Assembly (NCBI GenBank): GCA_035556555.1
Contig: DATMES010000027.1
Location: forward strand, 124,001-188,000
Length of the DNA: 64,000 bases
DNA from: Frankiaceae bacterium
GTDB lineage: Bacteria; Actinomycetota; Actinomycetes; BP-191
Reading direction: 5' to 3'
Shown: in pieces, positions 1-64,000 of the stretch
How positions within the stretch are numbered: position 1 is the first letter of the stretch
How the letters are laid out: each line of letters begins with the position of its first letter
Position numbers and translations under genes: made by a program
Notes under the pieces: model-generated
Told to the model about the DNA's origin: nothing
The model's database searches: none
Seen by the model: the letters and a program-made list of their open reading frames with translations, nothing else

Positions 1-602
1 GTCGCGAGCAGCGCGGCGGTACCCGCCGTGGCGACCGCGAGGCCTGCCGCGCCGACGGCGCCGACGTCGGGACGCGCCCAGCGCGCCACCAGGACCGAGA
101 TCCCGGCGTACGTCCGCTCCAGCTCCGTGCGGGCACGCACGCGGACCCGGTACAGCAGCGTCTCGACGGTCTTGTACGACACCGCGAGGTGCTCGGCGAT
201 CTCCTGCGGCGACTGCCCGGCGGCCCGCGCCAGGACGACGTCGCGCTGGCGGGCCGGCAGGTCGGCGAGGCGTTCGGTGACCCAGGCGGCCTCCGCGCGG
301 TCGCAGACCGCCTCGTCGATGCCGGGCTCGTCCGCCGTGCGCGCCGTCAGCTTGGCCGTCACGCGGGTGGTGTGGGCGTGCGCCCGGTAGTGGTCGGTGC
401 AGAGCCTGCGGGTGGTCACGACGAGGAAGCCGGCGACGTTGGACTCGTCGAGCCCGGGAAACGTGACGCAGCGGGTCAGCGCCTCCTGCACGCACGCCTC
501 GGCGTCGCCGGGGTCGTGGACCAGGTGCCGGGCGATCGCGAGCAGGCGGGCGCGGTGCGGCAGCACGAGGTCCCAGCGCCTCGCGCGGTCGTCGTCGTCC
601 AC
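1..602 (-). CDS. ECF-like sigma-70 family RNA polymerase sigma factor, C-terminus cut by window edge
   Basis: The protein reads leftward from a GTG at 602 and runs off the left edge after about 200 residues. Region 2 is seen in roughly residues 10-70 (DAEACVQEALTRC, then TTRRLCTDHYRAH). Region 4 follows at about residues 110-155 (LPARQRDVVLARAAGQS, then the helix-turn-helix EIAEHLAVSYKTVETLLYRV). After region 4 comes a hydrophobic Ala/Gly/Val-rich stretch that could be a membrane segment, so this may be an ECF factor with a C-terminal membrane extension. The start is supported by GGGGAGGGG just upstream on this strand. It is divergent from the secreted protein at 759, with a palindrome between them. 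The target regulon is unknown. Confidence 0.85.
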   Translation of the reverse strand, partial: MDDDDRARRWDLVLPHRARLLAIARHLVHDPGDAEACVQEALTRCVTFPGLDESNVAGFLVVTTRRLCTDHYRAHAHTTRVTAKLTARTADEPGIDEAVCDRAEAAWVTERLADLPARQRDVVLARAAGQSPQEIAEHLAVSYKTVETLLYRVRVRARTELERTYAGISVLVARWARPDVGAVGAAGLAVATAGTAALLA

Positions 603-628
603 CCGTTCCCCTCCCCGTTCCGCGGTGC

Positions 629-645
629 CCGTATCTCTGATACGG
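629..645. promoter_or_regulatory. Palindrome CCGTATC-TCT-GATACGG upstream of the sigma factor gene
   Basis: Two perfect 7-bp arms with a 3-nt spacer lie 27 bp upstream of the sigma factor start, inside the divergent intergenic region 603-758. A second, looser inverted pair (ATCCCTC near 660 and GAGGGAT near 694) also lies in this gap. The spacing suggests an operator for autoregulation. That is inference: no matching regulator family was recognised. Confidence 0.4.
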
Positions 646-758
646 CGGCGCGGCGCGCATCCCTCGGAAGAACTTTTCCCGCGGCGCGCCGTGAGGGATT
701 CGCTGACGGCGGCCGTACCCCTGCCGTACGCAACGCCACTCAGGAGGGAAACCAACCC

Positions 759-1835
759 ATGCGATCCACCGCCCTGCGCCTCGGCACCGGCCTGCTGGCC
801 GTCGCCGCCGCGTTCACCGGCATGACCGGGACGGCCACCGCCGGCGACGACCCGAAGGCAACCGGCGCCGCCGTCAGCGCCCTGTCGTCGGTGCCCTACG
901 TCACGATCACCTCGGCCGGCCCCATCGGCTCCATCCACCTCGGCAACGAGCTCTCCTGCCAGGTCAACATCGCCTCGCCCGCGTCCACCGTCGTCGGCTC
1001 CGGTCTCGTCGGGTTCGGCGGCGGCGGGCAGGTCTACGGCCCGTCGCACGAGCCCGCGGACTGCGGCACGTTCCTGTCCTACGGGGGCATGCTGTACGGC
1101 CCCGACTTCTCGTCGCACGGGTACTCGGCGACGCCCTTCGGCTGGGGGAACCCGTACACGGCGTTCACGCCGGTCTCGCAGACGCCGCCGACGGGGTCCG
1201 GCACGCTCACCGACCCGTACATCGTCACCACGGTCGTCGACGCGGGCACGACCGGCATCCGGCTCACCCGGATCGACACGTACGTCACCGGGCGCACCGA
1301 CTACCGCAGCGACGTCGTCGTCACGAACACCACCGGCACCGCGCTGAGCGGGCTGCGGCTCTACCACGGTCTCGACTGCTACCTCGCGGGCAGCGACACC
1401 GGCACCGGCGTCGCCGTCGCCTCCGCGGCCACGGCGACGTCGCGCGTCGGCTGCACCAGCAACAACCGCACCATGCAGCTCGTCTCGCAGAGCGCCGGCA
1501 ACGGGTACTACGAGGACGACTACTGGGCCGTGTGGGAGCGGATCGACGGCCGCCTCCCGCTGCCGAACACCACGGACCCGACGCTGGTCGACAACGGCAT
1601 CGCGATCGACTGGGCGTTCGCCCTGCCGGCGCACGGGTCGGTGATCCGGTCGTTCCTCACGCAGTTCGTGAGCTCGCCGATCGTCATCTGGACCCCGGTC
1701 GACCCGATCCGGGTCGCCGTCGTCGTGCGGCCCGGCGAGTCCGCCACCGACCTGCCCGAGGCGGGGGTGCTCGTCGCCGTGTCGGCGGCCGGCGTGGAGC
1801 AGTCGTTCTCGCTGTGGGTGCCGACCGGGTCGTAA
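759..1835 (+). CDS. Secreted protein of unknown function, 358 aa
   Basis: The ATG at 759 is preceded by a strong ribosome site (CAGGAGGGA, 741-749). The first 28 or so residues form a Sec signal peptide: MRST, a hydrophobic Leu/Ala core, then an A-x-A-type end at TATAG. The mature part is rich in Gly, Thr, Ser and Val with few charges, and contains several cysteines (GNELSCQV, PADCGTF, GLDCYL, RVGCTSN) that could form disulfides. Tyr/Trp-rich patches such as YYEDDYWAVWERIDG suggest a beta-sheet extracellular domain. No catalytic motif was recognised. It is divergent from a sigma factor, which may control it. A strong terminator follows at once. Confidence 0.8.
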   Translation: MRSTALRLGTGLLAVAAAFTGMTGTATAGDDPKATGAAVSALSSVPYVTITSAGPIGSIHLGNELSCQVNIASPASTVVGSGLVGFGGGGQVYGPSHEPADCGTFLSYGGMLYGPDFSSHGYSATPFGWGNPYTAFTPVSQTPPTGSGTLTDPYIVTTVVDAGTTGIRLTRIDTYVTGRTDYRSDVVVTNTTGTALSGLRLYHGLDCYLAGSDTGTGVAVASAATATSRVGCTSNNRTMQLVSQSAGNGYYEDDYWAVWERIDGRLPLPNTTDPTLVDNGIAIDWAFALPAHGSVIRSFLTQFVSSPIVIWTPVDPIRVAVVVRPGESATDLPEAGVLVAVSAAGVEQSFSLWVPTGS

Positions 1836-1844
1836 CGGCACGAA

Positions 1845-1878
1845 ACGGAGCCCCGGCGCCCAGCCGCCGGGGCTCCGT
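1845..1878 (+). terminator. Strong hairpin terminator
   Basis: A perfect 14-bp stem (ACGGAGCCCCGGCG pairs with 1865-1878) with a 6-nt loop, 9 bp after the secreted protein stop. There is no long T tract, as is common in high-GC actinobacteria. It insulates the T4P cluster from the gene to its left. Confidence 0.85.
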
Positions 1879-1903
1879 CGTATGCGGGGAGGGGGCCGAA
1901 CGG

Positions 1904-1932
1904 CTCAAGGGGGGTTCCGCCGGTGCCGATGC
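1904..1932 (+). promoter_or_regulatory. Sigma-28 (WhiG/FliA)-like promoter of pilT-pilC
   Basis: CTCAAG (1904-1909), then 15 nt, then GCCGATGC (1925-1932). The second block matches the sigma-28 -10 element GCCGATAA at 6 of 8 positions. The pair lies between the upstream terminator and pilT, leaving a leader of about 65 nt. Four related pairs precede the other T4P units in this window. Confidence 0.6.
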
Positions 1933-2001
1933 TCCGTTCGTAGTACGGCACCCGGCCCGGAGCCGGAGTGCCCCGCTGTCCGCACTGGAAGGGGCTCGAG
2001 C

Positions 2002-3435
2002 GTGACCGCTCAGGGATCCGGCGACTCTTTCTTCGCCGCCTCGCCGCCGCCCGCGGCGTCACCGCTCGACCCGACGTGGCAGCCGCCCGCGGGCTCGCAG
2101 GCCACGGCGCCCCCGCCGCCGCCCGCTCCCGCCCCTGCTCCGCCCGCTCCGCCCGCTCCGGCGCCGGCTGCGCCCGCGCCGTTCGCGGCCGCGCCCCCCG
2201 CGCCCCCGGTCGCGCCGCCTCCCGCGCCCGCACCCCCGGTCGCGCCGCCCGCCGCGCCCGTCGCGCCGCCGGAGGCGTTCGCGCCGCCGCTGCCCGACGT
2301 CGACGTGGCCCCCGAGGACACCGAGAAGGCGTTCGTCCGCAGCGCCCTGGAGGAGGACAGCCGCGAGGAGGGTATCTTCCTCAACGACCTGCTCGTCCGC
2401 GTGCTCGACGGCGGCGGCTCCGACCTGCACCTCACGGCCGGCGCGCGCCCGACGATCCGCATCAACGGCCATCTCGTCGCGCTCGACGAGTACCCGATCC
2501 TCACGCCGCCGGTCCTGCAGAAGATGCTCTACGCGATCATCACGCAGAAGCAGCGCGAGCGGTTCGAGGAGGAGCTGGAGCTCGACTTCGCCTACGCCGT
2601 CCCCGGCAAGGCGCGGTTCCGTACCAACATCTACCGCCAGCGTGACGCGGTCGGCGCGGCGTTCCGCCTCATCCCGTTCGAGATCAAGAAGCTCGAGGAC
2701 CTCGGCATCCCGCCGACGGCCGCGAACTTCGCGATGCTGCCCCGCGGCTTCGTCCTCGTCACGGGACCCACGGGCTCCGGCAAGTCGACGACGCTCGCGT
2801 CGCTGCTCGACCTGGCGAACCGCCAGCGCCGCGACCACATCATGACCGTCGAGGACCCGATCGAGTTCCTGCACCGCCACCAGGGCTGCCTCGTGAACCA
2901 GCGCGAGGTGGGGGAGGACACCCACTCGTTCCAGAACGCGCTCAAGCACGTGCTGCGCCAGGACCCCGACATCATCCTGGTCGGCGAGATGCGCGACCTG
3001 GAGACGATCTCGGTGGCGCTGACCGCCGCCGAGACCGGTCACCTGGTCTTCGCCACCCTGCACACGCAGGACGCCGCCCAGACGATCGACCGCATCATCG
3101 ACGTCTTCCCGCCGCACCAGCAGCAGCAGGTCCGCGTCCAGCTCGCCGGCGCGCTGCAGGGCATCGTCGCCCAGCAGCTGTGCCGCACCGTGGACGGCAA
3201 GGGCCGCGTGGTCACGGCGGAGGTCCTCGTGGCCACGCCCGCCATCCGGAACCTCATCCGTGAGGGCAAGACGCACCAGATCTACTCGGCCATGCAGGCG
3301 GGCGCGAAGTTCGGCATGGCGACGATGGACCAGCACCTCGCCGAGCTGGTGAAGAAGGGCCGGATCACGTACGAGACCGGCATGGAGAAGTGCCACCACG
3401 TCGAGGACTTCACCCGGCTCTGCGGCCGGGCCTGA
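2002..3435 (+). CDS. pilT: Type IV pilus retraction ATPase PilT, with proline-rich N-terminal extension
   Basis: A hexameric secretion ATPase that powers pilus retraction at the inner face of the membrane; 477 residues from a GTG at 2002 with GGAAGGGG upstream. Residues about 12-100 are a Pro/Ala-rich, probably disordered extension. The ATPase core follows: Walker A GPTGSGKST at 255-263, Walker B region DPDIILVGEMRDLETI, His box HLVFATLHTQDAAQTIDRI. The PilT signature AIRNLIREGK identifies it as PilT and not PilB. It is first in a pilT-pilC unit, with 11 nt to pilC. An in-frame start at 1882 is rejected because it would overlap the promoter-like region and has no ribosome site. No PilB assembly ATPase is present in the window. 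Confidence 0.95.
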   Translation: MTAQGSGDSFFAASPPPAASPLDPTWQPPAGSQATAPPPPPAPAPAPPAPPAPAPAAPAPFAAAPPAPPVAPPPAPAPPVAPPAAPVAPPEAFAPPLPDVDVAPEDTEKAFVRSALEEDSREEGIFLNDLLVRVLDGGGSDLHLTAGARPTIRINGHLVALDEYPILTPPVLQKMLYAIITQKQRERFEEELELDFAYAVPGKARFRTNIYRQRDAVGAAFRLIPFEIKKLEDLGIPPTAANFAMLPRGFVLVTGPTGSGKSTTLASLLDLANRQRRDHIMTVEDPIEFLHRHQGCLVNQREVGEDTHSFQNALKHVLRQDPDIILVGEMRDLETISVALTAAETGHLVFATLHTQDAAQTIDRIIDVFPPHQQQQVRVQLAGALQGIVAQQLCRTVDGKGRVVTAEVLVATPAIRNLIREGKTHQIYSAMQAGAKFGMATMDQHLAELVKKGRITYETGMEKCHHVEDFTRLCGRA

Positions 3436-3446
3436 GAGGAACGCAG

Positions 3447-4667
3447 ATGGCTACGACGTACGCGTACAAGGTCCGCGACCGCGCCGGCAAGGTGCAGCAG
3501 GGGACCATCGAGGCGGACAACGCCTCGGCGGTGGCAGCCAAGCTCAAGGGGATGGGCTACGCGCCCCTCTCGATCGACGAGCACAAGGCCGGGCTCAAGA
3601 CCGAGATCAAGATCCCCGGCATGGGCGCGAAGAAGGTCAAGCTCAAGGACCTCGCGGTCATGTCGCGGCAGTTCGCGACGATGATCAACTCGGGCCTGTC
3701 GCTGCTGCGTGCCCTGTCGATCCTCTCCGAGCAGACCGAGAACCCCGAGCTGGCCCGCGTCCTCACCGAGGTCCGCAACGACGTCGAGACCGGCAACGCG
3801 CTGTCCGCCGCGCTCGCGAAGCACCCCAGGGTGTTCCCGCCGCTGATGGTCAACATGACCAAGGCCGGCGAGGTCGGCGGCTTCCTCGACTCCGTGCTGC
3901 TGCAGGTCGCCGAGAACTACGAGTCCGAGGTCAGGCTCCGCGGCAAGGTGAAGGCCGCCATGACGTACCCGGTCGTGGTCTTCATCCTCGCGATCCTCAT
4001 GTGCATCGTCATGCTGATCTTCATCGTGCCGACGTTCGCGGGGATGTTCGACACGCTCGGCGGCGAGCTGCCGGCACCGACCAAGGTGCTCATCTTCATG
4101 AGCGAGAAGCTGCGGCTCCTGCTGCCGGTCTTCATCGTGGCGTTCATCGGCTTCTGCATCACGTGGAAGAAGGTCAAGCACACCGACCGCGTACGGAACT
4201 TCGTCGACCCGATGAAGCTGAAGATGCCGGTGTTCGGCGGGCTGTTCCAGAAGATCGCCCTGAGCCGCTTCGCCCGCAACCTCGGCACGATGATGAAGTC
4301 CGGCGTCCCCATCCTGCAGAGCCTGGACATCGTCGCCGACACCACAGGCAACGTCGTCCTCGGCCGCGCCGTCCGTGACGTCCAGGAGTCGGTGCGTACC
4401 GGCGAGAGCCTGGCGAAGCCCCTCGAGGGCCACAAGGTCTTCCCGCCCATGGTCGTGCAGATGATGGCCGTCGGCGAGGACACCGGCGCCTTGGACACCA
4501 TGCTCATGAAGATCAGCCAGTTCTACGACCAGGAGGTCGAGGCAACCACCGAGTCGCTGACCGCCCTCATCGAGCCGCTGATGATCGCGTTCCTCGGCGC
4601 GGTGGTCGGCTCCATGATCGTCGCGCTCTACATGCCGATCTTCCGGATCTTCGACCTGATCAAGTAG
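3447..4667 (+). CDS. pilC: Type IV pilus inner-membrane platform protein PilC
   Basis: The platform protein that couples the PilB/PilT motors to pilin assembly; 406 residues, normal for the GspF/PilC family. Two GspF repeats are visible (about residues 68-190 and 270-392); each starts with an LAVMSRQFATMI- or IALSRFARNLGTMM-type helix, followed by GVPILQSLDI-like turns. Membrane segments lie at about 172-195, 222-241 and 372-398. The ATG at 3447 has GAGAGGA over the pilT stop, so the two genes are co-translated. A perfect hairpin terminator follows, so the pilin genes are a separate unit. Confidence 0.95.
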   Translation: MATTYAYKVRDRAGKVQQGTIEADNASAVAAKLKGMGYAPLSIDEHKAGLKTEIKIPGMGAKKVKLKDLAVMSRQFATMINSGLSLLRALSILSEQTENPELARVLTEVRNDVETGNALSAALAKHPRVFPPLMVNMTKAGEVGGFLDSVLLQVAENYESEVRLRGKVKAAMTYPVVVFILAILMCIVMLIFIVPTFAGMFDTLGGELPAPTKVLIFMSEKLRLLLPVFIVAFIGFCITWKKVKHTDRVRNFVDPMKLKMPVFGGLFQKIALSRFARNLGTMMKSGVPILQSLDIVADTTGNVVLGRAVRDVQESVRTGESLAKPLEGHKVFPPMVVQMMAVGEDTGALDTMLMKISQFYDQEVEATTESLTALIEPLMIAFLGAVVGSMIVALYMPIFRIFDLIK

Positions 4668-4679
4668 ACCTGCCCGCCC

Positions 4680-4710
4680 AGGAGCCGGTCCCCGTACGGG
4701 ACCGGCTCCT
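4680..4710 (+). terminator. Hairpin terminator after pilC
   Basis: A 13-bp perfect stem (AGGAGCCGGTCCC with its complement at 4698-4710) closed by a 5-nt loop, 12 bp after the pilC stop codon. Confidence 0.85.
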
Positions 4711-4733
4711 GGCATGTCCGGCATTGCCCGGCT

Positions 4734-4783
4734 GTTCCTTGCCGTTGCCGCGCCGGTCTCCCGCGTGATGATCTTCAAGGAAC
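4734..4783 (-). repeat. 50-bp dispersed intergenic repeat, family A, copy 1
   Basis: Bounded by GTTCCTT at the left and AAGGAAC at the right. Its conserved half reads GCGTGATGATCTTCAA on the plus strand (TTGAAGATCATCACGC on the other), next to GCCGGTCTC. Four more copies of exactly 50 bp lie at 11537, 19916, 37454 and 50783. This copy is in reverse orientation relative to the 50783 copy. Confidence 0.85.
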
Positions 4784-4856
4784 CAGAAGCGAGCCGTGGT
4801 TACGCTGGCCGCCGCGGAGAGGCACGGCGCGTGCGTGCGCCATCCAGCTGGGACAG

Positions 4857-5204
4857 GTGCGTGAGTCCATGAGCCGACGAGACACCGTGCTGGAAGAGTT
4901 CTTCGGGGCCTACTTCAACCCGGACTGGCAGCTCGACGCCGTAAACGCGAGTGAAGTAGTCGCCGAGTACGCCGGACATACCCCGCTGAACCAGATCCAG
5001 GGCGTCGTCACATCGCTCAGGGAGCTGCTGGCCGAGCCGCTCGACGAGCAGGCGCTCCACGACCTGCTTCGCCAGAAGTACTCCTCGTACTACGACCCCC
5101 GGCAGGCAGGCACCACGATGCGCGCGTGGCTGACGGAGCTGGAGCGACACGTCGCGTCCGGTGACGGGTCGACGTTCCCCCGGATGCCGCGAAGTTCCTG
5201 CTAA
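4857..5204 (+). CDS. CdiI-like contact-dependent inhibition immunity protein, orphan
   Basis: A small acidic cytosolic protein of 115 residues from the GTG at 4857, or 111 from the ATG at 4869; neither start has an ideal ribosome site. LEEFFGAYFNPDWQLD at the N-terminus, the central Leu-rich helices (SLRELLAEPLDEQALHDLL) and a YYDPRQAGTTMRAWLTELE tail fit the CdiI immunity family whose members carry an LxxFFGAYFxxDW motif. Such proteins block toxins delivered by neighbours. No CdiA-type toxin is nearby; the gene stands alone between pilC and the pilin riboswitch. The assignment rests on pattern memory of the family, not a search. Confidence 0.65.
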   Translation: MRESMSRRDTVLEEFFGAYFNPDWQLDAVNASEVVAEYAGHTPLNQIQGVVTSLRELLAEPLDEQALHDLLRQKYSSYYDPRQAGTTMRAWLTELERHVASGDGSTFPRMPRSSC

Positions 5205-5229
5205 AGGACCCCCGGGTCACGCCCGAAGT
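5201..5229 (+). promoter_or_regulatory. Possible sigma-28-like promoter of pilA1
   Basis: CTAAAG (5201-5206; it overlaps the preceding stop codon), then 15 nt, then CCCGAAGT (5222-5229). The -35 part fits sigma-28 well; the -10 part keeps only CCGA. The predicted start point would fall just before the riboswitch, which supports the position. It is the weakest of the five related promoters. Confidence 0.4.
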
Positions 5230-5255
5230 ACTAGGTGTCAACGTAAGAGCCGCAC

Positions 5256-5336
5256 GGCAGAGCAACGGCACACCCGTCGCGAGGCGGGGTCGCAAAGCCA
5301 AGGAACCCGCAGGACCCGCAGGTCAGCCTGGCTGCC
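5256..5336 (+). promoter_or_regulatory. GEMM-I (cyclic-di-GMP-type) riboswitch upstream of pilA1
   Basis: The segment has the layout of a GEMM-I aptamer. P1 is formed by GGCAG (5256-5260) with CTGCC (5332-5336). A P2 arm contains a GNRA tetraloop (GTCGCGAGGC). The hallmark GTCGCAAAGCC lies at about 5290-5299, followed by a P3 arm with repeated CCCGCAGG. The 3' strand GGTCAGCCTGGCTGCC corresponds to GGTAGCGGGGTTACC in the Vibrio Vc2 aptamer. A short CCCTC/GAGGG hairpin near 5347-5360 may belong to the expression platform. The pilin start is 86 nt downstream. Known GEMM-I RNAs bind c-di-GMP, and some bind cGAMP; ligand choice cannot be read here. Confidence 0.85.
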
Positions 5337-5422
5337 TCGGCCGGCACCCTCCCCGGAGGGGGTCGCGCGAGGGCACAGCACTACCACGCGCGGCTCACAT
5401 CTTCGTCAGGGAAAGGGCAGAC

Positions 5423-5824
5423 ATGCTCGCTCGGATCCGCAAGGCCCAGCAGGAGGAGGGTGGCTTCACCCTCATCGAGCTCCTGGTCGTCATCATCATC
5501 ATCGGCATCCTCGCCGCCATCGCGATCCCGACCTTCCTCAAGCAGCGTGAGAAGGGCTGGCTCGCGGCCGTCAAGAGCGACGTCAAGAACGCCGCCACGG
5601 CGGAGGAGTCCTACGCGACGGACCACGACGGTCAGTACACCGCGACCATCGCGGACCTGACGGCCGAGGGCTACAACGAGTCGACCGACGTCGACGTCAC
5701 CCCGGCGGTCGGCAACCCGGCCACCTCGTTCACCCTCTGCGGTGAGCACGCGAAGCTGACGGGCAAGTTCGTCCACTACAGCTCCGCGACCGGCCAGACG
5801 GTCGTCAACGCCGTCGCCTGCTAA
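5423..5824 (+). CDS. pilA: Type IV major pilin, PilA-like (copy 1)
   Basis: A prepilin of 133 residues. The leader MLARIRKAQQEEGG ends in a class III cleavage site, Gly14 before FTLIE, with Glu at mature position 5. The hydrophobic assembly helix continues as LLVVIIIIGILAAIAIPTFL. The globular part is short, with a likely disulfide between Cys106 and the C-terminal Cys133. ATG 5423 follows AGGGAAAGGGCAG. It is monocistronic between the riboswitch and a strong terminator with four Ts, which suits a highly expressed structural subunit. The riboswitch and the sigma-28-like promoter would control it. Confidence 0.93.
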   Translation: MLARIRKAQQEEGGFTLIELLVVIIIIGILAAIAIPTFLKQREKGWLAAVKSDVKNAATAEESYATDHDGQYTATIADLTAEGYNESTDVDVTPAVGNPATSFTLCGEHAKLTGKFVHYSSATGQTVVNAVAC

Positions 5825-5842
5825 GACCCGCTAGACCCGGAG

Positions 5843-5871
5843 AGGGGCGGCCCGCGAGGGCCGCCCCTTTT
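5843..5871 (+). terminator. Intrinsic terminator after pilA1
   Basis: Stem GGGGCGGCCC with GGGCCGCCCC around a GCGA loop, followed by TTTT. It is one of the few hairpins in this window with a T tract. Confidence 0.92.
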
Positions 5872-5883
5872 CGCGTGCCCGGG

Positions 5884-5912
5884 CTCAATGCGCCGGGGCG
5901 GCGATCCGATCA
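5884..5912 (+). promoter_or_regulatory. Sigma-28-like promoter of pilA2
   Basis: CTCAAT (5884-5889), then 15 nt, then TCCGATCA (5905-5912). The -10 element ends only 7 bp before the ATG at 5920, so the transcript would be nearly leaderless. Confidence 0.5.
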
Positions 5913-5919
5913 ACAGTCC

Positions 5920-6330
5920 ATGGGTACGCGCGAGAGGGACGAGGGCTTCACGCTCATCGAGCTGCTCGTCGTGATCGTCATCATCGGCATCCTCGCGGCG
6001 ATCGCGATCCCGTCGTACCTGCGGCACCGCGAGAAGGCGTACCGCGCGCAGGCGGTCCACGACATGAAGAACGCCGCGCTGGCGATGGAGACGTTCGCGA
6101 CGGACAACGCGACGTTCAGCTACGCCGGCCTGGACGGGGCGACGGAGAGCACGCCGGCGATCCAGGCGGAGGGGTTCCGCCCGTCGGACTGGGTGAGCCT
6201 GACGGTGTCGGCGACGGACACGTCGTACTGCATCGAGGGTCAGAACCAGTTCGTGCCCGGCAAGACGTTCGTCTACCGCAGCGACAGCGGCATCGTGCAG
6301 ATCGGGCTGAACGGCCTGGTCACCTGTTAG
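5920..6330 (+). CDS. pilA: Type IV pilin, PilA-like (copy 2)
   Basis: A second prepilin, 136 residues, with the short leader MGTRERDEG, cleavage before FTLIE and Glu at mature position 5. The assembly helix is nearly identical to that of pilA1 (LLVVIVIIGILAAIAIPSYL), while the head domain differs. Two cysteines close to the end (SYCIEG and the final residue) resemble the pilA1 disulfide. It lies 95 bp after pilA1, beyond that gene's terminator, so it has its own promoter. A longer in-frame start at 5875 would add an untypical leader overlapping the terminator and was rejected. It may be an alternative major pilin or a tip pilin. Confidence 0.9.
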   Translation: MGTRERDEGFTLIELLVVIVIIGILAAIAIPSYLRHREKAYRAQAVHDMKNAALAMETFATDNATFSYAGLDGATESTPAIQAEGFRPSDWVSLTVSATDTSYCIEGQNQFVPGKTFVYRSDSGIVQIGLNGLVTC

Positions 6331-6374
6331 AGCGGGGGCTAAGCCCGTCGCCGCGCATTCATTCGCCCGTACGG

Positions 6375-6404
6375 CTCAAGCGAGTGCCGGTTCCGTGCCG
6401 ATAA
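6375..6404 (+). promoter_or_regulatory. Sigma-28-like promoter of the minor pilin operon
   Basis: CTCAAG (6375-6380), 16 nt, then GCCGATAA (6397-6404), a perfect match to the sigma-28 -10 consensus. This is the best of the five related sites and lies 37 bp before the first minor pilin start. Confidence 0.7.
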
Positions 6405-6441
6405 GCCAGGCGTGATGGTCCACGAAGGCGGAGGTCGAGGC

Positions 6442-6918
6442 GTGCTGCGAAGGACCGGCCCACGCGACGAGGGCGGCTTCACGCTCATCGAGACGATGGT
6501 CGCGATGGTGCTGTTCGGCATCCTCGTGACGCTCGCCGTGGGCCCGTACGCCAACTACCGCGGCAAGCAGCAGCACACGGCCGCGACGCGCGAGCTGGTG
6601 GCGTTCCTCCGCAGGGCGCAGGTGCGCGCGGTGGCCGAGGAGACGACGTACCGCGTGGACCTCACCGCCTCGTCGGCGACGGTGTACCGGTTCAACGGCG
6701 CGTCGTACGACGCCGGCCAGGTCATCGCGCCGCCGTCGTCGCGGATCACGTACACGGGCGCGGCGTTCACGCAGTCCGGTGGCGGCAGCGGCACCAGCGT
6801 GTGGTTCTACGCGCGCGGCTCCGGCAGCAAGGGGTCGGTGACGGTGACGCGTTCCGGCACCAGCAAGACCTACCGCATCGACGTCGAAGGGCTGACCGCT
6901 CGTGTCTCGTACGAGTAA
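6442..6918 (+). CDS. Minor pilin / GspH-FimT-like pseudopilin
   Basis: A prepilin-like protein of 158 residues with leader MLRRTGPRDEGG, cleavage before FTLIE and Glu at position 5. The helix TMVAMVLFGILVTLAVGPYA is followed by a Ser/Thr/Gly-rich beta domain. The GTG at 6442 was chosen over starts at 6412 and 6415 because GGAGG lies 7 nt upstream and the leader is of usual length. It is the first gene of a five-gene unit with three more pilin-like proteins and the peptidase, and overlaps the next gene by 17 nt. A role in pilus initiation or priming is inferred from the family. Confidence 0.85.
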   Translation: MLRRTGPRDEGGFTLIETMVAMVLFGILVTLAVGPYANYRGKQQHTAATRELVAFLRRAQVRAVAEETTYRVDLTASSATVYRFNGASYDAGQVIAPPSSRITYTGAAFTQSGGGSGTSVWFYARGSGSKGSVTVTRSGTSKTYRIDVEGLTARVSYE

Positions 6919-8590
6919 GCGGCTGCGCGCACGGCGCGGCGACGAGGGCTTCACGCTCATCGAGGTCATGGCCGCGATGATCGTGTTCGCGATCGTCGCC
7001 ACCGGCGTGACCGCGATGTTCGCGAGCGGCCTGCGCGCCAGCGTGCTCACCAAGATGGAGACGACGGCCAAGAACCTCTCGCAGCAGCGCTTCGAGCAGA
7101 TCCGCAACCTGCCGTTCCACATCGACCAGGTCGCCTCGGGCACCAACCCGCCGGACCTGCTCGACACCTACTTCGCCAACACGACGGGCTCCGCCGGCCG
7201 CGGCGTGCAGGGCTACGTCCCCGCCGGCGCGACGCGCTGGACCGCCGACGGCGACCCGGCGACGGGCGCGTTCTACCGCTACGTGCAGACGGCGCTCCCC
7301 GGCTACCCGAAGTACAAGCAGTACGTCGCGACGCAGTTCCTCGACGAGAGCGGCAGCCCGTACACGCCGACCGGCTTCAACGCGCTGGTCAGCGGCTCCG
7401 ACACGCCCCCGACCCTGACGGTCGGCGTGGGCGTGACGACGATCTGGAACTCCGGCGAGCTGGCCCGTACGGCGCGGGCGTACACGCAGATCACGAACGG
7501 CCGCCCGAGCGCGCCGACGTCGGTGCTGCAGTCGCGGCTCACCGCGCTGCGCCTGACCGCGGGCCTCGCGGACGGCCAGACGCTGTCCATGGACCTCGCG
7601 TCGCTCACCGCCGACGGCGGGCTGTCGCAGACGGTGTCCGCGGCGCAGGCCGTACGCGGCGCCGTCCTCGAGCTGTCCGCCGGCGCGACCGCCAACGGCG
7701 CCGTCACCAGCGTCAAGGCTCCGCCGAACGAGGGCCCGCTGGGCACGTCGGCCGGCCCCAAGACCCTCGTGGAGAACGGCGTCACGTGGGCGTCGGTCGG
7801 CAGCACGTCGACCAGCAACGTCTCGGCGACGTCGAGCACCGGCCAGGTCGTCCTCGGCGCGTCGAGCGGGCCCGCGAAGGCGGACGTCCTCGGCTCCGGC
7901 GGCGGCGGCAAGGTCGCGACGTTCGCAATGGACGCTGACGCCAATGCGCGGCTCGGACTGCTGGCGCAGCACGCGTACGTCGAGGACGCCGGTTGCGGCG
8001 GCTCCTGCAGCAACGTCGGCGTCAGCGGCTGGGCGGGCACCACGAAGAGCGGCACGAACTACACCACGACCACCTCCGCCTCGGCGAAGGTCAGGGGCGT
8101 GCTCGCGCTGCTGCCGACGTCGTACGCGCCGCTCGGGCTCGTGCGCGTCGCGCTCACCGACTCGTCGGTCTCCTGCACGGTCGCGCGGTCCGGCGGCACG
8201 CCGTCGGCGTCCGCGTCGATCACGTACACCGGCTCGCTGTCGTACTACGCGCCGTTCGACCCGGCGGCCGTCAACGGCTACCGCACGGTCGCGCTCTCGT
8301 CGTCGGACATCGCGTCGCCGCTGAGCGCGGAGCTGCTCGCACAGACCCAGGTCGGCACCGACGGCGACGGCAACCCGCTGTGGCTCTCGGACTACTTCTC
8401 CTCCTGGAGCAGCATGGACGTCGGGACCGTGTCGTCCGCCGCGACCCTCGGCGCCGACGGGTCGACCGTCGCCGCGTCGTTCAGCGGCATGATCGGCGTC
8501 AAGACGGTGCCGCTGCGCGCAGGCGACGACTCCTCGGTCATCGCCGCCGACATCGCCACCGGCGCGTGCACGGCGGAGGACCACCGATGA
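6902..8590 (+). CDS. Large PilV-like minor pilin with extended extracellular domain
   Basis: 562 residues from a GTG at 6902, far longer than a usual pilin. The leader MSRTSKRLRARRGDEG is cleaved before FTLIE, and the helix reads VMAAMIVFAIVATGVTAMF. The remaining 500 or so residues are rich in Thr, Ser, Gly and Ala, with a cysteine cluster near residue 365 (DAGCGGSCSNVG) and another Cys in DSSVSCTVA. The size suggests a bulky tip domain, perhaps adhesive; that is inference. It overlaps both neighbours, so it is translated with them. Confidence 0.82.
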   Translation: MSRTSKRLRARRGDEGFTLIEVMAAMIVFAIVATGVTAMFASGLRASVLTKMETTAKNLSQQRFEQIRNLPFHIDQVASGTNPPDLLDTYFANTTGSAGRGVQGYVPAGATRWTADGDPATGAFYRYVQTALPGYPKYKQYVATQFLDESGSPYTPTGFNALVSGSDTPPTLTVGVGVTTIWNSGELARTARAYTQITNGRPSAPTSVLQSRLTALRLTAGLADGQTLSMDLASLTADGGLSQTVSAAQAVRGAVLELSAGATANGAVTSVKAPPNEGPLGTSAGPKTLVENGVTWASVGSTSTSNVSATSSTGQVVLGASSGPAKADVLGSGGGGKVATFAMDADANARLGLLAQHAYVEDAGCGGSCSNVGVSGWAGTTKSGTNYTTTTSASAKVRGVLALLPTSYAPLGLVRVALTDSSVSCTVARSGGTPSASASITYTGSLSYYAPFDPAAVNGYRTVALSSSDIASPLSAELLAQTQVGTDGDGNPLWLSDYFSSWSSMDVGTVSSAATLGADGSTVAASFSGMIGVKTVPLRAGDDSSVIAADIATGACTAEDHR

Positions 8591-9318
8591 GCGTCCTGAC
8601 CGCCGCGCTCGCGCGGGTCCGCCGAGGGGGAGCGCGCGGCTTCACGCTCGTCGAGCTGCTCGTCGCGTCGATGCTGTTCATGCTGCTGTCGTCGATGGTC
8701 TTCACGACGGTCGTCGCCGGCGCCAGGACCGCGAAGAACAGCCGCGAGTACAACGACCTCAACGAAGAGGCGCGCCTGCTCCTCAACCGCATGTCGCGCG
8801 AGCTGCGCGAGGCGCAGTCGATCGGCGCGGTCACCAACCCCGGCGGCGCGGTCTCGTCCACAGGCACCGAGCTCTACCCGTCGTACTACACGTCGGACGG
8901 CACCGCGGACACGTCGGTGACGTTCAACGTCGACTTCAACGGCAACGACACCATCGAGCCGAACGCGACGGACCCCGAGACGCTGACGTACAAGTACGAC
9001 CGCGCCAACCGCCGCGTCCTCCTGCTCGCCGCGGGCGAGTCGATGCCGGTCCTCGCCGCCGAGGTCGAGTCGTTCACGATGCGCTTCACCAGCCGCGTGC
9101 ACGCCGCCGACGGGGCCGTCGACGGGACGTACGACGGCGTCGTGAACTGGGAGGAGCTCGACGCCGACACGGCCAACGCCGGCGGCAACGACAACCACGT
9201 CCTCGACGGCGCGGAGCTGTCGAAGATCGACAGCATCACGATCGAGATCACCGTGCTCAAGGGCGACCGCGAGCAGACCTACCGGACGCAGGTCGACCTG
9301 CGCAACCGGCCGTACTAA
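8587..9318 (+). CDS. PilW-like minor pilin
   Basis: 243 residues starting in an ATGA overlap with the preceding gene. The leader MSVLTAALARVRRGGARG is cleaved before FTLVE, and the hydrophobic helix reads LLVASMLFMLLSSMVFTTVV. The sequence after it (REYNDLNEEARLLLNRMSRELREAQSI) is a helical spine typical of PilW/GspJ-type pseudopilins. An Asp/Asn-rich stretch (DFNGNDTIEPNATDPE) may bind calcium. A role in the tip or priming complex is inferred. Confidence 0.85.
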   Translation: MSVLTAALARVRRGGARGFTLVELLVASMLFMLLSSMVFTTVVAGARTAKNSREYNDLNEEARLLLNRMSRELREAQSIGAVTNPGGAVSSTGTELYPSYYTSDGTADTSVTFNVDFNGNDTIEPNATDPETLTYKYDRANRRVLLLAAGESMPVLAAEVESFTMRFTSRVHAADGAVDGTYDGVVNWEELDADTANAGGNDNHVLDGAELSKIDSITIEITVLKGDREQTYRTQVDLRNRPY

Positions 9319-9333
9319 GGGCGGGCGACGACA

Positions 9334-10677
9334 GTGCGTAACTCTCTGCTGGGGCGGCTGCGCCGCGACGAGCGCGGTGTGGCGATGGTCACCGTCCTCC
9401 TCGTCACGGCGGTGCTCACGATGCTCGGGCTCACCGTGTCCCAGGTGGCCGTGAGCAACCTCGGCAACGCCGGCCGCGACCGCGTCGCCGCGGGCGCCCT
9501 CGGTGCCGCCGAGGCGGGCGTCACGCGCGCGATCGGGTACATCAACAAGCACAACACCAAGGTTCTCGACTGCTCGCCGTCCTGCTCGGGCAACCCGTGG
9601 GGCAACTCCACGACGCCGCAGACCGTGTCGCTGCCCGACGGCCGCGCGGCCAAGGTGTGGATCAAGCCGATCCAGAAGTACCAGCCCCCGTCGTACAAGG
9701 TCGGCATCTACAAGATCTACTCGGTCGGCACCGCGGGCTCCGGCCCCGGCAAGCGCACGCTCGAGGTGACCGTCGAGGTCAAGCCCATGGGCTTCCCGCT
9801 GGGCGTCTTCACCAAGGAGGCGCTGAACAACGGCGGTACCGGCTCGGTGATGAACGAGAGCGTGCTCTCCGAGGCCTGCATCGACAGCCGCGACAAGCTG
9901 AACTTCAGCGGCATCGACTCGTACTACGGCGTCCCCGCGGCCGCGCACTCCGCGCGCTACATCACGACCGCGAACGTCAACGGCAGCTGCACCAACAGCC
10001 TCGACGTGGTGAAGGCGTCCGACAACAAGGCCATCCACCGCGCGTCCGTCGGCACCTGCAACTCGACGTACCCGTACGACCGCGACTCGGCGCCCCTCGG
10101 CGGCGCGTTCCCTTCGGGGTCGGCCTGCACGAGCGCGGCTAACCAGTACACGAGCTCGTCGCACTTCGACCTGACCATGCTCAAGGCGGAGCCGTACAAC
10201 TACCTGCCACGCGGTCTCACCGACGCGCAGTACGCGCTGCTCAAGGCCCGCGCGCAGGCGTCCGGGACGTACTACACGACCACGTCGCCGGCGACCTGGC
10301 CGACCGCGACGACGCACAGCAACCCGGTGCTGTACTTCAAGATCGGTGCCAGCGACACCGTCAGCATCCAGGGCGAGCTGAGCTCGTACGCCTGGCAGAG
10401 CGACCCCAGCTGCGTCAACGACCACCCGACCGTCGTCGTCGTCGTCGAGGGCGGCAACCTGCGCCTCAACTCGAACGCCTCGCTGGCCGGCGCGGTCTTC
10501 GTGCCCGACGGCTCGATGACGTACAACGGTGGCGCGCAGCTCGTGGGGACGCTGTTCGCCAAGCAGCTGAACTTCACGGGTAACTCCAGCGTGTCGCTCA
10601 ACGACTGCTACACGCGGGCCACGCCGGGCGGCGTGTTCGACATCAAGCCCACCCGCTTCCGCGAGGTCGACCGCTAG
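9334..10677 (+). CDS. PilX-like pilus assembly protein
   Basis: 447 residues from a GTG at 9334. The N-terminus (RRDERG, then VAMVTVLLVTAVLTMLGLTV) has the basic leader and hydrophobic helix of PilX/GspK-like proteins but lacks the Glu at +5, as expected for that subgroup. A spine with AAEAGVTRAIGYIN follows. The large C-terminal domain contains paired cysteines (LDCSPSCSGN, NGSCTNS, GTCNST, SACTSA, DPSCVND, NDCYTR) and looks extracellular. A GspK/PilX subunit lacking Glu5 generally caps the pilus tip. Confidence 0.82.
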   Translation: MRNSLLGRLRRDERGVAMVTVLLVTAVLTMLGLTVSQVAVSNLGNAGRDRVAAGALGAAEAGVTRAIGYINKHNTKVLDCSPSCSGNPWGNSTTPQTVSLPDGRAAKVWIKPIQKYQPPSYKVGIYKIYSVGTAGSGPGKRTLEVTVEVKPMGFPLGVFTKEALNNGGTGSVMNESVLSEACIDSRDKLNFSGIDSYYGVPAAAHSARYITTANVNGSCTNSLDVVKASDNKAIHRASVGTCNSTYPYDRDSAPLGGAFPSGSACTSAANQYTSSSHFDLTMLKAEPYNYLPRGLTDAQYALLKARAQASGTYYTTTSPATWPTATTHSNPVLYFKIGASDTVSIQGELSSYAWQSDPSCVNDHPTVVVVVEGGNLRLNSNASLAGAVFVPDGSMTYNGGAQLVGTLFAKQLNFTGNSSVSLNDCYTRATPGGVFDIKPTRFREVDR

Positions 10678-10695
10678 GCGCCCTAGTGTGACGGC

Positions 10696-11469
10696 ATGCT
10701 GGTAGCGCTCGCCGCGGTCTTCGGGCTGCTGATCGGGTCGTTCCTCAACGTCGTCGTGTGGCGCGTGCCGCGCGGCGAGAGCCTGGTCAGCCCGCCGTCG
10801 CACTGTCCGCGCTGCGACACGCCCATCAAGCCGTACGACAACCTGCCCGTCGTCTCGTGGCTGCTGCTGCGCGGGAAGTGCCGGCACTGCGGCGAGCCCA
10901 TCTCGGCGCGCTACCCGGGCGTCGAGCTGGCCACGGGCGTGCTGTTCGGCGCGCTGGCCGCGCGCATCGGCTACGACTGGGCGCTGCCGGCGTTCCTCTA
11001 CCTCGGCGCGATCTCCGTGGCGCTGGCGCTCATCGACCTCGACACGAAGCGGCTGCCCAACGTCATCACGCTGCCGTCGTACGTCGTCGGCATCGTGCTC
11101 CTCGGCGGCGCTGCGCTGCTGTCGGGCGAGTACGACCCGCTGGTGCGTGCCGTGATCGGCATGGCGGCGCTGTACGGCATCTACTTCCTGCTCGTGCTGG
11201 CGTACCCCGCGGGCATGGGCTTCGGCGACGTGAAGCTCGCGGGCGTGCTGGGGCTGTACCTGGGCTGGCTGGGCTGGCCCGAGTGGTTCACCGGCTGGAT
11301 GCTCGGCTTCCTCCTGGGCGGGATCTGGGGCGTCGGCGTGCTGCTGCTGCGGCGCGGGTCGCGCAAGACGCAGATCCCGTACGGGCCGTTCATGATCGCG
11401 GGCGCGCTCGTCGCGATCTTCGTGGGCCGGCCGCTCGCCGACGCGTACCTGGGAGTCAGCGGCCTCTAG
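10696..11469 (+). CDS. pilD: Prepilin peptidase / N-methyltransferase PilD
   Basis: A polytopic membrane aspartic protease of 257 residues that removes the class III leaders of the pilins encoded just upstream and methylates the new N-terminus. Cysteine pairs at 37/40 (CPRC) and 62/65 (CRHC) form the zinc site of the methylase domain after SFLNVVVWRVPRGES. Catalytic aspartates lie in ALIDLDTKRLPN (114/116) and GMGFGDVKLAG (178). It is the last gene of the minor pilin unit, with 18 nt after the PilX-like gene. Confidence 0.95.
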   Translation: MLVALAAVFGLLIGSFLNVVVWRVPRGESLVSPPSHCPRCDTPIKPYDNLPVVSWLLLRGKCRHCGEPISARYPGVELATGVLFGALAARIGYDWALPAFLYLGAISVALALIDLDTKRLPNVITLPSYVVGIVLLGGAALLSGEYDPLVRAVIGMAALYGIYFLLVLAYPAGMGFGDVKLAGVLGLYLGWLGWPEWFTGWMLGFLLGGIWGVGVLLLRRGSRKTQIPYGPFMIAGALVAIFVGRPLADAYLGVSGL

Positions 11470-11536
11470 CGCGCCGCGTCCGGCGTCCGAGCCGCTCCCC
11501 GGGGGTGCGGGCGTGCCGCGCGCCCTGTCACGTGGT

Positions 11537-11586
11537 GTTCTCTGCTGTTCCCCCGCCCCTCTCGAGCGTGATGATCTTCAAAGAAC
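11537..11586 (-). repeat. 50-bp dispersed repeat, family A, copy 2
   Basis: Starts GTTCTCT and ends AAAGAAC; the conserved half GAGCGTGATGATCTTCAA is in the same orientation as copy 1. The variable centre is CCCCCGCCCCTCTC. Confidence 0.85.
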
Positions 11587-11616
11587 GGCCGGCGCCGCGT
11601 CCCGGCGTCCGTTTCG

Positions 11617-11672
11617 CGTGATCTTGGCTGCGTTCGTGCTGCCCGGGAGGCACGAACGTCGCCAAGATCACG
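11617..11672. repeat. 56-bp palindromic repeat, family B, copy 1
   Basis: Begins CGTGATCTTGG and ends CCAAGATCACG. The inner arms CGTTCGTGC and GCACGAACG pair across a CCCGGGAG centre, giving a 23-bp stem with about two mismatches. It follows pilD and may act as a bidirectional terminator. Confidence 0.88.
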
Positions 11673-11778
11673 ATTTCCTGGCGCCGAGGGACCCCCTCAC
11701 GACGGGCTAGCCCTCTTGAGTGACGGCCGCACGGCTCAACGCCGTCACGCGCGCGGAGCAACCCGTTGGGCCGAATTC

Positions 11779-11807
11779 CTCAAGCCGTCACCCACCGCGA
11801 CCGATTG
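11779..11807 (+). promoter_or_regulatory. Sigma-28-like promoter of pilM-pilN-pilO
   Basis: CTCAAG (11779-11784), 15 nt, then ACCGATTG (11800-11807). The CCGAT core and the 15-nt spacing match the pilT promoter. Confidence 0.5.
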
Positions 11808-11891
11808 ATGGCTTGTACGTCCGGACGCTGCGAGGCGGATCGGCCGCACACCTCCGTACGGCTCACGCAGCGTGAGCAGAGGGGATCAGTC

Positions 11892-12950
11892 GTGGGAGTC
11901 AAGACCGCAGTGGGGCTCGACATCGGGACCTCCAGCGTGCGCGCCGCCGAGATGAGCCTGGGCAAGGGCCAGGGCACGCTCGAGCGCTTCGGCCAGGTCG
12001 CGTTGCCCCCGGGCACCGTGCGGGACGGCGAGGTCGTCGACCCGGACACCGTGGCGCGCGCCATCAAGCAGCTCTGGGCGACCGCCAAGTTCTCGACCAA
12101 GAAGGTCGTGCTCGGCGTCTCGAACCAGAAGGTGATCGTCCGGCAGGTGGACCTGCCGTGGCTGCCGGCCGACGAGCTGCGCAAGTCACTGGCGTTCCAG
12201 GTGCAGGACTTCATCCCGATCCCGGTGGACCAGGCGATCCTGGACTTCCACCCGCTGGAGGAGTTCACGAACGAGTCCGGCGGCCGGATGCTCCGCGTCC
12301 TGCTCGTCGCCGCGTCGCGTGACATGGTCGCCTCGGCGATGGCCGCCGCGCAGCGCGCGGGCCTCACGCCGGTCATGGTCGACCTCACGCCGTTCGCGAT
12401 GCTGCGGGCGCTGGCCCCGGTGGACCAGATGGGCTTCTCGGCCGAGGCCGAGGCGCTGGTCGACGTGGGCGCGTCCGTCACGAACATCGTCGTGCACCAG
12501 GGCGGCGTCCCCCGCTTCGTGCGCATCCTGCTCATGGGCGGCAACGACGTCACCGAGGCCGTCGCCGAGCGCATGGGCGTCCCCGTCGAGGACGCCGAGG
12601 CCATGAAGTGGCAGACCGGCATGGGCGCCGGCTCCTTCGAGGGCGCCTCGCCGGCCGCGCGGGTCATCGACCAGCACGCGGGCCAGTTCCTCGAGGAGGT
12701 ACGCGGCTCGCTCGACTACTACCTCGCGCAGCCCCAGGCCGCCCGCCTGTCGCGCGTCGTCGTCAGCGGCGGCGGTGCGCAGCTCGGCGGGATGGTCCAG
12801 CGGCTCGGCGAGATCCTGCGGGTCCCGGTCGTCCCCGGCCGCCCGCTCTCGAACGTTCGGATCGGCAAGCTCGGGCTCTCGGAGGAGCAGCTCGGTCACG
12901 TGGAGCCGCTCGCCACGGTTCCCGTCGGACTCGCGATGGGGGTGGCGTAA
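11892..12950 (+). CDS. pilM: Type IV pilus assembly protein PilM
   Basis: An actin-like cytoplasmic ATPase-fold protein of 352 residues that docks to the N-terminus of PilN and links the PilN-PilO inner-membrane frame to the motor. Visible motifs are the phosphate-1 loop VGLDIGTSSVRAAE, the LPWLPADELRKSLAFQVQDFIP segment, the VDVGASVTNIVV phosphate-2 loop and VVSGGGAQLGGM near the end. GTG 11892 was preferred to the longer start at 11766 because AGAGGGG lies 7 nt upstream and the family begins this way. pilN starts immediately after its stop codon. Confidence 0.93.
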   Translation: MGVKTAVGLDIGTSSVRAAEMSLGKGQGTLERFGQVALPPGTVRDGEVVDPDTVARAIKQLWATAKFSTKKVVLGVSNQKVIVRQVDLPWLPADELRKSLAFQVQDFIPIPVDQAILDFHPLEEFTNESGGRMLRVLLVAASRDMVASAMAAAQRAGLTPVMVDLTPFAMLRALAPVDQMGFSAEAEALVDVGASVTNIVVHQGGVPRFVRILLMGGNDVTEAVAERMGVPVEDAEAMKWQTGMGAGSFEGASPAARVIDQHAGQFLEEVRGSLDYYLAQPQAARLSRVVVSGGGAQLGGMVQRLGEILRVPVVPGRPLSNVRIGKLGLSEEQLGHVEPLATVPVGLAMGVA

Positions 12951-13637
12951 GTGGCGGCCCAGACGTTCGGCAGCACCTCGACGACGCTGGCGGCTCCGCC
13001 GCGCGTCAACCTGCTGCCCCCGGAGATCGCGGAGCGGGCCAAGGTCCGCAAGGCGCAGCTCGCCATGGTCGGCACCGGCCTCGCGGCCGTCGCCGTCGTC
13101 GGCGTGATGTACACGCAGGCGTCCGCGAAGGTGTCCGACGCCAACGAGCAGAAGGAGCAGGCGGTCGCGGCCAACGTCGCGCTGCGCGGCGACCTCGCCA
13201 AGCTCGAGACGGTCAAGGCGACGTACGCCAAGGTCGACGCCGCGAACAAGACCCTCACGACCGCCATGAAGTACGAGGTCCGCTGGTCCTCGTTCTTCCA
13301 CGGCCTCACGCTGACCATCCCGGAGAACGTCTGGCTCGACCAGATGGAGGTCCGGATGACGGTCGCGAAGACCGCGGGCAGCGGTGACAACGCGCCGGTC
13401 CTCGACCCGCAGCTCGGCACCGTGACGTTCAAGGGCAAGGCGTTCAGCCACGACGACGTGTCGTCCTGGCTGGAGAGCCTGGACAAGCAGAAGGGCTACT
13501 CGGACCCGTTCTTCACGCTGTCGAAGCTCGTCATCGAGCCCGGCATGGGGAACCGCCCGCGTTACACCTTCGACTCGACGGCGTACGTCAACGAGAAGGC
13601 GCTGTCCAACCGCTACGAGAAGGGACTCCCGCGATGA
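12951..13637 (+). CDS. pilN: Type IV pilus alignment protein PilN
   Basis: A bitopic inner-membrane protein of 228 residues. The cytoplasmic N-terminus contains RVNLLPPEIAERA, the conserved (V/I)NLLP motif that binds PilM. A membrane helix follows at about residues 38-55, then a coiled-coil region (about 60-105) and a ferredoxin-like periplasm-side domain starting near ENVWLDQMEV. The GTG start lies directly after the pilM stop. It forms the alignment complex with PilO. Confidence 0.9.
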   Translation: MAAQTFGSTSTTLAAPPRVNLLPPEIAERAKVRKAQLAMVGTGLAAVAVVGVMYTQASAKVSDANEQKEQAVAANVALRGDLAKLETVKATYAKVDAANKTLTTAMKYEVRWSSFFHGLTLTIPENVWLDQMEVRMTVAKTAGSGDNAPVLDPQLGTVTFKGKAFSHDDVSSWLESLDKQKGYSDPFFTLSKLVIEPGMGNRPRYTFDSTAYVNEKALSNRYEKGLPR

Positions 13638-14296
13638 CCAAGCTCCGGCAGCTCTGGCTGCTGACGGCGCTCGGCACGCTCGCCGTCATCGTGGGCGGGT
13701 ACTTCATGCTCGTCTCGCCGCAGTCGACGAAGGCGTCCGAGCTGCGTACCGAGGCGCAGGAGCAGGTGCAGGTGAACGCTCAGCTGCAGTCGCAGATCGA
13801 CCAGCTGAACAAGCAGAAGAAGGACCTGCCGAAGCAGCAGGCCGACCTCGCGCGGTTCGCCAACCTGATCCCGAGCAACCCGGCGATGCCGGCCCTCATC
13901 CGGTCGCTGACCGACGCCGCGGACAACGCGGGCGTCGAGCTCGTCACGATCAAGCCGACGCTGCCGGCCTGGGCCAAGGGCGTCGACGCGAACCGCACCG
14001 AGGTCCCCGGCAAGCTCGCCGCGGTCGACGGCACGTCGCTGGTCAACATCCCCGTGACGCTGGAGATCGTGGGCCGCTACGCCGAGATCACGACGTTCTT
14101 CAAGGAGATCGAGGACATCAACCGGGCCCTGCTCGTCGGTGCCTTCCGGATCTCCAACCCGCACCCGGACCGCGAGACCGACGCCGCGTACAACTTCCTC
14201 ACCGGCGAGATCTCGGCCAACGTGATGATGACCAAGAAGGCTCCCGCGGAGACCACCACCCCCGCGACCACCAGCGTCTCCGACGAGACGAAGTAG
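13634..14296 (+). CDS. pilO: Type IV pilus alignment protein PilO
   Basis: 220 residues, starting in an ATGA overlap with pilN. A short cytoplasmic tail is followed by a membrane helix at about residues 8-27, a Gln/Lys-rich coiled coil (about 33-70) and a globular domain with IPVTLEIVGRYAEITTFFKEIE, the typical PilO core. The last 25 residues are a Thr/Ala/Pro-rich tail. It pairs with PilN to bridge the motor and the pilus. Confidence 0.9.
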   Translation: MTKLRQLWLLTALGTLAVIVGGYFMLVSPQSTKASELRTEAQEQVQVNAQLQSQIDQLNKQKKDLPKQQADLARFANLIPSNPAMPALIRSLTDAADNAGVELVTIKPTLPAWAKGVDANRTEVPGKLAAVDGTSLVNIPVTLEIVGRYAEITTFFKEIEDINRALLVGAFRISNPHPDRETDAAYNFLTGEISANVMMTKKAPAETTTPATTSVSDETK

Positions 14297-14305
14297 GAGA
14301 CGACG

Positions 14306-14974
14306 ATGAGTGAGAGCTCGTTCCCCTTCGAGGCCGCGGCCGAGGAGCCGGAGGCTGGCGGCGGTGACCGGCGCAAGCTGGTCGTCGTCGGTGGCGTCGG
14401 CGCCCTCGTGGTCGCCGTCCTCGGCTACTTCGTCGTCCTCCCCGCGTTCGCCGGGGGCGCGACGGAGTCGGCGCCGCTGACGATCGTCAAGAAGGCGCCG
14501 CAGAAGAAGTCCACGACCAAGACCGAGGCGAAGCCCGCGAAGAAGCCGGCCGCGCAGCCCGCGTCGTACAACGACGTCGCCGGCCGCAAGGACCCGTTCC
14601 TCTCGCTGGCCCCGCTCCGCCAGGCGGACACCGCCGGGCCGGGCACCTCGGCGCCGGGCGGTACGACCGGCGGTACGACGGGTGGCACGACCGGCGGGAC
14701 CACGACGGGCGGCACGACGGGTGGCACCACCGGCGGCAGCACGTCCGGCTCGTCCACGACGGTGAGCGGCCAGCGCGTCGCGCTCGTCACGGTCTACGAG
14801 AAGGACGGCACGCAGTACGCGCAGACGAAGGTCGGCGAGACCGTCTACACCCCCAAGGTGGGCGGCGTGTTCGCCGGGCAGTTCAAGCTGCTCGCCACGA
14901 GCGGCAAGACGGCGACGTACCTCTTCGGCGACGAGCAGTTCACGCTGAGCGTCGGCCAGGAGGTCCTGAAGTAA
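14306..14974 (+). CDS. PilP-like T4P-associated membrane protein with Thr-Gly-Gly repeats
   Basis: 222 residues, last gene of the pilM unit. One membrane helix at about 25-48 follows an acidic cytoplasmic tail. A Lys/Ala/Pro linker leads to GRKDPF (93-98), a motif resembling the R-x-DPF motif of PilP. A low-complexity stretch of T-G-G-T units (about 118-150) separates this from a beta-rich domain (about 155-222) that resembles the C-terminal domain of PilP. Gram-positive cells have no outer-membrane secretin for PilP to contact, so its partner is unclear. Position and layout support a T4P role. Confidence 0.7.
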   Translation: MSESSFPFEAAAEEPEAGGGDRRKLVVVGGVGALVVAVLGYFVVLPAFAGGATESAPLTIVKKAPQKKSTTKTEAKPAKKPAAQPASYNDVAGRKDPFLSLAPLRQADTAGPGTSAPGGTTGGTTGGTTGGTTTGGTTGGTTGGSTSGSSTTVSGQRVALVTVYEKDGTQYAQTKVGETVYTPKVGGVFAGQFKLLATSGKTATYLFGDEQFTLSVGQEVLK

Positions 14975-14990
14975 CGCTCGATCCCTGACA

Positions 14991-15029
14991 ACGAGAGCCT
15001 CCGTCCGTAGCCCGGGCGGAGGCTCTCGT
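14991..15029 (+). terminator. Hairpin terminator ending the T4P cluster
   Basis: A 13-bp stem (ACGAGAGCCTCCG with 15017-15029) around a GC-rich loop. It ends only 17 bp before the aroC start, so the aroC ribosome site follows it directly. Confidence 0.8.
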
Positions 15030-15046
15030 CATGGAAGGATCAGCGC

Positions 15047-16225
15047 ATGCTCCGCTACCTCACCGCCGGCGAGTCGCACGGCCCCGCGCTCGTCGCGGTG
15101 CTCGACGGCGTACCCGCGGGCGTCGAGGTCACCTCCGACGAGATCGCCGACCAGCTCGCGCGCCGCCGCGCGGGGTACGGCCGCGGCGCGCGGATGACGT
15201 TCGAGAAGGACGCCGTGGAGCTGCTCGGCGGCGTCATCCACGGCCGCACGATCGGCTCGCCGGTCGCGGTGCGCATCGGCAACACCGAGTGGCCCAAGTG
15301 GTCGGTCGTCATGTCGCCCGACCCCGTCGACCCCGCGGAGCTGGAGGGGCTGGCGCGCAACGAGCCCCTGACCCGCCCGCGCCCAGGCCACGCCGACCTC
15401 GCGGGCATGCAGAAGTACGGCTTCGACTCGGCACGCCCCATCCTCGAACGCGCCTCCGCCCGCGAGACCGCCTCGCGCGTCGCGCTGGGCACGGTGGCGC
15501 GGGCGTTCCTGCGGCAGACGCTCGGCGTCACGGTCGTCTCCCACGTCGTCCGCATCGGGTCGGTGACCGCGCCCGAGGGCGTCGTACCAGGACCCGACGA
15601 CCTCGACGCCGTCGACTCCGACCCGTGCCGCTGCTACGACAGCGCGGCCGGCGCGGCGATGGTCGCCGAGATCGACGCCGCCAAGGCCGACGCCGACACC
15701 CTCGGCGGCGTCGTCGAGGTGCTCGCGTACGGTCTCCCGCCGGGCCTGGGCAGCCACGTGCACTGGGACAAGCGGATCGACTCGCGGCTCGCCGGCGCGC
15801 TCATGGGCATCCAGGCGATCAAGGGTGTGGAGTTCGGCGACGGGTTCGCGGTCGCGGCGCGGCGGGGGAGCCAGGCGCACGACGAGATCGCCGTCACCGA
15901 CGGGCACGCCTCACGCGTCACCGCGCGCGCGGGCGGCGTCGAGGGCGGCATGACGACCGGTGAGCCGCTGCGTGTCCGCGCAGCCATGAAGCCCATCTCG
16001 ACGCTGTCGCGGCCGCTGGGGACGGTGGACGTACGGACGGGTGAGCCGGCCAAGGCGATCGCGCAGCGTTCGGACGTCTGCGCGGTGCCCGCGGCGGGCG
16101 TCATCGCGGAGGCGGTCGTCGCGATCGCGCTGGCCGACGCGGCGCTGGAGAAGTTCGGGGGCGACTCGGTCGGGGAGACGGCGCGCAACGCGCGGTCGTA
16201 CCTCGACTCGATGGTGCTGCGATGA
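15047..16225 (+). CDS. aroC: Chorismate synthase
   Basis: Catalyses the last shikimate step, EPSP to chorismate, using reduced FMN; cytosolic homotetramer. 392 residues, normal for the family. Signature stretches are [19 protein letters not shown] at the N-terminus, [31 protein letters not shown] and the C-terminal [19 protein letters not shown] 15047 has AAGGA upstream. It heads an overlapping run aroC-aroK-aroB-aroQ-pepQ-efp. Confidence 0.96.
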
Positions 16226-16716
16226 CGCGCTGCGTGCTCGTCGGCCCGCCCGGAGCGGGGAAGACGACCGTCGGGCGGCTCGTCGCGGAGTCCTTGGGAG
16301 CGACGTTCCGCGACACCGACGACGACGTCGTCGAGGCCGCGGGCAAGCCGATCGCGGACATCTTCTTCGACGAGGGCGAGGCGGAGTTCCGCCGCCTCGA
16401 ACGCATCGCGGTCGCCGCTGCGCTGGCCGGGCACGACGGCGTCCTCGCGCTCGGCGGCGGCGCCGTGATCGACGTCGACACCCGCGTCGAGCTGCTGACG
16501 CACACGGTCGTCCACCTCACGGTGGCGCTGCACGACGCGACCAAGCGCGTCGGCTGGGGCCCCGGCAGGCCGATGCTCGACCTCAACCCGCGCGCCAAGC
16601 TGGCCGAGCTCATGGTGCGGCGGCGGCCGCTGTACGACGAGGTCGCCACGCACACGGTCGAGACGACGGGGCGTACGCCCGACGCCGTCGCGGCCGAGGT
16701 GGTGGCGCTGCTGTGA
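16222..16716 (+). CDS. aroK: Shikimate kinase
   Basis: Phosphorylates shikimate at O3 with ATP. 164 residues, ATGA overlap with aroC. The P-loop GPPGAGKTT is at residues 8-16, followed by [12 protein letters not shown] with the Asp pair that binds shikimate and magnesium, [14 protein letters not shown] with the conserved Arg, and the GGGAV turn. The lid region GPGRPMLD carries the catalytic Arg. Confidence 0.95.
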
Positions 16717-17792
16717 CCGAGCGCGTGACGGTCGCGACCGACCCGCCGTACGACGTCGTCATCGGCCCCGAGGCGATCAGCGCCCTCGGCCCGCTCCTCA
16801 ACGGCGTCGGCCAGGTCGCCGTCGTCTCCAACCCCGCCGTCGCCGCGCACGCCGACCGTGTGGCCGACTGGGCGGGCTCGTTCGGGCCGTCGGTCATGCG
16901 CTGCGAGGTGCCCGACGGCGAGGCGGCCAAGGACCTGCGGGTCGTCAACCACGTGTGGGCGGCGCTGGGGCAGGCGGCGTTCTCGCGCACCGACCTCGTC
17001 GTCGGCGTCGGCGGCGGCGCGGTGACCGACGTGGCCGGCTTCGCGGCGGCGACGTGGCTGCGCGGCGTACCCGTGGCGTACGTCCCCACGACCCTGCTCG
17101 GCATGGTCGACGCGGCGATCGGCGGCAAGACCGCGATCAACACGGCGGCGGGCAAGAACCTCGTCGGTGCGTTCCACCAGCCGGAGATCGTGCTCGTGGA
17201 CCCCGACGTCCTCGGCACGCTCGACCAGGCCGACTACACGGCGGGGCTCGCCGAGATCGTCAAGGCGGGCTTCATCAGCGACCCCGTCATCCTCGACCTG
17301 GTCGAGAGCGACGTCGCCGCGGTGCTCGGCCGCGACGGGCGGCTGCTCACCGAGCTCGTCACCCGCGCTGTCCGCGTCAAGGCCGAGGTCGTGGGCGCGG
17401 ACCCGCGGGAGGCGGGGCGGCGGCTGTTCCTCAACTACGGGCACACGCTCGCGCACGCGATCGAGCACGACGCGGGGTACGGCACCTGGCGGCACGGCGA
17501 CGCCGTCTCCGTGGGCCTCGTCTATGCCGCCGCCGTCGGCCGCCGCCGTCGCTTCGGCGCGCTGGACGACGCCACGGCCGACCGGCACCGCACGATCCTC
17601 GAGTCGCTCGGCCTGCCGACGCGCTATGAGGCCGGCGCGTTTCCGCGGCTGCGCGCCGCGATGCGTTCGGACAAGAAGAACCGCGGCGACCGGCTGCGCT
17701 TCGTCGTCCTCGACGCGCTCGGCAAGCCGTCGGTGCTGGACAGCCCGAACGAGGCGTTGCTGGAGTCGGCGTACGCGGAGGTGTCTGCGTGA
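16713..17792 (+). CDS. aroB: 3-dehydroquinate synthase
   Basis: Converts DAHP to 3-dehydroquinate in a multistep reaction needing NAD and zinc. 359 residues from a GTG in a 4-nt overlap with aroK. GVGGGAVTDVAGFAAATW is the nucleotide-binding loop; PTTLLGMVDAAIGGKTAIN is the family signature. Zinc ligands are expected in the Glu of LAEIVKAGF and the His residues of NYGHTLAHAIEH and WRHGDAVSVG, all visible. Confidence 0.96.
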   Translation: MTERVTVATDPPYDVVIGPEAISALGPLLNGVGQVAVVSNPAVAAHADRVADWAGSFGPSVMRCEVPDGEAAKDLRVVNHVWAALGQAAFSRTDLVVGVGGGAVTDVAGFAAATWLRGVPVAYVPTTLLGMVDAAIGGKTAINTAAGKNLVGAFHQPEIVLVDPDVLGTLDQADYTAGLAEIVKAGFISDPVILDLVESDVAAVLGRDGRLLTELVTRAVRVKAEVVGADPREAGRRLFLNYGHTLAHAIEHDAGYGTWRHGDAVSVGLVYAAAVGRRRRFGALDDATADRHRTILESLGLPTRYEAGAFPRLRAAMRSDKKNRGDRLRFVVLDALGKPSVLDSPNEALLESAYAEVSA

Positions 17793-18229
17793 TCTTCGTG
17801 CTGAACGGCCCCAACCTCGGGCGGCTAGGGACGCGCGAGCCGGAGGTGTACGGCACGGGGACGTACGACGACCTCGTGGCCGTGGTGCGCGACGAGGCCG
17901 CCGCGTGCGGGCTCGACGTCGAGGTGCGCCAGACCGACGACGAGGCGACGCTCATCGGCTGGCTGCACGAGGCGGCGGAGTCCGCGTCGGGCGTGGTGCT
18001 CAACCCGGCGGCGTTCACCCACTACTCGTACGCCGTCCGCGACGCCGCCGCAATGGTCGGCGTGCCGCTCGTCGAGGTGCACCTGTCGAACATCGCCGCG
18101 CGCGAGGAGTTCCGGCGGCACTCGGTCGTCGCGGGGGTTGCCGACGGGGTCATCTCGGGGTTCGGCTTCGACTCGTACCGCCTGGCGCTGCGGGCGCTGG
18201 CAATGCTCACCGGAGGAACAGATGCCTGA
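17789..18229 (+). CDS. aroQ: Type II 3-dehydroquinate dehydratase
   Basis: Removes water from 3-dehydroquinate; dodecameric type II enzyme, 146 residues. NGPNLGRLGTREPEVYG carries the catalytic Tyr and Arg on the flexible lid, NPAAFTHYS binds the substrate, and EVHLSNIAAREEFR supplies the catalytic His region. GTG start in a GTGA overlap with aroB. Confidence 0.95.
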   Translation: MIFVLNGPNLGRLGTREPEVYGTGTYDDLVAVVRDEAAACGLDVEVRQTDDEATLIGWLHEAAESASGVVLNPAAFTHYSYAVRDAAAMVGVPLVEVHLSNIAAREEFRRHSVVAGVADGVISGFGFDSYRLALRALAMLTGGTDA

Positions 18230-19289
18230 CGTCCACGCTCGCCGCCGGGCGGCCCTGCGCGAGGCGCTGGGGGAGGCCGACGCGGCGCTCGTCACGCGGC
18301 TGGTCAACGTCCGCTACCTGACCGGCTTCACCGGCAGCAACGGCGCGCTGCTCGTCACGCGCGACGCCGAGGTGCTGGCGACGGACGGCAGGTACATCGA
18401 GCAGTCCAAGCGCCAGGCCCCCGACGTCGAGCGCGCGATCGTCGGCGCGCCGGCGACCGCGCTCGCGGAGCGCGCGAAGAACGACGGCGTGACGTCGCTG
18501 GCGTTCGAGTCGCACGACGTGACCGTGGACCTCTTCGAGGCGCTGGGGCGCGTGGGCCCGTCGCTGACGCGGCTGAAGCGAGCGGTGGAGTCGTTGCGCG
18601 CGGTGAAGGACGACGAGGAGATCGCGCTGCTGCGCGAGGCGTGCGCGGTCGCGGACAGGGCGTTCGCGCGGCTGCTGCCGTCCTTGCGCCCTGGTCGTAC
18701 GGAGAAGGAGGTCGGCCGCGAGCTCGAAGCCCTCATGCTGGAGGAGGGCGGGGACGGGCCTTCGTTCGAGACGATCGTCGCGTCGGGGCCCAACTCGGCC
18801 GTCCCGCACCACCGGCCGACCGAGCGGGTGCTGGAGGCGGGGGAGTTCGTCAAGCTCGACTTCGGCGCTCTCTACCGCGGCTACCACTCCGACATGACGC
18901 GCACCGTCGTGCTCGGCAAGGCCGCGGACTGGCAGCGCGAGGTGTACGCGCTCGTCGCGTCCGCGCAGGCGGCGGGGCGTGCGGCGCTGGGGGTCGGCGC
19001 CGTTGCGGGTGACGTCGACAAGGCGGCGCGCGACGTCATCGACGCGGCAGGCCACGGTGACGACTACACGCACTCGCTCGGGCACGGCGTCGGGCTCGAG
19101 ATCCACGAGGCGCCGACGCTGCGCGTGGGCGCAACCGATACACTCGCCGACCGGACGCCGGTGACCGTGGAGCCGGGCGTGTACCTCGCCGGCCGCGGCG
19201 GCGTCCGGATCGAGGACACGCTCGTCGTACGCGCCGGCGCGGACCCCGAGCTGCTGACGACGACGACCAAAGACCTCCTGGAGCTGTGA
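18222..19289 (+). CDS. pepQ: Xaa-Pro aminopeptidase / dipeptidase (M24B metallopeptidase)
   Basis: 355 residues. An N-terminal creatinase-like domain (about 1-125, with [14 protein letters not shown]) precedes the pita-bread catalytic domain. Metal ligands are visible: Asp in [18 protein letters not shown] (two), His in [14 protein letters not shown], Glu in VTVEPGVYL and in [13 protein letters not shown] 18222 lies inside aroQ, with CGGAGGA upstream, giving an 8-nt overlap. The gene usually sits before efp in actinobacteria. The exact substrate class cannot be fixed from sequence. Confidence 0.9.
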
Positions 19290-19291
19290 AA

Positions 19292-19858
19292 GTGGCCACG
19301 TCGAACGACCTGAAGAACGGCATGACGCTCGACCTCGGCGACGGGGACCTCTGGAACGTCGTGGAGTTCCAGCACGTGAAGCCCGGCAAGGGCGGGGCGT
19401 TCGTGCGGACGACGTTGAAGAACCTCAAGACCGGCAAGGTCGTCGACAAGACGTTCAACGCCGGCGTGAAGGTCGAGGTCGCGGTCGTCGAGAAGCGCGA
19501 GATGTCGTTCCTCTACAAGGAGGGCGACGAGTACGTCTTCATGGACACGACGACGTACGACCAGCTGCACATCTCGCCCGAGGCCGTCGGCGACATGGCG
19601 ACGTACCTGCTGGAGAACATGAACGCCAACGTCGCCATCCACGAGGGCATCGCGCTGTCCATCGAGCTGCCCGCGTCGGTCGAGCTCGTCATCGCGCAGA
19701 CCGACCCCGGCGTGCAGGGCGACCGTTCGACCGGCGGCACCAAGCCGGCCACGCTGGAGACCGGCGGGCAGATCCAGGTGCCCCTGTTCGTGTCGACCGG
19801 CGAGAAGGTGCGCGTGGACACCCGCGACGGCCGCTACCTCGGGCGCGTGCAGTCGTAG
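19292..19858 (+). CDS. efp: Elongation factor P
   Basis: Relieves ribosomes stalled at polyproline by entering the E site. 188 residues in three beta domains. GTG 19292 was chosen over the GTG at 19286 because GGAG lies 8 nt upstream and EF-P proteins begin MA(S/T)xNDLKNG. The tip loop reads [13 protein letters not shown]. Many actinobacterial EF-Ps have PGKGP at this place, so PGKGG is a small departure. No modification enzyme gene is nearby. Confidence 0.96.
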
Positions 19859-19915
19859 TTGAGCGCGTTGACTCCCGCCTCCGCCTCCGCCTCGGCTCGC
19901 ACTCGCGCCGCGCTC

Positions 19916-19965
19916 GTTCTGTGAAGATCACCACGCTCGAGACCGGTTGCTGGACTGCACAGAAC
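19916..19965 (+). repeat. 50-bp dispersed repeat, family A, copy 3, in the nusB leader
   Basis: GTTCT...AGAAC ends; contains GTGAAGATCACCACGCTCGA then GACCGG. Forward orientation. It ends 11 bp before the nusB start, so it must be part of the nusB leader in any transcript coming from efp. Confidence 0.85.
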
Positions 19966-19976
19966 GTTCATGGGCG

Positions 19977-20390
19977 ATGAGCGCTCGGTCCAAGGCGCGG
20001 AAGCGGGCGCTGGACGTCCTCTACGAGGCGGAGCTGCGCGGCGACGACCCCATCGAGACGCTGGCGACGCGGCTGGCGCAGGCGGATCCGCCGATCTCGG
20101 AGTACGCCGTGACGCTCGTCGAGGGCGTCGTCGCCCACCGGGAGCGGATCGACGCGGTCCTCTCGGCGCTGGCGGGCGACTGGCCGCTGGAGCGGATGCC
20201 GGCGGTGGACCGCAACGTGCTGCGCATCGGGACGTACGAGCTGCTCTTCCGGGCCGACGAGATCCCGGAGGGCGTGGCGATCAGCGAGGCGGTCGAGCTC
20301 GCGACGGCGCTGTCGACCGACGACTCGCCGAAGTTCGTCAACGGCGTGCTTGCCCGCGTGGCCGCGGACCGAGCGTCCGCGTCCGAATAG
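19977..20390 (+). CDS. nusB: Transcription antitermination factor NusB
   Basis: An all-helical RNA-binding protein of 137 residues that joins NusE (S10) on boxA RNA during rRNA antitermination. SARSKARKRALDVLYEAELRG at the N-terminus, LVEGVVAHRERIDAVL in the middle and LRIGTYELLF ... VAISEAVELA ... KFVNGVLARVA in the C-terminal half are family hallmarks. ATG 19977 lacks a clear ribosome site because the repeat sits directly upstream. The in-frame TTG at 19947 lies inside the repeat and is less likely. Confidence 0.93.
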   Translation: MSARSKARKRALDVLYEAELRGDDPIETLATRLAQADPPISEYAVTLVEGVVAHRERIDAVLSALAGDWPLERMPAVDRNVLRIGTYELLFRADEIPEGVAISEAVELATALSTDDSPKFVNGVLARVAADRASASE

Positions 20391-20404
20391 CCCCGCCTAC
20401 GCAC

Positions 20405-20471
20405 GACTGGTGACTGGCGACGCGGGACGAGCACGAACTGGTGAGCGGCGACGTCGCTACTCACCAGTAAC
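20405..20471. repeat. Hairpin family F, copy 2 (after nusB)
   Basis: The right arm at 20452-20471 (GTCGCTACTCACCAGTAACC) can pair with ACTGGTGAGCGGCGAC just before it or with GACTGGTGACTGGCGAC near 20405. The same GTTACYGGTGAGT motif forms the hairpin at 59778-59846. It probably acts as a terminator between convergent nusB and bldD. Confidence 0.6.
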
Positions 20472-20489
20472 CACGGGACAGGCCCCGGG

Positions 20490-20987
20490 CTAGACCCCGA
20501 CCTCGATGGAACGGCGGGCGTCGGGGTTGAGCACGCCCCACTGGATGAGCTGCTCGGTGAGCGCGCCGGGGGAGGCGTCGTAGATCACCGCGAGCGACCG
20601 GAGGTCCTCGTGGCGGATCGACAGGACGCGGCCGTTGTAGTCGCCGCGCTGGCTCTGGATCGTGGCGGCGTAGCGCGCGAGCGGCGCGGACTGCTCGACC
20701 GGCACGTGCGAGAGCTGCTCGAGGTCGATGACGAGCTTGGCGGACGCCTCCACGGGGGTGCCGGGGGAGATGCCCTCGGGGAGCAGCTCGTGGATCGGCA
20801 CGTTGTAGAACTCGGCCAGCTCGGCGAGGCGCTGCACGGTCACGGCACGGTCGCCGCGCTCGTACGACCCCACGACGACGGCCTTCCAGCGGCCGCGGGA
20901 CTTCTCCTCGACGCCATGGAGGGACAGCCCCTGCTGGGTCCGGATCGCCCGGAGGCGAGAACCGAGGGCCTTCGCGTAGTCACTCAT
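20490..20987 (-). CDS. bldD: Developmental regulator BldD, c-di-GMP-responsive
   Basis: A DNA-binding regulator of 165 residues. The N-terminal HTH (about 8-70, SRLRAIRTQQGLSLHGVEEKS) is followed by a C-terminal c-di-GMP domain. The ligand residues are all present: R114-G-D116 and R125-x-x-D128 in QRGDYNGRVLSIRHEDLR. In Streptomyces venezuelae, BldD dimerises around a c-di-GMP tetramer through this motif and represses sporulation genes. AGGAG lies 8 nt before the ATG. The gene is divergent from pyrR and a BldD-box-like palindrome lies between them. The near-identity suggests the same ligand; the regulon here is unknown. Confidence 0.96.
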   Translation of the reverse strand: MSDYAKALGSRLRAIRTQQGLSLHGVEEKSRGRWKAVVVGSYERGDRAVTVQRLAELAEFYNVPIHELLPEGISPGTPVEASAKLVIDLEQLSHVPVEQSAPLARYAATIQSQRGDYNGRVLSIRHEDLRSLAVIYDASPGALTEQLIQWGVLNPDARRSIEVGV

Positions 20988-21149
20988 CGTGCCGGCTCCT
21001 GTCGCTGGGTCCCGGCTGACGCCGGGGCCGAACAACGCGGACGCCGGTCTCACCACTCGCTCCTCCGGAGGCCGCCCCTCACGGGGCGTGGTGACCGCTT
21101 ACGGTCTCCGGGATCACAGCGTCGGCCGCGCCATCCCACTGCTGGGACG

Positions 21150-21164
21150 GTTACACGGAGTAAC
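21150..21164. promoter_or_regulatory. Candidate BldD box in the bldD-pyrR gap
   Basis: GTTACACGGAGTAAC fits the Streptomyces BldD consensus NTNACNCWGNGTNAN at 8 of the 9 fixed positions; only the central W is a G. It lies 163 bp upstream of the bldD start, so it could serve autoregulation. It may also affect pyrR. The rest of the 316-bp gap (20988-21303) holds the pyr leader and no gene. Confidence 0.5.
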
Positions 21165-21260
21165 GGTAAGGCCCCGGAGCGGCGTGGTCAAGCGAAACGC
21201 CGTAACTCGCCGTGTTCCCCGGGTCGCGCGGACCGGCTGGTACGCTCCCCCCGTCCGAAC

Positions 21261-22870
<1,610 letters not shown>

Positions 22871-22874
<4 letters not shown>

Positions 22875-24139
22875 GCCGGGACTGGCTGATCAAGGGCGAG
22901 ACCGACTACCTGATCTCCGACGGCGTCATCGCCGAGGTCGGGCAGGGCCTGACTTCCGCAGGGGCGCAGGTGATCCAGGCCGACGGGCTGGTCGCGCTGC
23001 CCGGCCTCGTGGACCTGCACACGCACCTGCGCGAGCCTGGCCGCGAGGACGCCGAGACGGTCGAGACGGGGACGGCCGCCGCGGCGCTGGGCGGCTTCAC
23101 CGCCGTCCACGCGATGGCCAACACGGACCCCGTCGCCGACGTCGCGGGCGTCGTCGAGCAGGTCTGGCGGCTCGGGCGTGACGCCGGGCACTGCGCCGTC
23201 CACCCCGTCGGTGCCGTCACGCTCGGGCTGGAGGGCAAGGCGCTGGCCGAGCTGGGCGCGATGGCCGACAGCGCGGCGCGGGTGCGGGTGTTCTCCGACG
23301 ACGGCAAGTGCGTCTCGGACGCGGGGCTGATGCGCCGCGCGCTGGAGTACGTCAAGGCGTTCGACGGCGTCATCGCGCAGCACGCCCAGGAGCCCTCGCT
23401 GACGCAGGGCGCGCAGATGCACGAGGGCGTCGTCTCGGCGAGGCTCGGGCTCGCCGGCTGGCCCGCGGCGGCGGAGGAGTCGGTCATCGCGCGCGACTGT
23501 CTGCTCGCGGCGCACACCGGCAGCAGGCTGCACGTCTGCCACGTCTCGACGGCGGGCTCCGTCGAGCTGATCCGCTGGGCCAAGTCGAAGGGCTGGCGGG
23601 TCACGGCCGAGGTCACGCCCCACCACCTGCTGCTGACGGACGACCTGGCGGAGACGTACGACCCGCTGTTCAAGGTCAATCCCCCGCTGCGCACTCAGGA
23701 GGACGTGCAGGCGCTGCGCGAGGCGCTCGCCGACGGCACGATCGACGCGGTCGCCACCGACCACGCGCCGCACGCGCTGGAGGACAAGGAGACCGAGTGG
23801 GGGTGCGCGGCGTTCGGGATGCTCGGCCTCGAGACCGCTCTCTCCGTGGTGATCCAGACCATGGTCGAGCCCGGGCTCATGACGTGGGACGACGTGGCCG
23901 ACCGGATGTCGTACCGCCCCGCCCGCATCGGCGGGCTCCGTGACCAGGGCGTCGCGCTGACCGTCGGCGCGCCGGCCAACCTCACGCTCGTCGACCCCGC
24001 CGCCCGCTGGACCGTCGACCCGCACGCGCTCGCCTCCAAGTCGACCAACACGCCGTACGCCGCCAGGACGCTGCCCGGCAGGGTCGTCGCCACCTTCTTG
24101 AAGGGCCGCGCGACGGTGCTGGACGGGAAGCTCGCGTGA
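22871..24139 (+). CDS. pyrC: Dihydroorotase
   Basis: A zinc amidohydrolase of 422 residues that cyclises carbamoyl-aspartate to dihydroorotate. [13 protein letters not shown] has the first metal ligands; [12 protein letters not shown] and [15 protein letters not shown] contribute further His ligands; ATDHAPH carries the catalytic Asp. The type I-like length and position next to pyrB are standard. ATGA overlap with pyrB and with the next gene. Confidence 0.95.
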
Positions 24140-25752
24140 CGCGCACCCTGCTCGTCCTCGGCCTGCTGGTGGCGTTCCTCGGCTGCCTCGCGCTGATGCG
24201 GCGCGGCTGGAGGCGCCGCGCCGCGCGGCACGCCGCCCTCCCCGCACTGCCGCAGCCGCCTGAGGTGCTGGGCGACGACGTCGTACCGCCGCTCGACGGG
24301 CTCTACCTCGGCACCACCGAGGCAGGCCACTGGCTCGAACGCATCGCCGCCCAGGGCCTCGGCGGCCGCGCGAAGGCCAGGCTGCGGCTCGTCCCCGAGG
24401 GCATGGTCGTGGTGCGGGAGGGGGAGCCGGACGCGTTCGTGCCGCGAGCCGACCTGCTCGGCGCCGTCGTCAGAAACGCGCAGGCCGGCAAGTGGGTCGG
24501 CGAGGGCGGCGTGCTCATCGTGACGTGGCGGCTGGGCGACGTGACCGTGGACAGCGGCTTCCGCGCCGTGGACCACTCGGTGCACGCGCAGTGGGCTGCC
24601 GCACTCGCGCCGCGGACACCGGTGGCGGCTGTCCCGCTCGTCGGCCGCGCGGTCGCCCCGGCGCTGCTCGTGCTGGAGGACGGACGGTCGTTCACCGGGG
24701 AGGCGTACGGCACGGTCGGCGAGACGTTCGGCGAGGCGGTCTTCAACACCGGCATGACCGGCTACCAGGAGACGCTGACCGACCCGTCGTACCACCGGCA
24801 GGTCGTCGTCCAGACCGCGCCGCACATCGGCAACACGGGCGTCAACGCGTACGACGACGAGTCGGGCCGCATCTGGGTCGCCGGGTACGTCGTCCGCGAC
24901 CCCGCCCGCGTCTCCTCCTCGTGGCGCGCCGAGCGCGGCCTCGACGCCGAGCTCAAGCGGCACGGCATCGTCGGCATCGGCGGCGTCGACACCCGCGCGG
25001 TGACCCGCCACCTGCGCGACAAGGGCGCGATGCGTTGCGCGGTGTCGAGCACGGGCGAGTCGGCCGACGAGGTGCTGGCGAAGGTGCTCGCGTCGCCGTC
25101 GATGGCCGGCGCCGACCTCGCCCGTGAGGTCTCGACGACGCAGCCTTACGTCGTGCCGGCCCAGGGGGAGAAGCGGTTCCGGGTCACGGCGCTCGACCTC
25201 GGCATGAAGCGGTCGATCCCCGCGTACCTCGCGTACAACGGCTGCGAGGTCACCGTCCTGCCCGCCACCGCGACCGCGGCCGACATCCTCGCCACGGACC
25301 CCGACGGGGTCTTCCTGTCGAACGGCCCCGGCGACCCCGCCGCCACCGGCTACGCCGTCGAGGCGCTGCGCGGCGTGCTCGGCCAGCGTCCCGTCTTCGG
25401 CATCTGCCTCGGCCACCAGCTACTGGGCAGGGCGCTGGGGCTGGGGACGTACAAGCTGACGTTCGGGCACCGGGGGGTCAACCAGCCGGTCCAGGACGTG
25501 CACACCCGGCAGGTCGCGATCACCAGCCACAACCACGGCTTCGCGGTGGCGATGCCGGAGTCGCCGGTGACGCCGTTCGGCCGCGTCGAGGTCAGCCACG
25601 TCGACCTCAACGACGGCGTCGTGGAGGGTCTGCGCTGCCTCGACGTGCCGGCGTTCTCGGCGCAGTTCCACCCCGAAGCGGCGGCGGGGCCACACGACTC
25701 GACGGGGCTGTTCACGCGCTTCGCCGACCTGATGGCGGGAGTGCGCGTATGA
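24136..25752 (+). CDS. carA: Membrane PH-like protein fused in frame to carbamoyl-phosphate synthase small subunit
   Basis: One uninterrupted frame of 538 residues. Residues 1-22 form a membrane helix followed by Arg-rich residues; about 45-165 resemble the PH-like membrane protein that in related genomes is a separate gene between pyrC and carA. CarA begins near residue 174 ([18 protein letters not shown]) and is complete: [19 protein letters not shown], Cys424 in FGICLGHQ, and His512/Glu514 in QFHPEA form the glutaminase triad. CarA releases ammonia from glutamine for CarB. An internal GTG at 24622 could start a free CarA but has no ribosome site. Either a real fusion or two proteins from one frame. 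Confidence 0.85.
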
Positions 25753-26108
25753 AGCCGGGGATGCGCGAGCTCGGCGTCGTCACGCTGTCCGGCGAACGCC
25801 CCGAACGCACGCCCGAGCAGCAGGCACAGGCCGACGCGGCCATGACGCTGCTGCGCGAGGAGGTCGAGCGGATGGCGGCGCTGCGCGCCGAGTTCGCGAC
25901 CGAACGCTCGCACGGCGCCCCCGCCACCCCGAAGCCGCGGCTCGACGCCATGGCGGCGCGGCTGGAAGGCGCCTGCAGGTTCGCGCTGCGGATGGGCCTG
26001 GTGACGCCGAACGAAGCGCGCGAGATATGGCACGAGGCCGCGCAGGCAGGCTTGCACGACCGGCCCCGCCCGGGGACGGACGACGAGGTCCGAGGAGGAC
26101 ACGAGTGA
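25749..26108 (+). CDS. Hypothetical cytosolic protein between carA and carB
   Basis: 119 residues, starting in an ATGA overlap with carA. It is mostly helical: a Gln/Ala/Glu helix (ERTPEQQAQADAAMTLLREEVERMAALRAEF) and a second segment (RLDAMAARLEGACRFALRMGLVTPNEAREIWHEA). No signal peptide, membrane helix or known motif was recognised. Tight coupling to carA and to the next gene suggests it is translated as part of the pyr operon. Confidence 0.65.
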   Translation: MKPGMRELGVVTLSGERPERTPEQQAQADAAMTLLREEVERMAALRAEFATERSHGAPATPKPRLDAMAARLEGACRFALRMGLVTPNEAREIWHEAAQAGLHDRPRPGTDDEVRGGHE

Positions 26109-26326
26109 CGACGCACGGCACGCACGACGGATCGGCTGTCGAGGCTCACGAGGCCGCGGCGCACGACGACCACGACGACCACGGCGGCGGGCACGGCCAC
26201 GGCGCCGACCCGAACGCCGGCGTCCTGCGCGGCGAGGCCCCGACCTCCGCGTGGCTCGTCACGACCACGGTCATCGCCCTGGTCACGATCGCCGCGTGCG
26301 TCTGGCTCGCCGTCCGGATCGGCTGA
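26105..26326 (+). CDS. Small His/Asp-rich single-pass membrane protein
   Basis: 73 residues from a GTG in a GTGA overlap. The first 34 residues contain eight histidines and many Asp/Glu (for example HDDHDDHGGGHGHG), a likely metal-binding tail. The C-terminal half has one hydrophobic helix (about 48-70, ending AVRIG). The combination resembles a metal-sensing or metal-buffering peptide, but no family was recognised. It is the last gene before the large hairpin that precedes carB. Confidence 0.65.
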   Translation: MTTHGTHDGSAVEAHEAAAHDDHDDHGGGHGHGADPNAGVLRGEAPTSAWLVTTTVIALVTIAACVWLAVRIG

Positions 26327-26349
26327 GTCTTGGCTCCTACCTTGGGTGC

Positions 26350-26425
26350 GGGGCGGGGGCGGGGACCCCGCTCGCTAGGGCTCCTTCGTCGCTTTAGTCG
26401 CTCGCGGGGCCCCCGCCCCCGTCCC
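26350..26425. repeat. Large GC hairpin with conserved loop, family C, copy 1 (before carB)
   Basis: Arms 26350-26371 and 26404-26425 pair over 20 of 22 positions (GGGGCGGGGGCGGGG type). The loop contains GCTAGGGCTCCTTCGTCGC then TTTAGTCGC. A hairpin with 22 of 27 identical loop positions occurs after metK at 39783. A direct repeat CTTGGGTGCG flanks it. It may reduce or terminate transcription ahead of carB. Confidence 0.75.
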
Positions 26426-26444
26426 TCCTCTTGGGTGCGCGCCC

Positions 26445-29656
<3,212 letters not shown>

Positions 29657-29657
<1 letters not shown>

Positions 29658-30511
29658 TGCCGCCGGTCCAGGTCCTCGGCGAGGTGCTGTCCGTCAAGAA
29701 GATGGGCGCGTACCTCCACATGACGATCGCCGCCCCCGGCATCGCCGAGCAGGTACGGCCAGGCCACTTCGTCGCGGTCGGCGTCGGCGGTCCGGAGACG
29801 TCGATGCTGCTGCGCAGGGCGTTCAGCATCTTCGCGGCGAGCGAGCGAGGGATGTACGGCGGCACCGTCGAGTTCGTGTTCGCGGTGCACGGCAAGGGCA
29901 CCGAGTGGCTGGCGCGGCGGCGGCAGGGCGACCCGGTCGACGTGGTGGGGCCGCTGGGGAGGCCGTTCAAGCTGCCGAAGGACCCCGTGACCTGCACCCT
30001 GGTGGGTGGCGGCTACGGCACCGCGCCGCTGTTCGGGCTCGCGGAGACGCTGCGCGCCAAGGGATGCAGGGTCGACTTCGTGGTCGGGGCGGCGACGTCC
30101 GAACGTCTCTTCGGTGCGCTGGAGGCCAAGCGCATCTCGTCGTCGGTGGCGTTCACGACCGACGACGGGTCGGCGGGGGAGCAGGGGCGCGTGAGCGACG
30201 TGCTGCCCGAGGTGCTGGAGCGTACGCAGAGCGACCTCGTCTACGCCTGCGGGCCGATGGGGATGCTCCGCGCGGTCGCCGAGATCGCCGCCGCGCACGG
30301 CATCCCGAGCCAGGTGGCGGTCGAGGAGTCGATGGCCTGCGGCATCGGCGTGTGCATGACCTGCGTGCTGCCCGTACGAGGTGACGACGGCGTGACGCGG
30401 ATGGCGCGGTCGTGCGTGGAGGGGCCTGTGTTCATGGGCGAGCAGCTGCGCTGGGACGCGATCGGCACCGTGCCGGCCGACTGCCTCGGCGCGCCGGTGG
30501 CGGTGCACTGA
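29657..30511 (+). CDS. pyrK: Dihydroorotate dehydrogenase electron-transfer subunit
   Basis: 284 residues with an FAD/NAD-reductase fold. LLRRAFSIF is the flavin-binding motif, VGGGYGTAPLFGLAETL the NAD-binding loop. Four cysteines (228, 233, 236, 253; in MACGIGVCMTCVLP and RSCVEGPV) hold the [2Fe-2S] cluster. It passes electrons from the PyrD flavin to NAD, which defines a class 1B enzyme. Two family B palindromes separate it from pyrD. Confidence 0.93.
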
Positions 30512-30540
30512 TGGTCGCCTTGCGCGCTGCTGCCGCACTT

Positions 30541-30596
30541 CGTGATCTTGGCAATGTTCGTGCTGCCCGGCGGACCGAAACATCACCAAGATCACG
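30541..30596. repeat. 56-bp palindrome, family B, copy 2
   Basis: CGTGATCTTGG ... CCAAGATCACG with inner arms around CTGCCCGGCGGACC. First of two copies in the pyrK-pyrD gap (30512-30734). Confidence 0.88.
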
Positions 30597-30651
30597 AAGC
30601 GCGGGACTCGGCCCGACACGGGCGGTGCCGGCCTTGCGCGCGCGCCGAACT

Positions 30652-30707
30652 CGTGATCTTGGTTGCGTTTGTGCTGCCCGGCCGACACGAACGTCGCCAA
30701 GATCACG
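30652..30707. repeat. 56-bp palindrome, family B, copy 3
   Basis: Same ends and length as the previous copy, 55 bp further on; centre CTGCCCGGCCGACACG. The pair sits inside the pyr operon, so if it terminates transcription, pyrD and pyrF would be partly uncoupled from carB. Confidence 0.88.
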
Positions 30708-30734
30708 AAAAGCGGTACCGGAAGGCGGCGCGGC

Positions 30735-31754
30735 ATGAGCGAGACCGTCACCACCGTCCAGGTGCCGCGGCACGAGCCGGCGCCGCTCGGCATCGACCTG
30801 TCCACGCGCCTGGCGGGCGTCTACTTCCCGAACCCCGTCTTCACCGCCTCCGGCTGCGCCGCCGCGGGGCAGGAGCTCGGGCAGTTCTTCGACGTCTCGC
30901 GGCTCGGCGCGATGGTCACGAAGTCGATCATGATGGAGCCGCGCAGCGGCCGCCCGACCCCGCGCATGGCCGAGACCCCCAGCGGCATGCTCAACTCGAT
31001 CGGCCTGCAGGGGCCCGGCATCGAGACGTTCCTCCAGCGCGACCTGCCGTGGCTGCACGAGCGCGGCGCGCGCACCGTCGTGTCCATCGCGGGCTCGACG
31101 GTCGAGGAGTACGTCCGCCTGGCCCAGCGGCTGCGCGGCCGCCCTGGCCTGACGATGCTCGAGGTCAACATCTCCTGCCCGAACGTCGAGGACCGCGGCA
31201 AGGTCTTCGCCTGTGACGCGGCGGCCGCCGCCGACGTCGTCAGCGCCGTACGCCGCGTCTCCTCGGTGCCGGTCTTCGCGAAGCTCTCGCCCGACGTCAC
31301 CGACATCGTCGCCATCGCGCGGTCGGTCGTGGACGCGGGCGCCGACGGCCTGTCGATGATCAACACGCTGCTCGGCATGGCCATCGACACCAAGACGATG
31401 CGGCCCGTCCTCGCGGGCGTCACCGGCGGCCTCTCCGGCCCTGCCATCAGGCCTGTCGCGGTCCGCTGCGTCTACCAGGTGCACGCCGCGATGCCGGAGG
31501 TGCCGATCCTCGGCATGGGCGGGATCCGTACGGGCACCGACGCGCTGGAGTTCCTGCTCGCCGGCGCCTCCGCGGTGTCGGTGGGGACCGCGGTCTTCGG
31601 CGACCCGAACGCTCCCATGCGGATCATCGACGAGCTGCGTACGGCGCTGTCCGAACGCGGCATCACCGACCTCACCGACGTCGTCGGGCGCGCCCACCGC
31701 GCCCCCGAGCCCCACATCCCCGAAGGACCAGAACCGGAGGCAGGCAACCCGTGA
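30735..31754 (+). CDS. pyrD: Dihydroorotate dehydrogenase, class 1B catalytic subunit
   Basis: FMN enzyme of 339 residues that oxidises dihydroorotate to orotate. YFPNPVFTASGCA at the N-terminus; EVNISCPNVE with a Cys at 148, likely the class 1 catalytic base; ADGLSMINTLLGMAIDTKT; and the phosphate-binding MGGIRTGTDALEFL. ATG 30735 has GGAAGG upstream; the longer in-frame start at 30663 would run through a repeat and was rejected. It works with PyrK. Confidence 0.95.
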   Translation: MSETVTTVQVPRHEPAPLGIDLSTRLAGVYFPNPVFTASGCAAAGQELGQFFDVSRLGAMVTKSIMMEPRSGRPTPRMAETPSGMLNSIGLQGPGIETFLQRDLPWLHERGARTVVSIAGSTVEEYVRLAQRLRGRPGLTMLEVNISCPNVEDRGKVFACDAAAAADVVSAVRRVSSVPVFAKLSPDVTDIVAIARSVVDAGADGLSMINTLLGMAIDTKTMRPVLAGVTGGLSGPAIRPVAVRCVYQVHAAMPEVPILGMGGIRTGTDALEFLLAGASAVSVGTAVFGDPNAPMRIIDELRTALSERGITDLTDVVGRAHRAPEPHIPEGPEPEAGNP

Positions 31755-32443
31755 GCCCAGCACCGATCGCCGTCGCCCTCGACGCCCCCGACGTCGAGAC
31801 CGCCGCCCGCTGGGCCAACGCGGTGCAGCGGTACGTGTCGGTGCTGAAGGTGGGGCTGGAGCTGTTCTGCCGGCACGGGCCCGACGTCGTCAACGTCGTC
31901 CGCGGCGGCACGGGCCTGGACCTGTTCCTCGACCTCAAGCTGCACGACATCCCCAACACCGTGGCCGGCGCGGCGAAGAGCGTGGCGCGGCTGAAGCCGG
32001 CGTACCTCACGGTCCACGCCAGCGGCGGCCGCGACATGGTGCGCGCCGCGGTGGAGGCCGCCCCCGACGTGAAGATCGCGGCGGTGACGCTGCTGACGAG
32101 CATCGACGAGCACGCGCTGCGGGTCATGGGTGTGGACCAGGAGCCGCGCGACGTCGTGCTGCGCCTCGCGTCGGTCGCGGTCGGGGCCGGCGCACGGGCG
32201 ATCGTCTGCAGCCCGCACGAGGTCGCCGCCGTCCGCGCCGAGGTCGGCGAGGGGATCACGCTCATCACCCCCGGCGTACGTCTCGAGGGCGGCGACGCGC
32301 AGGACCAGGCGCGCGTCGCGACGCCCGCCCGCGCGCTCGCCGACGGCGCCGACCTGCTCGTCATCGGCCGCCCGATCACCGGCGCGGCCGACCCCGGTGC
32401 CGCCGCCGCCGCGATCGCCGCGGACCTCGCGCCCGTGGGCTGA
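31751..32443 (+). CDS. pyrF: Orotidine 5'-phosphate decarboxylase
   Basis: Converts OMP to UMP. 230 residues, GTG start overlapping pyrD. The catalytic Asp-x-Lys-x-x-Asp array is in FLDLKLHDIPNTV. ITPGVRLEGGDAQDQ forms the phosphate gripper loop. It completes the UMP pathway apart from pyrE, which is not in the window. Confidence 0.94.
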   Translation: MSPAPIAVALDAPDVETAARWANAVQRYVSVLKVGLELFCRHGPDVVNVVRGGTGLDLFLDLKLHDIPNTVAGAAKSVARLKPAYLTVHASGGRDMVRAAVEAAPDVKIAAVTLLTSIDEHALRVMGVDQEPRDVVLRLASVAVGAGARAIVCSPHEVAAVRAEVGEGITLITPGVRLEGGDAQDQARVATPARALADGADLLVIGRPITGAADPGAAAAAIAADLAPVG

Positions 32444-32730
32444 TGCGCGGGGTGCTGCGCTGGTCCGTACGGCAGCCGCGCGTCTGGGTCTCGCTCGCGG
32501 CGGTCGTCGTCGCGTACGCCACGTCGGGCAACGGACCGGGGGGCTGGTCGGCCTTCGTCGTGACGACGACGGGCGTGCTGGCCGCGCTGAGCATCCGCGC
32601 GAAGTACGTCGCCGACCATCCCGAGCGGGCCGCCAGAGCCGCCGCGAAGCACCAGGCGGAGGTCGACGCGATCCTCTGGCAGTACGAGCGCGACCGCGCC
32701 GCGCGGGACCGTTCGGCGGAGCGGCGTTGA
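32443..32730 (+). CDS. Hypothetical small membrane protein
   Basis: 95 residues, start overlapping the pyrF stop (TGATG). A short basic start precedes hydrophobic stretches at about 12-28 and 36-50, then a charged helical C-terminus rich in Arg, Ala and Glu. No family was recognised. Translational coupling to pyrF is the main support. Confidence 0.6.
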   Translation: MRGVLRWSVRQPRVWVSLAAVVVAYATSGNGPGGWSAFVVTTTGVLAALSIRAKYVADHPERAARAAAKHQAEVDAILWQYERDRAARDRSAERR

Positions 32731-32791
32731 AACCGCCGCGTACGACTCGCTAGGGTCGCGGCCATTCCGACAACAGAGCTGGGGAGGGTGT

Positions 32792-33115
32792 GTGGCGCTC
32801 CCGCCGCTCACGCCTGAACAGCGCGCCGCCGCGCTGGAGAAGGCAGCCCAGGCACGCCGCGTGCGCGCCGACCTGAAGGACAAGCTCAAGCACTCCGGGC
32901 TGACGCTGCGCGAGATCCTCGACATGGGCGAGCAGGACGAGGCGATCGGCAAGCTGAAGGTCGTGGCGTTGCTGGAGGCGATGCCCGGCGTGGGCAAGGT
33001 CCGCGCCGCCCGCATCATGGAGAAGCTCGACATCTCCCCGAGCCGCCGCCTGCGCGGTCTCGGCGCGAAGCAGCGCACCGCGCTGGAACGCGAGTTCGCC
33101 GAGGCCGGCGGCTGA
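32792..33115 (+). CDS. mihF: Mycobacterial-type integration host factor mIHF
   Basis: An actinobacterial nucleoid protein of 107 residues. [21 protein letters not shown] is the typical basic, helical start; [20 protein letters not shown] is the helix-two-turn-helix DNA-binding unit; [15 protein letters not shown] is the C-terminal signature. GTG 32792 has GGGGAGGG upstream. It is always next to gmk in actinobacteria. Confidence 0.96.
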
Positions 33116-33669
33116 CCGGCCGCCTCGCGGTCCTCTCCGGCCCCTCCGGCGTGGGGAAGGGCACCGTCCTCGCCGAGATCCGCCGCCGCCACCCGGAGGT
33201 CTGGCTCTCGGTCTCGGTGACGACCCGCGCCCCGCGCCCCGGCGAGACCGACGGCGTGGAGTACCACTTCGTCGACGATGCCGAGTTCGAGCGCCTCGTC
33301 GCCGCGGGGGAGCTGCTCGAGCACGCCGAGTACGCCGGGTTCCACTACGGCACCCCGCGCGCCCCCGTGGACGCCACGCTCGCGGAGGGCGTACCGGCAC
33401 TGCTGGAGATCGACCTGCAGGGCGCGCGGCAGGTGCACGAGCGGATGCCGGAGGCGCTGCTGGTGTTCCTGGCGCCGCCGTCGTTCGAGGAGCTTGCTCG
33501 CCGGCTCACCGGGCGGGGCACCGAGGACCCCGAGCGCGTACGCCGCCGCCTCGACCTGGCGCGCATCGAGCTGGCCGCCGAGGACGAGTTCGACGTCGTC
33601 GTCGTCAACGACACCATCGAGTCGGCGGCCGAGCGCGTGGTAGCCTTGCTCGTTGACCCCCCCTCCTGA
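33112..33669 (+). CDS. gmk: Guanylate kinase, probable CTG start
   Basis: GMP to GDP kinase, 185 residues. The P-loop GPSGVGKGT lies at about residues 10-18, [18 protein letters not shown] binds GMP, and [10 protein letters not shown] and [14 protein letters not shown] follow. No ATG, GTG or TTG precedes the P-loop in frame: the first GTG (33151) lies inside it. The best start is the CTG at 33112, in a CTGA overlap with the mihF stop, which implies translational coupling. Confidence 0.9.
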
Positions 33670-33696
33670 CCTGCGCTTTTCGCGCGAGAGGACAGC

Positions 33697-33960
33697 ATGT
33701 CCGGCACCGCCGCCACGCCCGAGGGCATCACCAACCCGCCCATCGACGAGCTGCTCGAGGCCACCGACTCGAAGTACTCGCTGGTGATCTACGCCGCCAA
33801 GCGCGCGCGCCAGATCAACGCGTACTACAGCCAGCTCGGCGAGGGCCTGCTCGAGTACGTCGGCCCGCTGGTGCCCGCGGCCCCGCAGGAGAAGCCGCTG
33901 TCCATCGCGCTCCGCGAGATCAACGCCGGCCTGCTCACGCACGAGCAGGTCGAGGCTTAG
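33697..33960 (+). CDS. rpoZ: RNA polymerase omega subunit
   Basis: 87 residues. [29 protein letters not shown] is the conserved omega core that wraps the beta-prime C-terminus; [17 protein letters not shown] closes the protein. It follows gmk, the usual arrangement, with GAGAGG before the ATG. Confidence 0.95.
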
Positions 33961-33967
33961 TCCTCTC

Positions 33968-35155
33968 ATGGCCCGCGTCGTCCTCGGGGTCTCCGGGGGC
34001 ATCGCGGCGTACAAGGCGGTCGAGGTCCTCCGCCTTCTCACCGAGGCCGGCCACAGCGTCAGGGTGATCCCGACGCGCTCAGCGCTGAAGTTCGTGGGCG
34101 CGGCCACCTTCGAGGCGCTGTCCGGCGAGCCCGTGACCGCCGAGGTCTTCGACGACGTGCCCGAGGTGCCGCACGTACGCCTCGGCCAGACCGCCGACCT
34201 CGTCGTCGTCGCGCCCGCCACCGCCGACCTGCTGGCCCGCGCCGCCGCGGGCCGCGCCAACGACCTTCTCACCGGCACCCTGCTCACCGCGCGCTGCCCC
34301 GTCGTCTACGCCCCCGCGATGCACACCGAGATGTGGGAGCACCCCGCGACCGTGGCCAACGTCGCGCTGCTGCGTTCGCGCGGCGCGATCGTGCTCGACC
34401 CCGACGTCGGCCCGCTCGCCAAGGGCGACGTGGGTCCCGGCCGGCTCCCCGCGCCCGAGGCCATCGTGTCGGCGGCGCTGGCCGCGCTGGCGGGCGCGTC
34501 CCGGGGCGCCGATCTCGCGGGGCGCCGCGTCGTCGTGTCGGCGGGCGGCACGCGCGAGTACCTCGACCCCGTCCGCTTCCTCGGCAACCGTTCGTCAGGG
34601 CGCCAGGGCTACGCGCTGGCCCGGACGGCCGCCGCCCGCGGCGCCGAGGTCACGCTCGTCGCGGCCAACGTCTCCCTGCCCGACCCCGCGGGCGTCAAGG
34701 TCGTGCGCGTCGTGAGCGCCGAGGACCTGCGGGGCGCCGTCGTCGAGGCGGCGGCCGACGCCGACTGCGTCGTCATGGCGGCTGCCGTGGCGGACTTCCG
34801 GCCCGCGAGCCGTTCGGCCTCGAAGGTCAAGAAGACCGAGGCCGACCCCGAGCCGGTGGCTCTCGTCCGCAACCCCGACGTGCTCGCCGAGCTGGCCGCC
34901 GCGAAGCGACCGGGCCAGGTCGTCGTGGGCTTCGCCGCAGAGACCGACGACGCCCTCGCCCACGGCCGCGAGAAGCTGGCGCGCAAGGGCTGCGACCTGC
35001 TCGTCGTCAACGAGGTGGGCGAGGGGATCGCGTTCGAGGTGGACGACAACGCCGCCGTCGTCCTCGGTGGCGACGGCTCCGAGACGGAGATCCCGCACGG
35101 CTCGAAGGACGCTCTCGCGCACGCCGTGTGGGACCTCGTCGCCGAACGGCTCTAG
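33968..35155 (+). CDS. coaBC: Bifunctional phosphopantothenoylcysteine decarboxylase / phosphopantothenate-cysteine ligase
   Basis: 395 residues carrying two steps of CoA synthesis. The CoaC half (1-180) binds FMN: VLGVSGGIAAYKAVEVLR, then PAMHTEMWEHPAT, the actinobacterial form of the PAMN loop. The CoaB half (190-395) has VVVSAGGTREYLDPVRFLGNRSSG and the AAVADFRPA segment. Its stop codon overlaps that of the convergent gene to the right within a shared CTAG. Confidence 0.95.
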   Translation: MARVVLGVSGGIAAYKAVEVLRLLTEAGHSVRVIPTRSALKFVGAATFEALSGEPVTAEVFDDVPEVPHVRLGQTADLVVVAPATADLLARAAAGRANDLLTGTLLTARCPVVYAPAMHTEMWEHPATVANVALLRSRGAIVLDPDVGPLAKGDVGPGRLPAPEAIVSAALAALAGASRGADLAGRRVVVSAGGTREYLDPVRFLGNRSSGRQGYALARTAAARGAEVTLVAANVSLPDPAGVKVVRVVSAEDLRGAVVEAAADADCVVMAAAVADFRPASRSASKVKKTEADPEPVALVRNPDVLAELAAAKRPGQVVVGFAAETDDALAHGREKLARKGCDLLVVNEVGEGIAFEVDDNAAVVLGGDGSETEIPHGSKDALAHAVWDLVAERL

Positions 35156-36060
35156 CGGACCTCGATCAGGTAGTAGGCCGGGGGCGGGCCCTGCGCGTCG
35201 GGACCGTCCTCGTGCGTCCACTCCCACGCGTCGGCGGCGCCGAGGACCTCGTAGGAGCCGGGCTCCAGCGCGTATCCCGAGGCGTCCTGCCCGGCCCACT
35301 CCACGCTCCACTCGCGGCAGTCGCCGGGCTCGAACCTCACGGTGTGCCGGTCCGGCGCGAAGTCCTCCGGGTGCGCCCACGCCCAGACCTCGCGGTTCTC
35401 GTCCCCGGTGAGGGCGGAGACCTTCAGCGTGGACTCGTACTGGCTCTCGAACGTCACGTCCTTCGCGGGCACCCCCGGCAGGCGGCAGAGCGAGAACGCC
35501 AGCGACACCACGGATCCCGGCGTCACCTCCTTCGGGCCGTGCAGGATCGTGCAGAAGCCCGTCGTAGGAGCCTTGTTGGCCTCCGGGTCGGAGCACGCGG
35601 CGGGGTCGTTCCCGTGGGCGACCCGGGGCTCGGGGGGAACGACGCCGACCCACTGCCGCGACGGGCTGCCGGGCGCCGGCTCGGGCTGCGGCTCGACGGT
35701 CGGCGGCCCCTCGCCCTGGTACTCGGACGGCTCCGGCGTGGGCTGCTCGGGCGACGCCTCGGCGGGCGTCCGCTGGCCGCGCGAGGGGAGCGCGTTCGGC
35801 GGCACCGGCGAGGGGACGCCGGTGACCGTCGTGGCGGGGAGCGACGTAGGGGCGGCGGGCGTGAGGCTGTTCGGGTCGCCGGAGCCGCCGGACACCACGA
35901 ACGTGCCGCCGACGACGGCGACGGACAGGCCCGCGGCGGTGCCCGCCGTACGGCGGCGGTGGAGACGGCGGCGGCCCGCGGTGATGACACGGTCGGCGCC
36001 GCCGGGCGGGGCGGTACGGCGCGGGCCGTGCAGGCCGGCGAGGGGGTCGTTGGGGGTCAT
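35152..36060 (-). CDS. Sigma-factor-linked membrane protein with Pro-rich stalk
   Basis: 302 residues. A 40-residue basic cytoplasmic start is followed by one membrane helix (about 38-60, TAGLSVAVVGGTFVVSGG), a long Pro/Glu/Thr linker (about 65-150) and an extracellular domain with three or four cysteines (AACSDP, GFCTIL, SLCRLP, GDCREW). It begins in an ATGA overlap with the sigma factor gene, a layout typical of sigma/anti-sigma pairs. The cytoplasmic part is short and has no zinc anti-sigma motif, so anti-sigma function is only a possibility. Confidence 0.7.
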   Translation of the reverse strand: MTPNDPLAGLHGPRRTAPPGGADRVITAGRRRLHRRRTAGTAAGLSVAVVGGTFVVSGGSGDPNSLTPAAPTSLPATTVTGVPSPVPPNALPSRGQRTPAEASPEQPTPEPSEYQGEGPPTVEPQPEPAPGSPSRQWVGVVPPEPRVAHGNDPAACSDPEANKAPTTGFCTILHGPKEVTPGSVVSLAFSLCRLPGVPAKDVTFESQYESTLKVSALTGDENREVWAWAHPEDFAPDRHTVRFEPGDCREWSVEWAGQDASGYALEPGSYEVLGAADAWEWTHEDGPDAQGPPPAYYLIEVR

Positions 36061-36533
36061 CGGGTCTCCTCGAGCGCTCGGGCGAGCAGGGCGCGGCCCT
36101 CGTGCAGCCGGCGCTTCACGGTGCCGAGCGGCCGCCGGATGGCGGTCGCGACGTCGGCGATGGGCAGGTCGTAGAGGTAGTGCAGGACGAGCACCTCGCG
36201 CTGCGCCTCGGGAAGGCGGCGTACGGCGTCCCACACGGCGCCGTCGGCGGCCTCCGCCGGGGCGGCGTGGGTGGCGAGGTCGGCCCACGTCGCGAGCTCG
36301 CGGTCGCGGGCGCGCCAGTGGGCCTTGGCGAGGTTGGCGACGACGCGGAACGCGTAGCCGCGCGGCGTGCCGAGGCGCGTCCAGCGGACGTACACCTGGG
36401 TCAGCGCCTCCTGGGCGATCTCGTCGGCGAGCGCCGGGTCGGACGTCAGCGCGAGCGCGTAGCCGGCGACGTCGGCGTACTCCGCCGTGTAGAAGCGGCG
36501 GAAGTCGTCGTCGCGGGTCGTACGGGCTGCCAC
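36057..36533 (-). CDS. SigE-family ECF RNA polymerase sigma factor
   Basis: 158 residues from the GTG at 36533, which has GGGAG 5 nt upstream; a GTG at 36572 would add 13 residues. Region 2 (about 8-75): DDDFRRFYTAEYADVAGYALAL, ADEIAQEALTQVYVRW, AFRVVANLAKAHWRAR. Region 4 (about 105-155): AVRRLPEAQREVLVLHYLYDL, then the HTH IADVATAIRRPLGTVKRRLHEG. It is divergent from a secreted protein and has a striking palindrome upstream, the same layout as the locus at the left end of the window. Confidence 0.88.
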   Translation of the reverse strand: MAARTTRDDDFRRFYTAEYADVAGYALALTSDPALADEIAQEALTQVYVRWTRLGTPRGYAFRVVANLAKAHWRARDRELATWADLATHAAPAEAADGAVWDAVRRLPEAQREVLVLHYLYDLPIADVATAIRRPLGTVKRRLHEGRALLARALEETR

Positions 36534-36596
36534 GGCGGCTCCCGGCGCAATGGGTTCTGCGGTGGCGGTCACACCATCACGTGCCGCGGGAGGGCG

Positions 36597-36619
36597 AAAA
36601 GGTTCGCGCCGAACCTTTT
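36597..36619. promoter_or_regulatory. Perfect 10-bp-arm palindrome between sigma factor and secreted protein
   Basis: AAAAGGTTCG, CGC, CGAACCTTTT. The AT-rich flanks stand out in this GC-rich DNA. It lies 42 bp before the secreted protein start and 64 bp before the sigma factor start. It could be an operator or two facing ECF -35 elements (GAACC type). Confidence 0.6.
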
Positions 36620-36660
36620 GCGGTCCGCGACGCACGTTGGGGCAACGGAAGGAGCACGAC

Positions 36661-37194
36661 ATGCGCCGCCTCGCCCCCTGCCTCGCGCTACCACTGCTGC
36701 TCGCCTCGCCCGCGGCCGCCGCCGGTCCCCAGGTCACCGACCCCGCCGGTGACGCCAACGCCCTCGGCGTCGTCACCGGCGCTCCCGCCTCGCAGGCGCC
36801 GTACGACGTCACCGCCGTCCGCTGGTGGGCCGACGCGTCCGCGCAGAAGGTGACGCTGACGTTCGCGGACACGCCGGAGCAGGGCCGCTGGGTCCTCTCG
36901 TGGGCGACGCCCACGTGCGAGAAGCAGACGCTGGAGTACCGGTCCGGCTCGGACTGGTCGTACCTCGCCGGCTGCATGCCCCGGCAGCGCCGCTGGCCGA
37001 AGCCGGCCGTGGTCTCCGGGCGCACGCTGACGTTCTCGATCCCGCGCCGCGACCTGCCGTCGTGGTTCGCGGCGGGTACGACGATCCGCTCGCTGTCGGT
37101 CACGTCGGCGCCGTTGACCGACTTCGTGGTCGGCCAGCTGCACGAGGTCGTCGACACCGCCGCCGCCGACGTGAAGTACGTCGTGGGGTCCTAG
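36661..37194 (+). CDS. Secreted protein of unknown function, 177 aa
   Basis: ATG 36661 with GGAAGGAG upstream. A signal peptide covers residues 1-21 (LAPCLALPLLLASPAAAA). The mature part is a beta-rich domain beginning VTDPAGDANALG, with two cysteines (PTCEKQ and AGCMPRQ) spaced to form a disulfide. The DPAGD start resembles secreted beta-sandwich domains in other actinobacteria, but no function is known. Its TAG stop forms the left end of a terminal-inverted-repeat element. Confidence 0.8.
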   Translation: MRRLAPCLALPLLLASPAAAAGPQVTDPAGDANALGVVTGAPASQAPYDVTAVRWWADASAQKVTLTFADTPEQGRWVLSWATPTCEKQTLEYRSGSDWSYLAGCMPRQRRWPKPAVVSGRTLTFSIPRRDLPSWFAAGTTIRSLSVTSAPLTDFVVGQLHEVVDTAAADVKYVVGS

Positions 37195-37363
37195 GAGGGT
37201 TCTGCGAAACCCTGCCCTGCTGAACCGGGGCGGCCCAGCCGCCGACCGGCTTCGTTCTCGGTCGCCTGCGGGCAACAACCGGCCCGCAGGCTCCCTGCGG
37301 CCTTGCCGGATCGCCGCCTGGCTCTCGGCTCGCGACGGGCCGGGTTTCGCAGAACCCTCCTAG
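37191..37363. mobile_element. MITE-like element with perfect 22-bp terminal inverted repeats, family D copy 1
   Basis: 173 bp. The left arm starts CTAGGAGGGTTCTGCGAAAC at 37191 and the right arm (37342-37363) is its exact complement over 22 bp. CTAG stands at both outer edges and the left one supplies the stop codon of the preceding gene. There is no coding capacity. The interior has GC-rich minor hairpins. Copy 2, with 17 of 20 matching terminal bases, is at 45937. Confidence 0.75.
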
Positions 37364-37374
37364 CGCCCCGTCCC

Positions 37375-37437
37375 GATGATCACCTGTGTCCCCACCTCCC
37401 GCTCACACGGGTCCCAGAAGGGACACAGGTGATCATC
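37375..37437. repeat. Hairpin with 18-bp perfect arms
   Basis: GATGATCACCTGTGTCCC (37375-37392) pairs with 37420-37437 across a 27-nt loop. Only one copy was seen in the window. It sits between a family D element and a family A repeat in a 420-bp region (37195-37614) with no gene. Confidence 0.8.
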
Positions 37438-37453
37438 TTCCTGGTGGCGAGGC

Positions 37454-37503
37454 GTTCTCTGGAGCCGGTGCGCCGGTCTCACGCGTGCTGATCTTCAAGG
37501 AAC
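37454..37503 (-). repeat. 50-bp dispersed repeat, family A, copy 5
   Basis: GTTCTCT ... AAGGAAC ends, with GCGCCGGTCTC and GCGTGCTGATCTTCAA inside. Same orientation as copies 1 and 2. Confidence 0.85.
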
Positions 37504-37540
37504 GAGACGGCGCACAGTAGGACGGCGCCGCCGGACACGT

Positions 37541-37600
37541 CCGCAACCGGGTTGCGGGGCGTGCGGCGAAAAGGCGCAGATCGCACCCCGATCGGTGCGA
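37541..37600. repeat. 60-bp repeat, family E, copy 1
   Basis: Shares CCGCAACCGGG, GTGCGG, GAAAA and GCGCAGATCGCACCCCGATC with 45998-46058, with one indel and about 85 percent identity. TCGCACC and GGTGCGA form a small stem inside. It ends 15 bp before the stop of the convergent zinc-finger gene. Confidence 0.8.
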
Positions 37601-37614
37601 CTGCCGGGAGGCGC

Positions 37615-37944
37615 CTAGGCGCAGCGGATGCAGCGGCGGGTCGCGGGCAGGGCCGCGAGGCGTTCCTCACCGATCGGCCCGCCGCACACCTCGCAGGTGC
37701 CGTACGCGCCCTGAGCGGCCCGGGCGAGCGCCGCGTCGATCTCCGCCAGGCGCGCCACCGTGGCGTCGAGAACGGCGCTCAGCTGCGCCCGCTCGAAGCC
37801 GATCGTCGCGCCCTCCGGGTCGTGCTCGTCGTCGGCGTTCGAGTCCTCGGACGCCGCGACGAGCGCCGCGAAGTCCGCCCGCAACGCGTCGACCTGCGCC
37901 GCCGTACGCGCGCGCTCCGCCGTCAGCGCCGAAATCGGGTCCAC
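37615..37944 (-). CDS. TraR/DksA-family C4 zinc-finger protein
   Basis: 109 residues from a GTG at 37944. An N-terminal helical hairpin (about 8-70) with acidic NADDEHDPEGATIG in its centre is followed by a C-terminal zinc finger: YGTCEVCGGPIGEERL then RRCIRCA, giving C-x2-C and C-x2-C. DksA-type proteins reach into the RNA polymerase secondary channel with the hairpin tip. The tip Asp pair of E. coli DksA is not certain here. Divergent from a GNAT acetyltransferase, 30 bp apart. Confidence 0.85.
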   Translation of the reverse strand: MDPISALTAERARTAAQVDALRADFAALVAASEDSNADDEHDPEGATIGFERAQLSAVLDATVARLAEIDAALARAAQGAYGTCEVCGGPIGEERLAALPATRRCIRCA

Positions 37945-37974
37945 ACGCGCGACGGTAATCCGTACAGTCGGCCG

Positions 37975-38529
37975 ATGTTCTCGCTGAGAGTCGACGACGA
38001 GGTCGAGCTGGAGCTCGCGGAGGAGCACCACGCGCAGGCGATCTTCGACCTGACCGACCGCAACCGCGACCACCTCCGCCCGTGGATGCCGTGGGTCGAC
38101 GGCACGAAGACCGTGGAGGACACCCTCGGGTTCCTGCGCTTCGCCCGCGCGGAGTACGCCGCGGGGCGGCAGTTCCACGTCAACGTGGTCTACCGCGGCA
38201 CGATCGTCGGCGGCGCCGGCCTGCGCATCGACCGCAACAACCTGGCCGGCGAGATCGGCTACTGGATCGACGAGGCGCACGGCGGCAAGGGCATCACGTC
38301 GCGCGCCACGCGGGCGCTGACGACGGCGGCGTTCACCCAGCTCGGCCTGCACCGCGTCACGATCCGCGCCGGCGTCGAGAACGTCCGCAGCCGCGCCATC
38401 CCCGAACGCCTCGGCTACGCGCTCGACGGCATCCTGCGCGCCAGCGAGAAGGTCGGGGACCGGTTCGTGGACCACGCGACGTACTCGATGCTGGAAGGGG
38501 AGTGGGACCCCGGTACACTCCCCGGCTAA
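37975..38529 (+). CDS. GNAT family N-acetyltransferase, RimJ/RimL type
   Basis: 184 residues. HHAQAIFDLTDRNRDHLRPWMPWVD at the start and IGYWIDEAHGGKGITSRATRAL, the acetyl-CoA-binding (Q/R)xxGxG-like loop, are typical of RimJ/RimL-like enzymes that acetylate protein N-termini or small molecules. HRVTIRAGVENVRSRAIPERLGY is the C-terminal signature. The substrate is not known. Confidence 0.88.
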   Translation: MFSLRVDDEVELELAEEHHAQAIFDLTDRNRDHLRPWMPWVDGTKTVEDTLGFLRFARAEYAAGRQFHVNVVYRGTIVGGAGLRIDRNNLAGEIGYWIDEAHGGKGITSRATRALTTAAFTQLGLHRVTIRAGVENVRSRAIPERLGYALDGILRASEKVGDRFVDHATYSMLEGEWDPGTLPG

Positions 38530-38575
38530 CGACGCCGGGCGTACGTGACCCTGGCGCCTCATCCTCTGGAGCACC

Positions 38576-39772
38576 GTGACCAAGCGCCTGTTCACGTCCG
38601 AGTCCGTCACCGAGGGACACCCGGACAAGATCGCCGACCAGATCTCCGACGCCATCCTCGACGCCCTGCTCGCGCAGGACCCGAAGAGCCGCGTCGCCGT
38701 CGAGACCCTCATCACGACCGGCCAGGTGCACGTGGCCGGCGAGGTGACGACGGAGGCGTACGCCGACATCCCGTCGATCGTCCGCGAGACCGTCCTCGGC
38801 ATCGGGTACGACTCGTCGAAGAAGGGCTTCGACGGCGCGTCGTGCGGCGTCTCGGTCTCCATCGGCTCGCAGTCGCCGGACATCGCGCAGGGCGTCGACG
38901 CGGCGTTCGAGGCGCGCACCGGCGAGTCGGTCGAGGACGACCTCGACCGCCAGGGCGCCGGCGACCAGGGGATGATGTTCGGGTACGCCTGCGACGAGAC
39001 CGACGAGCTCATGCCGTTGCCGATCGCGCTGGCGCACCGGCTCTCCCGCCGCCTCTCCGAGGTGCGCAAGGGCGGCGTGATCCCGTACCTCCGCCCCGAC
39101 GGCAAGACCCAGGTCTCCATCCAGTACGAGAACGGCGCCCCCGTCCGCGTCGACACCGTCGTCGTGTCGTCGCAGCACGCCGGCGACATCGACATCGACA
39201 CGCTGCTCAAGCCCGACGTCATCGAGCACGTCATCGAGCCGGAGCTGCAGCGCCTCGGCCTCGACTACGAGGGCTACCGCGTCTTCGTCAACCCGACCGG
39301 CAAGTTCGAGATCGGCGGCCCCATGGGCGACGCCGGCCTCACCGGTCGCAAGATCATCGTCGACACGTACGGCGGCATGGCCCGCCACGGCGGCGGCGCG
39401 TTCTCCGGCAAGGACCCGTCCAAGGTCGACCGCTCGGCGGCGTACGCCATGCGCTGGGTCGCGAAGAACGTCGTCGCGGCCGGGCTCGCCAAGCGCTGCG
39501 AGGTGCAGGTCGCGTACGCGATCGGCAAGGCGCACCCGGTGTCGCTGTTCGTCGACTGCTTCGGCACCGAGACGGTGTCGCTGGACGCGGTCCAGAAGGC
39601 CGTGGACACGGTCTTCGACCTGCGTCCGGCCGCGATCATCCGCGACCTCGACCTGCTGCGCCCGATCTACGCCAAGACCGCGGCGTACGGGCACTTCGGC
39701 CGGGACGAGAAGGAGTTCTCCTGGGAGTCGACGGACCGCGCTGACGCGCTCCGTGCCGCTGCCGGGTCCTAA
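38576..39772 (+). CDS. metK: S-adenosylmethionine synthetase
   Basis: Makes SAM from methionine and ATP. 398 residues from a GTG at 38576. [47 protein letters not shown] and [19 protein letters not shown] are the ATP, metal and P-loop signatures. No SAM riboswitch was found in the 46-bp gap before it. A family C hairpin follows the stop. Confidence 0.97.
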
Positions 39773-39782
39773 GCAATTCTGA

Positions 39783-39853
39783 CGGCCGGGGGCTCCCCGG
39801 TTCCGCTAGGGCGACTGCGTCGCTGTGGTCGCGGAACCGGGAGCCCCCGGCCG
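39783..39853. repeat. Large GC hairpin with conserved loop, family C, copy 2 (after metK)
   Basis: Arms 39783-39806 (CGGCCGGGGGCTCCCCGG...) and 39831-39853 pair over 23 bp with a single bulged C. The loop TAGGGCGACTGCGTCGCTG then TGGTC matches the loop of copy 1 at 26372. It is likely a terminator for metK. Confidence 0.8.
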
Positions 39854-39890
39854 TTGCTCGTTGCGATCCCCCCAGTGCCAAGATCGCGGC

Positions 39891-41297
39891 ATGCGGACCT
39901 CTGACTGGCGGGCTGTCCTCGACGTCGTCGCTCCCGCGGCGCTCGGGCATCTGGAGTCGCTGCCCGAACGCCGCGTCTACCCCGAGGGCACGTACGACGA
40001 GATCCGCGCCGTGCTCGACAAGCCGCCGGCGGCGGAGGGTAAGGACCCGGCCGAGGTCGTCGCGGAGCTGGCGCGGGACCTGGGGCCGTACGTCACGGCG
40101 TTCAACTCGGGGCGGTTCTTCGGGTTCGTCATCGGCGGGCTGCACCCGGCGTCGTGGGGCGCGGAGCTGCTCGTGTCGACGTGGGACCAGAACGCCGGGC
40201 TCTTCCCGCCGACCCCGGGCGTCTCGGTCGCCGAGGAGCTGGCCGCCGAGTGGCTGCTCGATCTGCTCGGCCTCCCCGCGGACTCCGGCGTCGGCTTCGT
40301 CACCGGCGGGCAGATGGCCAACTTCACCTGCCTTGCCGCCGCGCGCCACGAGGTGCTCAAGCAGGCAGGCTGGGACGTCGAGCAGGACGGCATCTACGGC
40401 GCTCCGCGCGTCTCCGTCGTGCTCAAGGAAGGCGTGCACTCGACGGTGCCGCGGGCGCTGCGCTTCCTCGGCCTGGGCGAACGCGCCGCGGTCACGGTGC
40501 CGTCGGACGACCAGGACCGGATGCGCCCCGACGCGCTGGAGACGGCGCTCGCGACGGTCGAGGGGCCGGCGATCGTCACCGTGGAGTGCGCCAACATCAA
40601 CACCGGGTCGTTCGACCACTTCGACGCGGTGGCCGACATCGCCGACGCCCGCCGCGCCGCCGGGCACCCCACGTGGGTCCACGTCGACGGCGCCGTGATG
40701 CTGCTCGCGGCCGCGGCGCCGGGGATGGCCGAGCACGTGCGCGGCCTCCACCGCCTCGACTCGTGGTCCACCGACGGCCACAAGCTGCTCAACGTCGCGT
40801 ACGACTGCGGCATCGCGATCTGCCGCAACGCCCCCGCGCACCGCGCCGCGACGAGCATCCAGGCGGCGTACCTCGAGCAGGGCGCGGGCCCCCGCGACCC
40901 GATGGACTGGAACCCCGAGTTCTCCCGGCGGGCCAGGGGCGTCGGCGTCTACGCCACGCTGCGCTCGCTCGGCCGCGACGGCCTCGCCGAGGTGGTCGAG
41001 CGCACCGTACGGCTCGCGCGGCGCTTCGCCGGCGCGCTCGCCGCGAGCGGCCGCGCCGAGATCGTCAACGAGGTCGTCTCCAACCAGGTCCTCGTCCGCT
41101 GGCTCGCCGCCGACGGCGACCACGGCCGACTCGCCGACGCCGTCATGGCCGGGGTGCGGGCGGAGGGGACGGCGTTCCTCAGCGGGACGACGTTCCGTGG
41201 CGAGCGCCTGATGCGCATCTCCGTCTCCGACTGGGCCACCGACGAGGCCGACGTCGACCGCGTCGTCGAGGCGATGCTGCGCCACGCCGCGTCCTAA
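39891..41297 (+). CDS. PLP-dependent decarboxylase (group II amino acid decarboxylase family)
   Basis: 468 residues. FFGFVIGGLHPASWGAELL, GVGFVTGGQMANFTCLAAARH (cofactor-phosphate site), WVHVDGAVMLL with the Asp that contacts the pyridine nitrogen, and SWSTDGHKLLN with Lys298 as the Schiff-base lysine. Family members act on aromatic amino acids, glutamate or related compounds; the substrate cannot be assigned. ATG 39891 was chosen over the in-frame 39825, which lies inside the family C hairpin. Confidence 0.88.
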   Translation: MRTSDWRAVLDVVAPAALGHLESLPERRVYPEGTYDEIRAVLDKPPAAEGKDPAEVVAELARDLGPYVTAFNSGRFFGFVIGGLHPASWGAELLVSTWDQNAGLFPPTPGVSVAEELAAEWLLDLLGLPADSGVGFVTGGQMANFTCLAAARHEVLKQAGWDVEQDGIYGAPRVSVVLKEGVHSTVPRALRFLGLGERAAVTVPSDDQDRMRPDALETALATVEGPAIVTVECANINTGSFDHFDAVADIADARRAAGHPTWVHVDGAVMLLAAAAPGMAEHVRGLHRLDSWSTDGHKLLNVAYDCGIAICRNAPAHRAATSIQAAYLEQGAGPRDPMDWNPEFSRRARGVGVYATLRSLGRDGLAEVVERTVRLARRFAGALAASGRAEIVNEVVSNQVLVRWLAADGDHGRLADAVMAGVRAEGTAFLSGTTFRGERLMRISVSDWATDEADVDRVVEAMLRHAAS

Positions 41298-41309
41298 AAC
41301 CCGTTGCGC

Positions 41310-41335
41310 CGCAGGGGTCCTGGGTGGACCCTGCG
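41310..41335 (+). terminator. Hairpin after the decarboxylase gene
   Basis: CGCAGGGGTCC pairs with GGACCCTGCG around TGGGT, with one bulged G. It lies 13 bp after the stop. Confidence 0.6.
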
Positions 41336-41366
41336 TGGCTGTCATTTCCCGACCGAGGAGAACGCG

Positions 41367-41396
41367 TTGCGCAAGGAGTGCATGACAAGCCGGTAG
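41367..41396 (+). CDS. Possible 9-codon leader peptide
   Basis: TTG start with GAGGAG 7 nt upstream (41355-41360), encoding M-R-K-E-C-M-T-S-R then TAG. Two GC hairpins follow (GGCTGGGG/CCCCGGCC near 41398-41419 and CCCCCTAGGGAGGGGGG near 41430), the second covering the AGGAGG-like ribosome site of the gene at 41452. This is the arrangement of a translational attenuator, but the codons show no clear amino-acid bias. Confidence 0.3.
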   Translation: MRKECMTSR

Positions 41397-41451
41397 CGGC
41401 TGGGGAGAAGCCCCGGCCCTCTGACCACCCCCTAGGGAGGGGGGCTTCGTC

Positions 41452-42156
41452 ATGCGTTCCTCATTCGACAAGCGCCGCGACATGGCGCGTTCCATCCTGC
41501 CGTCCACGTCACGCGAGTCCGCGAAGGACATCGCGCGGATCAAGCGTGCCCACCGGCGGCGCATCGCCCAGCACCTCCACGTCGGCAACGGCGTGCCCGA
41601 GGACTGGGACGACGCGCTCGACGCGGTCGACCTGCGCGCGTACCCCGACATCGAGATCCGTCAGCAGGTCCAGTGGCGCCGTTCCGCGGACAAGCTCAAC
41701 CACTTCCAGCGGTGGGCCGTCCGCGTCACGCGCGACATCCGCCAGGAGGACCGGCTCAGCGGCCTCGCGGCGACGCTGCCGCGCGGGCTCATCGGCGACC
41801 ACGCGGTTTCGCACCTGTACGACCTCCCCGAGCTCGATCCGGGCTGCGGCGCCGACCCCTCGTCGCGGCACGCGTACCAGGCGCGCTGGGCGGTGGAGTG
41901 GGCGGCGCGCGCCGAACGCAAGCAGACCGAGTACGCCCTCCTGCGGGCCCGGCTCGTCGCGGCGGTCACGGCGTACGACGGACACCGCCTGCTCAACCGC
42001 GCGATGAAGGCCGCCCCCATCGGCGACCCGCCGCGCTGGCGCACGCTCGCGGGCCCGTACGACGTGGACGCGTTCCTCCACGACGTCAACCAGTGGGCGG
42101 TGTGGTGGCGGGCGCTGAACCGCTTCCTCGACGGACATGTCACACCGGGCCTGTAG
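41452..42156 (+). CDS. Hypothetical basic protein, 234 aa
   Basis: A cytosolic protein with no signal peptide or membrane helix. It is rich in Arg, Ala, Asp and Trp, with helical segments such as SAKDIARIKRAHRRRIAQHL, YQARWAVEWAARAERKQTEYALL and FLHDVNQWAVWWRALNRFL. No family was recognised. It has a strong GGGAGGGGGG ribosome site that could be masked by a hairpin. priA starts 9 bp after its stop. Confidence 0.65.
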   Translation: MRSSFDKRRDMARSILPSTSRESAKDIARIKRAHRRRIAQHLHVGNGVPEDWDDALDAVDLRAYPDIEIRQQVQWRRSADKLNHFQRWAVRVTRDIRQEDRLSGLAATLPRGLIGDHAVSHLYDLPELDPGCGADPSSRHAYQARWAVEWAARAERKQTEYALLRARLVAAVTAYDGHRLLNRAMKAAPIGDPPRWRTLAGPYDVDAFLHDVNQWAVWWRALNRFLDGHVTPGL

Positions 42157-42165
42157 AACGGTGCT

Positions 42166-44088
42166 GTGGACGCGCCCGTAGCCCAGGTCGCGGTCGACGT
42201 GCCGCTGGCGCACCTCGACCGCGTCTTCGACTACGCCGTCCCCGAGGCGCTGGACGAGGCGGTCGTCCCTGGGTCGCGGGTCCGGGTGCGCTTCGCGGGC
42301 CGGCTCGTCGACGGCTGGGTGCTCGCGCGCGCCGCGACGTCCGGCGTCGACAAGCTCACGCCCGTCGCCAAGTCCGTCTCCGCCGAGCCGGTGCTCTCGC
42401 CGGAGGTCGCCGGGCTCTGCCGGGAGGTGGCGGACCGGTGGGCGGGGACGTTCGGGGACGTCGTACGCCTCGCCGTTCCGCCCCGCCACGCCCGCGTCGA
42501 GAAGGAGGCGCCGCGCGCCGTCGAGATCCCTGCAGTGGCGCCGCCCGGGGCCGGCGACTGGGCGGCGTACGACCACGGCACGGCCTACGTCACTGCGCTG
42601 GCGGGGGGCAACGCGCCGCGCGCGGTCTGGTGGGCGCTGCCCGGCGCGGACTGGCCCGCGCAGGTCGCGACGGCGGCGGCCGCGACGCTCTCCGCGGGGC
42701 GCGGCGTCTGCGTCGTCGTGCCCGACGCGCGCGACCTGGCCAGGGTGGCGGCGGCGTTCGACGTGGTATTGCCGGGCTCGTACGTCGCCCTCACCGCCGA
42801 CCTCGGGCCCGCCGAGCGCTACCGCCGCTGGCTCGCCGTCCGCCGCGGGGCCACCCGCTGCGTCCTCGGCACCCGCGCCGCCGCGTGGGCGCCCGTCCGC
42901 GACCTCGGGCTCGCGGTCTGCTGGGACGACGGCGACGACCTGCACAAGGAGCCGCGCGCGCCGTACCCCCACGTCCGCGACGTCCTCGCCCTCCGCGCGC
43001 ATCGGGAGGGCGCGGGGCTGCTCGTGGGGGCGTACGCGCCGAGCGTGGAGGCGGCGACGTTCGTGGAGTCGGGGTGGGCCAAGCCGCTGCTGGCGCCGCG
43101 CGCCGCCGTGCGCCAGGCCGCGCCGCGGATCGAGGTCGCGGGCAACGACGTCGAGCAGGCCCGCGACCCCGCCGCCGCCACCGCGCGGCTGCCCTCGCTC
43201 GCCTGGCAGGCCGCGCGCGCGGCCCTGGCGAGCGGCGCGCCGGTGCTGGTGCAGGTGCCGCGCACGGGCTACCAGCCGTCGCTGGCCTGCGGCCACTGCC
43301 GCACCCCCGCGCGCTGCGGCGCCTGCGCGGGGCCGCTCGCGCGCGCGGGCGGGCCTGCGCCCGGCTGCCGGTGGTGCGGCCGCCCCGCCGCCGACTGGGC
43401 GTGCGGCGCGTGCGGCGGCCAGGAGCTGCGCGCGGTGGTGGTGGGGAGCCGGCGTACGGCGGAGGAGCTCGGCAGGGCGTTCCCAGGGACGCCGGTGCGC
43501 ACGTCCGACCGCGAGTCGATCGTGACGACCGTCGACGCCAAGCCCGCGCTCGTCGTCGCGACGCCCGGCGCGGAGCCGGTCGCCGACGGCGGCTACGGCG
43601 CCGTCCTCCTGCTCGACGGCTGGGCGCTGCTGTCCCGCGCCGACCTGCGCGCGGGGGAGGAGGCGCTGCGCCGCTGGGCCGCCGCCGCCGCGCTGTGCAG
43701 GCCCGCGGGCGAAGGCGGGCGGGTCGTCGTCATGGCCGAGGGCACGGTGCCCGCGGTCCAGGCGCTGGTCCGCTGGGACCCGGCCTGGTACGCCCGCCGC
43801 GAGGCCGCCGACCGGACCGCGCTCGCGTTCCCGCCCGCGGTGCGCATGGCCGCGGTCGACGGCAGTGCCGACGCGGTGGCCGACCTGCTCGCCGCCGCGC
43901 CGCTGCCGGAGGGGGCCGACGTGCTCGGCCCGGTGCCGTACGGCGACGGCGAGCGCGCCCTCGTCCGCGTGCCCAGGGAGCAGGGGAGGGCGCTCGCCGC
44001 GGCACTCAAGGTCGGCCTCGCCGCGCGGTCCGCGCGCAAGGCTGCCGAGTCGGTCCGCGTGGAGCTCGACCCGCTCACCCTCGTTTAG
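42166..44088 (+). CDS. priA: PriA-like primosomal protein, ATPase-degenerate
   Basis: 640 residues from a GTG at 42166. The N-terminal 3'-DNA-binding domain (VAQVAVDVPLAHLDRVFDYAVP) and the central cysteine cluster for zinc (CGHCRTPARCGAC, CRWCG, CGACGG) are present. The helicase Walker A loop is missing, and the DEAH box is replaced by WDDGDD. Such degenerate PriA proteins are normal in actinobacteria and are thought to keep a structural role in replication restart. Confidence 0.9.
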   Translation: MDAPVAQVAVDVPLAHLDRVFDYAVPEALDEAVVPGSRVRVRFAGRLVDGWVLARAATSGVDKLTPVAKSVSAEPVLSPEVAGLCREVADRWAGTFGDVVRLAVPPRHARVEKEAPRAVEIPAVAPPGAGDWAAYDHGTAYVTALAGGNAPRAVWWALPGADWPAQVATAAAATLSAGRGVCVVVPDARDLARVAAAFDVVLPGSYVALTADLGPAERYRRWLAVRRGATRCVLGTRAAAWAPVRDLGLAVCWDDGDDLHKEPRAPYPHVRDVLALRAHREGAGLLVGAYAPSVEAATFVESGWAKPLLAPRAAVRQAAPRIEVAGNDVEQARDPAAATARLPSLAWQAARAALASGAPVLVQVPRTGYQPSLACGHCRTPARCGACAGPLARAGGPAPGCRWCGRPAADWACGACGGQELRAVVVGSRRTAEELGRAFPGTPVRTSDRESIVTTVDAKPALVVATPGAEPVADGGYGAVLLLDGWALLSRADLRAGEEALRRWAAAAALCRPAGEGGRVVVMAEGTVPAVQALVRWDPAWYARREAADRTALAFPPAVRMAAVDGSADAVADLLAAAPLPEGADVLGPVPYGDGERALVRVPREQGRALAAALKVGLAARSARKAAESVRVELDPLTLV

Positions 44089-44174
44089 GCGTGGGGTCTA
44101 TCGCTCGCGTGGGCCCGCCCACTAGGTTCGGCCCGTTATGTCCGATTCCAGGGGGGTACCTGGGAGGAACTGAG

Positions 44175-45935
44175 TTGAGGCTTTCCACTCGCCTCTGCGC
44201 CACGGTCGCGACCATCGCGATCGCGGGAGCAGCGGCACTGACGGGTACGACCGCCACCGCGGCCGCCCCACGCGCCACCGGCCGCGCCAACATCGCGGCC
44301 GTCGGCACCAGCACGTACGACCGCTTCATCGTCCACTTCGAGGCCGGCACCCCGGCCGCCGTCAGCGACACCGCCGCGCGGGCCGAGCTGGCCGCGGCGA
44401 GCACGACGCACACGCTCGGCTTCGTCCGCCGCATCGCCACGGGCGGCGTGCTGTTCTCGACCGGCCGGATGCTCGACGCCACCGAGTCGCGCGCGCTGCT
44501 GGGGGCGTTCGCGGCACGTGAGGGCGTCGCCTACGTCGAGCCCGACGCGGTCATGCGGGCGACGTACACGCCGAACGACACGTACTACAACCTGCAGTGG
44601 CACTACCACGAGGCGACCGCGGGCATGAGGCTCCCCGCCGCCTGGGACAACGCGACCGGCACCGGCCAGGTCGTCGCCGTCGTCGACACCGGCATCACTA
44701 CGCACTCCGACCTGGCGGCCAATGTCCTGGCCGGCTACGACTTCATCTCGTCGTCCACGGCCGCGCGCGACGGCAACGGCCGCGACAGCAACCCGGCCGA
44801 CCAGGGCGACTGGTGGGCGGCAGGCGAGTGCGGGCTGCCGTACGGCTCCAACTCGTCGTGGCACGGCACGCACGTCGCCGGCACGGTCGCCGCGGTGTCC
44901 AACAACGCCAAGGGCGTCGCGGGCGTGGCCTTCAACGCGAAGGTCGTCCCCGTCCGCGTCCTCGGCAAGTGCGGCGGCACGCTGTCCGACATCGCCGACG
45001 GCATCATCTGGGCCTCCGGCGGCACCGTCAGCGGCATCCCCGCCAACGCCAACCCGGCGAAGGTCGTCAACATGAGCCTCGGCGGCGGCGGCACCTGCGG
45101 CGCGACGTACCAGAACGCCATCAACTCGGCCGTCGGCCGCGGCACCACGGTCGTCGTCGCGGCGGGCAACGAGAACACCAACGCGTCGTCCTCGCAGCCG
45201 GCCAACTGCGCCAACGTCGTCACCGTCGCGGCGCTCGACCGCGCCGGCAACCGCGCGTCGTACTCCAACTACGGCACCGTCGTGGACGTGTCCGCGCCGG
45301 GCGGCGAGACCGACGTCGCGGGCGCCGACGGCATCGCCTCGACGCTCAACACCGGCACTACCACGCCGGGCACGGAGACGTACGTCTACTACGAGGGCAC
45401 GAGCATGGCGACCCCGCACGTCGCGGGCCTCGTCGCGCTCATGCTCAGCAAGGCCGCGCTGACGCCGGCCCAGGTCGAGTCGTCGCTCAAGGCCAACGTC
45501 CGCGCGATCCCCGGCTCCTGCTCGGGTGGCTGCGGCGCGGGTCTCGTCGACGCCGCCGCGACCATCACCTCGGTCATGGGCGGTGGCGGCGGCGGGTCGC
45601 TGTTCACGAACGCGAACAACTACACGATCAGCGACAACGCGACGGTCGAGAGCCCGCTCGTCGTGACCGGCACGGGCAACGCGCCGAGCGCGCTGCAGGT
45701 GCCCGTCGACATCAAGCACACGTACCGCGGCGACCTCGTCATCAACCTGGTCGCCCCGGACGGGTCGCTGTACCTGCTCAAGAGCTCGAACAGCTCCGAC
45801 TCGGCGGACAACGTCATCACGACGTACACCGTCAACGCCTCCTCCGAGGTGCGCGCAGGCACGTGGAAGCTCCGCGTGCAGGACGTCTACACCGGCGACA
45901 CGGGCTACATCGACTCGTGGAGCCTGCAGTTCTGA
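44175..45935 (+). CDS. Secreted subtilisin-like serine protease with P-type C-terminal domain
   Basis: 586 residues from a TTG at 44175, supported by GGGAGG 7 nt upstream. Signal peptide 1-30 (RLSTRLCATVATIAIAGAAA). An inhibitor-I9-like propeptide (about 40-130) precedes the S8 catalytic domain with Asp171 (VAVVDTGI), His230 (SWHGTHVAGT) and Ser410 (EGTSMATPHVAG); AAGNEN supplies the oxyanion Asn. A Gly-rich linker (GGGGGG) leads to a proprotein-convertase-like P domain (about 475-586, YRGDLVINLVAPDG). It is likely an extracellular protease activated by propeptide removal. Confidence 0.92.
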   Translation: MRLSTRLCATVATIAIAGAAALTGTTATAAAPRATGRANIAAVGTSTYDRFIVHFEAGTPAAVSDTAARAELAAASTTHTLGFVRRIATGGVLFSTGRMLDATESRALLGAFAAREGVAYVEPDAVMRATYTPNDTYYNLQWHYHEATAGMRLPAAWDNATGTGQVVAVVDTGITTHSDLAANVLAGYDFISSSTAARDGNGRDSNPADQGDWWAAGECGLPYGSNSSWHGTHVAGTVAAVSNNAKGVAGVAFNAKVVPVRVLGKCGGTLSDIADGIIWASGGTVSGIPANANPAKVVNMSLGGGGTCGATYQNAINSAVGRGTTVVVAAGNENTNASSSQPANCANVVTVAALDRAGNRASYSNYGTVVDVSAPGGETDVAGADGIASTLNTGTTTPGTETYVYYEGTSMATPHVAGLVALMLSKAALTPAQVESSLKANVRAIPGSCSGGCGAGLVDAAATITSVMGGGGGGSLFTNANNYTISDNATVESPLVVTGTGNAPSALQVPVDIKHTYRGDLVINLVAPDGSLYLLKSSNSSDSADNVITTYTVNASSEVRAGTWKLRVQDVYTGDTGYIDSWSLQF

Positions 45936-45936
45936 T

Positions 45937-46126
45937 CTAGGAGGGCTTGGCGAAACGCCGCGCATGATCACGTGCGGTGACGGTGCTCGGGTCGGCTCCG
46001 CAACCGGGGGTGCGGGCCGTGCGGGGAAAAAGCGCAGATCGCACCCCGATCAGAGCGAAAGCGCTCACCTGGGACGCGGCCGGTCACGCTCGGCCACCAT
46101 CAGGCCGTTTCGCCAAGCGCTACTAG
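45937..46126. mobile_element. MITE-like element with 21-bp terminal inverted repeats, family D copy 2
   Basis: 190 bp. The left end CTAGGAGGGCTTGGCGAAAC and the right end (46106-46126) are complementary at 19 of 21 positions, with CTAG at both edges. It starts 1 bp after the protease stop codon. The interior carries the family E repeat, which copy 1 of family D lacks, so the two elements share ends and not cores. Confidence 0.72.
45998..46058. repeat. 61-bp repeat, family E, copy 2, nested in a family D element
   Basis: Matches 37541-37600 with one indel and several substitutions; the block GCGCAGATCGCACCCCGATC is identical. Confidence 0.8.
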
Positions 46127-46179
46127 GGGTTCTACGGGCGGCGCCGCGACACACCGGCGCCGCCCGTAGACTCTGTGTC

Positions 46180-46722
46180 ATGTCCGTCCAGGAGATCCGG
46201 CTGCTCGGCGACCCCGTGCTGCGTACGCCCGCCGCGCCGGTGACGACGTTCGACAAGGAGCTGCGCAACCTCGTCCGCGACCTGCGCGAGACGATGCTCG
46301 ACGCTCCCGGCGCCGGCCTCGCCGCGCCGCAGATCGGCGTCAGCCTGCGGGTGTTCACCTACGACGTCGACGACAACGAGGGCCACCTCGTCAACCCCGT
46401 GATCGTGACGAAGTCGGACGAGCTGCAGGACGGCGACGAGGGCTGCCTGTCGCTGCCCGGGCTGTCGTTCCCCCTGAAGCGGTCCGCCAACGTCGTCGCC
46501 GCCGGGTTCAACATGTACGGCGACCCCGTGACCATCGAGGGCAGCGAGGTGCTCGCCCGCTGCCTCCAGCACGAGACCGACCACCTCGACGGCGTCATCT
46601 TCGTGGACCTGCTCGACCCGGAGACGAAGAAGGCCGCGATGAAGGCGATCCGCGAGGCCGAGTGGGCCGCGCCGCCGGTCGTGAAGCCGTCGCCGCACCC
46701 GATGTACGGCACGGGCCGCTAG
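46180..46722 (+). CDS. def: Peptide deformylase
   Basis: Metal-dependent removal of the formyl group from new proteins. 180 residues. Motif 1 GAGLAAPQIG, motif 2 EGCLSLPG with the metal-binding Cys, motif 3 QHETDHLDG with the two His ligands and catalytic Glu. The start at 46180 follows the family D element, so its promoter must lie in or just after that element. Confidence 0.96.
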   Translation: MSVQEIRLLGDPVLRTPAAPVTTFDKELRNLVRDLRETMLDAPGAGLAAPQIGVSLRVFTYDVDDNEGHLVNPVIVTKSDELQDGDEGCLSLPGLSFPLKRSANVVAAGFNMYGDPVTIEGSEVLARCLQHETDHLDGVIFVDLLDPETKKAAMKAIREAEWAAPPVVKPSPHPMYGTGR

Positions 46723-46774
46723 CCGCGTGCGCATCGTCCCGGCGCGGGTGGCCCCCGCCGCACCCGCCGCCTTT

Positions 46775-46830
46775 CGTGATCTTGGCAATGTTTCGGTCGC
46801 CCGGGCAGCCGAAACATCACCAAGATCACG
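46775..46830. repeat. 56-bp palindrome, family B, copy 4
   Basis: CGTGATCTTGG ... CCAAGATCACG, centre GGTCGCCCGGGCAGCC. It lies between def and fmt. Confidence 0.88.
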
Positions 46831-46863
46831 AAACCGGCGGTCCCTCGCGGGAGCCGCGGGCTA

Positions 46864-47787
46864 GTGCGCGTCGTCTTCGCCGGTACGCCGGCGCCCGCCG
46901 TCCCCTCCCTCCGCGCGCTGCTGGCGTCCCGCCACGAGGTCGTGGCCGTCGTCACGCGCCCCGACGCGCCGGCGGGTCGCGGCCGGCACGAGCGGCGTTC
47001 GCCGGTGGCGGTCACCGCCGACGAGGCCGGCGTGCCGGTCCTGCAACCCGCGACTCCGCGCGACGAGGAGTTCCAGGCCGCGCTGCGCGACCTCGCGCCC
47101 GACTGCTGCCCCGTCGTCGCGTACGGCGCCCTCATCCCCAAGCCGCTCCTCGACCTGCCGCGCCACGGCTGGGTCAACCTTCACTTCTCGCTGCTCCCCG
47201 CCTGGCGCGGCGCGGCGCCCGTCCAGCACGCCGTCCTGCACGGCGACGAGGTGACGGGCGCGACGACGTTCGTGCTCGAGGAGGGGCTCGACACCGGCCC
47301 GGTGCTCGGCGTCGTCACCGAGGAGATCAGGCCGGCCGACACCTCCGGCGCCCTCCTCGAGCGCCTCGCCGTCAGCGGCGCGCACCTGCTGGTCGCCACG
47401 CTCGACGGGATCGAGGACGGCGAGCTCCGGGCCGTGCCCCAGCCGAACGACGGCGTCTCCCTCGCGCCCAAGCTCGGCCCCGAGGACGTACGCGTCGACT
47501 GGACCGCCCCCGCGCTCCGCGTCGACCGGCTCATCCGCGCCGCGACGCCCAACCCGGGCGCCTGGACCACGCTGAACGGCGGCCGGGTCAAGCTCGGCCC
47601 GGTGTCACGATCCGACGCCGGCCCGCTCCCGCCCGGCGTCCTCCGCGTCACGAAGCAGGGCGTCGAGGTCGGCACCGCCGACAGGCCCGTCCGCCTCGGC
47701 GAGGTCCGCGCGGAGGGCAAGAAGCCGATGCCCGCCGCCGACTGGGCGCGCGGGCTGCGCCTCGCCGACGGCGCGGCGTTCGCGTGA
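46864..47787 (+). CDS. fmt: Methionyl-tRNA formyltransferase
   Basis: 307 residues from a GTG at 46864. [18 protein letters not shown] at the N-terminus, [24 protein letters not shown] with the SLLPxWRG catalytic segment and [18 protein letters not shown] with the catalytic Asp. The C-terminal OB-fold domain covers about 205-307. It adds the formyl group that Def later removes. It overlaps rsmB by 4 nt. Confidence 0.96.
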
Positions 47788-49055
47788 GGAACCGCGACGC
47801 GCGCAACGTCGCGTACGAGCTGCTCCGCGCCGTCGACGAACGCGACGCGTACGCCAACCTGCTCCTCCCCACGCTCCTGTACGGGCTCGACGCGCGGGAG
47901 CGGGCGTTCGCCGCGGAGCTCGGCTACGGCACCCTGCGCGCGCTCGGCACGCTCGACCACGTCCTCGGCCTCTGCTCGTCGCGGCCGGTCTCGGAGATGG
48001 ACCCGCCGGTCCGCGACGTGCTCCGCGTGGGGGCGTACCAGCTCCTGCGCACCCGCGTCGCCCCGCACGCCGCGGTCTCCACGACCGTCGACCTGGCCAA
48101 GCACGTGGCGGGGCCGGGGGCGGCGAAGTTCGTCAACGCCGTCATGCGCCGGGTCGCCGAGCGCGACGGCGACCTCGGCCTGCCCGCCGACCCGCTCGAC
48201 GCGCTCGCGATCGAGACCGCGCACCCGCGCTGGATCGTGGACGCGTTCGTGGACGTGCTGGGCGACGAGGCCGCCGACGCGCTCAGAGCCGACGACCTGC
48301 GCCCCGAGGTCCACCTCGTCGCCCGCCCAGGGCGCATCGCGCGCGACGGCCTCGTCGCCTCCTGCGCGGCCGCCGGCCTCGAGGCGGAGGCCGGACCGCT
48401 GAGCCCCTACGCCGTACGCCTGCGCGGGGGCGACCCCGGCGACGTGCCCGCCGTGCGCGACGGCAGCGCCGGCGTGCAGGACGAGGGGAGCCAGTACGCC
48501 GCCCTCGTGCTGCCCGAGCTGCTCGGACCAGGGCGCCACGACGTGCTCGACCTCTGCGCGGGCCCCGGCGGCAAGACCGCGCTGCTCGCCGGCACGCTCG
48601 ACGGCGGCCGGATCGTCGCGAACGAGCTGCACCCGCACCGCGCCACGCTCGTCGCGGAGAACGTCGCCGCCGCGCGCGGCGTACCCACCGCCGTCGTCAC
48701 CGGCGACGGCCTGCGCGGCCCCTGGGCGCCGGGCACGTTCGACGGCGTGCTGCTCGACGCGCCCTGCACCGGCCTCGGCGCGCTGCGCAGGCGGCCCGAG
48801 GCGCGGTGGCGGCGTACGCCGGGTGACGTAGCACCCCTCCAGGCGCTCCAGCGGGGCCTGCTCGCGGCCGCCATCGACGCCGTGAAGCCCGGCGGCTACG
48901 TCGTCTACGTCGTCTGCTCGCCCCACCGTGCGGAGACCCGCGACGTCGTCGACGCCGCGGAGGGCGTCGAACGGCTCGGCGACACGCAGCTCTGGCCGCA
49001 CAGGCACGGAACGGACGCGATGTTCGTTGCCCGACTACGCCGAATCGTCACCTGA
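47784..49055 (+). CDS. rsmB: 16S rRNA m5C967 methyltransferase
   Basis: 423 residues from a GTG in a GTGA overlap with fmt. The N-terminal NusB-like domain (1-140, [23 protein letters not shown]) is followed by the SAM-dependent domain: [15 protein letters not shown] (SAM loop), [20 protein letters not shown] with one catalytic Cys, and [11 protein letters not shown] with the second Cys. Confidence 0.94.
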
Positions 49056-49109
49056 TCGTCGCTAGACTTCGCTTGACCCTGAACGGGGACCGGAGCCGGG
49101 AGACCCTGC

Positions 49110-49781
49110 TTGCCCACTCAGCTCGCGCCGAGCATCCTGTCGGCCGACTTCGCGCGCCTTGCCGACGAGGCCGCCCGGGTCGAGTCCGTCGCGGACCTGC
49201 TCCACGTGGACGTGATGGACAACCACTTCGTCCCCAACCTCACGCTCGGCCCGGTCGTCGTCGAGTCGCTGCGCCGCGCGACGTCGTTGCCGCTCGACCT
49301 GCATCTCATGATTGCCGACCCCGACCGCTGGGCTCCGGAGTACGTTGCGTACGGCGCCACGCTCGTGACGTTCCACGTCGAAGCCGCGATGGACCCCGTG
49401 CAGACAGCGCGGGCCATCCGTTCCAACGGTGGCAAGGCAGGCCTGGCGGTCAAGCCGGGCACCGCGCTGGCGCCGTACCTGGACATCCTGGACGAGTTCG
49501 ACATGGTGCTGGTGATGACGGTCGAGCCCGGCTTCGGCGGGCAGCGGTTCATGGCCGAGATGCTGCCCAAGATCCGTGAGGCGCGGCAGGCGATAGCGAA
49601 CCGCGACCTCTCCCTGTGGCTCGAAGTGGACGGCGGGATCAACGCCGACACGGCGGCGCAGTGCGCGGAGGCGGGAGCGGACGTGTTCGTAGCAGGCTCG
49701 GCGGTCTTCGACGCGGCCGACCCGGCCGCAGCCGGCGCGGCGATCAAGGCCGCCGCCGACAGGGCCATGGCGGTCGCGTAG
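49110..49781 (+). CDS. rpe: Ribulose-phosphate 3-epimerase
   Basis: 223 residues from a TTG at 49110. [34 protein letters not shown] (metal and catalytic Asp), [24 protein letters not shown] and [10 protein letters not shown] are the family signatures of this TIM-barrel enzyme in the pentose phosphate pathway. Its stop shares one base with the next start. Confidence 0.95.
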
Positions 49782-50719
49782 TGGCGACCGTCCTCGTCGT
49801 CGACGACGACACCGACATCGCGCGGTTCATCGAGATCAACCTGCGCCTCGAGGGCTTCGACGTGCGCGTCGCGCACGACGGCGAGCAGGCGGAGAAGTCC
49901 ATCGACGAGGAGACTCCCGACCTCGTCCTCCTCGACGTGATGATGCCGAAGGTCGACGGCGTGGAGCTGTGCCGGCGGCTGCGCGCCAACCCCGCGACCG
50001 CCAACCTCCCGGTCATCATGCTCACCGCGAAGTCGCTGTCCGCCGACAAGGTCGTCGGCCTCACCGCGGGTGCCGACGACTACATCATCAAGCCGTTCGA
50101 CACCCTCGAGCTCGTGGCGCGCGTGCGCTCCACGCTGCGCCGCAACGCCGAGATGCGCGCCGTCTCCCCGCTCACCGGCCTCCCCGGCAACCACCGGATC
50201 GAGGAGGAGCTGGCCGAGCGCGTCGTCAAGGCGGAGCCGTTCGCCGTGCTCTACCTCGACCTCGACAACTTCAAGGCGTTCAACGACTGCTACGGCTTCC
50301 TGCGCGGCGACGAGGTCATCACGCTGCTCGCCACGGCCGCGCGCCGCGCGGTCATGGAGGCGGGGGAGCCGGCGCCGTTCCTCGGGCACATCGGCGGCGA
50401 CGACTTCGTCGTCGTGTCGCTGCCCGAGCAGGCCGAGCCGTTCGCCAAGCGCGTCGTGGACGTGTTCGACTCCTCGGCCGCGCGGCTGCACGACCAGATG
50501 GACGCCGAACGCGGCTACATCGAGGTCACCGACCGCCAGGGCAAGGCGCGGCGGTTCCCGCTCGTGTCGGTGTCCATCGGCATCGCGATGTCGGGCAACC
50601 GGATGTTCGCGGACAAGCGCGAGGTCGTCGACGTCGCCACCGAGATGAAGAAGGTCGCCAAGACGCGGATGGGGTCGTCCATCGCGATCGACCGCCGCGG
50701 CACGCCCCGCATGGACTGA
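49781..50719 (+). CDS. Response regulator with GGDEF-type (diguanylate cyclase) output domain
   Basis: 312 residues from a GTG at 49781. A receiver domain (1-120) has Asp52 in LVLLDVMMPKVDG as phosphoacceptor and Lys104 in YIIKPF. The GGDEF domain (about 130-300) has SPLTGLPGNHRIEEEL, LYLDLDNFKAFNDCYGFLRGDEVI and the signature GGDDF at 205-209, where the usual Glu at position 4 is Asp. No RxxD inhibitory site precedes it. If active it would make c-di-GMP under two-component control. The variant signature leaves activity open. It is coupled to rpe; no cognate kinase is adjacent. Confidence 0.88.
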   Translation: MATVLVVDDDTDIARFIEINLRLEGFDVRVAHDGEQAEKSIDEETPDLVLLDVMMPKVDGVELCRRLRANPATANLPVIMLTAKSLSADKVVGLTAGADDYIIKPFDTLELVARVRSTLRRNAEMRAVSPLTGLPGNHRIEEELAERVVKAEPFAVLYLDLDNFKAFNDCYGFLRGDEVITLLATAARRAVMEAGEPAPFLGHIGGDDFVVVSLPEQAEPFAKRVVDVFDSSAARLHDQMDAERGYIEVTDRQGKARRFPLVSVSIGIAMSGNRMFADKREVVDVATEMKKVAKTRMGSSIAIDRRGTPRMD

Positions 50720-50782
50720 CCGCGCCCACCCGCGCCCACCCGCGCCGGTCCGCGGCCCGTCAACTGCCTGGGGCGCCCTCCC

Positions 50783-50832
50783 GTTCTTTGAAGATCATCA
50801 CGCTCGAGACCGGCGCGTGGACTGCAGAGAAC
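50783..50832 (+). repeat. 50-bp dispersed repeat, family A, copy 4
   Basis: GTTCTTTGAAGATCATCACG then CTCGAGACCGGCGCG and GGACTGCAGAGAAC. Forward orientation; the best representative of the family. It lies between the GGDEF gene and the FMN riboswitch. Confidence 0.87.
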
Positions 50833-50903
50833 GAGCGGGGGCGGACCTGACCGAACGCCGTTCGGTGCCGAGCGCGCCGCGTGCGACAATGGGTGCGCAC
50901 GCG

Positions 50904-51022
50904 CGCTCCGGGGTCGGTGCAACTCCGAACCGGCGGTCACAGTCCGCGACCCGTTCGCAGCCAGCCAACGGTGGACCAGGTGGAACTCCTGGACCGACAG
51001 TCACAGTCTGGATGAGAGGCAG
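50904..51022 (+). promoter_or_regulatory. FMN riboswitch (RFN element) of the rib operon
   Basis: All conserved segments are present: GGGGTCGGTGCAACTCCG (from 50910), ACCGGCGGTCACAGTCCGCG, GTGGACCAGGTGGAACTCC, and GACAGTCACAGTCTGGATGA ending in GAGAGG. A GCGGGCG/CGCCCGC hairpin (51026-51032 with 51045-51051) follows and may be part of the switch. FMN binding is expected to lower ribD expression. The 371-bp gap 50720-51090 also holds a family A repeat. Confidence 0.96.
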
Positions 51023-51090
51023 CGCGCGGGCGCTCGTTCGCGCGCGCCCGCACACCCCCGAAGCGCACCCGACGCGCGAGGGAGGTGGCG

Positions 51091-52125
51091 ATGGACCCGA
51101 TCGAGTCGGCCATGCGCCGCGCCATTGCGCTCGCCGCGTCGGCGCTGGGCCGCACCGCCCCCAACCCCACCGTCGGCTGCGTGATCCTCTCCGCCGCCGG
51201 CGAGGTCGTGGGGGAGGGCTTCCATGTGTACGAGGCCCGCGACCACGCCGAGGTCGTCGCGTTGCGCGCCGCCGGGGAACGCGCGCGCGGCGGGACCGCC
51301 GTCGTCACGCTCTCACCCTGCGCCACGCGGGGCCGTACGGGCGCCTGCGCCGACGCCCTCCGCGCCGGCGGCGTCGAGCGCGTCGTCTACGGCGTCGCCG
51401 ACCCCACCCAGCCGCCCACGATCGGCGAGCAGGGGCCGCTCGCCGACGAGGCCGCGCGGGTCAACGAGGCCTGGCTGCTCGCCGTCCGCGAGCGCAGGCC
51501 GTTCGTGACCTGGAAGTACGCCGCCTCCCTCGACGGCCGCGTCAGCGCCGCCGACGGCACCTCGAGGTGGGTCACCGGACCCGAGGCGCGGGCCGACGTG
51601 CACCGCCTCCGCGGCGAGGTCGACGCGATCGCCGTCGGCATCAGCACCGTGCGCGCCGACGACCCGCACCTCACCGTCCGCTCCGGCGGCGAGCTCGCGG
51701 CGCGCCAGCCGCTGCGCGTCGTCGTGGACTCGCGGTTCAGGGTGCCCGCCACGGCGCGCGTGCTCGACGGCGCGGCGCCCACGCTCGTTGCGACGACTGT
51801 CCAGCCGCCGGCCGGCACCAAGGCCGAGTGCGTCGTCCTCCCCGCTGCCGCCGACGGCCACACCGACGTCCGCGCGCTGCTCGCGGACCTGTACGAGCGC
51901 GGCGTACGCCACCTGCTCGTCGAGGGCGGGCCGAAGCTGGCGGGGACGTTCGTGGACGAGCGCCTCGTGGACCGGGTCGTCGGCTACGTCGCCCCCGTCG
52001 CGATCGGCGCCGGCCGCCCGCTGCTCGACAACGCCGGCGCCCCCACGATCGACGCCGCCTGGCGGCTGCGGCTCGACGACGTGACCCGCGTCGGCGACGA
52101 CGTACGACTCACCTGGAGACCGTGA
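51091..52125 (+). CDS. ribD: Bifunctional pyrimidine deaminase / reductase RibD
   Basis: 344 residues carrying steps two and three of riboflavin synthesis. Deaminase domain (1-145): [10 protein letters not shown], zinc ligands in DHAEVVAL and [13 protein letters not shown]. Reductase domain (150-344): [49 protein letters not shown] 51091 lies 5 nt after GGAGG; a GTG at 51085 would overlap that site. Confidence 0.94.
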
Positions 52126-52700
52126 TGTTCACCGGCATCGTGGAGGAGCTCGGGTCCGTCGTGGAGGTCACGGACACGCGGCTCGTCGTGCGCGGGCCGC
52201 TGGTGACGAGCGACGCGACGTACGGCGCCAGCATCGCCGTCAACGGCTGCTGCCTCACCGTGACGGACCTCGACGGCGACACGTTCGCCGCCGACGTGAT
52301 GGCGGAGACGTTCAAGCGGACCTCGCTCGGCGCGCTGACCGCGGGCGACCCCGTCAACCTCGAACGCCCCATGAAGGCCGACGGCCGCTTCGGCGGCCAC
52401 GTCGTCCAGGGGCACGTCGACGGCGTAGGCGCCATCGAGTCGCACGTCGAGGGCGTCGTCCGCGTCGGCATCCCCGAAGACCTCGCGCGGTACGTCGTCG
52501 AGAAGGGCTCGGTCACGCTCGACGGCGTCAGCCTCACCGTCGTCGAGGCCGGCGACGCGCACCTCACGGTCAGCCTGATCCCGGCCACGCTGGAGCTGAC
52601 CACGCTGGGGCGCAAGGGTCCTGGCGACCCGCTGAACGTCGAGGTGGACGTGCTGGGGAAGTACGTCGAACGACTGCTCGCGAAGGGTGCTGCGACATGA
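52125..52700 (+). CDS. ribE: Riboflavin synthase alpha subunit
   Basis: 191 residues as two similar beta-barrel halves. [12 protein letters not shown] is the canonical start; [11 protein letters not shown] and [10 protein letters not shown] are the paired substrate sites of the two halves; [13 protein letters not shown] joins them. It dismutates two lumazines into riboflavin. The start shares one base with the ribD stop. Confidence 0.95.
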
Positions 52701-53977
52701 CGGAGTTCGACCCGATCGAGCAGGCGGTGGCGGACATCGCCGCGGGGAAGGCCGTCGTCGTCGTGGACGACGCCGACCGCGAGAACGAGGGCGACCTCAT
52801 CTTCGCGGCGGAGAAGGCCACGCCGGAGCTGGTGGCGTTCATGGTGCGCTACACGTCCGGCTACATCTGCGTGCCGCTCACCGACGCCGACTGCGACCGG
52901 CTGGAGCTGCCGCCGGCGTACCACGTCAACCAGGACAAGCGCGGGACCGCGTACACCGTCTCGGTCGACGCCCGCGACGGCGTCTCGACCGGCATCTCCG
53001 CGATCGACCGCGCGCGGACGATGCGCCTGCTCGCCGACCCCGAGTCGGGCCCCGAGGACTTCACGCGGCCTGGCCACGTCGTGCCGCTGCGGGCCAAGGA
53101 GGGGGGCGTACTGCGCCGTCCCGGCCACACCGAGGCCGCCGTGGACCTCGCGCGGATGGCGGGGCTCAAGCCCGCCGGCGTGCTCTGCGAGATCGTGTCG
53201 CAGAAGGACGACGGCGACATGGCGCGGCTGGAGGAGCTCAAGGCGTTCGCCGGTGAGCACGACCTCACGCTCATCTCGATTGCCGACCTCATCGCGTACC
53301 GGCGCCGGTTCGAGAAGCAGGTCGAACGCGTCGCCGAGGCGCGCATCCCGACGCGGCACGGGGAGTTCACGGCGTACGGCTACCGCTCGACGTTCGACGG
53401 CGTGGAGCACGTCGTCCTCGTCCGCGGCGAGATCGGCGACGGCGAGCGGGTGCTCGTCCGGGTGCACTCCGAGTGCCTGACGGGCGACGTGTTCCGGTCC
53501 ACGCGCTGCGACTGCGGCACGCAGCTCGACGCCTCGCTCGAACGCATCGCCGCCGAGGGGCGCGGCGCCGTCCTCTACGTCCGCGGGCACGAGGGCCGCG
53601 GCGTCGGCCTCATGCACAAGCTGCAGGCGTACCAGCTGCAGGACGCCGGCGCCGACACGGTCGACGCCAACCTCCAGCTCGGCCTGCCCGCCGACGCGCG
53701 CGACTACGGCACCGGCGCGCAGATCCTCGTCGACCTCGGCATCCGCACCATGCGCCTGCTCACCAACAACCCCGGCAAGCGCGCGGGGCTCGAGGGGTAC
53801 GGCCTGGAGATCGTCGAGCGCGTCCCCATGAAGACCGAGCCGACGGCCGACAACATCGCGTACCTGCGTACCAAGCAGGAGAAGATGGGTCACCTGCTCG
53901 ACCTGCCCGGCGCGATCGACGCGATGGACGAGCCCACCGAGGCCAGCGCCGACCCGCTGCCAGAGGCCGTCCAGTGA
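52697..53977 (+). CDS. ribBA: Bifunctional DHBP synthase / GTP cyclohydrolase II
   Basis: 426 residues. RibB domain (1-205): [52 protein letters not shown]. RibA domain (206-400): [21 protein letters not shown] with three zinc cysteines, [37 protein letters not shown]. The two activities start both branches of riboflavin synthesis. ATGA overlap with ribE. Confidence 0.96.
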
Positions 53978-54444
53978 GCGGTACGGGCTCGCCGGACAAC
54001 GCACGCATCGACGGGGCCGGCAAGCGCCTCGCGATCGTCGCGGGTCGCTGGCACGGAGAGATCGCCGACGCGCTGCTCGACGGCGCCGTCACGGAGGCGA
54101 GGCTGGGCGGCGTACGCGACGAGGACGTCGAGGTGCTGCGCGCGCCGGGGGCGTTCGAGCTGCCTGTTGTCGCGGAGGCGCTGGCGAGCTCGAAGCGGGT
54201 GGACGGCATCGTCTGCCTCGGCGTCGTCATCCGCGGGGGGACACCGCACTTCGACTACGTCTGCCGCGCCGTCACCGACGGCTGCCTGCGGGTGTCGCTG
54301 GACCATCGGCTGCCCGTCGGCTTCGGCGTCCTCACCGTCGACGACCTCGCGCAGGCGCGCGAGCGGCTCGACAAGGGGCGCGAGGCCGTACGGGCCGTGC
54401 TCGAGACCCTCTCCGTGCTCGACGACATCCGTGGCAGGTCCTAG
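53974..54444 (+). CDS. ribH: 6,7-dimethyl-8-ribityllumazine synthase
   Basis: 156 residues from a GTG overlapping rib[56 protein letters not shown] and [18 protein letters not shown] are the family signatures; the capsid-forming enzyme feeds RibE. Its TAG stop lies in the left CTAG of the following inverted-repeat region. Confidence 0.95.
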
Positions 54445-54606
54445 CTCGTGGCTCCCAACCCGCCGACCTGCTGCGCGCCGCCCACGACGGCGCCTCGCCG
54501 CGTTGTCCGCACCCGGCGTAGCGCTGCTACGCCGGGCACGTCCGCCTTGCGATCCACCATCGTGACCGTCGCTCGCGACGGTCACGGGTCAGGAGCCATG
54601 CGCTAG
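54441..54606. repeat. CTAG-bounded inverted-repeat region with two inner hairpins (ribH-hisG gap)
   Basis: Outer arms CTAGCTCGTGGCTCC (54441-54455) and GGAGCCATGCGCTAG (54592-54606) match at 13 of 15 positions. Inside lie an 11-bp perfect stem CCCGGCGTAGC/GCTACGCCGGG (54512-54536) and a 12-bp perfect stem CGTGACCGTCGC/GCGACGGTCACG (54561-54586). The left CTAG contains the ribH stop and the right CTAG touches the hisG GTG. hisE, often found here, is absent. Confidence 0.6.
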
Positions 54607-55481
54607 TGCTCTCCCTCGTTCTTCCCAAGGGCTCGCTGGAGTCCGCCACCCTCGCGCTGTTCGAGGCCGCCGACCTCTCGGTCCGCCGCGGCTCCGACCG
54701 CGACTACCGCGCCGCCATCGACGACCCCCGCATCGACCGCGTGATGTTCCTGCGGCCGCAGGAGATCCCGGAGTACGTCGAGCAGGGGCTGTTCGACGTC
54801 GGCATCACCGGCCGCGACTGGATCACCGAGACCGACAGCGACGTCGTCTCCATCACCGAGCTGGAGTACAGCAAGGCCACCAGCAACCCGGTGAAGATCG
54901 TGCTCGCCGTGCCCAAGGAGCACCCTGCCGAGACCGGCGCCGACCTGCCCAACGGCATCCGCGTCTCGACGGAGTTCCCCGAGCTGACCCGCCGCTTCTT
55001 CGCGAAGGCCGGTGTCGAGGCGGTCATCGTGCCGTCGTACGGCGCCACCGAGGCCAAGGTCCCCGACATCGTCGACGCGATCGTGGACCTCACCGAGACC
55101 GGCACGTCGTTGCGCAAGCACGGCCTCAAGGTCATCGAGACGCTGCTCGTCTCGCGCACCGAGCTCATCACGAACGCCGCCGCGTACGGCGACGAGGCCA
55201 AGCGCGCGGCCATGGACGACATCGCGACGCTGCTGCTCGGCGCCATCAACGCGCGCGGCAAGGTGCTGCTCAAGCTCAACGTGCCCGACGCCTCTCTGTC
55301 CGCGGTCCTCGACGTCCTGCCGGCGATGACGTCGCCGACCGTCACGGCCTTGGCGAACGGCGGCTTCCACGCCGTCGAGACCGTCGTCGCGAAGCAGGGC
55401 GTCAACACGCTGATCCCCGCGCTGAAGTCGGCCGGCGCGCGGGACATCCTGGAGCTGCCCATCTCCAAGATCGTCGAGTGA
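54606..55481 (+). CDS. hisG: ATP phosphoribosyltransferase, long form
   Basis: First enzyme of histidine synthesis; 291 residues from a GTG at 54606. LSLVLPKGSLESATLALFEAA and GLFDVGITGRDWI lie in the catalytic part; DIVDAIVDLTETGTSLRKHGLKV is the PRPP-binding segment. Residues about 210-291 form the C-terminal regulatory domain that binds histidine, so no HisZ is needed. No hisE is adjacent. Confidence 0.94.
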   Translation: MLSLVLPKGSLESATLALFEAADLSVRRGSDRDYRAAIDDPRIDRVMFLRPQEIPEYVEQGLFDVGITGRDWITETDSDVVSITELEYSKATSNPVKIVLAVPKEHPAETGADLPNGIRVSTEFPELTRRFFAKAGVEAVIVPSYGATEAKVPDIVDAIVDLTETGTSLRKHGLKVIETLLVSRTELITNAAAYGDEAKRAAMDDIATLLLGAINARGKVLLKLNVPDASLSAVLDVLPAMTSPTVTALANGGFHAVETVVAKQGVNTLIPALKSAGARDILELPISKIVE

Positions 55482-56359
55482 CGGAGCGCGCCGGGCGCCT
55501 CTCGCTCCTCGCCGCCGTCGCCGGCGCCGCGCTCGCGTCACAAGCGCGGGTCAACGGCGCCCTGCGCACCCGCCTCGGCGACGCGGTCGTCGCGGCGCTG
55601 GTGTCGTTCAGCGTGGGGTTGCTCGTGCTGCTCACCGCCGCCGTCCTGTCGGGTCGGTGGCGGGGCGCGCGGCGGCTGCGTACGGGCACCCGCTGGTGGT
55701 GGTGGCTCGGCGGGCTCGCTGGCGCGCTGCTCGTGGCGACGTCGGCGGCGGCCGTCCCCGAGGTCGGCGTCGCGCTGACCGGCGTCGCGATCGTGGCGGG
55801 CGCGACGACGGGCAGCCTCGTCGTGGACCGCTTCGGCATCTCGCCGCGCGGCCGCCAGCCGCTGACGCCGCCTCGCCTCGTCGGGTCATTGCTCGCCGTC
55901 GTCGGCCTGCTCGTGGGAACGGTCGGGCAGAGCGGCGAGGTACGGCCGCTGCTGCTGACCGTCGTGGGCGTCGCGGGCTTCGGTACGGCACTGCAGCAGG
56001 CCGCCAACGGCCACCTCCAGCGCGCGTCAGGGGAGGCGCTCGTGGCGGCGTCGGTGTCGTTCCTCGTGGGGACGACGGCGCTGCTGCTGGCGGTGCTCGT
56101 GAGCGCGCCGTCCGGACTCGACTGGCCCGGCAACCCGGGGCTCTACCTCGGCGGGCTCGGGGGAGCGGCGTACATCGCCCTCGGCGCCTACACCGTGCCG
56201 CGCATCGGCGTCCTGCGGCTCACGCTCGGCACCGTCGCCGGGCAGATGGTGGGCGGTGTGCTGCTCGACGCGTTCGTGCCGACGGCGGCCGGGCTGACCG
56301 CGGCCTCGGTCGTCGCGGCGGCGTTCACCGTCGTCGCGATGCTGGTGGCCAACAGGTGA
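55478..56359 (+). CDS. DMT-superfamily membrane protein, duplicated YdcZ type
   Basis: 293 residues with about ten hydrophobic segments. Two similar halves each start with a Gln- and Asn-containing helix (ASQARVNGALRTRLGDAVVAALVSFSVG and LQQAANGHLQRASGEALVAASVSFLVG), the mark of the YdcZ/DUF606 family. Transport substrate unknown. GTG start overlapping hisG by 4 nt. Confidence 0.8.
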   Translation: MTERAGRLSLLAAVAGAALASQARVNGALRTRLGDAVVAALVSFSVGLLVLLTAAVLSGRWRGARRLRTGTRWWWWLGGLAGALLVATSAAAVPEVGVALTGVAIVAGATTGSLVVDRFGISPRGRQPLTPPRLVGSLLAVVGLLVGTVGQSGEVRPLLLTVVGVAGFGTALQQAANGHLQRASGEALVAASVSFLVGTTALLLAVLVSAPSGLDWPGNPGLYLGGLGGAAYIALGAYTVPRIGVLRLTLGTVAGQMVGGVLLDAFVPTAAGLTAASVVAAAFTVVAMLVANR

Positions 56360-56964
56360 CACGTCGAGTCGTGCAGCTGTACTTCGGGCTGTTCCTGGCG
56401 GCGTTCGGCATCGTGCTGACGCTGCGCGCCGACCTCGGCGTCAGCCCGTGGGACGTGCTGCACGGCGGCCTTGCGGAGACCACCGGGCTGTCGTTCGGGC
56501 TGATCGTGCAGCTCGTCGGCGCGGTGGTGCTCGCGGGGTCGATGGTGCTCGGCGTACGTCCTGGCTTCGGCACGGTCAGCAACCTGATCTTCATCGGCGT
56601 GTTCGAGAACGTGCTGCTCGACCTCGGCCTCGGCGAGCCCGTCGACGGACTGCTCCTCCAGGCCGCGCTGCTCGTCGCGGGCACGCTGCTCATCGGCGTG
56701 GCCGCGGCGCTGTACATCGGTGCGCACCTCGGCGCGGGGCCGCGCGACGGGCTCATGGTGGCGCTGCACACGCGCGCCGGCTGGTCGATCGGCTGGGCGC
56801 GGACGCTGGTGGAGGCGAGCGCGTTCGTCGTGGGGCTGCTGCTCGGCGGGCCAGTCGGGATCGGCACCGCGCTGTACACGCTGTCCATCGGGCCCGCCAC
56901 GCAGCTGTCGTTCAAGGTCCTGCGGATGACTCCGGTGAAGGAGACGACGACCGAGCCGATCTAG
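56356..56964 (+). CDS. YczE/YitT-like integral membrane protein
   Basis: 202 residues with about five membrane segments. VVQLYFGLFLAAFGIVLTLRADLGVSPWDVLHGGLA is split by the family-typical ADLGVSPWDVL turn; IGAHLGAGPRDGLMVALHTR is a second copy of that turn. Members are of unknown function. It overlaps the preceding gene by 4 nt and its 3' end overlaps the minus-strand GH15 remnant by 53 nt. Confidence 0.82.
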   Translation: MTRRVVQLYFGLFLAAFGIVLTLRADLGVSPWDVLHGGLAETTGLSFGLIVQLVGAVVLAGSMVLGVRPGFGTVSNLIFIGVFENVLLDLGLGEPVDGLLLQAALLVAGTLLIGVAAALYIGAHLGAGPRDGLMVALHTRAGWSIGWARTLVEASAFVVGLLLGGPVGIGTALYTLSIGPATQLSFKVLRMTPVKETTTEPI

Positions 56965-58096
56965 CGCCCAGGGTGTACGCCGCGTTGAGCAGCGCGACGT
57001 GGGAGAACGCCTGCGGGAAGTTGCCGACCTGCCGTCCCGCGGTCGTGTCGTACTCCTCGGCGAGCAGGCCGACGTCGTTGCGCAGCGCGAGCAGGCGTTC
57101 GAACAGCTCCACCGCCTCGTCGCGACGGCCCGTCAGCGCGAGGCACTCGACCAGCCAGAACGAGCATGCGAGGAACGCCCCCTCGCCCGGCGGCAGCCCG
57201 TCCACGCCGGCCCGCGTGCGGTAGCGGTGCACGAGACCGCCGTCGCAGAGGTCCTCCTGGATGGCCGCGATGGTGCCGGCGACGCGCGGGTCGTCGGGCG
57301 GCAGGAAGCCGGTCATCGGGATCAGCAGGAGCGCCGCGTCGACCTCGGTCGTGTCGTAGTGCTGCACGAACGTCCCGCGCCGGGTGTCGAAGCCGCGCCC
57401 GCAGACCTCCGCGTGGATCTCGTCGCGGGTCGCGCGCCACTCCTCGACCGGGCCTTCGCGGTCGTACGCCTCCACCGCGCGCACCGCCCTGTCGAACGCC
57501 ACCCACGCCATCACCTTCGAGTGCGTGAAGTGCCTGCGCGGGCCGCGTACCTCCCAGATCCCCTCGTCCGGCTCCCGCCAGGCGCCGGTGAGGAACGCCA
57601 GCAGCTCGCGCTGGAACGCCCACGACTCCGTCACGTGCGCGAGCCCAGCCTCGCGGGCGCGGTGCAGCGCGTCCATGACCTGGCCGTACACGTCGAGCTG
57701 GAGCTGCTCGACGGCGGCGTTGCCGATACGGACCGGCTGCGAGCCCTCGTAGCCGGGCAGCCACGGCACCTCCCACTCGGGGAGACGGCGTTCGCCGGCG
57801 GCGCCGTACATCGTCTGCATCTCCGCCGGCACGCCCGCGACCGCGCGCAGCAGCCACTCGCGCCAGGCCGCGGCCTCGCCGGTGTAGCCGGCGCCCATGA
57901 GCGACTGCAGCGTCAGCGCCGCGTCGCGCAGCCAGCAGTAGCGGTAGTCCCAGTTGCGGACGCCGCCGACGTGCTCGGGCAGTGACGTCGTGGCCGCCGC
58001 GACGATGCCGCCCGTCGGATGGAACGTCAGCGCCTTCAACGTGATCAGCGAACGCTGCACCGCCTCGCGCCACGGGCCCTCGACGCTGTGGACCAC
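56912..58096 (-). pseudogene. 5'-truncated GH15 glucoamylase/trehalase-like gene
   Basis: About 394 residues match the catalytic (alpha/alpha)6 half of bacterial GH15 enzymes: EGPWREAVQRSLITLKALTF, GGVRNWDYRYCWLRDAAL with the substrate-binding Trp and Arg, GEGAFLACSFWLVE with a catalytic Glu. Complete relatives are about 600 residues and start with a 200-residue beta domain that is missing here; sequence homology ends near 58100. A GTG at 58096 could start a short product. The 3' end runs into the gene on the other strand. It is probably non-functional. Confidence 0.7.
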
Positions 58097-58451
58097 GATC
58101 GAGCACTTCGCGGGCGAGGACCGGATCGCGCACCAGGGGCCGCGCCGCGGCCGCGCTCGCGACGAGGGCGACGAGGGCGACCCGCGGATCGCGGCGTACG
58201 AGGCGCAGTACCGCGCGCAGCGCGAGGACATCGAGGCGAAGCGCGCGGAGATGCGCGCGCACGGGAGGACGTTCCTCACGAGCATGGCCCAGCTGCTCGC
58301 CATCCTCGCGGCGCTGCTCGTGGCGTTCTCCCTCGTGGTGTTCCTGCTCGCCAAGGTCGTGGGGACGGGTGTCCTCAAGTTCTCGGTGCCGGCGCTGATC
58401 GCGTTCGTCGCGATGGGCTACCGCGAGCACCGCAAGCAGCGAAAGGGCTGA
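58041..58451 (+). CDS. Small membrane protein, N-terminus uncertain
   Basis: The convincing part is residues about 50-136: a charged helix (RIAAYEAQYRAQREDIEAKRAEM), a membrane helix (MAQLLAILAALLVAFSLVVFLLAKVV) and a second hydrophobic segment ending in EHRKQRKG. No start codon with a ribosome site exists close to it. The nearest are the GTG at 58041, antisense to the GH15 remnant, and the ATG at 58251 inside the helix. It seems to have lost its own start at the same breakpoint as the GH15 gene. Confidence 0.45.
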   Translation: MISERCTASRHGPSTLWTTIEHFAGEDRIAHQGPRRGRARDEGDEGDPRIAAYEAQYRAQREDIEAKRAEMRAHGRTFLTSMAQLLAILAALLVAFSLVVFLLAKVVGTGVLKFSVPALIAFVAMGYREHRKQRKG

Positions 58452-58452
58452 C

Positions 58453-59394
58453 ATGGCGCTGTTCGGACGCAAGGCACCGGCTGTGGAGGTCGACGACCTG
58501 CTGCGGCACCCGCCCGCGCACGCCGCTGCCGTCGCCGCGGCGGCCGGTGACGTGGCCGCCGTCGGCGCCGTGCTCGGCACGGCGACCGGCGAGTCGCGAA
58601 CCCTCGTCGTCGACGGCGTCGCGCGCAACCTCTCGTTGCCGGCCGCCGCCGGCTGGACGGACGCCGAGCCGGGCCGCGCCGACGCGTGGCTGGCCCGCGC
58701 GGCGACGGAGGCATGGCTGGCGGCCGAGGCACGCGGCGCCGGCCGGGCGAAGACGCTCTCCACGGGTCAGCGGCTCGACTTCGCGCAACTGATGAGCGAC
58801 GCGCGCAGGTCGGCGTCGCGTGCCGCCGAGCTGGCGCCCGCCGACCCGGAGCCGCTGCACGTCCTCATCAAGACCTGCTACGCCCTGGGTCCCGACGACC
58901 TCGAAGGGCTGTTCGCGGAGCTCCGCCGCCGCGACCCGTGGCACCTCTACGGCCTCGGGACGACCGTCGACCTGCTCGCGGAGAAGTGGTACGGCGAGGG
59001 CGACGAGGCGCGCGCCCTCGCCGACGACCTCGCCGCCGCGGCGCCGGAGGGCTCGCTCGTCCCCGTCGTCGTCGCGGCCGCGATGCGCGAGCAGTGGTAC
59101 TACCTCGCGGTGTTCCGCAAGGAGCGCGACGCGGCGATCGGCTTCGTCGCCATGCCGGAGACCCGCGCCGCGCTCGACGCCGCGCGCGGCAGGTCGGTGG
59201 GCTCGCCCGCGTACCAGCCGTCGCCGATGGCGCCGTGGGCCGCCAACACGTTCGCGTACACGTTCTACAACTTCGGCCGCCACGCCGACGCGGCCGCTCT
59301 GCTCGCGCCGCTCGACGGCCTCTGCACGTCCCACCCGTGGGCGATGTCCGGCGACCCCGCGGCGACGTACGCAAAGGCGCTCAAGGGGAAGTGA
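58453..59394 (+). CDS. Hypothetical protein with helical-repeat character, 313 aa
   Basis: A cytosolic, Ala-rich protein. It contains TPR-like helical stretches (SASRAAELAPADPEPLHVLIKTCYALGPDDLEGLF, split around the Pro residues, and ARALADDLAAAAPEGSLVPVV). NTFAYTFYNFGRHADAAALLAPLDGL near the end is another helix pair. No enzyme motif was recognised. It starts 1 bp after the preceding stop. Confidence 0.7.
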   Translation: MALFGRKAPAVEVDDLLRHPPAHAAAVAAAAGDVAAVGAVLGTATGESRTLVVDGVARNLSLPAAAGWTDAEPGRADAWLARAATEAWLAAEARGAGRAKTLSTGQRLDFAQLMSDARRSASRAAELAPADPEPLHVLIKTCYALGPDDLEGLFAELRRRDPWHLYGLGTTVDLLAEKWYGEGDEARALADDLAAAAPEGSLVPVVVAAAMREQWYYLAVFRKERDAAIGFVAMPETRAALDAARGRSVGSPAYQPSPMAPWAANTFAYTFYNFGRHADAAALLAPLDGLCTSHPWAMSGDPAATYAKALKGK

Positions 59395-59395
59395 G

Positions 59396-59746
59396 TCAGT
59401 AGACCGGGCCGGTGTAGCGCTCGCCCGGGCCCTTGCCCGGCTCGTCGGGGAAGCGCGACGCCTCCCTGAACGCCAGCTGCAACGACTTCAGCCCGTCCTT
59501 CACCGGCGCCGCGTGGAACGACAGGTACGGCCCCGCGCCGTCCACCAGCCCGGCCAGCGCCTCGATGAGCCGCCGCGCCTCGTCGAGGTCGAGCATCGCC
59601 TCGCCGTTCTCGGCCAGGCCGAGCTTCACGGCGGCGGCGGACATGAGGTTGACGGCGCACGCGGTGATGACCTCGGCGGCCGGTACCTCGGCGATGTCGC
59701 GCGTCAGCCCCTCCAGCGCGGGGGCGGGATCGTCCGGAACGCTCAC
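59396..59746 (-). CDS. DUF1844-family protein
   Basis: 116 residues from a GTG at 59746. [39 protein letters not shown] and [10 protein letters not shown] are the small helical core of DUF1844, a family that lies beside infC in many actinobacteria. Function unknown. It is convergent with the gene at 58453, with 1 bp between stops. Confidence 0.8.
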
Positions 59747-59777
59747 GCCGCCCACTCTGCCACGCCCGCTCCTCGAA

Positions 59778-59846
59778 GTTGCCGGTGAGTACGGACTGCC
59801 GAGATCACCGGCTGAGCGTGCTCGCGAGTCCGTACTCACCGGTAAC
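59778..59846. repeat. Hairpin family F, copy 1
   Basis: Arms 59778-59797 (GTTGCCGGTGAGTACGGACT) and 59827-59846 pair at 19 of 20 positions over a 29-nt loop. The 3' arm motif is shared with the hairpin after nusB. It lies in the divergent gap between the DUF1844 gene and the secreted propeller protein. Confidence 0.75.
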
Positions 59847-59910
59847 ATCCGCGCCGCCGGCCGCGCGGCGCACGGCAGGGACCGCGCCCGGCCCAGCGAA
59901 CTCCTTGCGC

Positions 59911-61239
59911 ATGCGTCGAACCCTCCTGCTCGCCCCCGCCGTTCTCTCCGCCATCGCCCTCGCGGTCACCGCGCCGAACACCGGCGCCACCACGACCGGC
60001 ACCGTCGCGTGGGAGCCGCCGGTCCTCGTCACCGACACCCAGGGCGCGCGCGAGATGAGCATGGTGCTCGACCCGACGAACGAGCAGCGGATGTTCGCCT
60101 GCACGCCGTCCGGCCTGCAGAACCCGCACAGCCAGTCGCACTACTTCCAGACCGCCGACGGCGGCGACTCGTGGACGTACACCGACGTCGAGACAGACCC
60201 CGACGACACGCGTACGCAGCTCTCCGAGGGCGGCGACTGCGACGTCGCGTACGACAGCGCGGGCACCATGTACGTCGCCGACACCTGGGTCGGCAACCTC
60301 TCCGTCGGCACCAGCCGCGACGGCGGCGCGACGTGGACCGGCACCGCGCTGGCCGTGAACGTCCCCGTCGTCGACCGCCCCTGGCTCGTCGCCCCCGGCG
60401 CGCCCGGCGTGGTCTACGTGACGTACCAGGCGCTGCAGGGGCAGATGCCGACGCTGATGTGGTTCACGAAGAGCACCGACTACGGGAGGACGTTCAGCCC
60501 CGCGGTGCCGATCACCACGGCCAACCTCGACGGGACCTACACGTGGGAGGGCAACGTCGTCACCTCTCCCGACGGACAGGACATCTACCTGATCCACTCG
60601 CGCCGCGTGACGCCCGCGCAGTACGGCCTGCCCGACCTGATCCAGCTCGCGTACAGCCACGACGGCGGCACGTCATGGCGGACGCGCACCGTCGAGACGC
60701 TGCCCGCGCCGACGACGCCGGGCACGCTCTACCCCGGCATTGCGATGGACGCCGGCGGCCACCTGCACGCGGTCTGGTCGGCGCCGCGCGACACGCACGG
60801 CGACGTCCCCGTCTACTACACGACGTCCGCCGACAAGGGCGTCACGTGGTCGGAGCCGATCGTCACCGGTACGACGTGGACGGCGTGGGCGCCATGGGTC
60901 GCGGGAGGCCGTACGGCGGGGGAGGCGGCCATCGCCTGGCTCGGCACGCCCAGCGCCACGCCGCGCGAGGCGTCCCCCTGGTACTTCGGCTACGCCACCG
61001 TGTCCGCCGGCGCGATCACCGCCAGCGGTACGACGACGGAGGCGCCGATGTTCACCGGTGTGCAGACGTACCCGGAGTTCCAGGCGATCAGGTACGACAG
61101 CACCGGCAGGCTGCACCTCGGCATGGCGGTCTTCGGCCCCAGCGGCACGTGGTCGCTCTACTACCAGCGCCAGGCGCTGCCCACGGCGACGGCGAGCCCG
61201 AGCCCCACCGCCATGCGCCGCGGCCGGGGGCGCGGCTGA
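59911..61239 (+). CDS. Secreted BNR/sialidase-like beta-propeller protein
   Basis: 442 residues. Signal peptide about 1-28 ([20 protein letters not shown]). The mature part shows repeated S-x-D-x-G-x-x-W Asp-box motifs: [52 protein letters not shown], about 60-70 residues apart, as in BNR propellers. No sialidase Arg triad or FRIP motif was recognised, so enzymatic activity is unlikely. The ATG at 59911 lacks a clear ribosome site; a TTG at 59905 is an alternative. Confidence 0.82.
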
Positions 61240-61259
61240 GCCGCCCCGCCCCCGTTCCA

Positions 61260-61315
61260 CGTGATCTTGGCGACGGTCGTGTTGCCCGGGCAGCAGAAAC
61301 GTCGCCAAGATCACG
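61260..61315. repeat. 56-bp palindrome, family B, copy 5
   Basis: CGTGATCTTGG ... CCAAGATCACG with centre GTTGCCCGGGCAGCAG. It lies 21 bp after the propeller gene and just before the infC promoter, where a terminator would be expected. Confidence 0.88.
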
Positions 61316-61329
61316 AAACCAGGGCGCGG

Positions 61330-61359
61330 CTGACCGAGCCCGCGGGCACCTGCTAGGCT
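61330..61359 (+). promoter_or_regulatory. Probable housekeeping promoter of infC-rpmI-rplT
   Basis: CTGACC (61330-61335), 18 nt, TAGGCT (61354-61359), fitting the actinobacterial housekeeping type. It would give a leader of about 160 nt before infC. That leader has no known motif recognised here but could carry L20-type control. Confidence 0.5.
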
Positions 61360-61524
61360 GTTCCGTTGACCGGCACGTCGCGTTCAGGCGTGCTCGCAAG
61401 CGGGAACCCCGTTCCCCACCCTCGGGCCGCAGGCACCAAGGGTTCTCGGTCGGGCAGCGCCGTGTGCGCGTACGCCCAATCGAAGGGGCTCCCGGGTCGT
61501 CAGTACCCGCTACGAGGAGGCCCC

Positions 61525-62094
61525 ATCAGCGTCGAACCACGGATCAACGACCGGATCCGCATTCCCGAAGTCCGCCTTGTCGGCGCGGAGGGCGAGCAGA
61601 TCGGCATCGTGCCGATCGGCGAGGCCATGCGCATGGCCCAGGAGCAGGACCTCGACCTCGTCGAGGTCGCTCCGATGGCTCGGCCGCCCGTCTGCAAGAT
61701 CATGGACTACGGGAAGTTCAAGTACGAAGAGGCGCTGCGGGCCAAGGAGGCTCGGAAGAAGCAGTCGCTGACGATCATCAAGGAGATCAAGCTCCGGCCC
61801 AAGATCGACCCGCACGACTACGGCACCAAGAAGGGCCACGTCGAGCGGTTCCTCAAGGCGGGAGACAAGGTCAAGGTCACGATCATGTTCCGTGGCCGCG
61901 AGCAGTCGCGGCCCGAGCTCGGCTACCGGCTCCTCCAGCGGCTGGCCGACGACGTGACCGACCTGGGCCTGGTGGAGTCGGCACCGAAGCAGGACGGCCG
62001 CAACATGATCATGGTGCTGGCCCCGCACAAGAAGCGGATGCCCGTCGGCTCCGCGGAACAGGCCCCCGAGGCCGCACAGGGAGAGACGACGTAA
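61525..62094 (+). CDS. infC: Translation initiation factor IF-3, ATC start
   Basis: 189 residues. The protein must begin near [17 protein letters not shown]; the only start after GAGGAGG (61514-61520) is ATC at 61525. Rare ATT/ATC starts are characteristic of infC, because IF-3 discriminates against them and so limits its own synthesis. N-domain: [32 protein letters not shown]-domain: [14 protein letters not shown] and [16 protein letters not shown]. Confidence 0.95.
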
Positions 62095-62288
62095 TGCCCA
62101 AGCAGAAGACGCACAGCGGCGCGAAGAAGCGCTTCAAGGTCACCGGCTCCGGCAAGCTGCTGTTCCAGCGCGCAGGCAAGCGCCACCTCCTCGAGCGCAA
62201 GCCCAGCACGCTGACCCGCCGCCTCACCGGCACCGCCGAGCTCTCGAAGCCCGACGCGAAGACCGCTCGCAAGCTCCTCGGCCACTAG
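62094..62288 (+). CDS. rpmI: 50S ribosomal protein L35
   Basis: 64 residues: [33 protein letters not shown] and the closing KLLGH. Very basic. Its ATG shares a base with the infC stop. Confidence 0.96.
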
Positions 62289-62314
62289 CCGACTCTCCTC
62301 GAAAGGGTTCTCCC

Positions 62315-62689
62315 GTGGCACGCGTCAAGCGCGCAGTCAACGCCCACAAGAAGCGCCGCGTCGTCCTCGAGCGCGCCTCCGGCTACCGCGGCCAGCGCTC
62401 GCGGCTGTACCGCAAGGCCAAGGAGCAGATGCTCCACTCGATGCAGTACGCCTACCGCGACCGCAAGAAGCGCAAGGGCGACTTCCGTCAGCTCTGGATC
62501 CAGCGCATCAACGCCGGCGCGCGGCTCAACGGCATGACGTACAACCGGTTCATCCAGGGCCTCAAGGCCGCCGGCGTCGAGGTCGATCGGAAGGTCCTCG
62601 CCGACCTCGCCGTCAACGACGCGCCGGCGTTCGCCGCACTGGTCGAGGTCGCCCGCGCGGCGCTCCCGGCCCGCGAGCCCGCGGCGTAG
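62315..62689 (+). CDS. rplT: 50S ribosomal protein L20
   Basis: 124 residues from a GTG at 62315 with GAAAGG upstream. [36 protein letters not shown] and the [20 protein letters not shown] globular part are typical. In many bacteria L20 represses its own operon. Confidence 0.96.
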
Positions 62690-62700
62690 GGGCCGCGACG

Positions 62701-63489
62701 CTGCGCATCACGACGGCGCGCAACCCGCGGATCGCGGCGGCGCGGCGTCTCGTCCGGCGAACGCATCGCCAGACCGACGGCCGGTTCCTCGTCGAGGGGC
62801 CGGCCGCGGTGTCTTCGGCGCTCGCCACGACGGGTCTCGCCGAGCTGTTCGTGACGGCGGAGGCCGCCGTACGCCATCCCGCGATCGCCGAGCACGCCAC
62901 CGCCGAGGTGAGCGACGAGGTCATGGCCGCGCTGTCCGGCACGGTCACGCCGCAGGGCGTCGTCGGCGTGGCCGAGCTGCTCCACGTGCCCCTCGCGACC
63001 GTCCTCGCAAGCTCGCCCAGGCTCGTCGCGGTGCTCGCGTACGCCCGCGACCCGGGCAACGCGGGCACGATCCTCAGGACGGCCGACGCGGCGGGTGCGG
63101 ACGCCGTCGTCTTCCCCGACGACTCCGTCGACCCGTACAACCCGAAGTGCGTACGGTCCTCCGCCGGCAGCCTCTTCCACCTGCCGGTCGTGGAGGGCGG
63201 CGACGTGGCGGAAACCGTTGCGGCGCTGCGCGATGCGGGCCTGCGGGTGCTCGCCACGACCGCCGACGCGGGCACCCTCGTGGACGACGCGGACCTGTCG
63301 GGACCGGTCGCATGGCTGTTCGGCAACGAGGCGTGGGGGCTGCCCGACGAGGTCGTGGCACTGGCCGACGAACGGGTCCGCGTACCCATCCACGGGCGCG
63401 CCGAGAGCCTCAACCTCTCCTCCGCCGCGGCCGTCTGCCTCTACGCTTCCGCCAGGGGGCAACGCGAGCCTGGAGGCTGCCGGTCGTGA
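62701..63489 (+). CDS. SpoU/TrmH-family RNA 2'-O-methyltransferase, probable CTG start
   Basis: 262 residues. An N-terminal substrate-binding domain (RITTARNPRIAAARRLVRR, GRFLVEGPAAV) is followed by the knotted SPOUT domain: LAYARDPGNAGTILRTADAAGAD (motif 1), WLFGNEAWGLPDEV (motif 2) and VRVPIHGRAESLNLSSAAAVCLYA (motif 3, the SAM knot). The only start that keeps the N-terminal domain is the CTG at 62701, which has AGGGG 8 nt upstream. The gene regularly lies between rplT and pheS. The target nucleotide is unknown. Confidence 0.88.
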   Translation: MRITTARNPRIAAARRLVRRTHRQTDGRFLVEGPAAVSSALATTGLAELFVTAEAAVRHPAIAEHATAEVSDEVMAALSGTVTPQGVVGVAELLHVPLATVLASSPRLVAVLAYARDPGNAGTILRTADAAGADAVVFPDDSVDPYNPKCVRSSAGSLFHLPVVEGGDVAETVAALRDAGLRVLATTADAGTLVDDADLSGPVAWLFGNEAWGLPDEVVALADERVRVPIHGRAESLNLSSAAAVCLYASARGQREPGGCRS

Positions 63490-64000
63490 ACGACGTGTCC
63501 GCGTCGTACGACGAGCTGCCCGACGGGCTGCTCGTGGCCGACGACCAGGGGACGGTCGTCGCCGTGAACAGCGCCGCCGAGAAGCTCATCGGGTGCATCG
63601 CCCACGAGGTCGTGGGCCGTGACCTGCGTGACGTGCTGCCGCTGTACGACGCCGGCGGCAACGACTGGTGGCGCTGCACCGACCCGTACGGCGGCCTGGT
63701 CACCCGCACAGGCCAGCCCGAGCGCCAGCTCGCCCTGGGCAAGGCCGACAACGCGCGCCAGCTGCTCGTCACCGCGCGGTACGTCCGCGAGGCACCGCGC
63801 GGCAAGGTCGCCAGGCTCGTCGTGTCGATCCGCGACGCCGCCTCCCGCGACCGTCTCGAACGCAACCGCGCCGACCTCATCTCCACCGTCGCGCACGAGC
63901 TGCGCTCACCGCTGACGTCGGTCAAGGGCTTCACCGCGACGCTGCTCGCCAAGTGGGACCGGTTCAACGACGACCAGAAGAAGGTCATGCTCGAGACGGT
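63486..64000 (+). CDS. PAS-domain sensor histidine kinase, C-terminus cut by window edge
   Basis: About 171 residues from a GTG in a GTGA overlap with the methyltransferase, running off the right edge. A PAS domain (about 5-110; ELPDGLLVADDQGTVVAVNSAAEKLIG) precedes a HisKA dimerisation segment with the phosphoacceptor in STVAHELRSPLTSVKGF. No membrane helix precedes it, so this is a cytosolic sensor. The ATPase domain lies beyond the window. It could be the kinase for a response regulator encoded elsewhere. Confidence 0.88.
   Translation, partial: MNDVSASYDELPDGLLVADDQGTVVAVNSAAEKLIGCIAHEVVGRDLRDVLPLYDAGGNDWWRCTDPYGGLVTRTGQPERQLALGKADNARQLLVTARYVREAPRGKVARLVVSIRDAASRDRLERNRADLISTVAHELRSPLTSVKGFTATLLAKWDRFNDDQKKVMLET

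Follow-up and report, generated by a model that had tools for sequence, protein, structure and literature searches.

What a 56-bp palindrome is doing at five places in one stretch of an actinomycete chromosome, twice inside the pyr operon, is the question raised by the window, the whole 64,000-nucleotide stretch analysed here. The earlier note offered three answers, namely a bidirectional terminator, a protector of mRNA ends and a protein site. A fourth, set out below, is an element of DNA inserted between the genes.

Palindromes in the window

The palindromes begin at positions 11617, 30541, 30652, 46775 and 61260, where the earlier note had placed them, and each is exactly 56 bp long. Their layout had no match in 100 shuffles. 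The 11-bp outer arms, CGTGATCTTGG...CCAAGATCACG, are perfect in all five, and the predicted folds lie between −42 and −49 kcal/mol (z −6.4 to −8.3). The stem, given earlier as about 23 bp, comes to about 21–22 bp with mismatches included, and what was described as a CCCGGG-like centre is a crown with mismatches and poor pairing.

The first copy (11617–11672) lies between a type IV leader peptidase gene (10696–11469) and pilM (11892–12950) and is an insertion relative to both sister species. The second (30541–30596) and third (30652–30707) lie between pyrK (29657–30511) and pyrD (30735–31754), with pyrF next, and thus do split the pyr operon. The pyrK stop codon is 29 bp before the second copy, and the pyrD start codon (ATG at 30735) is 27 bp after the third. 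Both belong to an own-species insertion of about 230 bp (30497–30734, forward strand); pyrK overlaps pyrD at an ATGA in both sisters. These two copies are close together but are not a tandem duplicate, since their interiors differ. The stretch at 30617–30651 (CCTTGCGCGCGCGCCGAACT) is a one-sided flank that also accompanies four or more other copies of the genome, a subfamily extension of the element. The fourth copy (46775–46830) separates the genes for peptide deformylase (46180–46722) and fmt (46864–47787), in a gap about 127–137 bp longer than in the sisters, and the fifth (61260–61315) begins 20 bp past the stop of the reading frame at 59911–61239, with infC (61462–62094) downstream.

Distribution in the genome and in the class

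These five repeats are members of a family of about 89 palindromes spread between the genes of one species; the original observation is real and larger in extent than first claimed. The 3.98-Mb Frankiaceae genome holds 89 copies of the 56-bp layout, every aligned copy but one (55 bp) having that length; alignments took in 58–64 copies, and surroundings were examined for about two thirds. The layout has no copy in two sister species of the same genus, which with this genome represent the order, and none in 392 further genomes of the class. Viral contigs gave no exact layout, the interior was palindromic in none of their 19 gapped matches, and no match to the palindrome was found in plasmids and phages.

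A relaxed query, GTGATCTT-N20..50-AAGATCAC, with the eight end bases fixed and a total length of 36–66 allowed, was run over the 395 genomes of the class. It recovered 81 copies in the Frankiaceae genome and multi-copy families of 71, 34, 14, 10, 7, 4 and 3 copies in other genera, while a reversed-pattern control matched nothing in any of the 395; scattered single matches include non-palindromic chance ones. In the other genera the ends read GTGATCTTG...CAAGATCAC and lengths are mostly 57–60 bp. The interiors are unrelated between genera and species-specific, and are still self-complementary. The ninth base (always G/C in multi-copy families), the palindromic interior, the narrow length, the placement just past stop codons and the preference for convergent gaps are all features that the query did not impose. 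When one mismatch was allowed in three other genomes, the arms nearly always paired at one spacing and the ends varied little. In one genus, 19 of 40 species carry 1–49 copies and 21 carry none; two of its species supplied 40 copies, which are exactly 58 or 59 bp long and lie in 16 convergent, 21 co-directional and 1 divergent gaps. Pairing is high over about 20 pairs, dips near positions 21–24 as in the Frankiaceae copies and declines outside the ends, and outward flanks are purine-rich throughout. Judged from these sequence comparisons, the 56-bp palindromes are the form taken in this species by a hairpin family with the same 9-bp ends and differing middles in several other genera of Actinomycetes. 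The anatomy shared by this superfamily comprises a stem of about 21 bp, an invariant terminal 9 bp, a covarying mid-stem, a mismatched crown and purine-rich outer flanks. A non-exhaustive search of the open-access literature found no description of the motif or of an actinobacterial REP or MITE family, and the REP literature searched does not mention actinobacteria.

Insertion sites and neighbouring genes

At least one sister has a readable orthologous junction for each of 12 sampled copies (11 sites), and the gap was longer in the Frankiaceae genome in every case. The difference in gap length is roughly 80–300 bp; the inserted DNA, at about 80–240 bp per site, usually exceeds 56 bp, and the sister genes often abut or overlap, as at pyrK-pyrD. 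At another locus (L128), neighbouring genes that touch or overlap in the sisters are kept apart by about 100 bp that hold one copy. By this comparison of junctions, the sampled copies are insertions relative to the sisters. Insertion of the palindromes breaks up overlapping operon genes. Mycobacterial MIRUs likewise insert between tightly spaced or overlapping operon genes in actinobacteria; unlike these palindromes, they are direct, non-palindromic repeats. No consistent target-site duplication emerged from the flanks, whose direct-repeat score equalled that of shuffled pairings (p about 0.3) and was suggestive only at 46775 and at one further locus (L127), and flank complementarity did not exceed that of shuffled pairings. 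Flanks are mostly not common to copies and generally do not travel with the interior. At least five copies do form a subfamily with a common one-sided GC-rich flank, so that the unit may originally have measured closer to 100 bp. At one junction (L150) different palindromes occur by species, with three elements in the Frankiaceae genome and one of a second family (see below) in the sister G001 (L156); the junction was also compared in G002 (L157). Such a difference at a single junction suggests that 3′ gene ends may be recurrent landing sites.

With gap classes taken from gene calls by codon score, copies in the Frankiaceae genome occupy 17 convergent, 2 divergent and 32 co-directional gaps; divergent gaps hold more than four times as much background sequence, yet only two copies. 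Convergent to divergent ratios elsewhere are 8:1 and 16:1. The distance past the preceding stop codon is usually about 5–50 bp across the superfamily and mostly 8–60 bp in the Frankiaceae genome. A fixed orientation relative to genes was rejected, the two orientations occurring 19:16, and T-rich sequence precedes the Frankiaceae stems and A-rich sequence follows them on both strands, an arrangement opposite to that of an intrinsic terminator.

Constraint on sequence and pairing

Nearest-neighbour copies differ from each other at about 3.8 of the 34 interior positions. Over the core 20 bases they show 4 differences in all, where the interior rate would predict 131, a near-absence for which the tolerance of the copy search (3 mismatches in 22), although it limits core variation, cannot account. 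The conserved flank in these copies is symmetric (AAAANCGG), and an oriented profile is hardly better than random half pairing. Arm changes were said to be often compensated, and among 63 distinct copies this holds at positions 12, 13, 14 and 20 counted from GTG, where none of 5000 re-pairings reached the observed value; at positions 22–24 compensation is absent or negative, and at position 23 the arms are less alike than in random re-pairings. The lower stem is therefore kept paired and the crown not, while the outer 10 bp, being practically invariant, give no information on pairing. The claim that pairing, and not sequence alone, is conserved stands for the mid-stem, and strikingly so across genera, where interiors differ wholly yet remain palindromic, but not for the outer 9–10 bp, which are conserved in sequence and not only in pairing. 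Within single species other than this one covariation reaches modest significance, the strong evidence being that between genera. Homogenisation of the arms by template switching, a non-selective cause of covariation, is not favoured, since it should homogenise the crown too, and the crown is mismatched.

On the transcribed strand in co-directional gaps of the Frankiaceae genome, G.U and A.C combinations number 20 and 25, and they number 15 and 15 in the 40 copies from two species of another genus. The palindromes offer a concrete case in which pairing is conserved but lacks the G.U signature on which arguments for RNA function draw.

Possible origin and function

We lean, with a little more confidence than doubt, towards a non-autonomous, REP-like palindromic element that acts at the DNA level and is moved or maintained by a putative factor recognising its ends. 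The unit would be a short, non-coding interspersed palindrome, comparable to a REP or to the smallest possible MITE, able to form a hairpin or cruciform. Its terminal inverted repeat of 9 bp (GTGATCTTG/CAAGATCAC) would be fixed, the next 12 or so stem pairs would be free in sequence provided that they pair, and the mismatched crown would complete it. The putative trans-acting factor would read the duplex ends, and the unit would be copied into intergenic sites just past stop codons, where it would be tolerated because promoters are spared; effects on transcript 3′ ends may be a by-product of hairpins predicted at −42 to −49 kcal/mol. Replicative dispersal, the recognising factor and selection on DNA rather than RNA are what we infer from this pattern. 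A bolder version, possible but rather doubtful, is a superfamily of mobile DNA hairpins in Actinomycetes. Its 9-bp ends would be universal and stay fixed, its self-complementary interiors would be free and replaced species by species, and an undescribed enzyme reading the duplex base of the extruded or single-stranded hairpin would disperse it.

A bidirectional terminator, pause site or exonuclease barrier formed in the transcript of the upstream gene would suit the position of the palindromes, usually 5–50 bp past a stop codon and often midway between convergent genes, as well as their very stable predicted folds (z −6 to −8), the mid-stem covariation and the pyrimidine-rich sequence ahead of the hairpin. 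That position after stop codons and in convergent gaps is equally typical of REPs, and the palindromes depart from intrinsic terminators and other gene-end inverted repeats in their strict terminal sequence conservation, their lack of any transcript-strand bias in pairing and their absence from orthologous junctions, the same junctions existing in the sisters without a palindrome. No U tract follows the stem, only A or purines on both strands, and G.U is no commoner than A.C in co-directional transcripts, which together disfavour an intrinsic terminator and the proposal of a terminator or mRNA protector as the selected function. A terminator would not need an invariant 9-bp duplex sequence, and none was called at the pair at 30541 and 30652; Rfam 15 gave no covariance-model match at the palindromes, finding only riboswitches and tRNAs. 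An RNA 3′-end element is unlikely, though a serious rival. Protein sites, also named in the earlier note, are possible, and invariant ends with diverged interiors could equally mean a host-level function. A dimeric nucleoid, topoisomerase or road-block protein reading terminal half-sites, which the host then keeps, would agree with that contrast, with the fixed spacing and with the random orientation to genes. It would leave the self-complementary interior without explanation and sits badly with the absence of the palindromes from the sisters and from about half of the species in one genus. We regard a host DNA-binding site as somewhat less likely still, but likewise as a serious rival.

Insertion sequence ends have conserved tips and a variable inner inverted repeat. 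The palindromes resemble them in this and are insertions relative to the sisters, as would be expected of a MITE made of two joined terminal inverted repeats of a DDE insertion sequence, whose tips would be conserved and whose inner part would be specific to the IS. Like the bacterial MITEs RUP, NEMIS/Correia and ERIC, they are non-coding, have inverted-repeat ends and insert between genes, but they are palindromic nearly throughout, are shorter than the usual 70–300 bp and show neither a partner transposase nor a consistent target duplication. Neither a transposase or autonomous element bearing such ends nor a copy with a gene between its ends was found in four genomes (the listed solo ends of the Frankiaceae genome and three others); the solo ends in about 60% of the Frankiaceae list were chance matches in coding sequence or copies with slight mutations, of which one measures 55 bp. 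A DDE-derived MITE is very unlikely. Interspersed palindromes have so far been explained mainly by RAYT transposases in Proteobacteria. REPs of the GTAG and CGTC super-families, mobilised by RAYT (TnpA-REP), are likewise high-copy extragenic palindromes found mostly downstream of genes, with some close pairs (PMC3733652), and the present family shares with them its convergent and co-directional gaps, its species-specific families and its imperfect, mismatched stems. The RAYT-associated REP is, however, defined by an unpaired GTAG (or CGTC) tag at one palindrome end (PMC3733652), and the palindromes have no such tag, measure 54–60 bp against 20–40 bp for REPs and are conserved in a symmetric, fully paired stem base. 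The Y1 domain PF01797 is absent from the Frankiaceae genome, where the controls were positive, and from the genome with 49 copies, and in the genus of 40 species Y1 occurs in 6 of 19 species with copies and 7 of 21 without (p = 1). A classical RAYT-mobilised REP is contradicted by these results and hardly merits consideration. The actinomycete superfamily combines high copy number, fixed ends and free interiors with no link to RAYT, and the contrast of 0–49 copies within one genus makes a search for the gene responsible feasible.

Other repeats and RNA elements

Further palindromes occur nearby. A second family of about 52 bp, GTTCTNTGAAGATCAnnACG...CANAGAAC, has AAGATCAC in common with the 56-bp family and species-specific core letters. 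It is found in the window at about 4731–4783, 11534–11586, 19916–19968, 37451–37503 and 50783–50834, at other loci of the Frankiaceae genome and at loci L107, L156 and L173 of G001. A third family of about 70–80 bp, GTTACTGGTGAGTAGCGAC...GTCGCTACTCACCAGTAAC with a variant GTTACCGGTGGGTACGGAC..., lies at about 20385–20475 and 59760–59850 in the window and at loci L117, L122, L137 and L150, with one related copy in the sister G002 (sister locus L171). The fourth palindrome, ATGATCACCTGTGTCCC...GGGACACAGGTGATCAT, has two copies in about 400 kb, one at 37376–37436 in the window and one at L186. A longer dispersed repeat of about 250 bp, up to 93% identical between copies (L128, about 8917–9141; L179, 3228–3491; L190, 1831–2098; L148, 517–773), includes a diverged second-family palindrome and may be a longer mobile element. 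The window also carries an FMN riboswitch (50899–51029), a class II-GAG c-di-GMP riboswitch on the reverse strand (21033–21133) and a class I c-di-GMP riboswitch (5257–5339) near type IV pilus genes.
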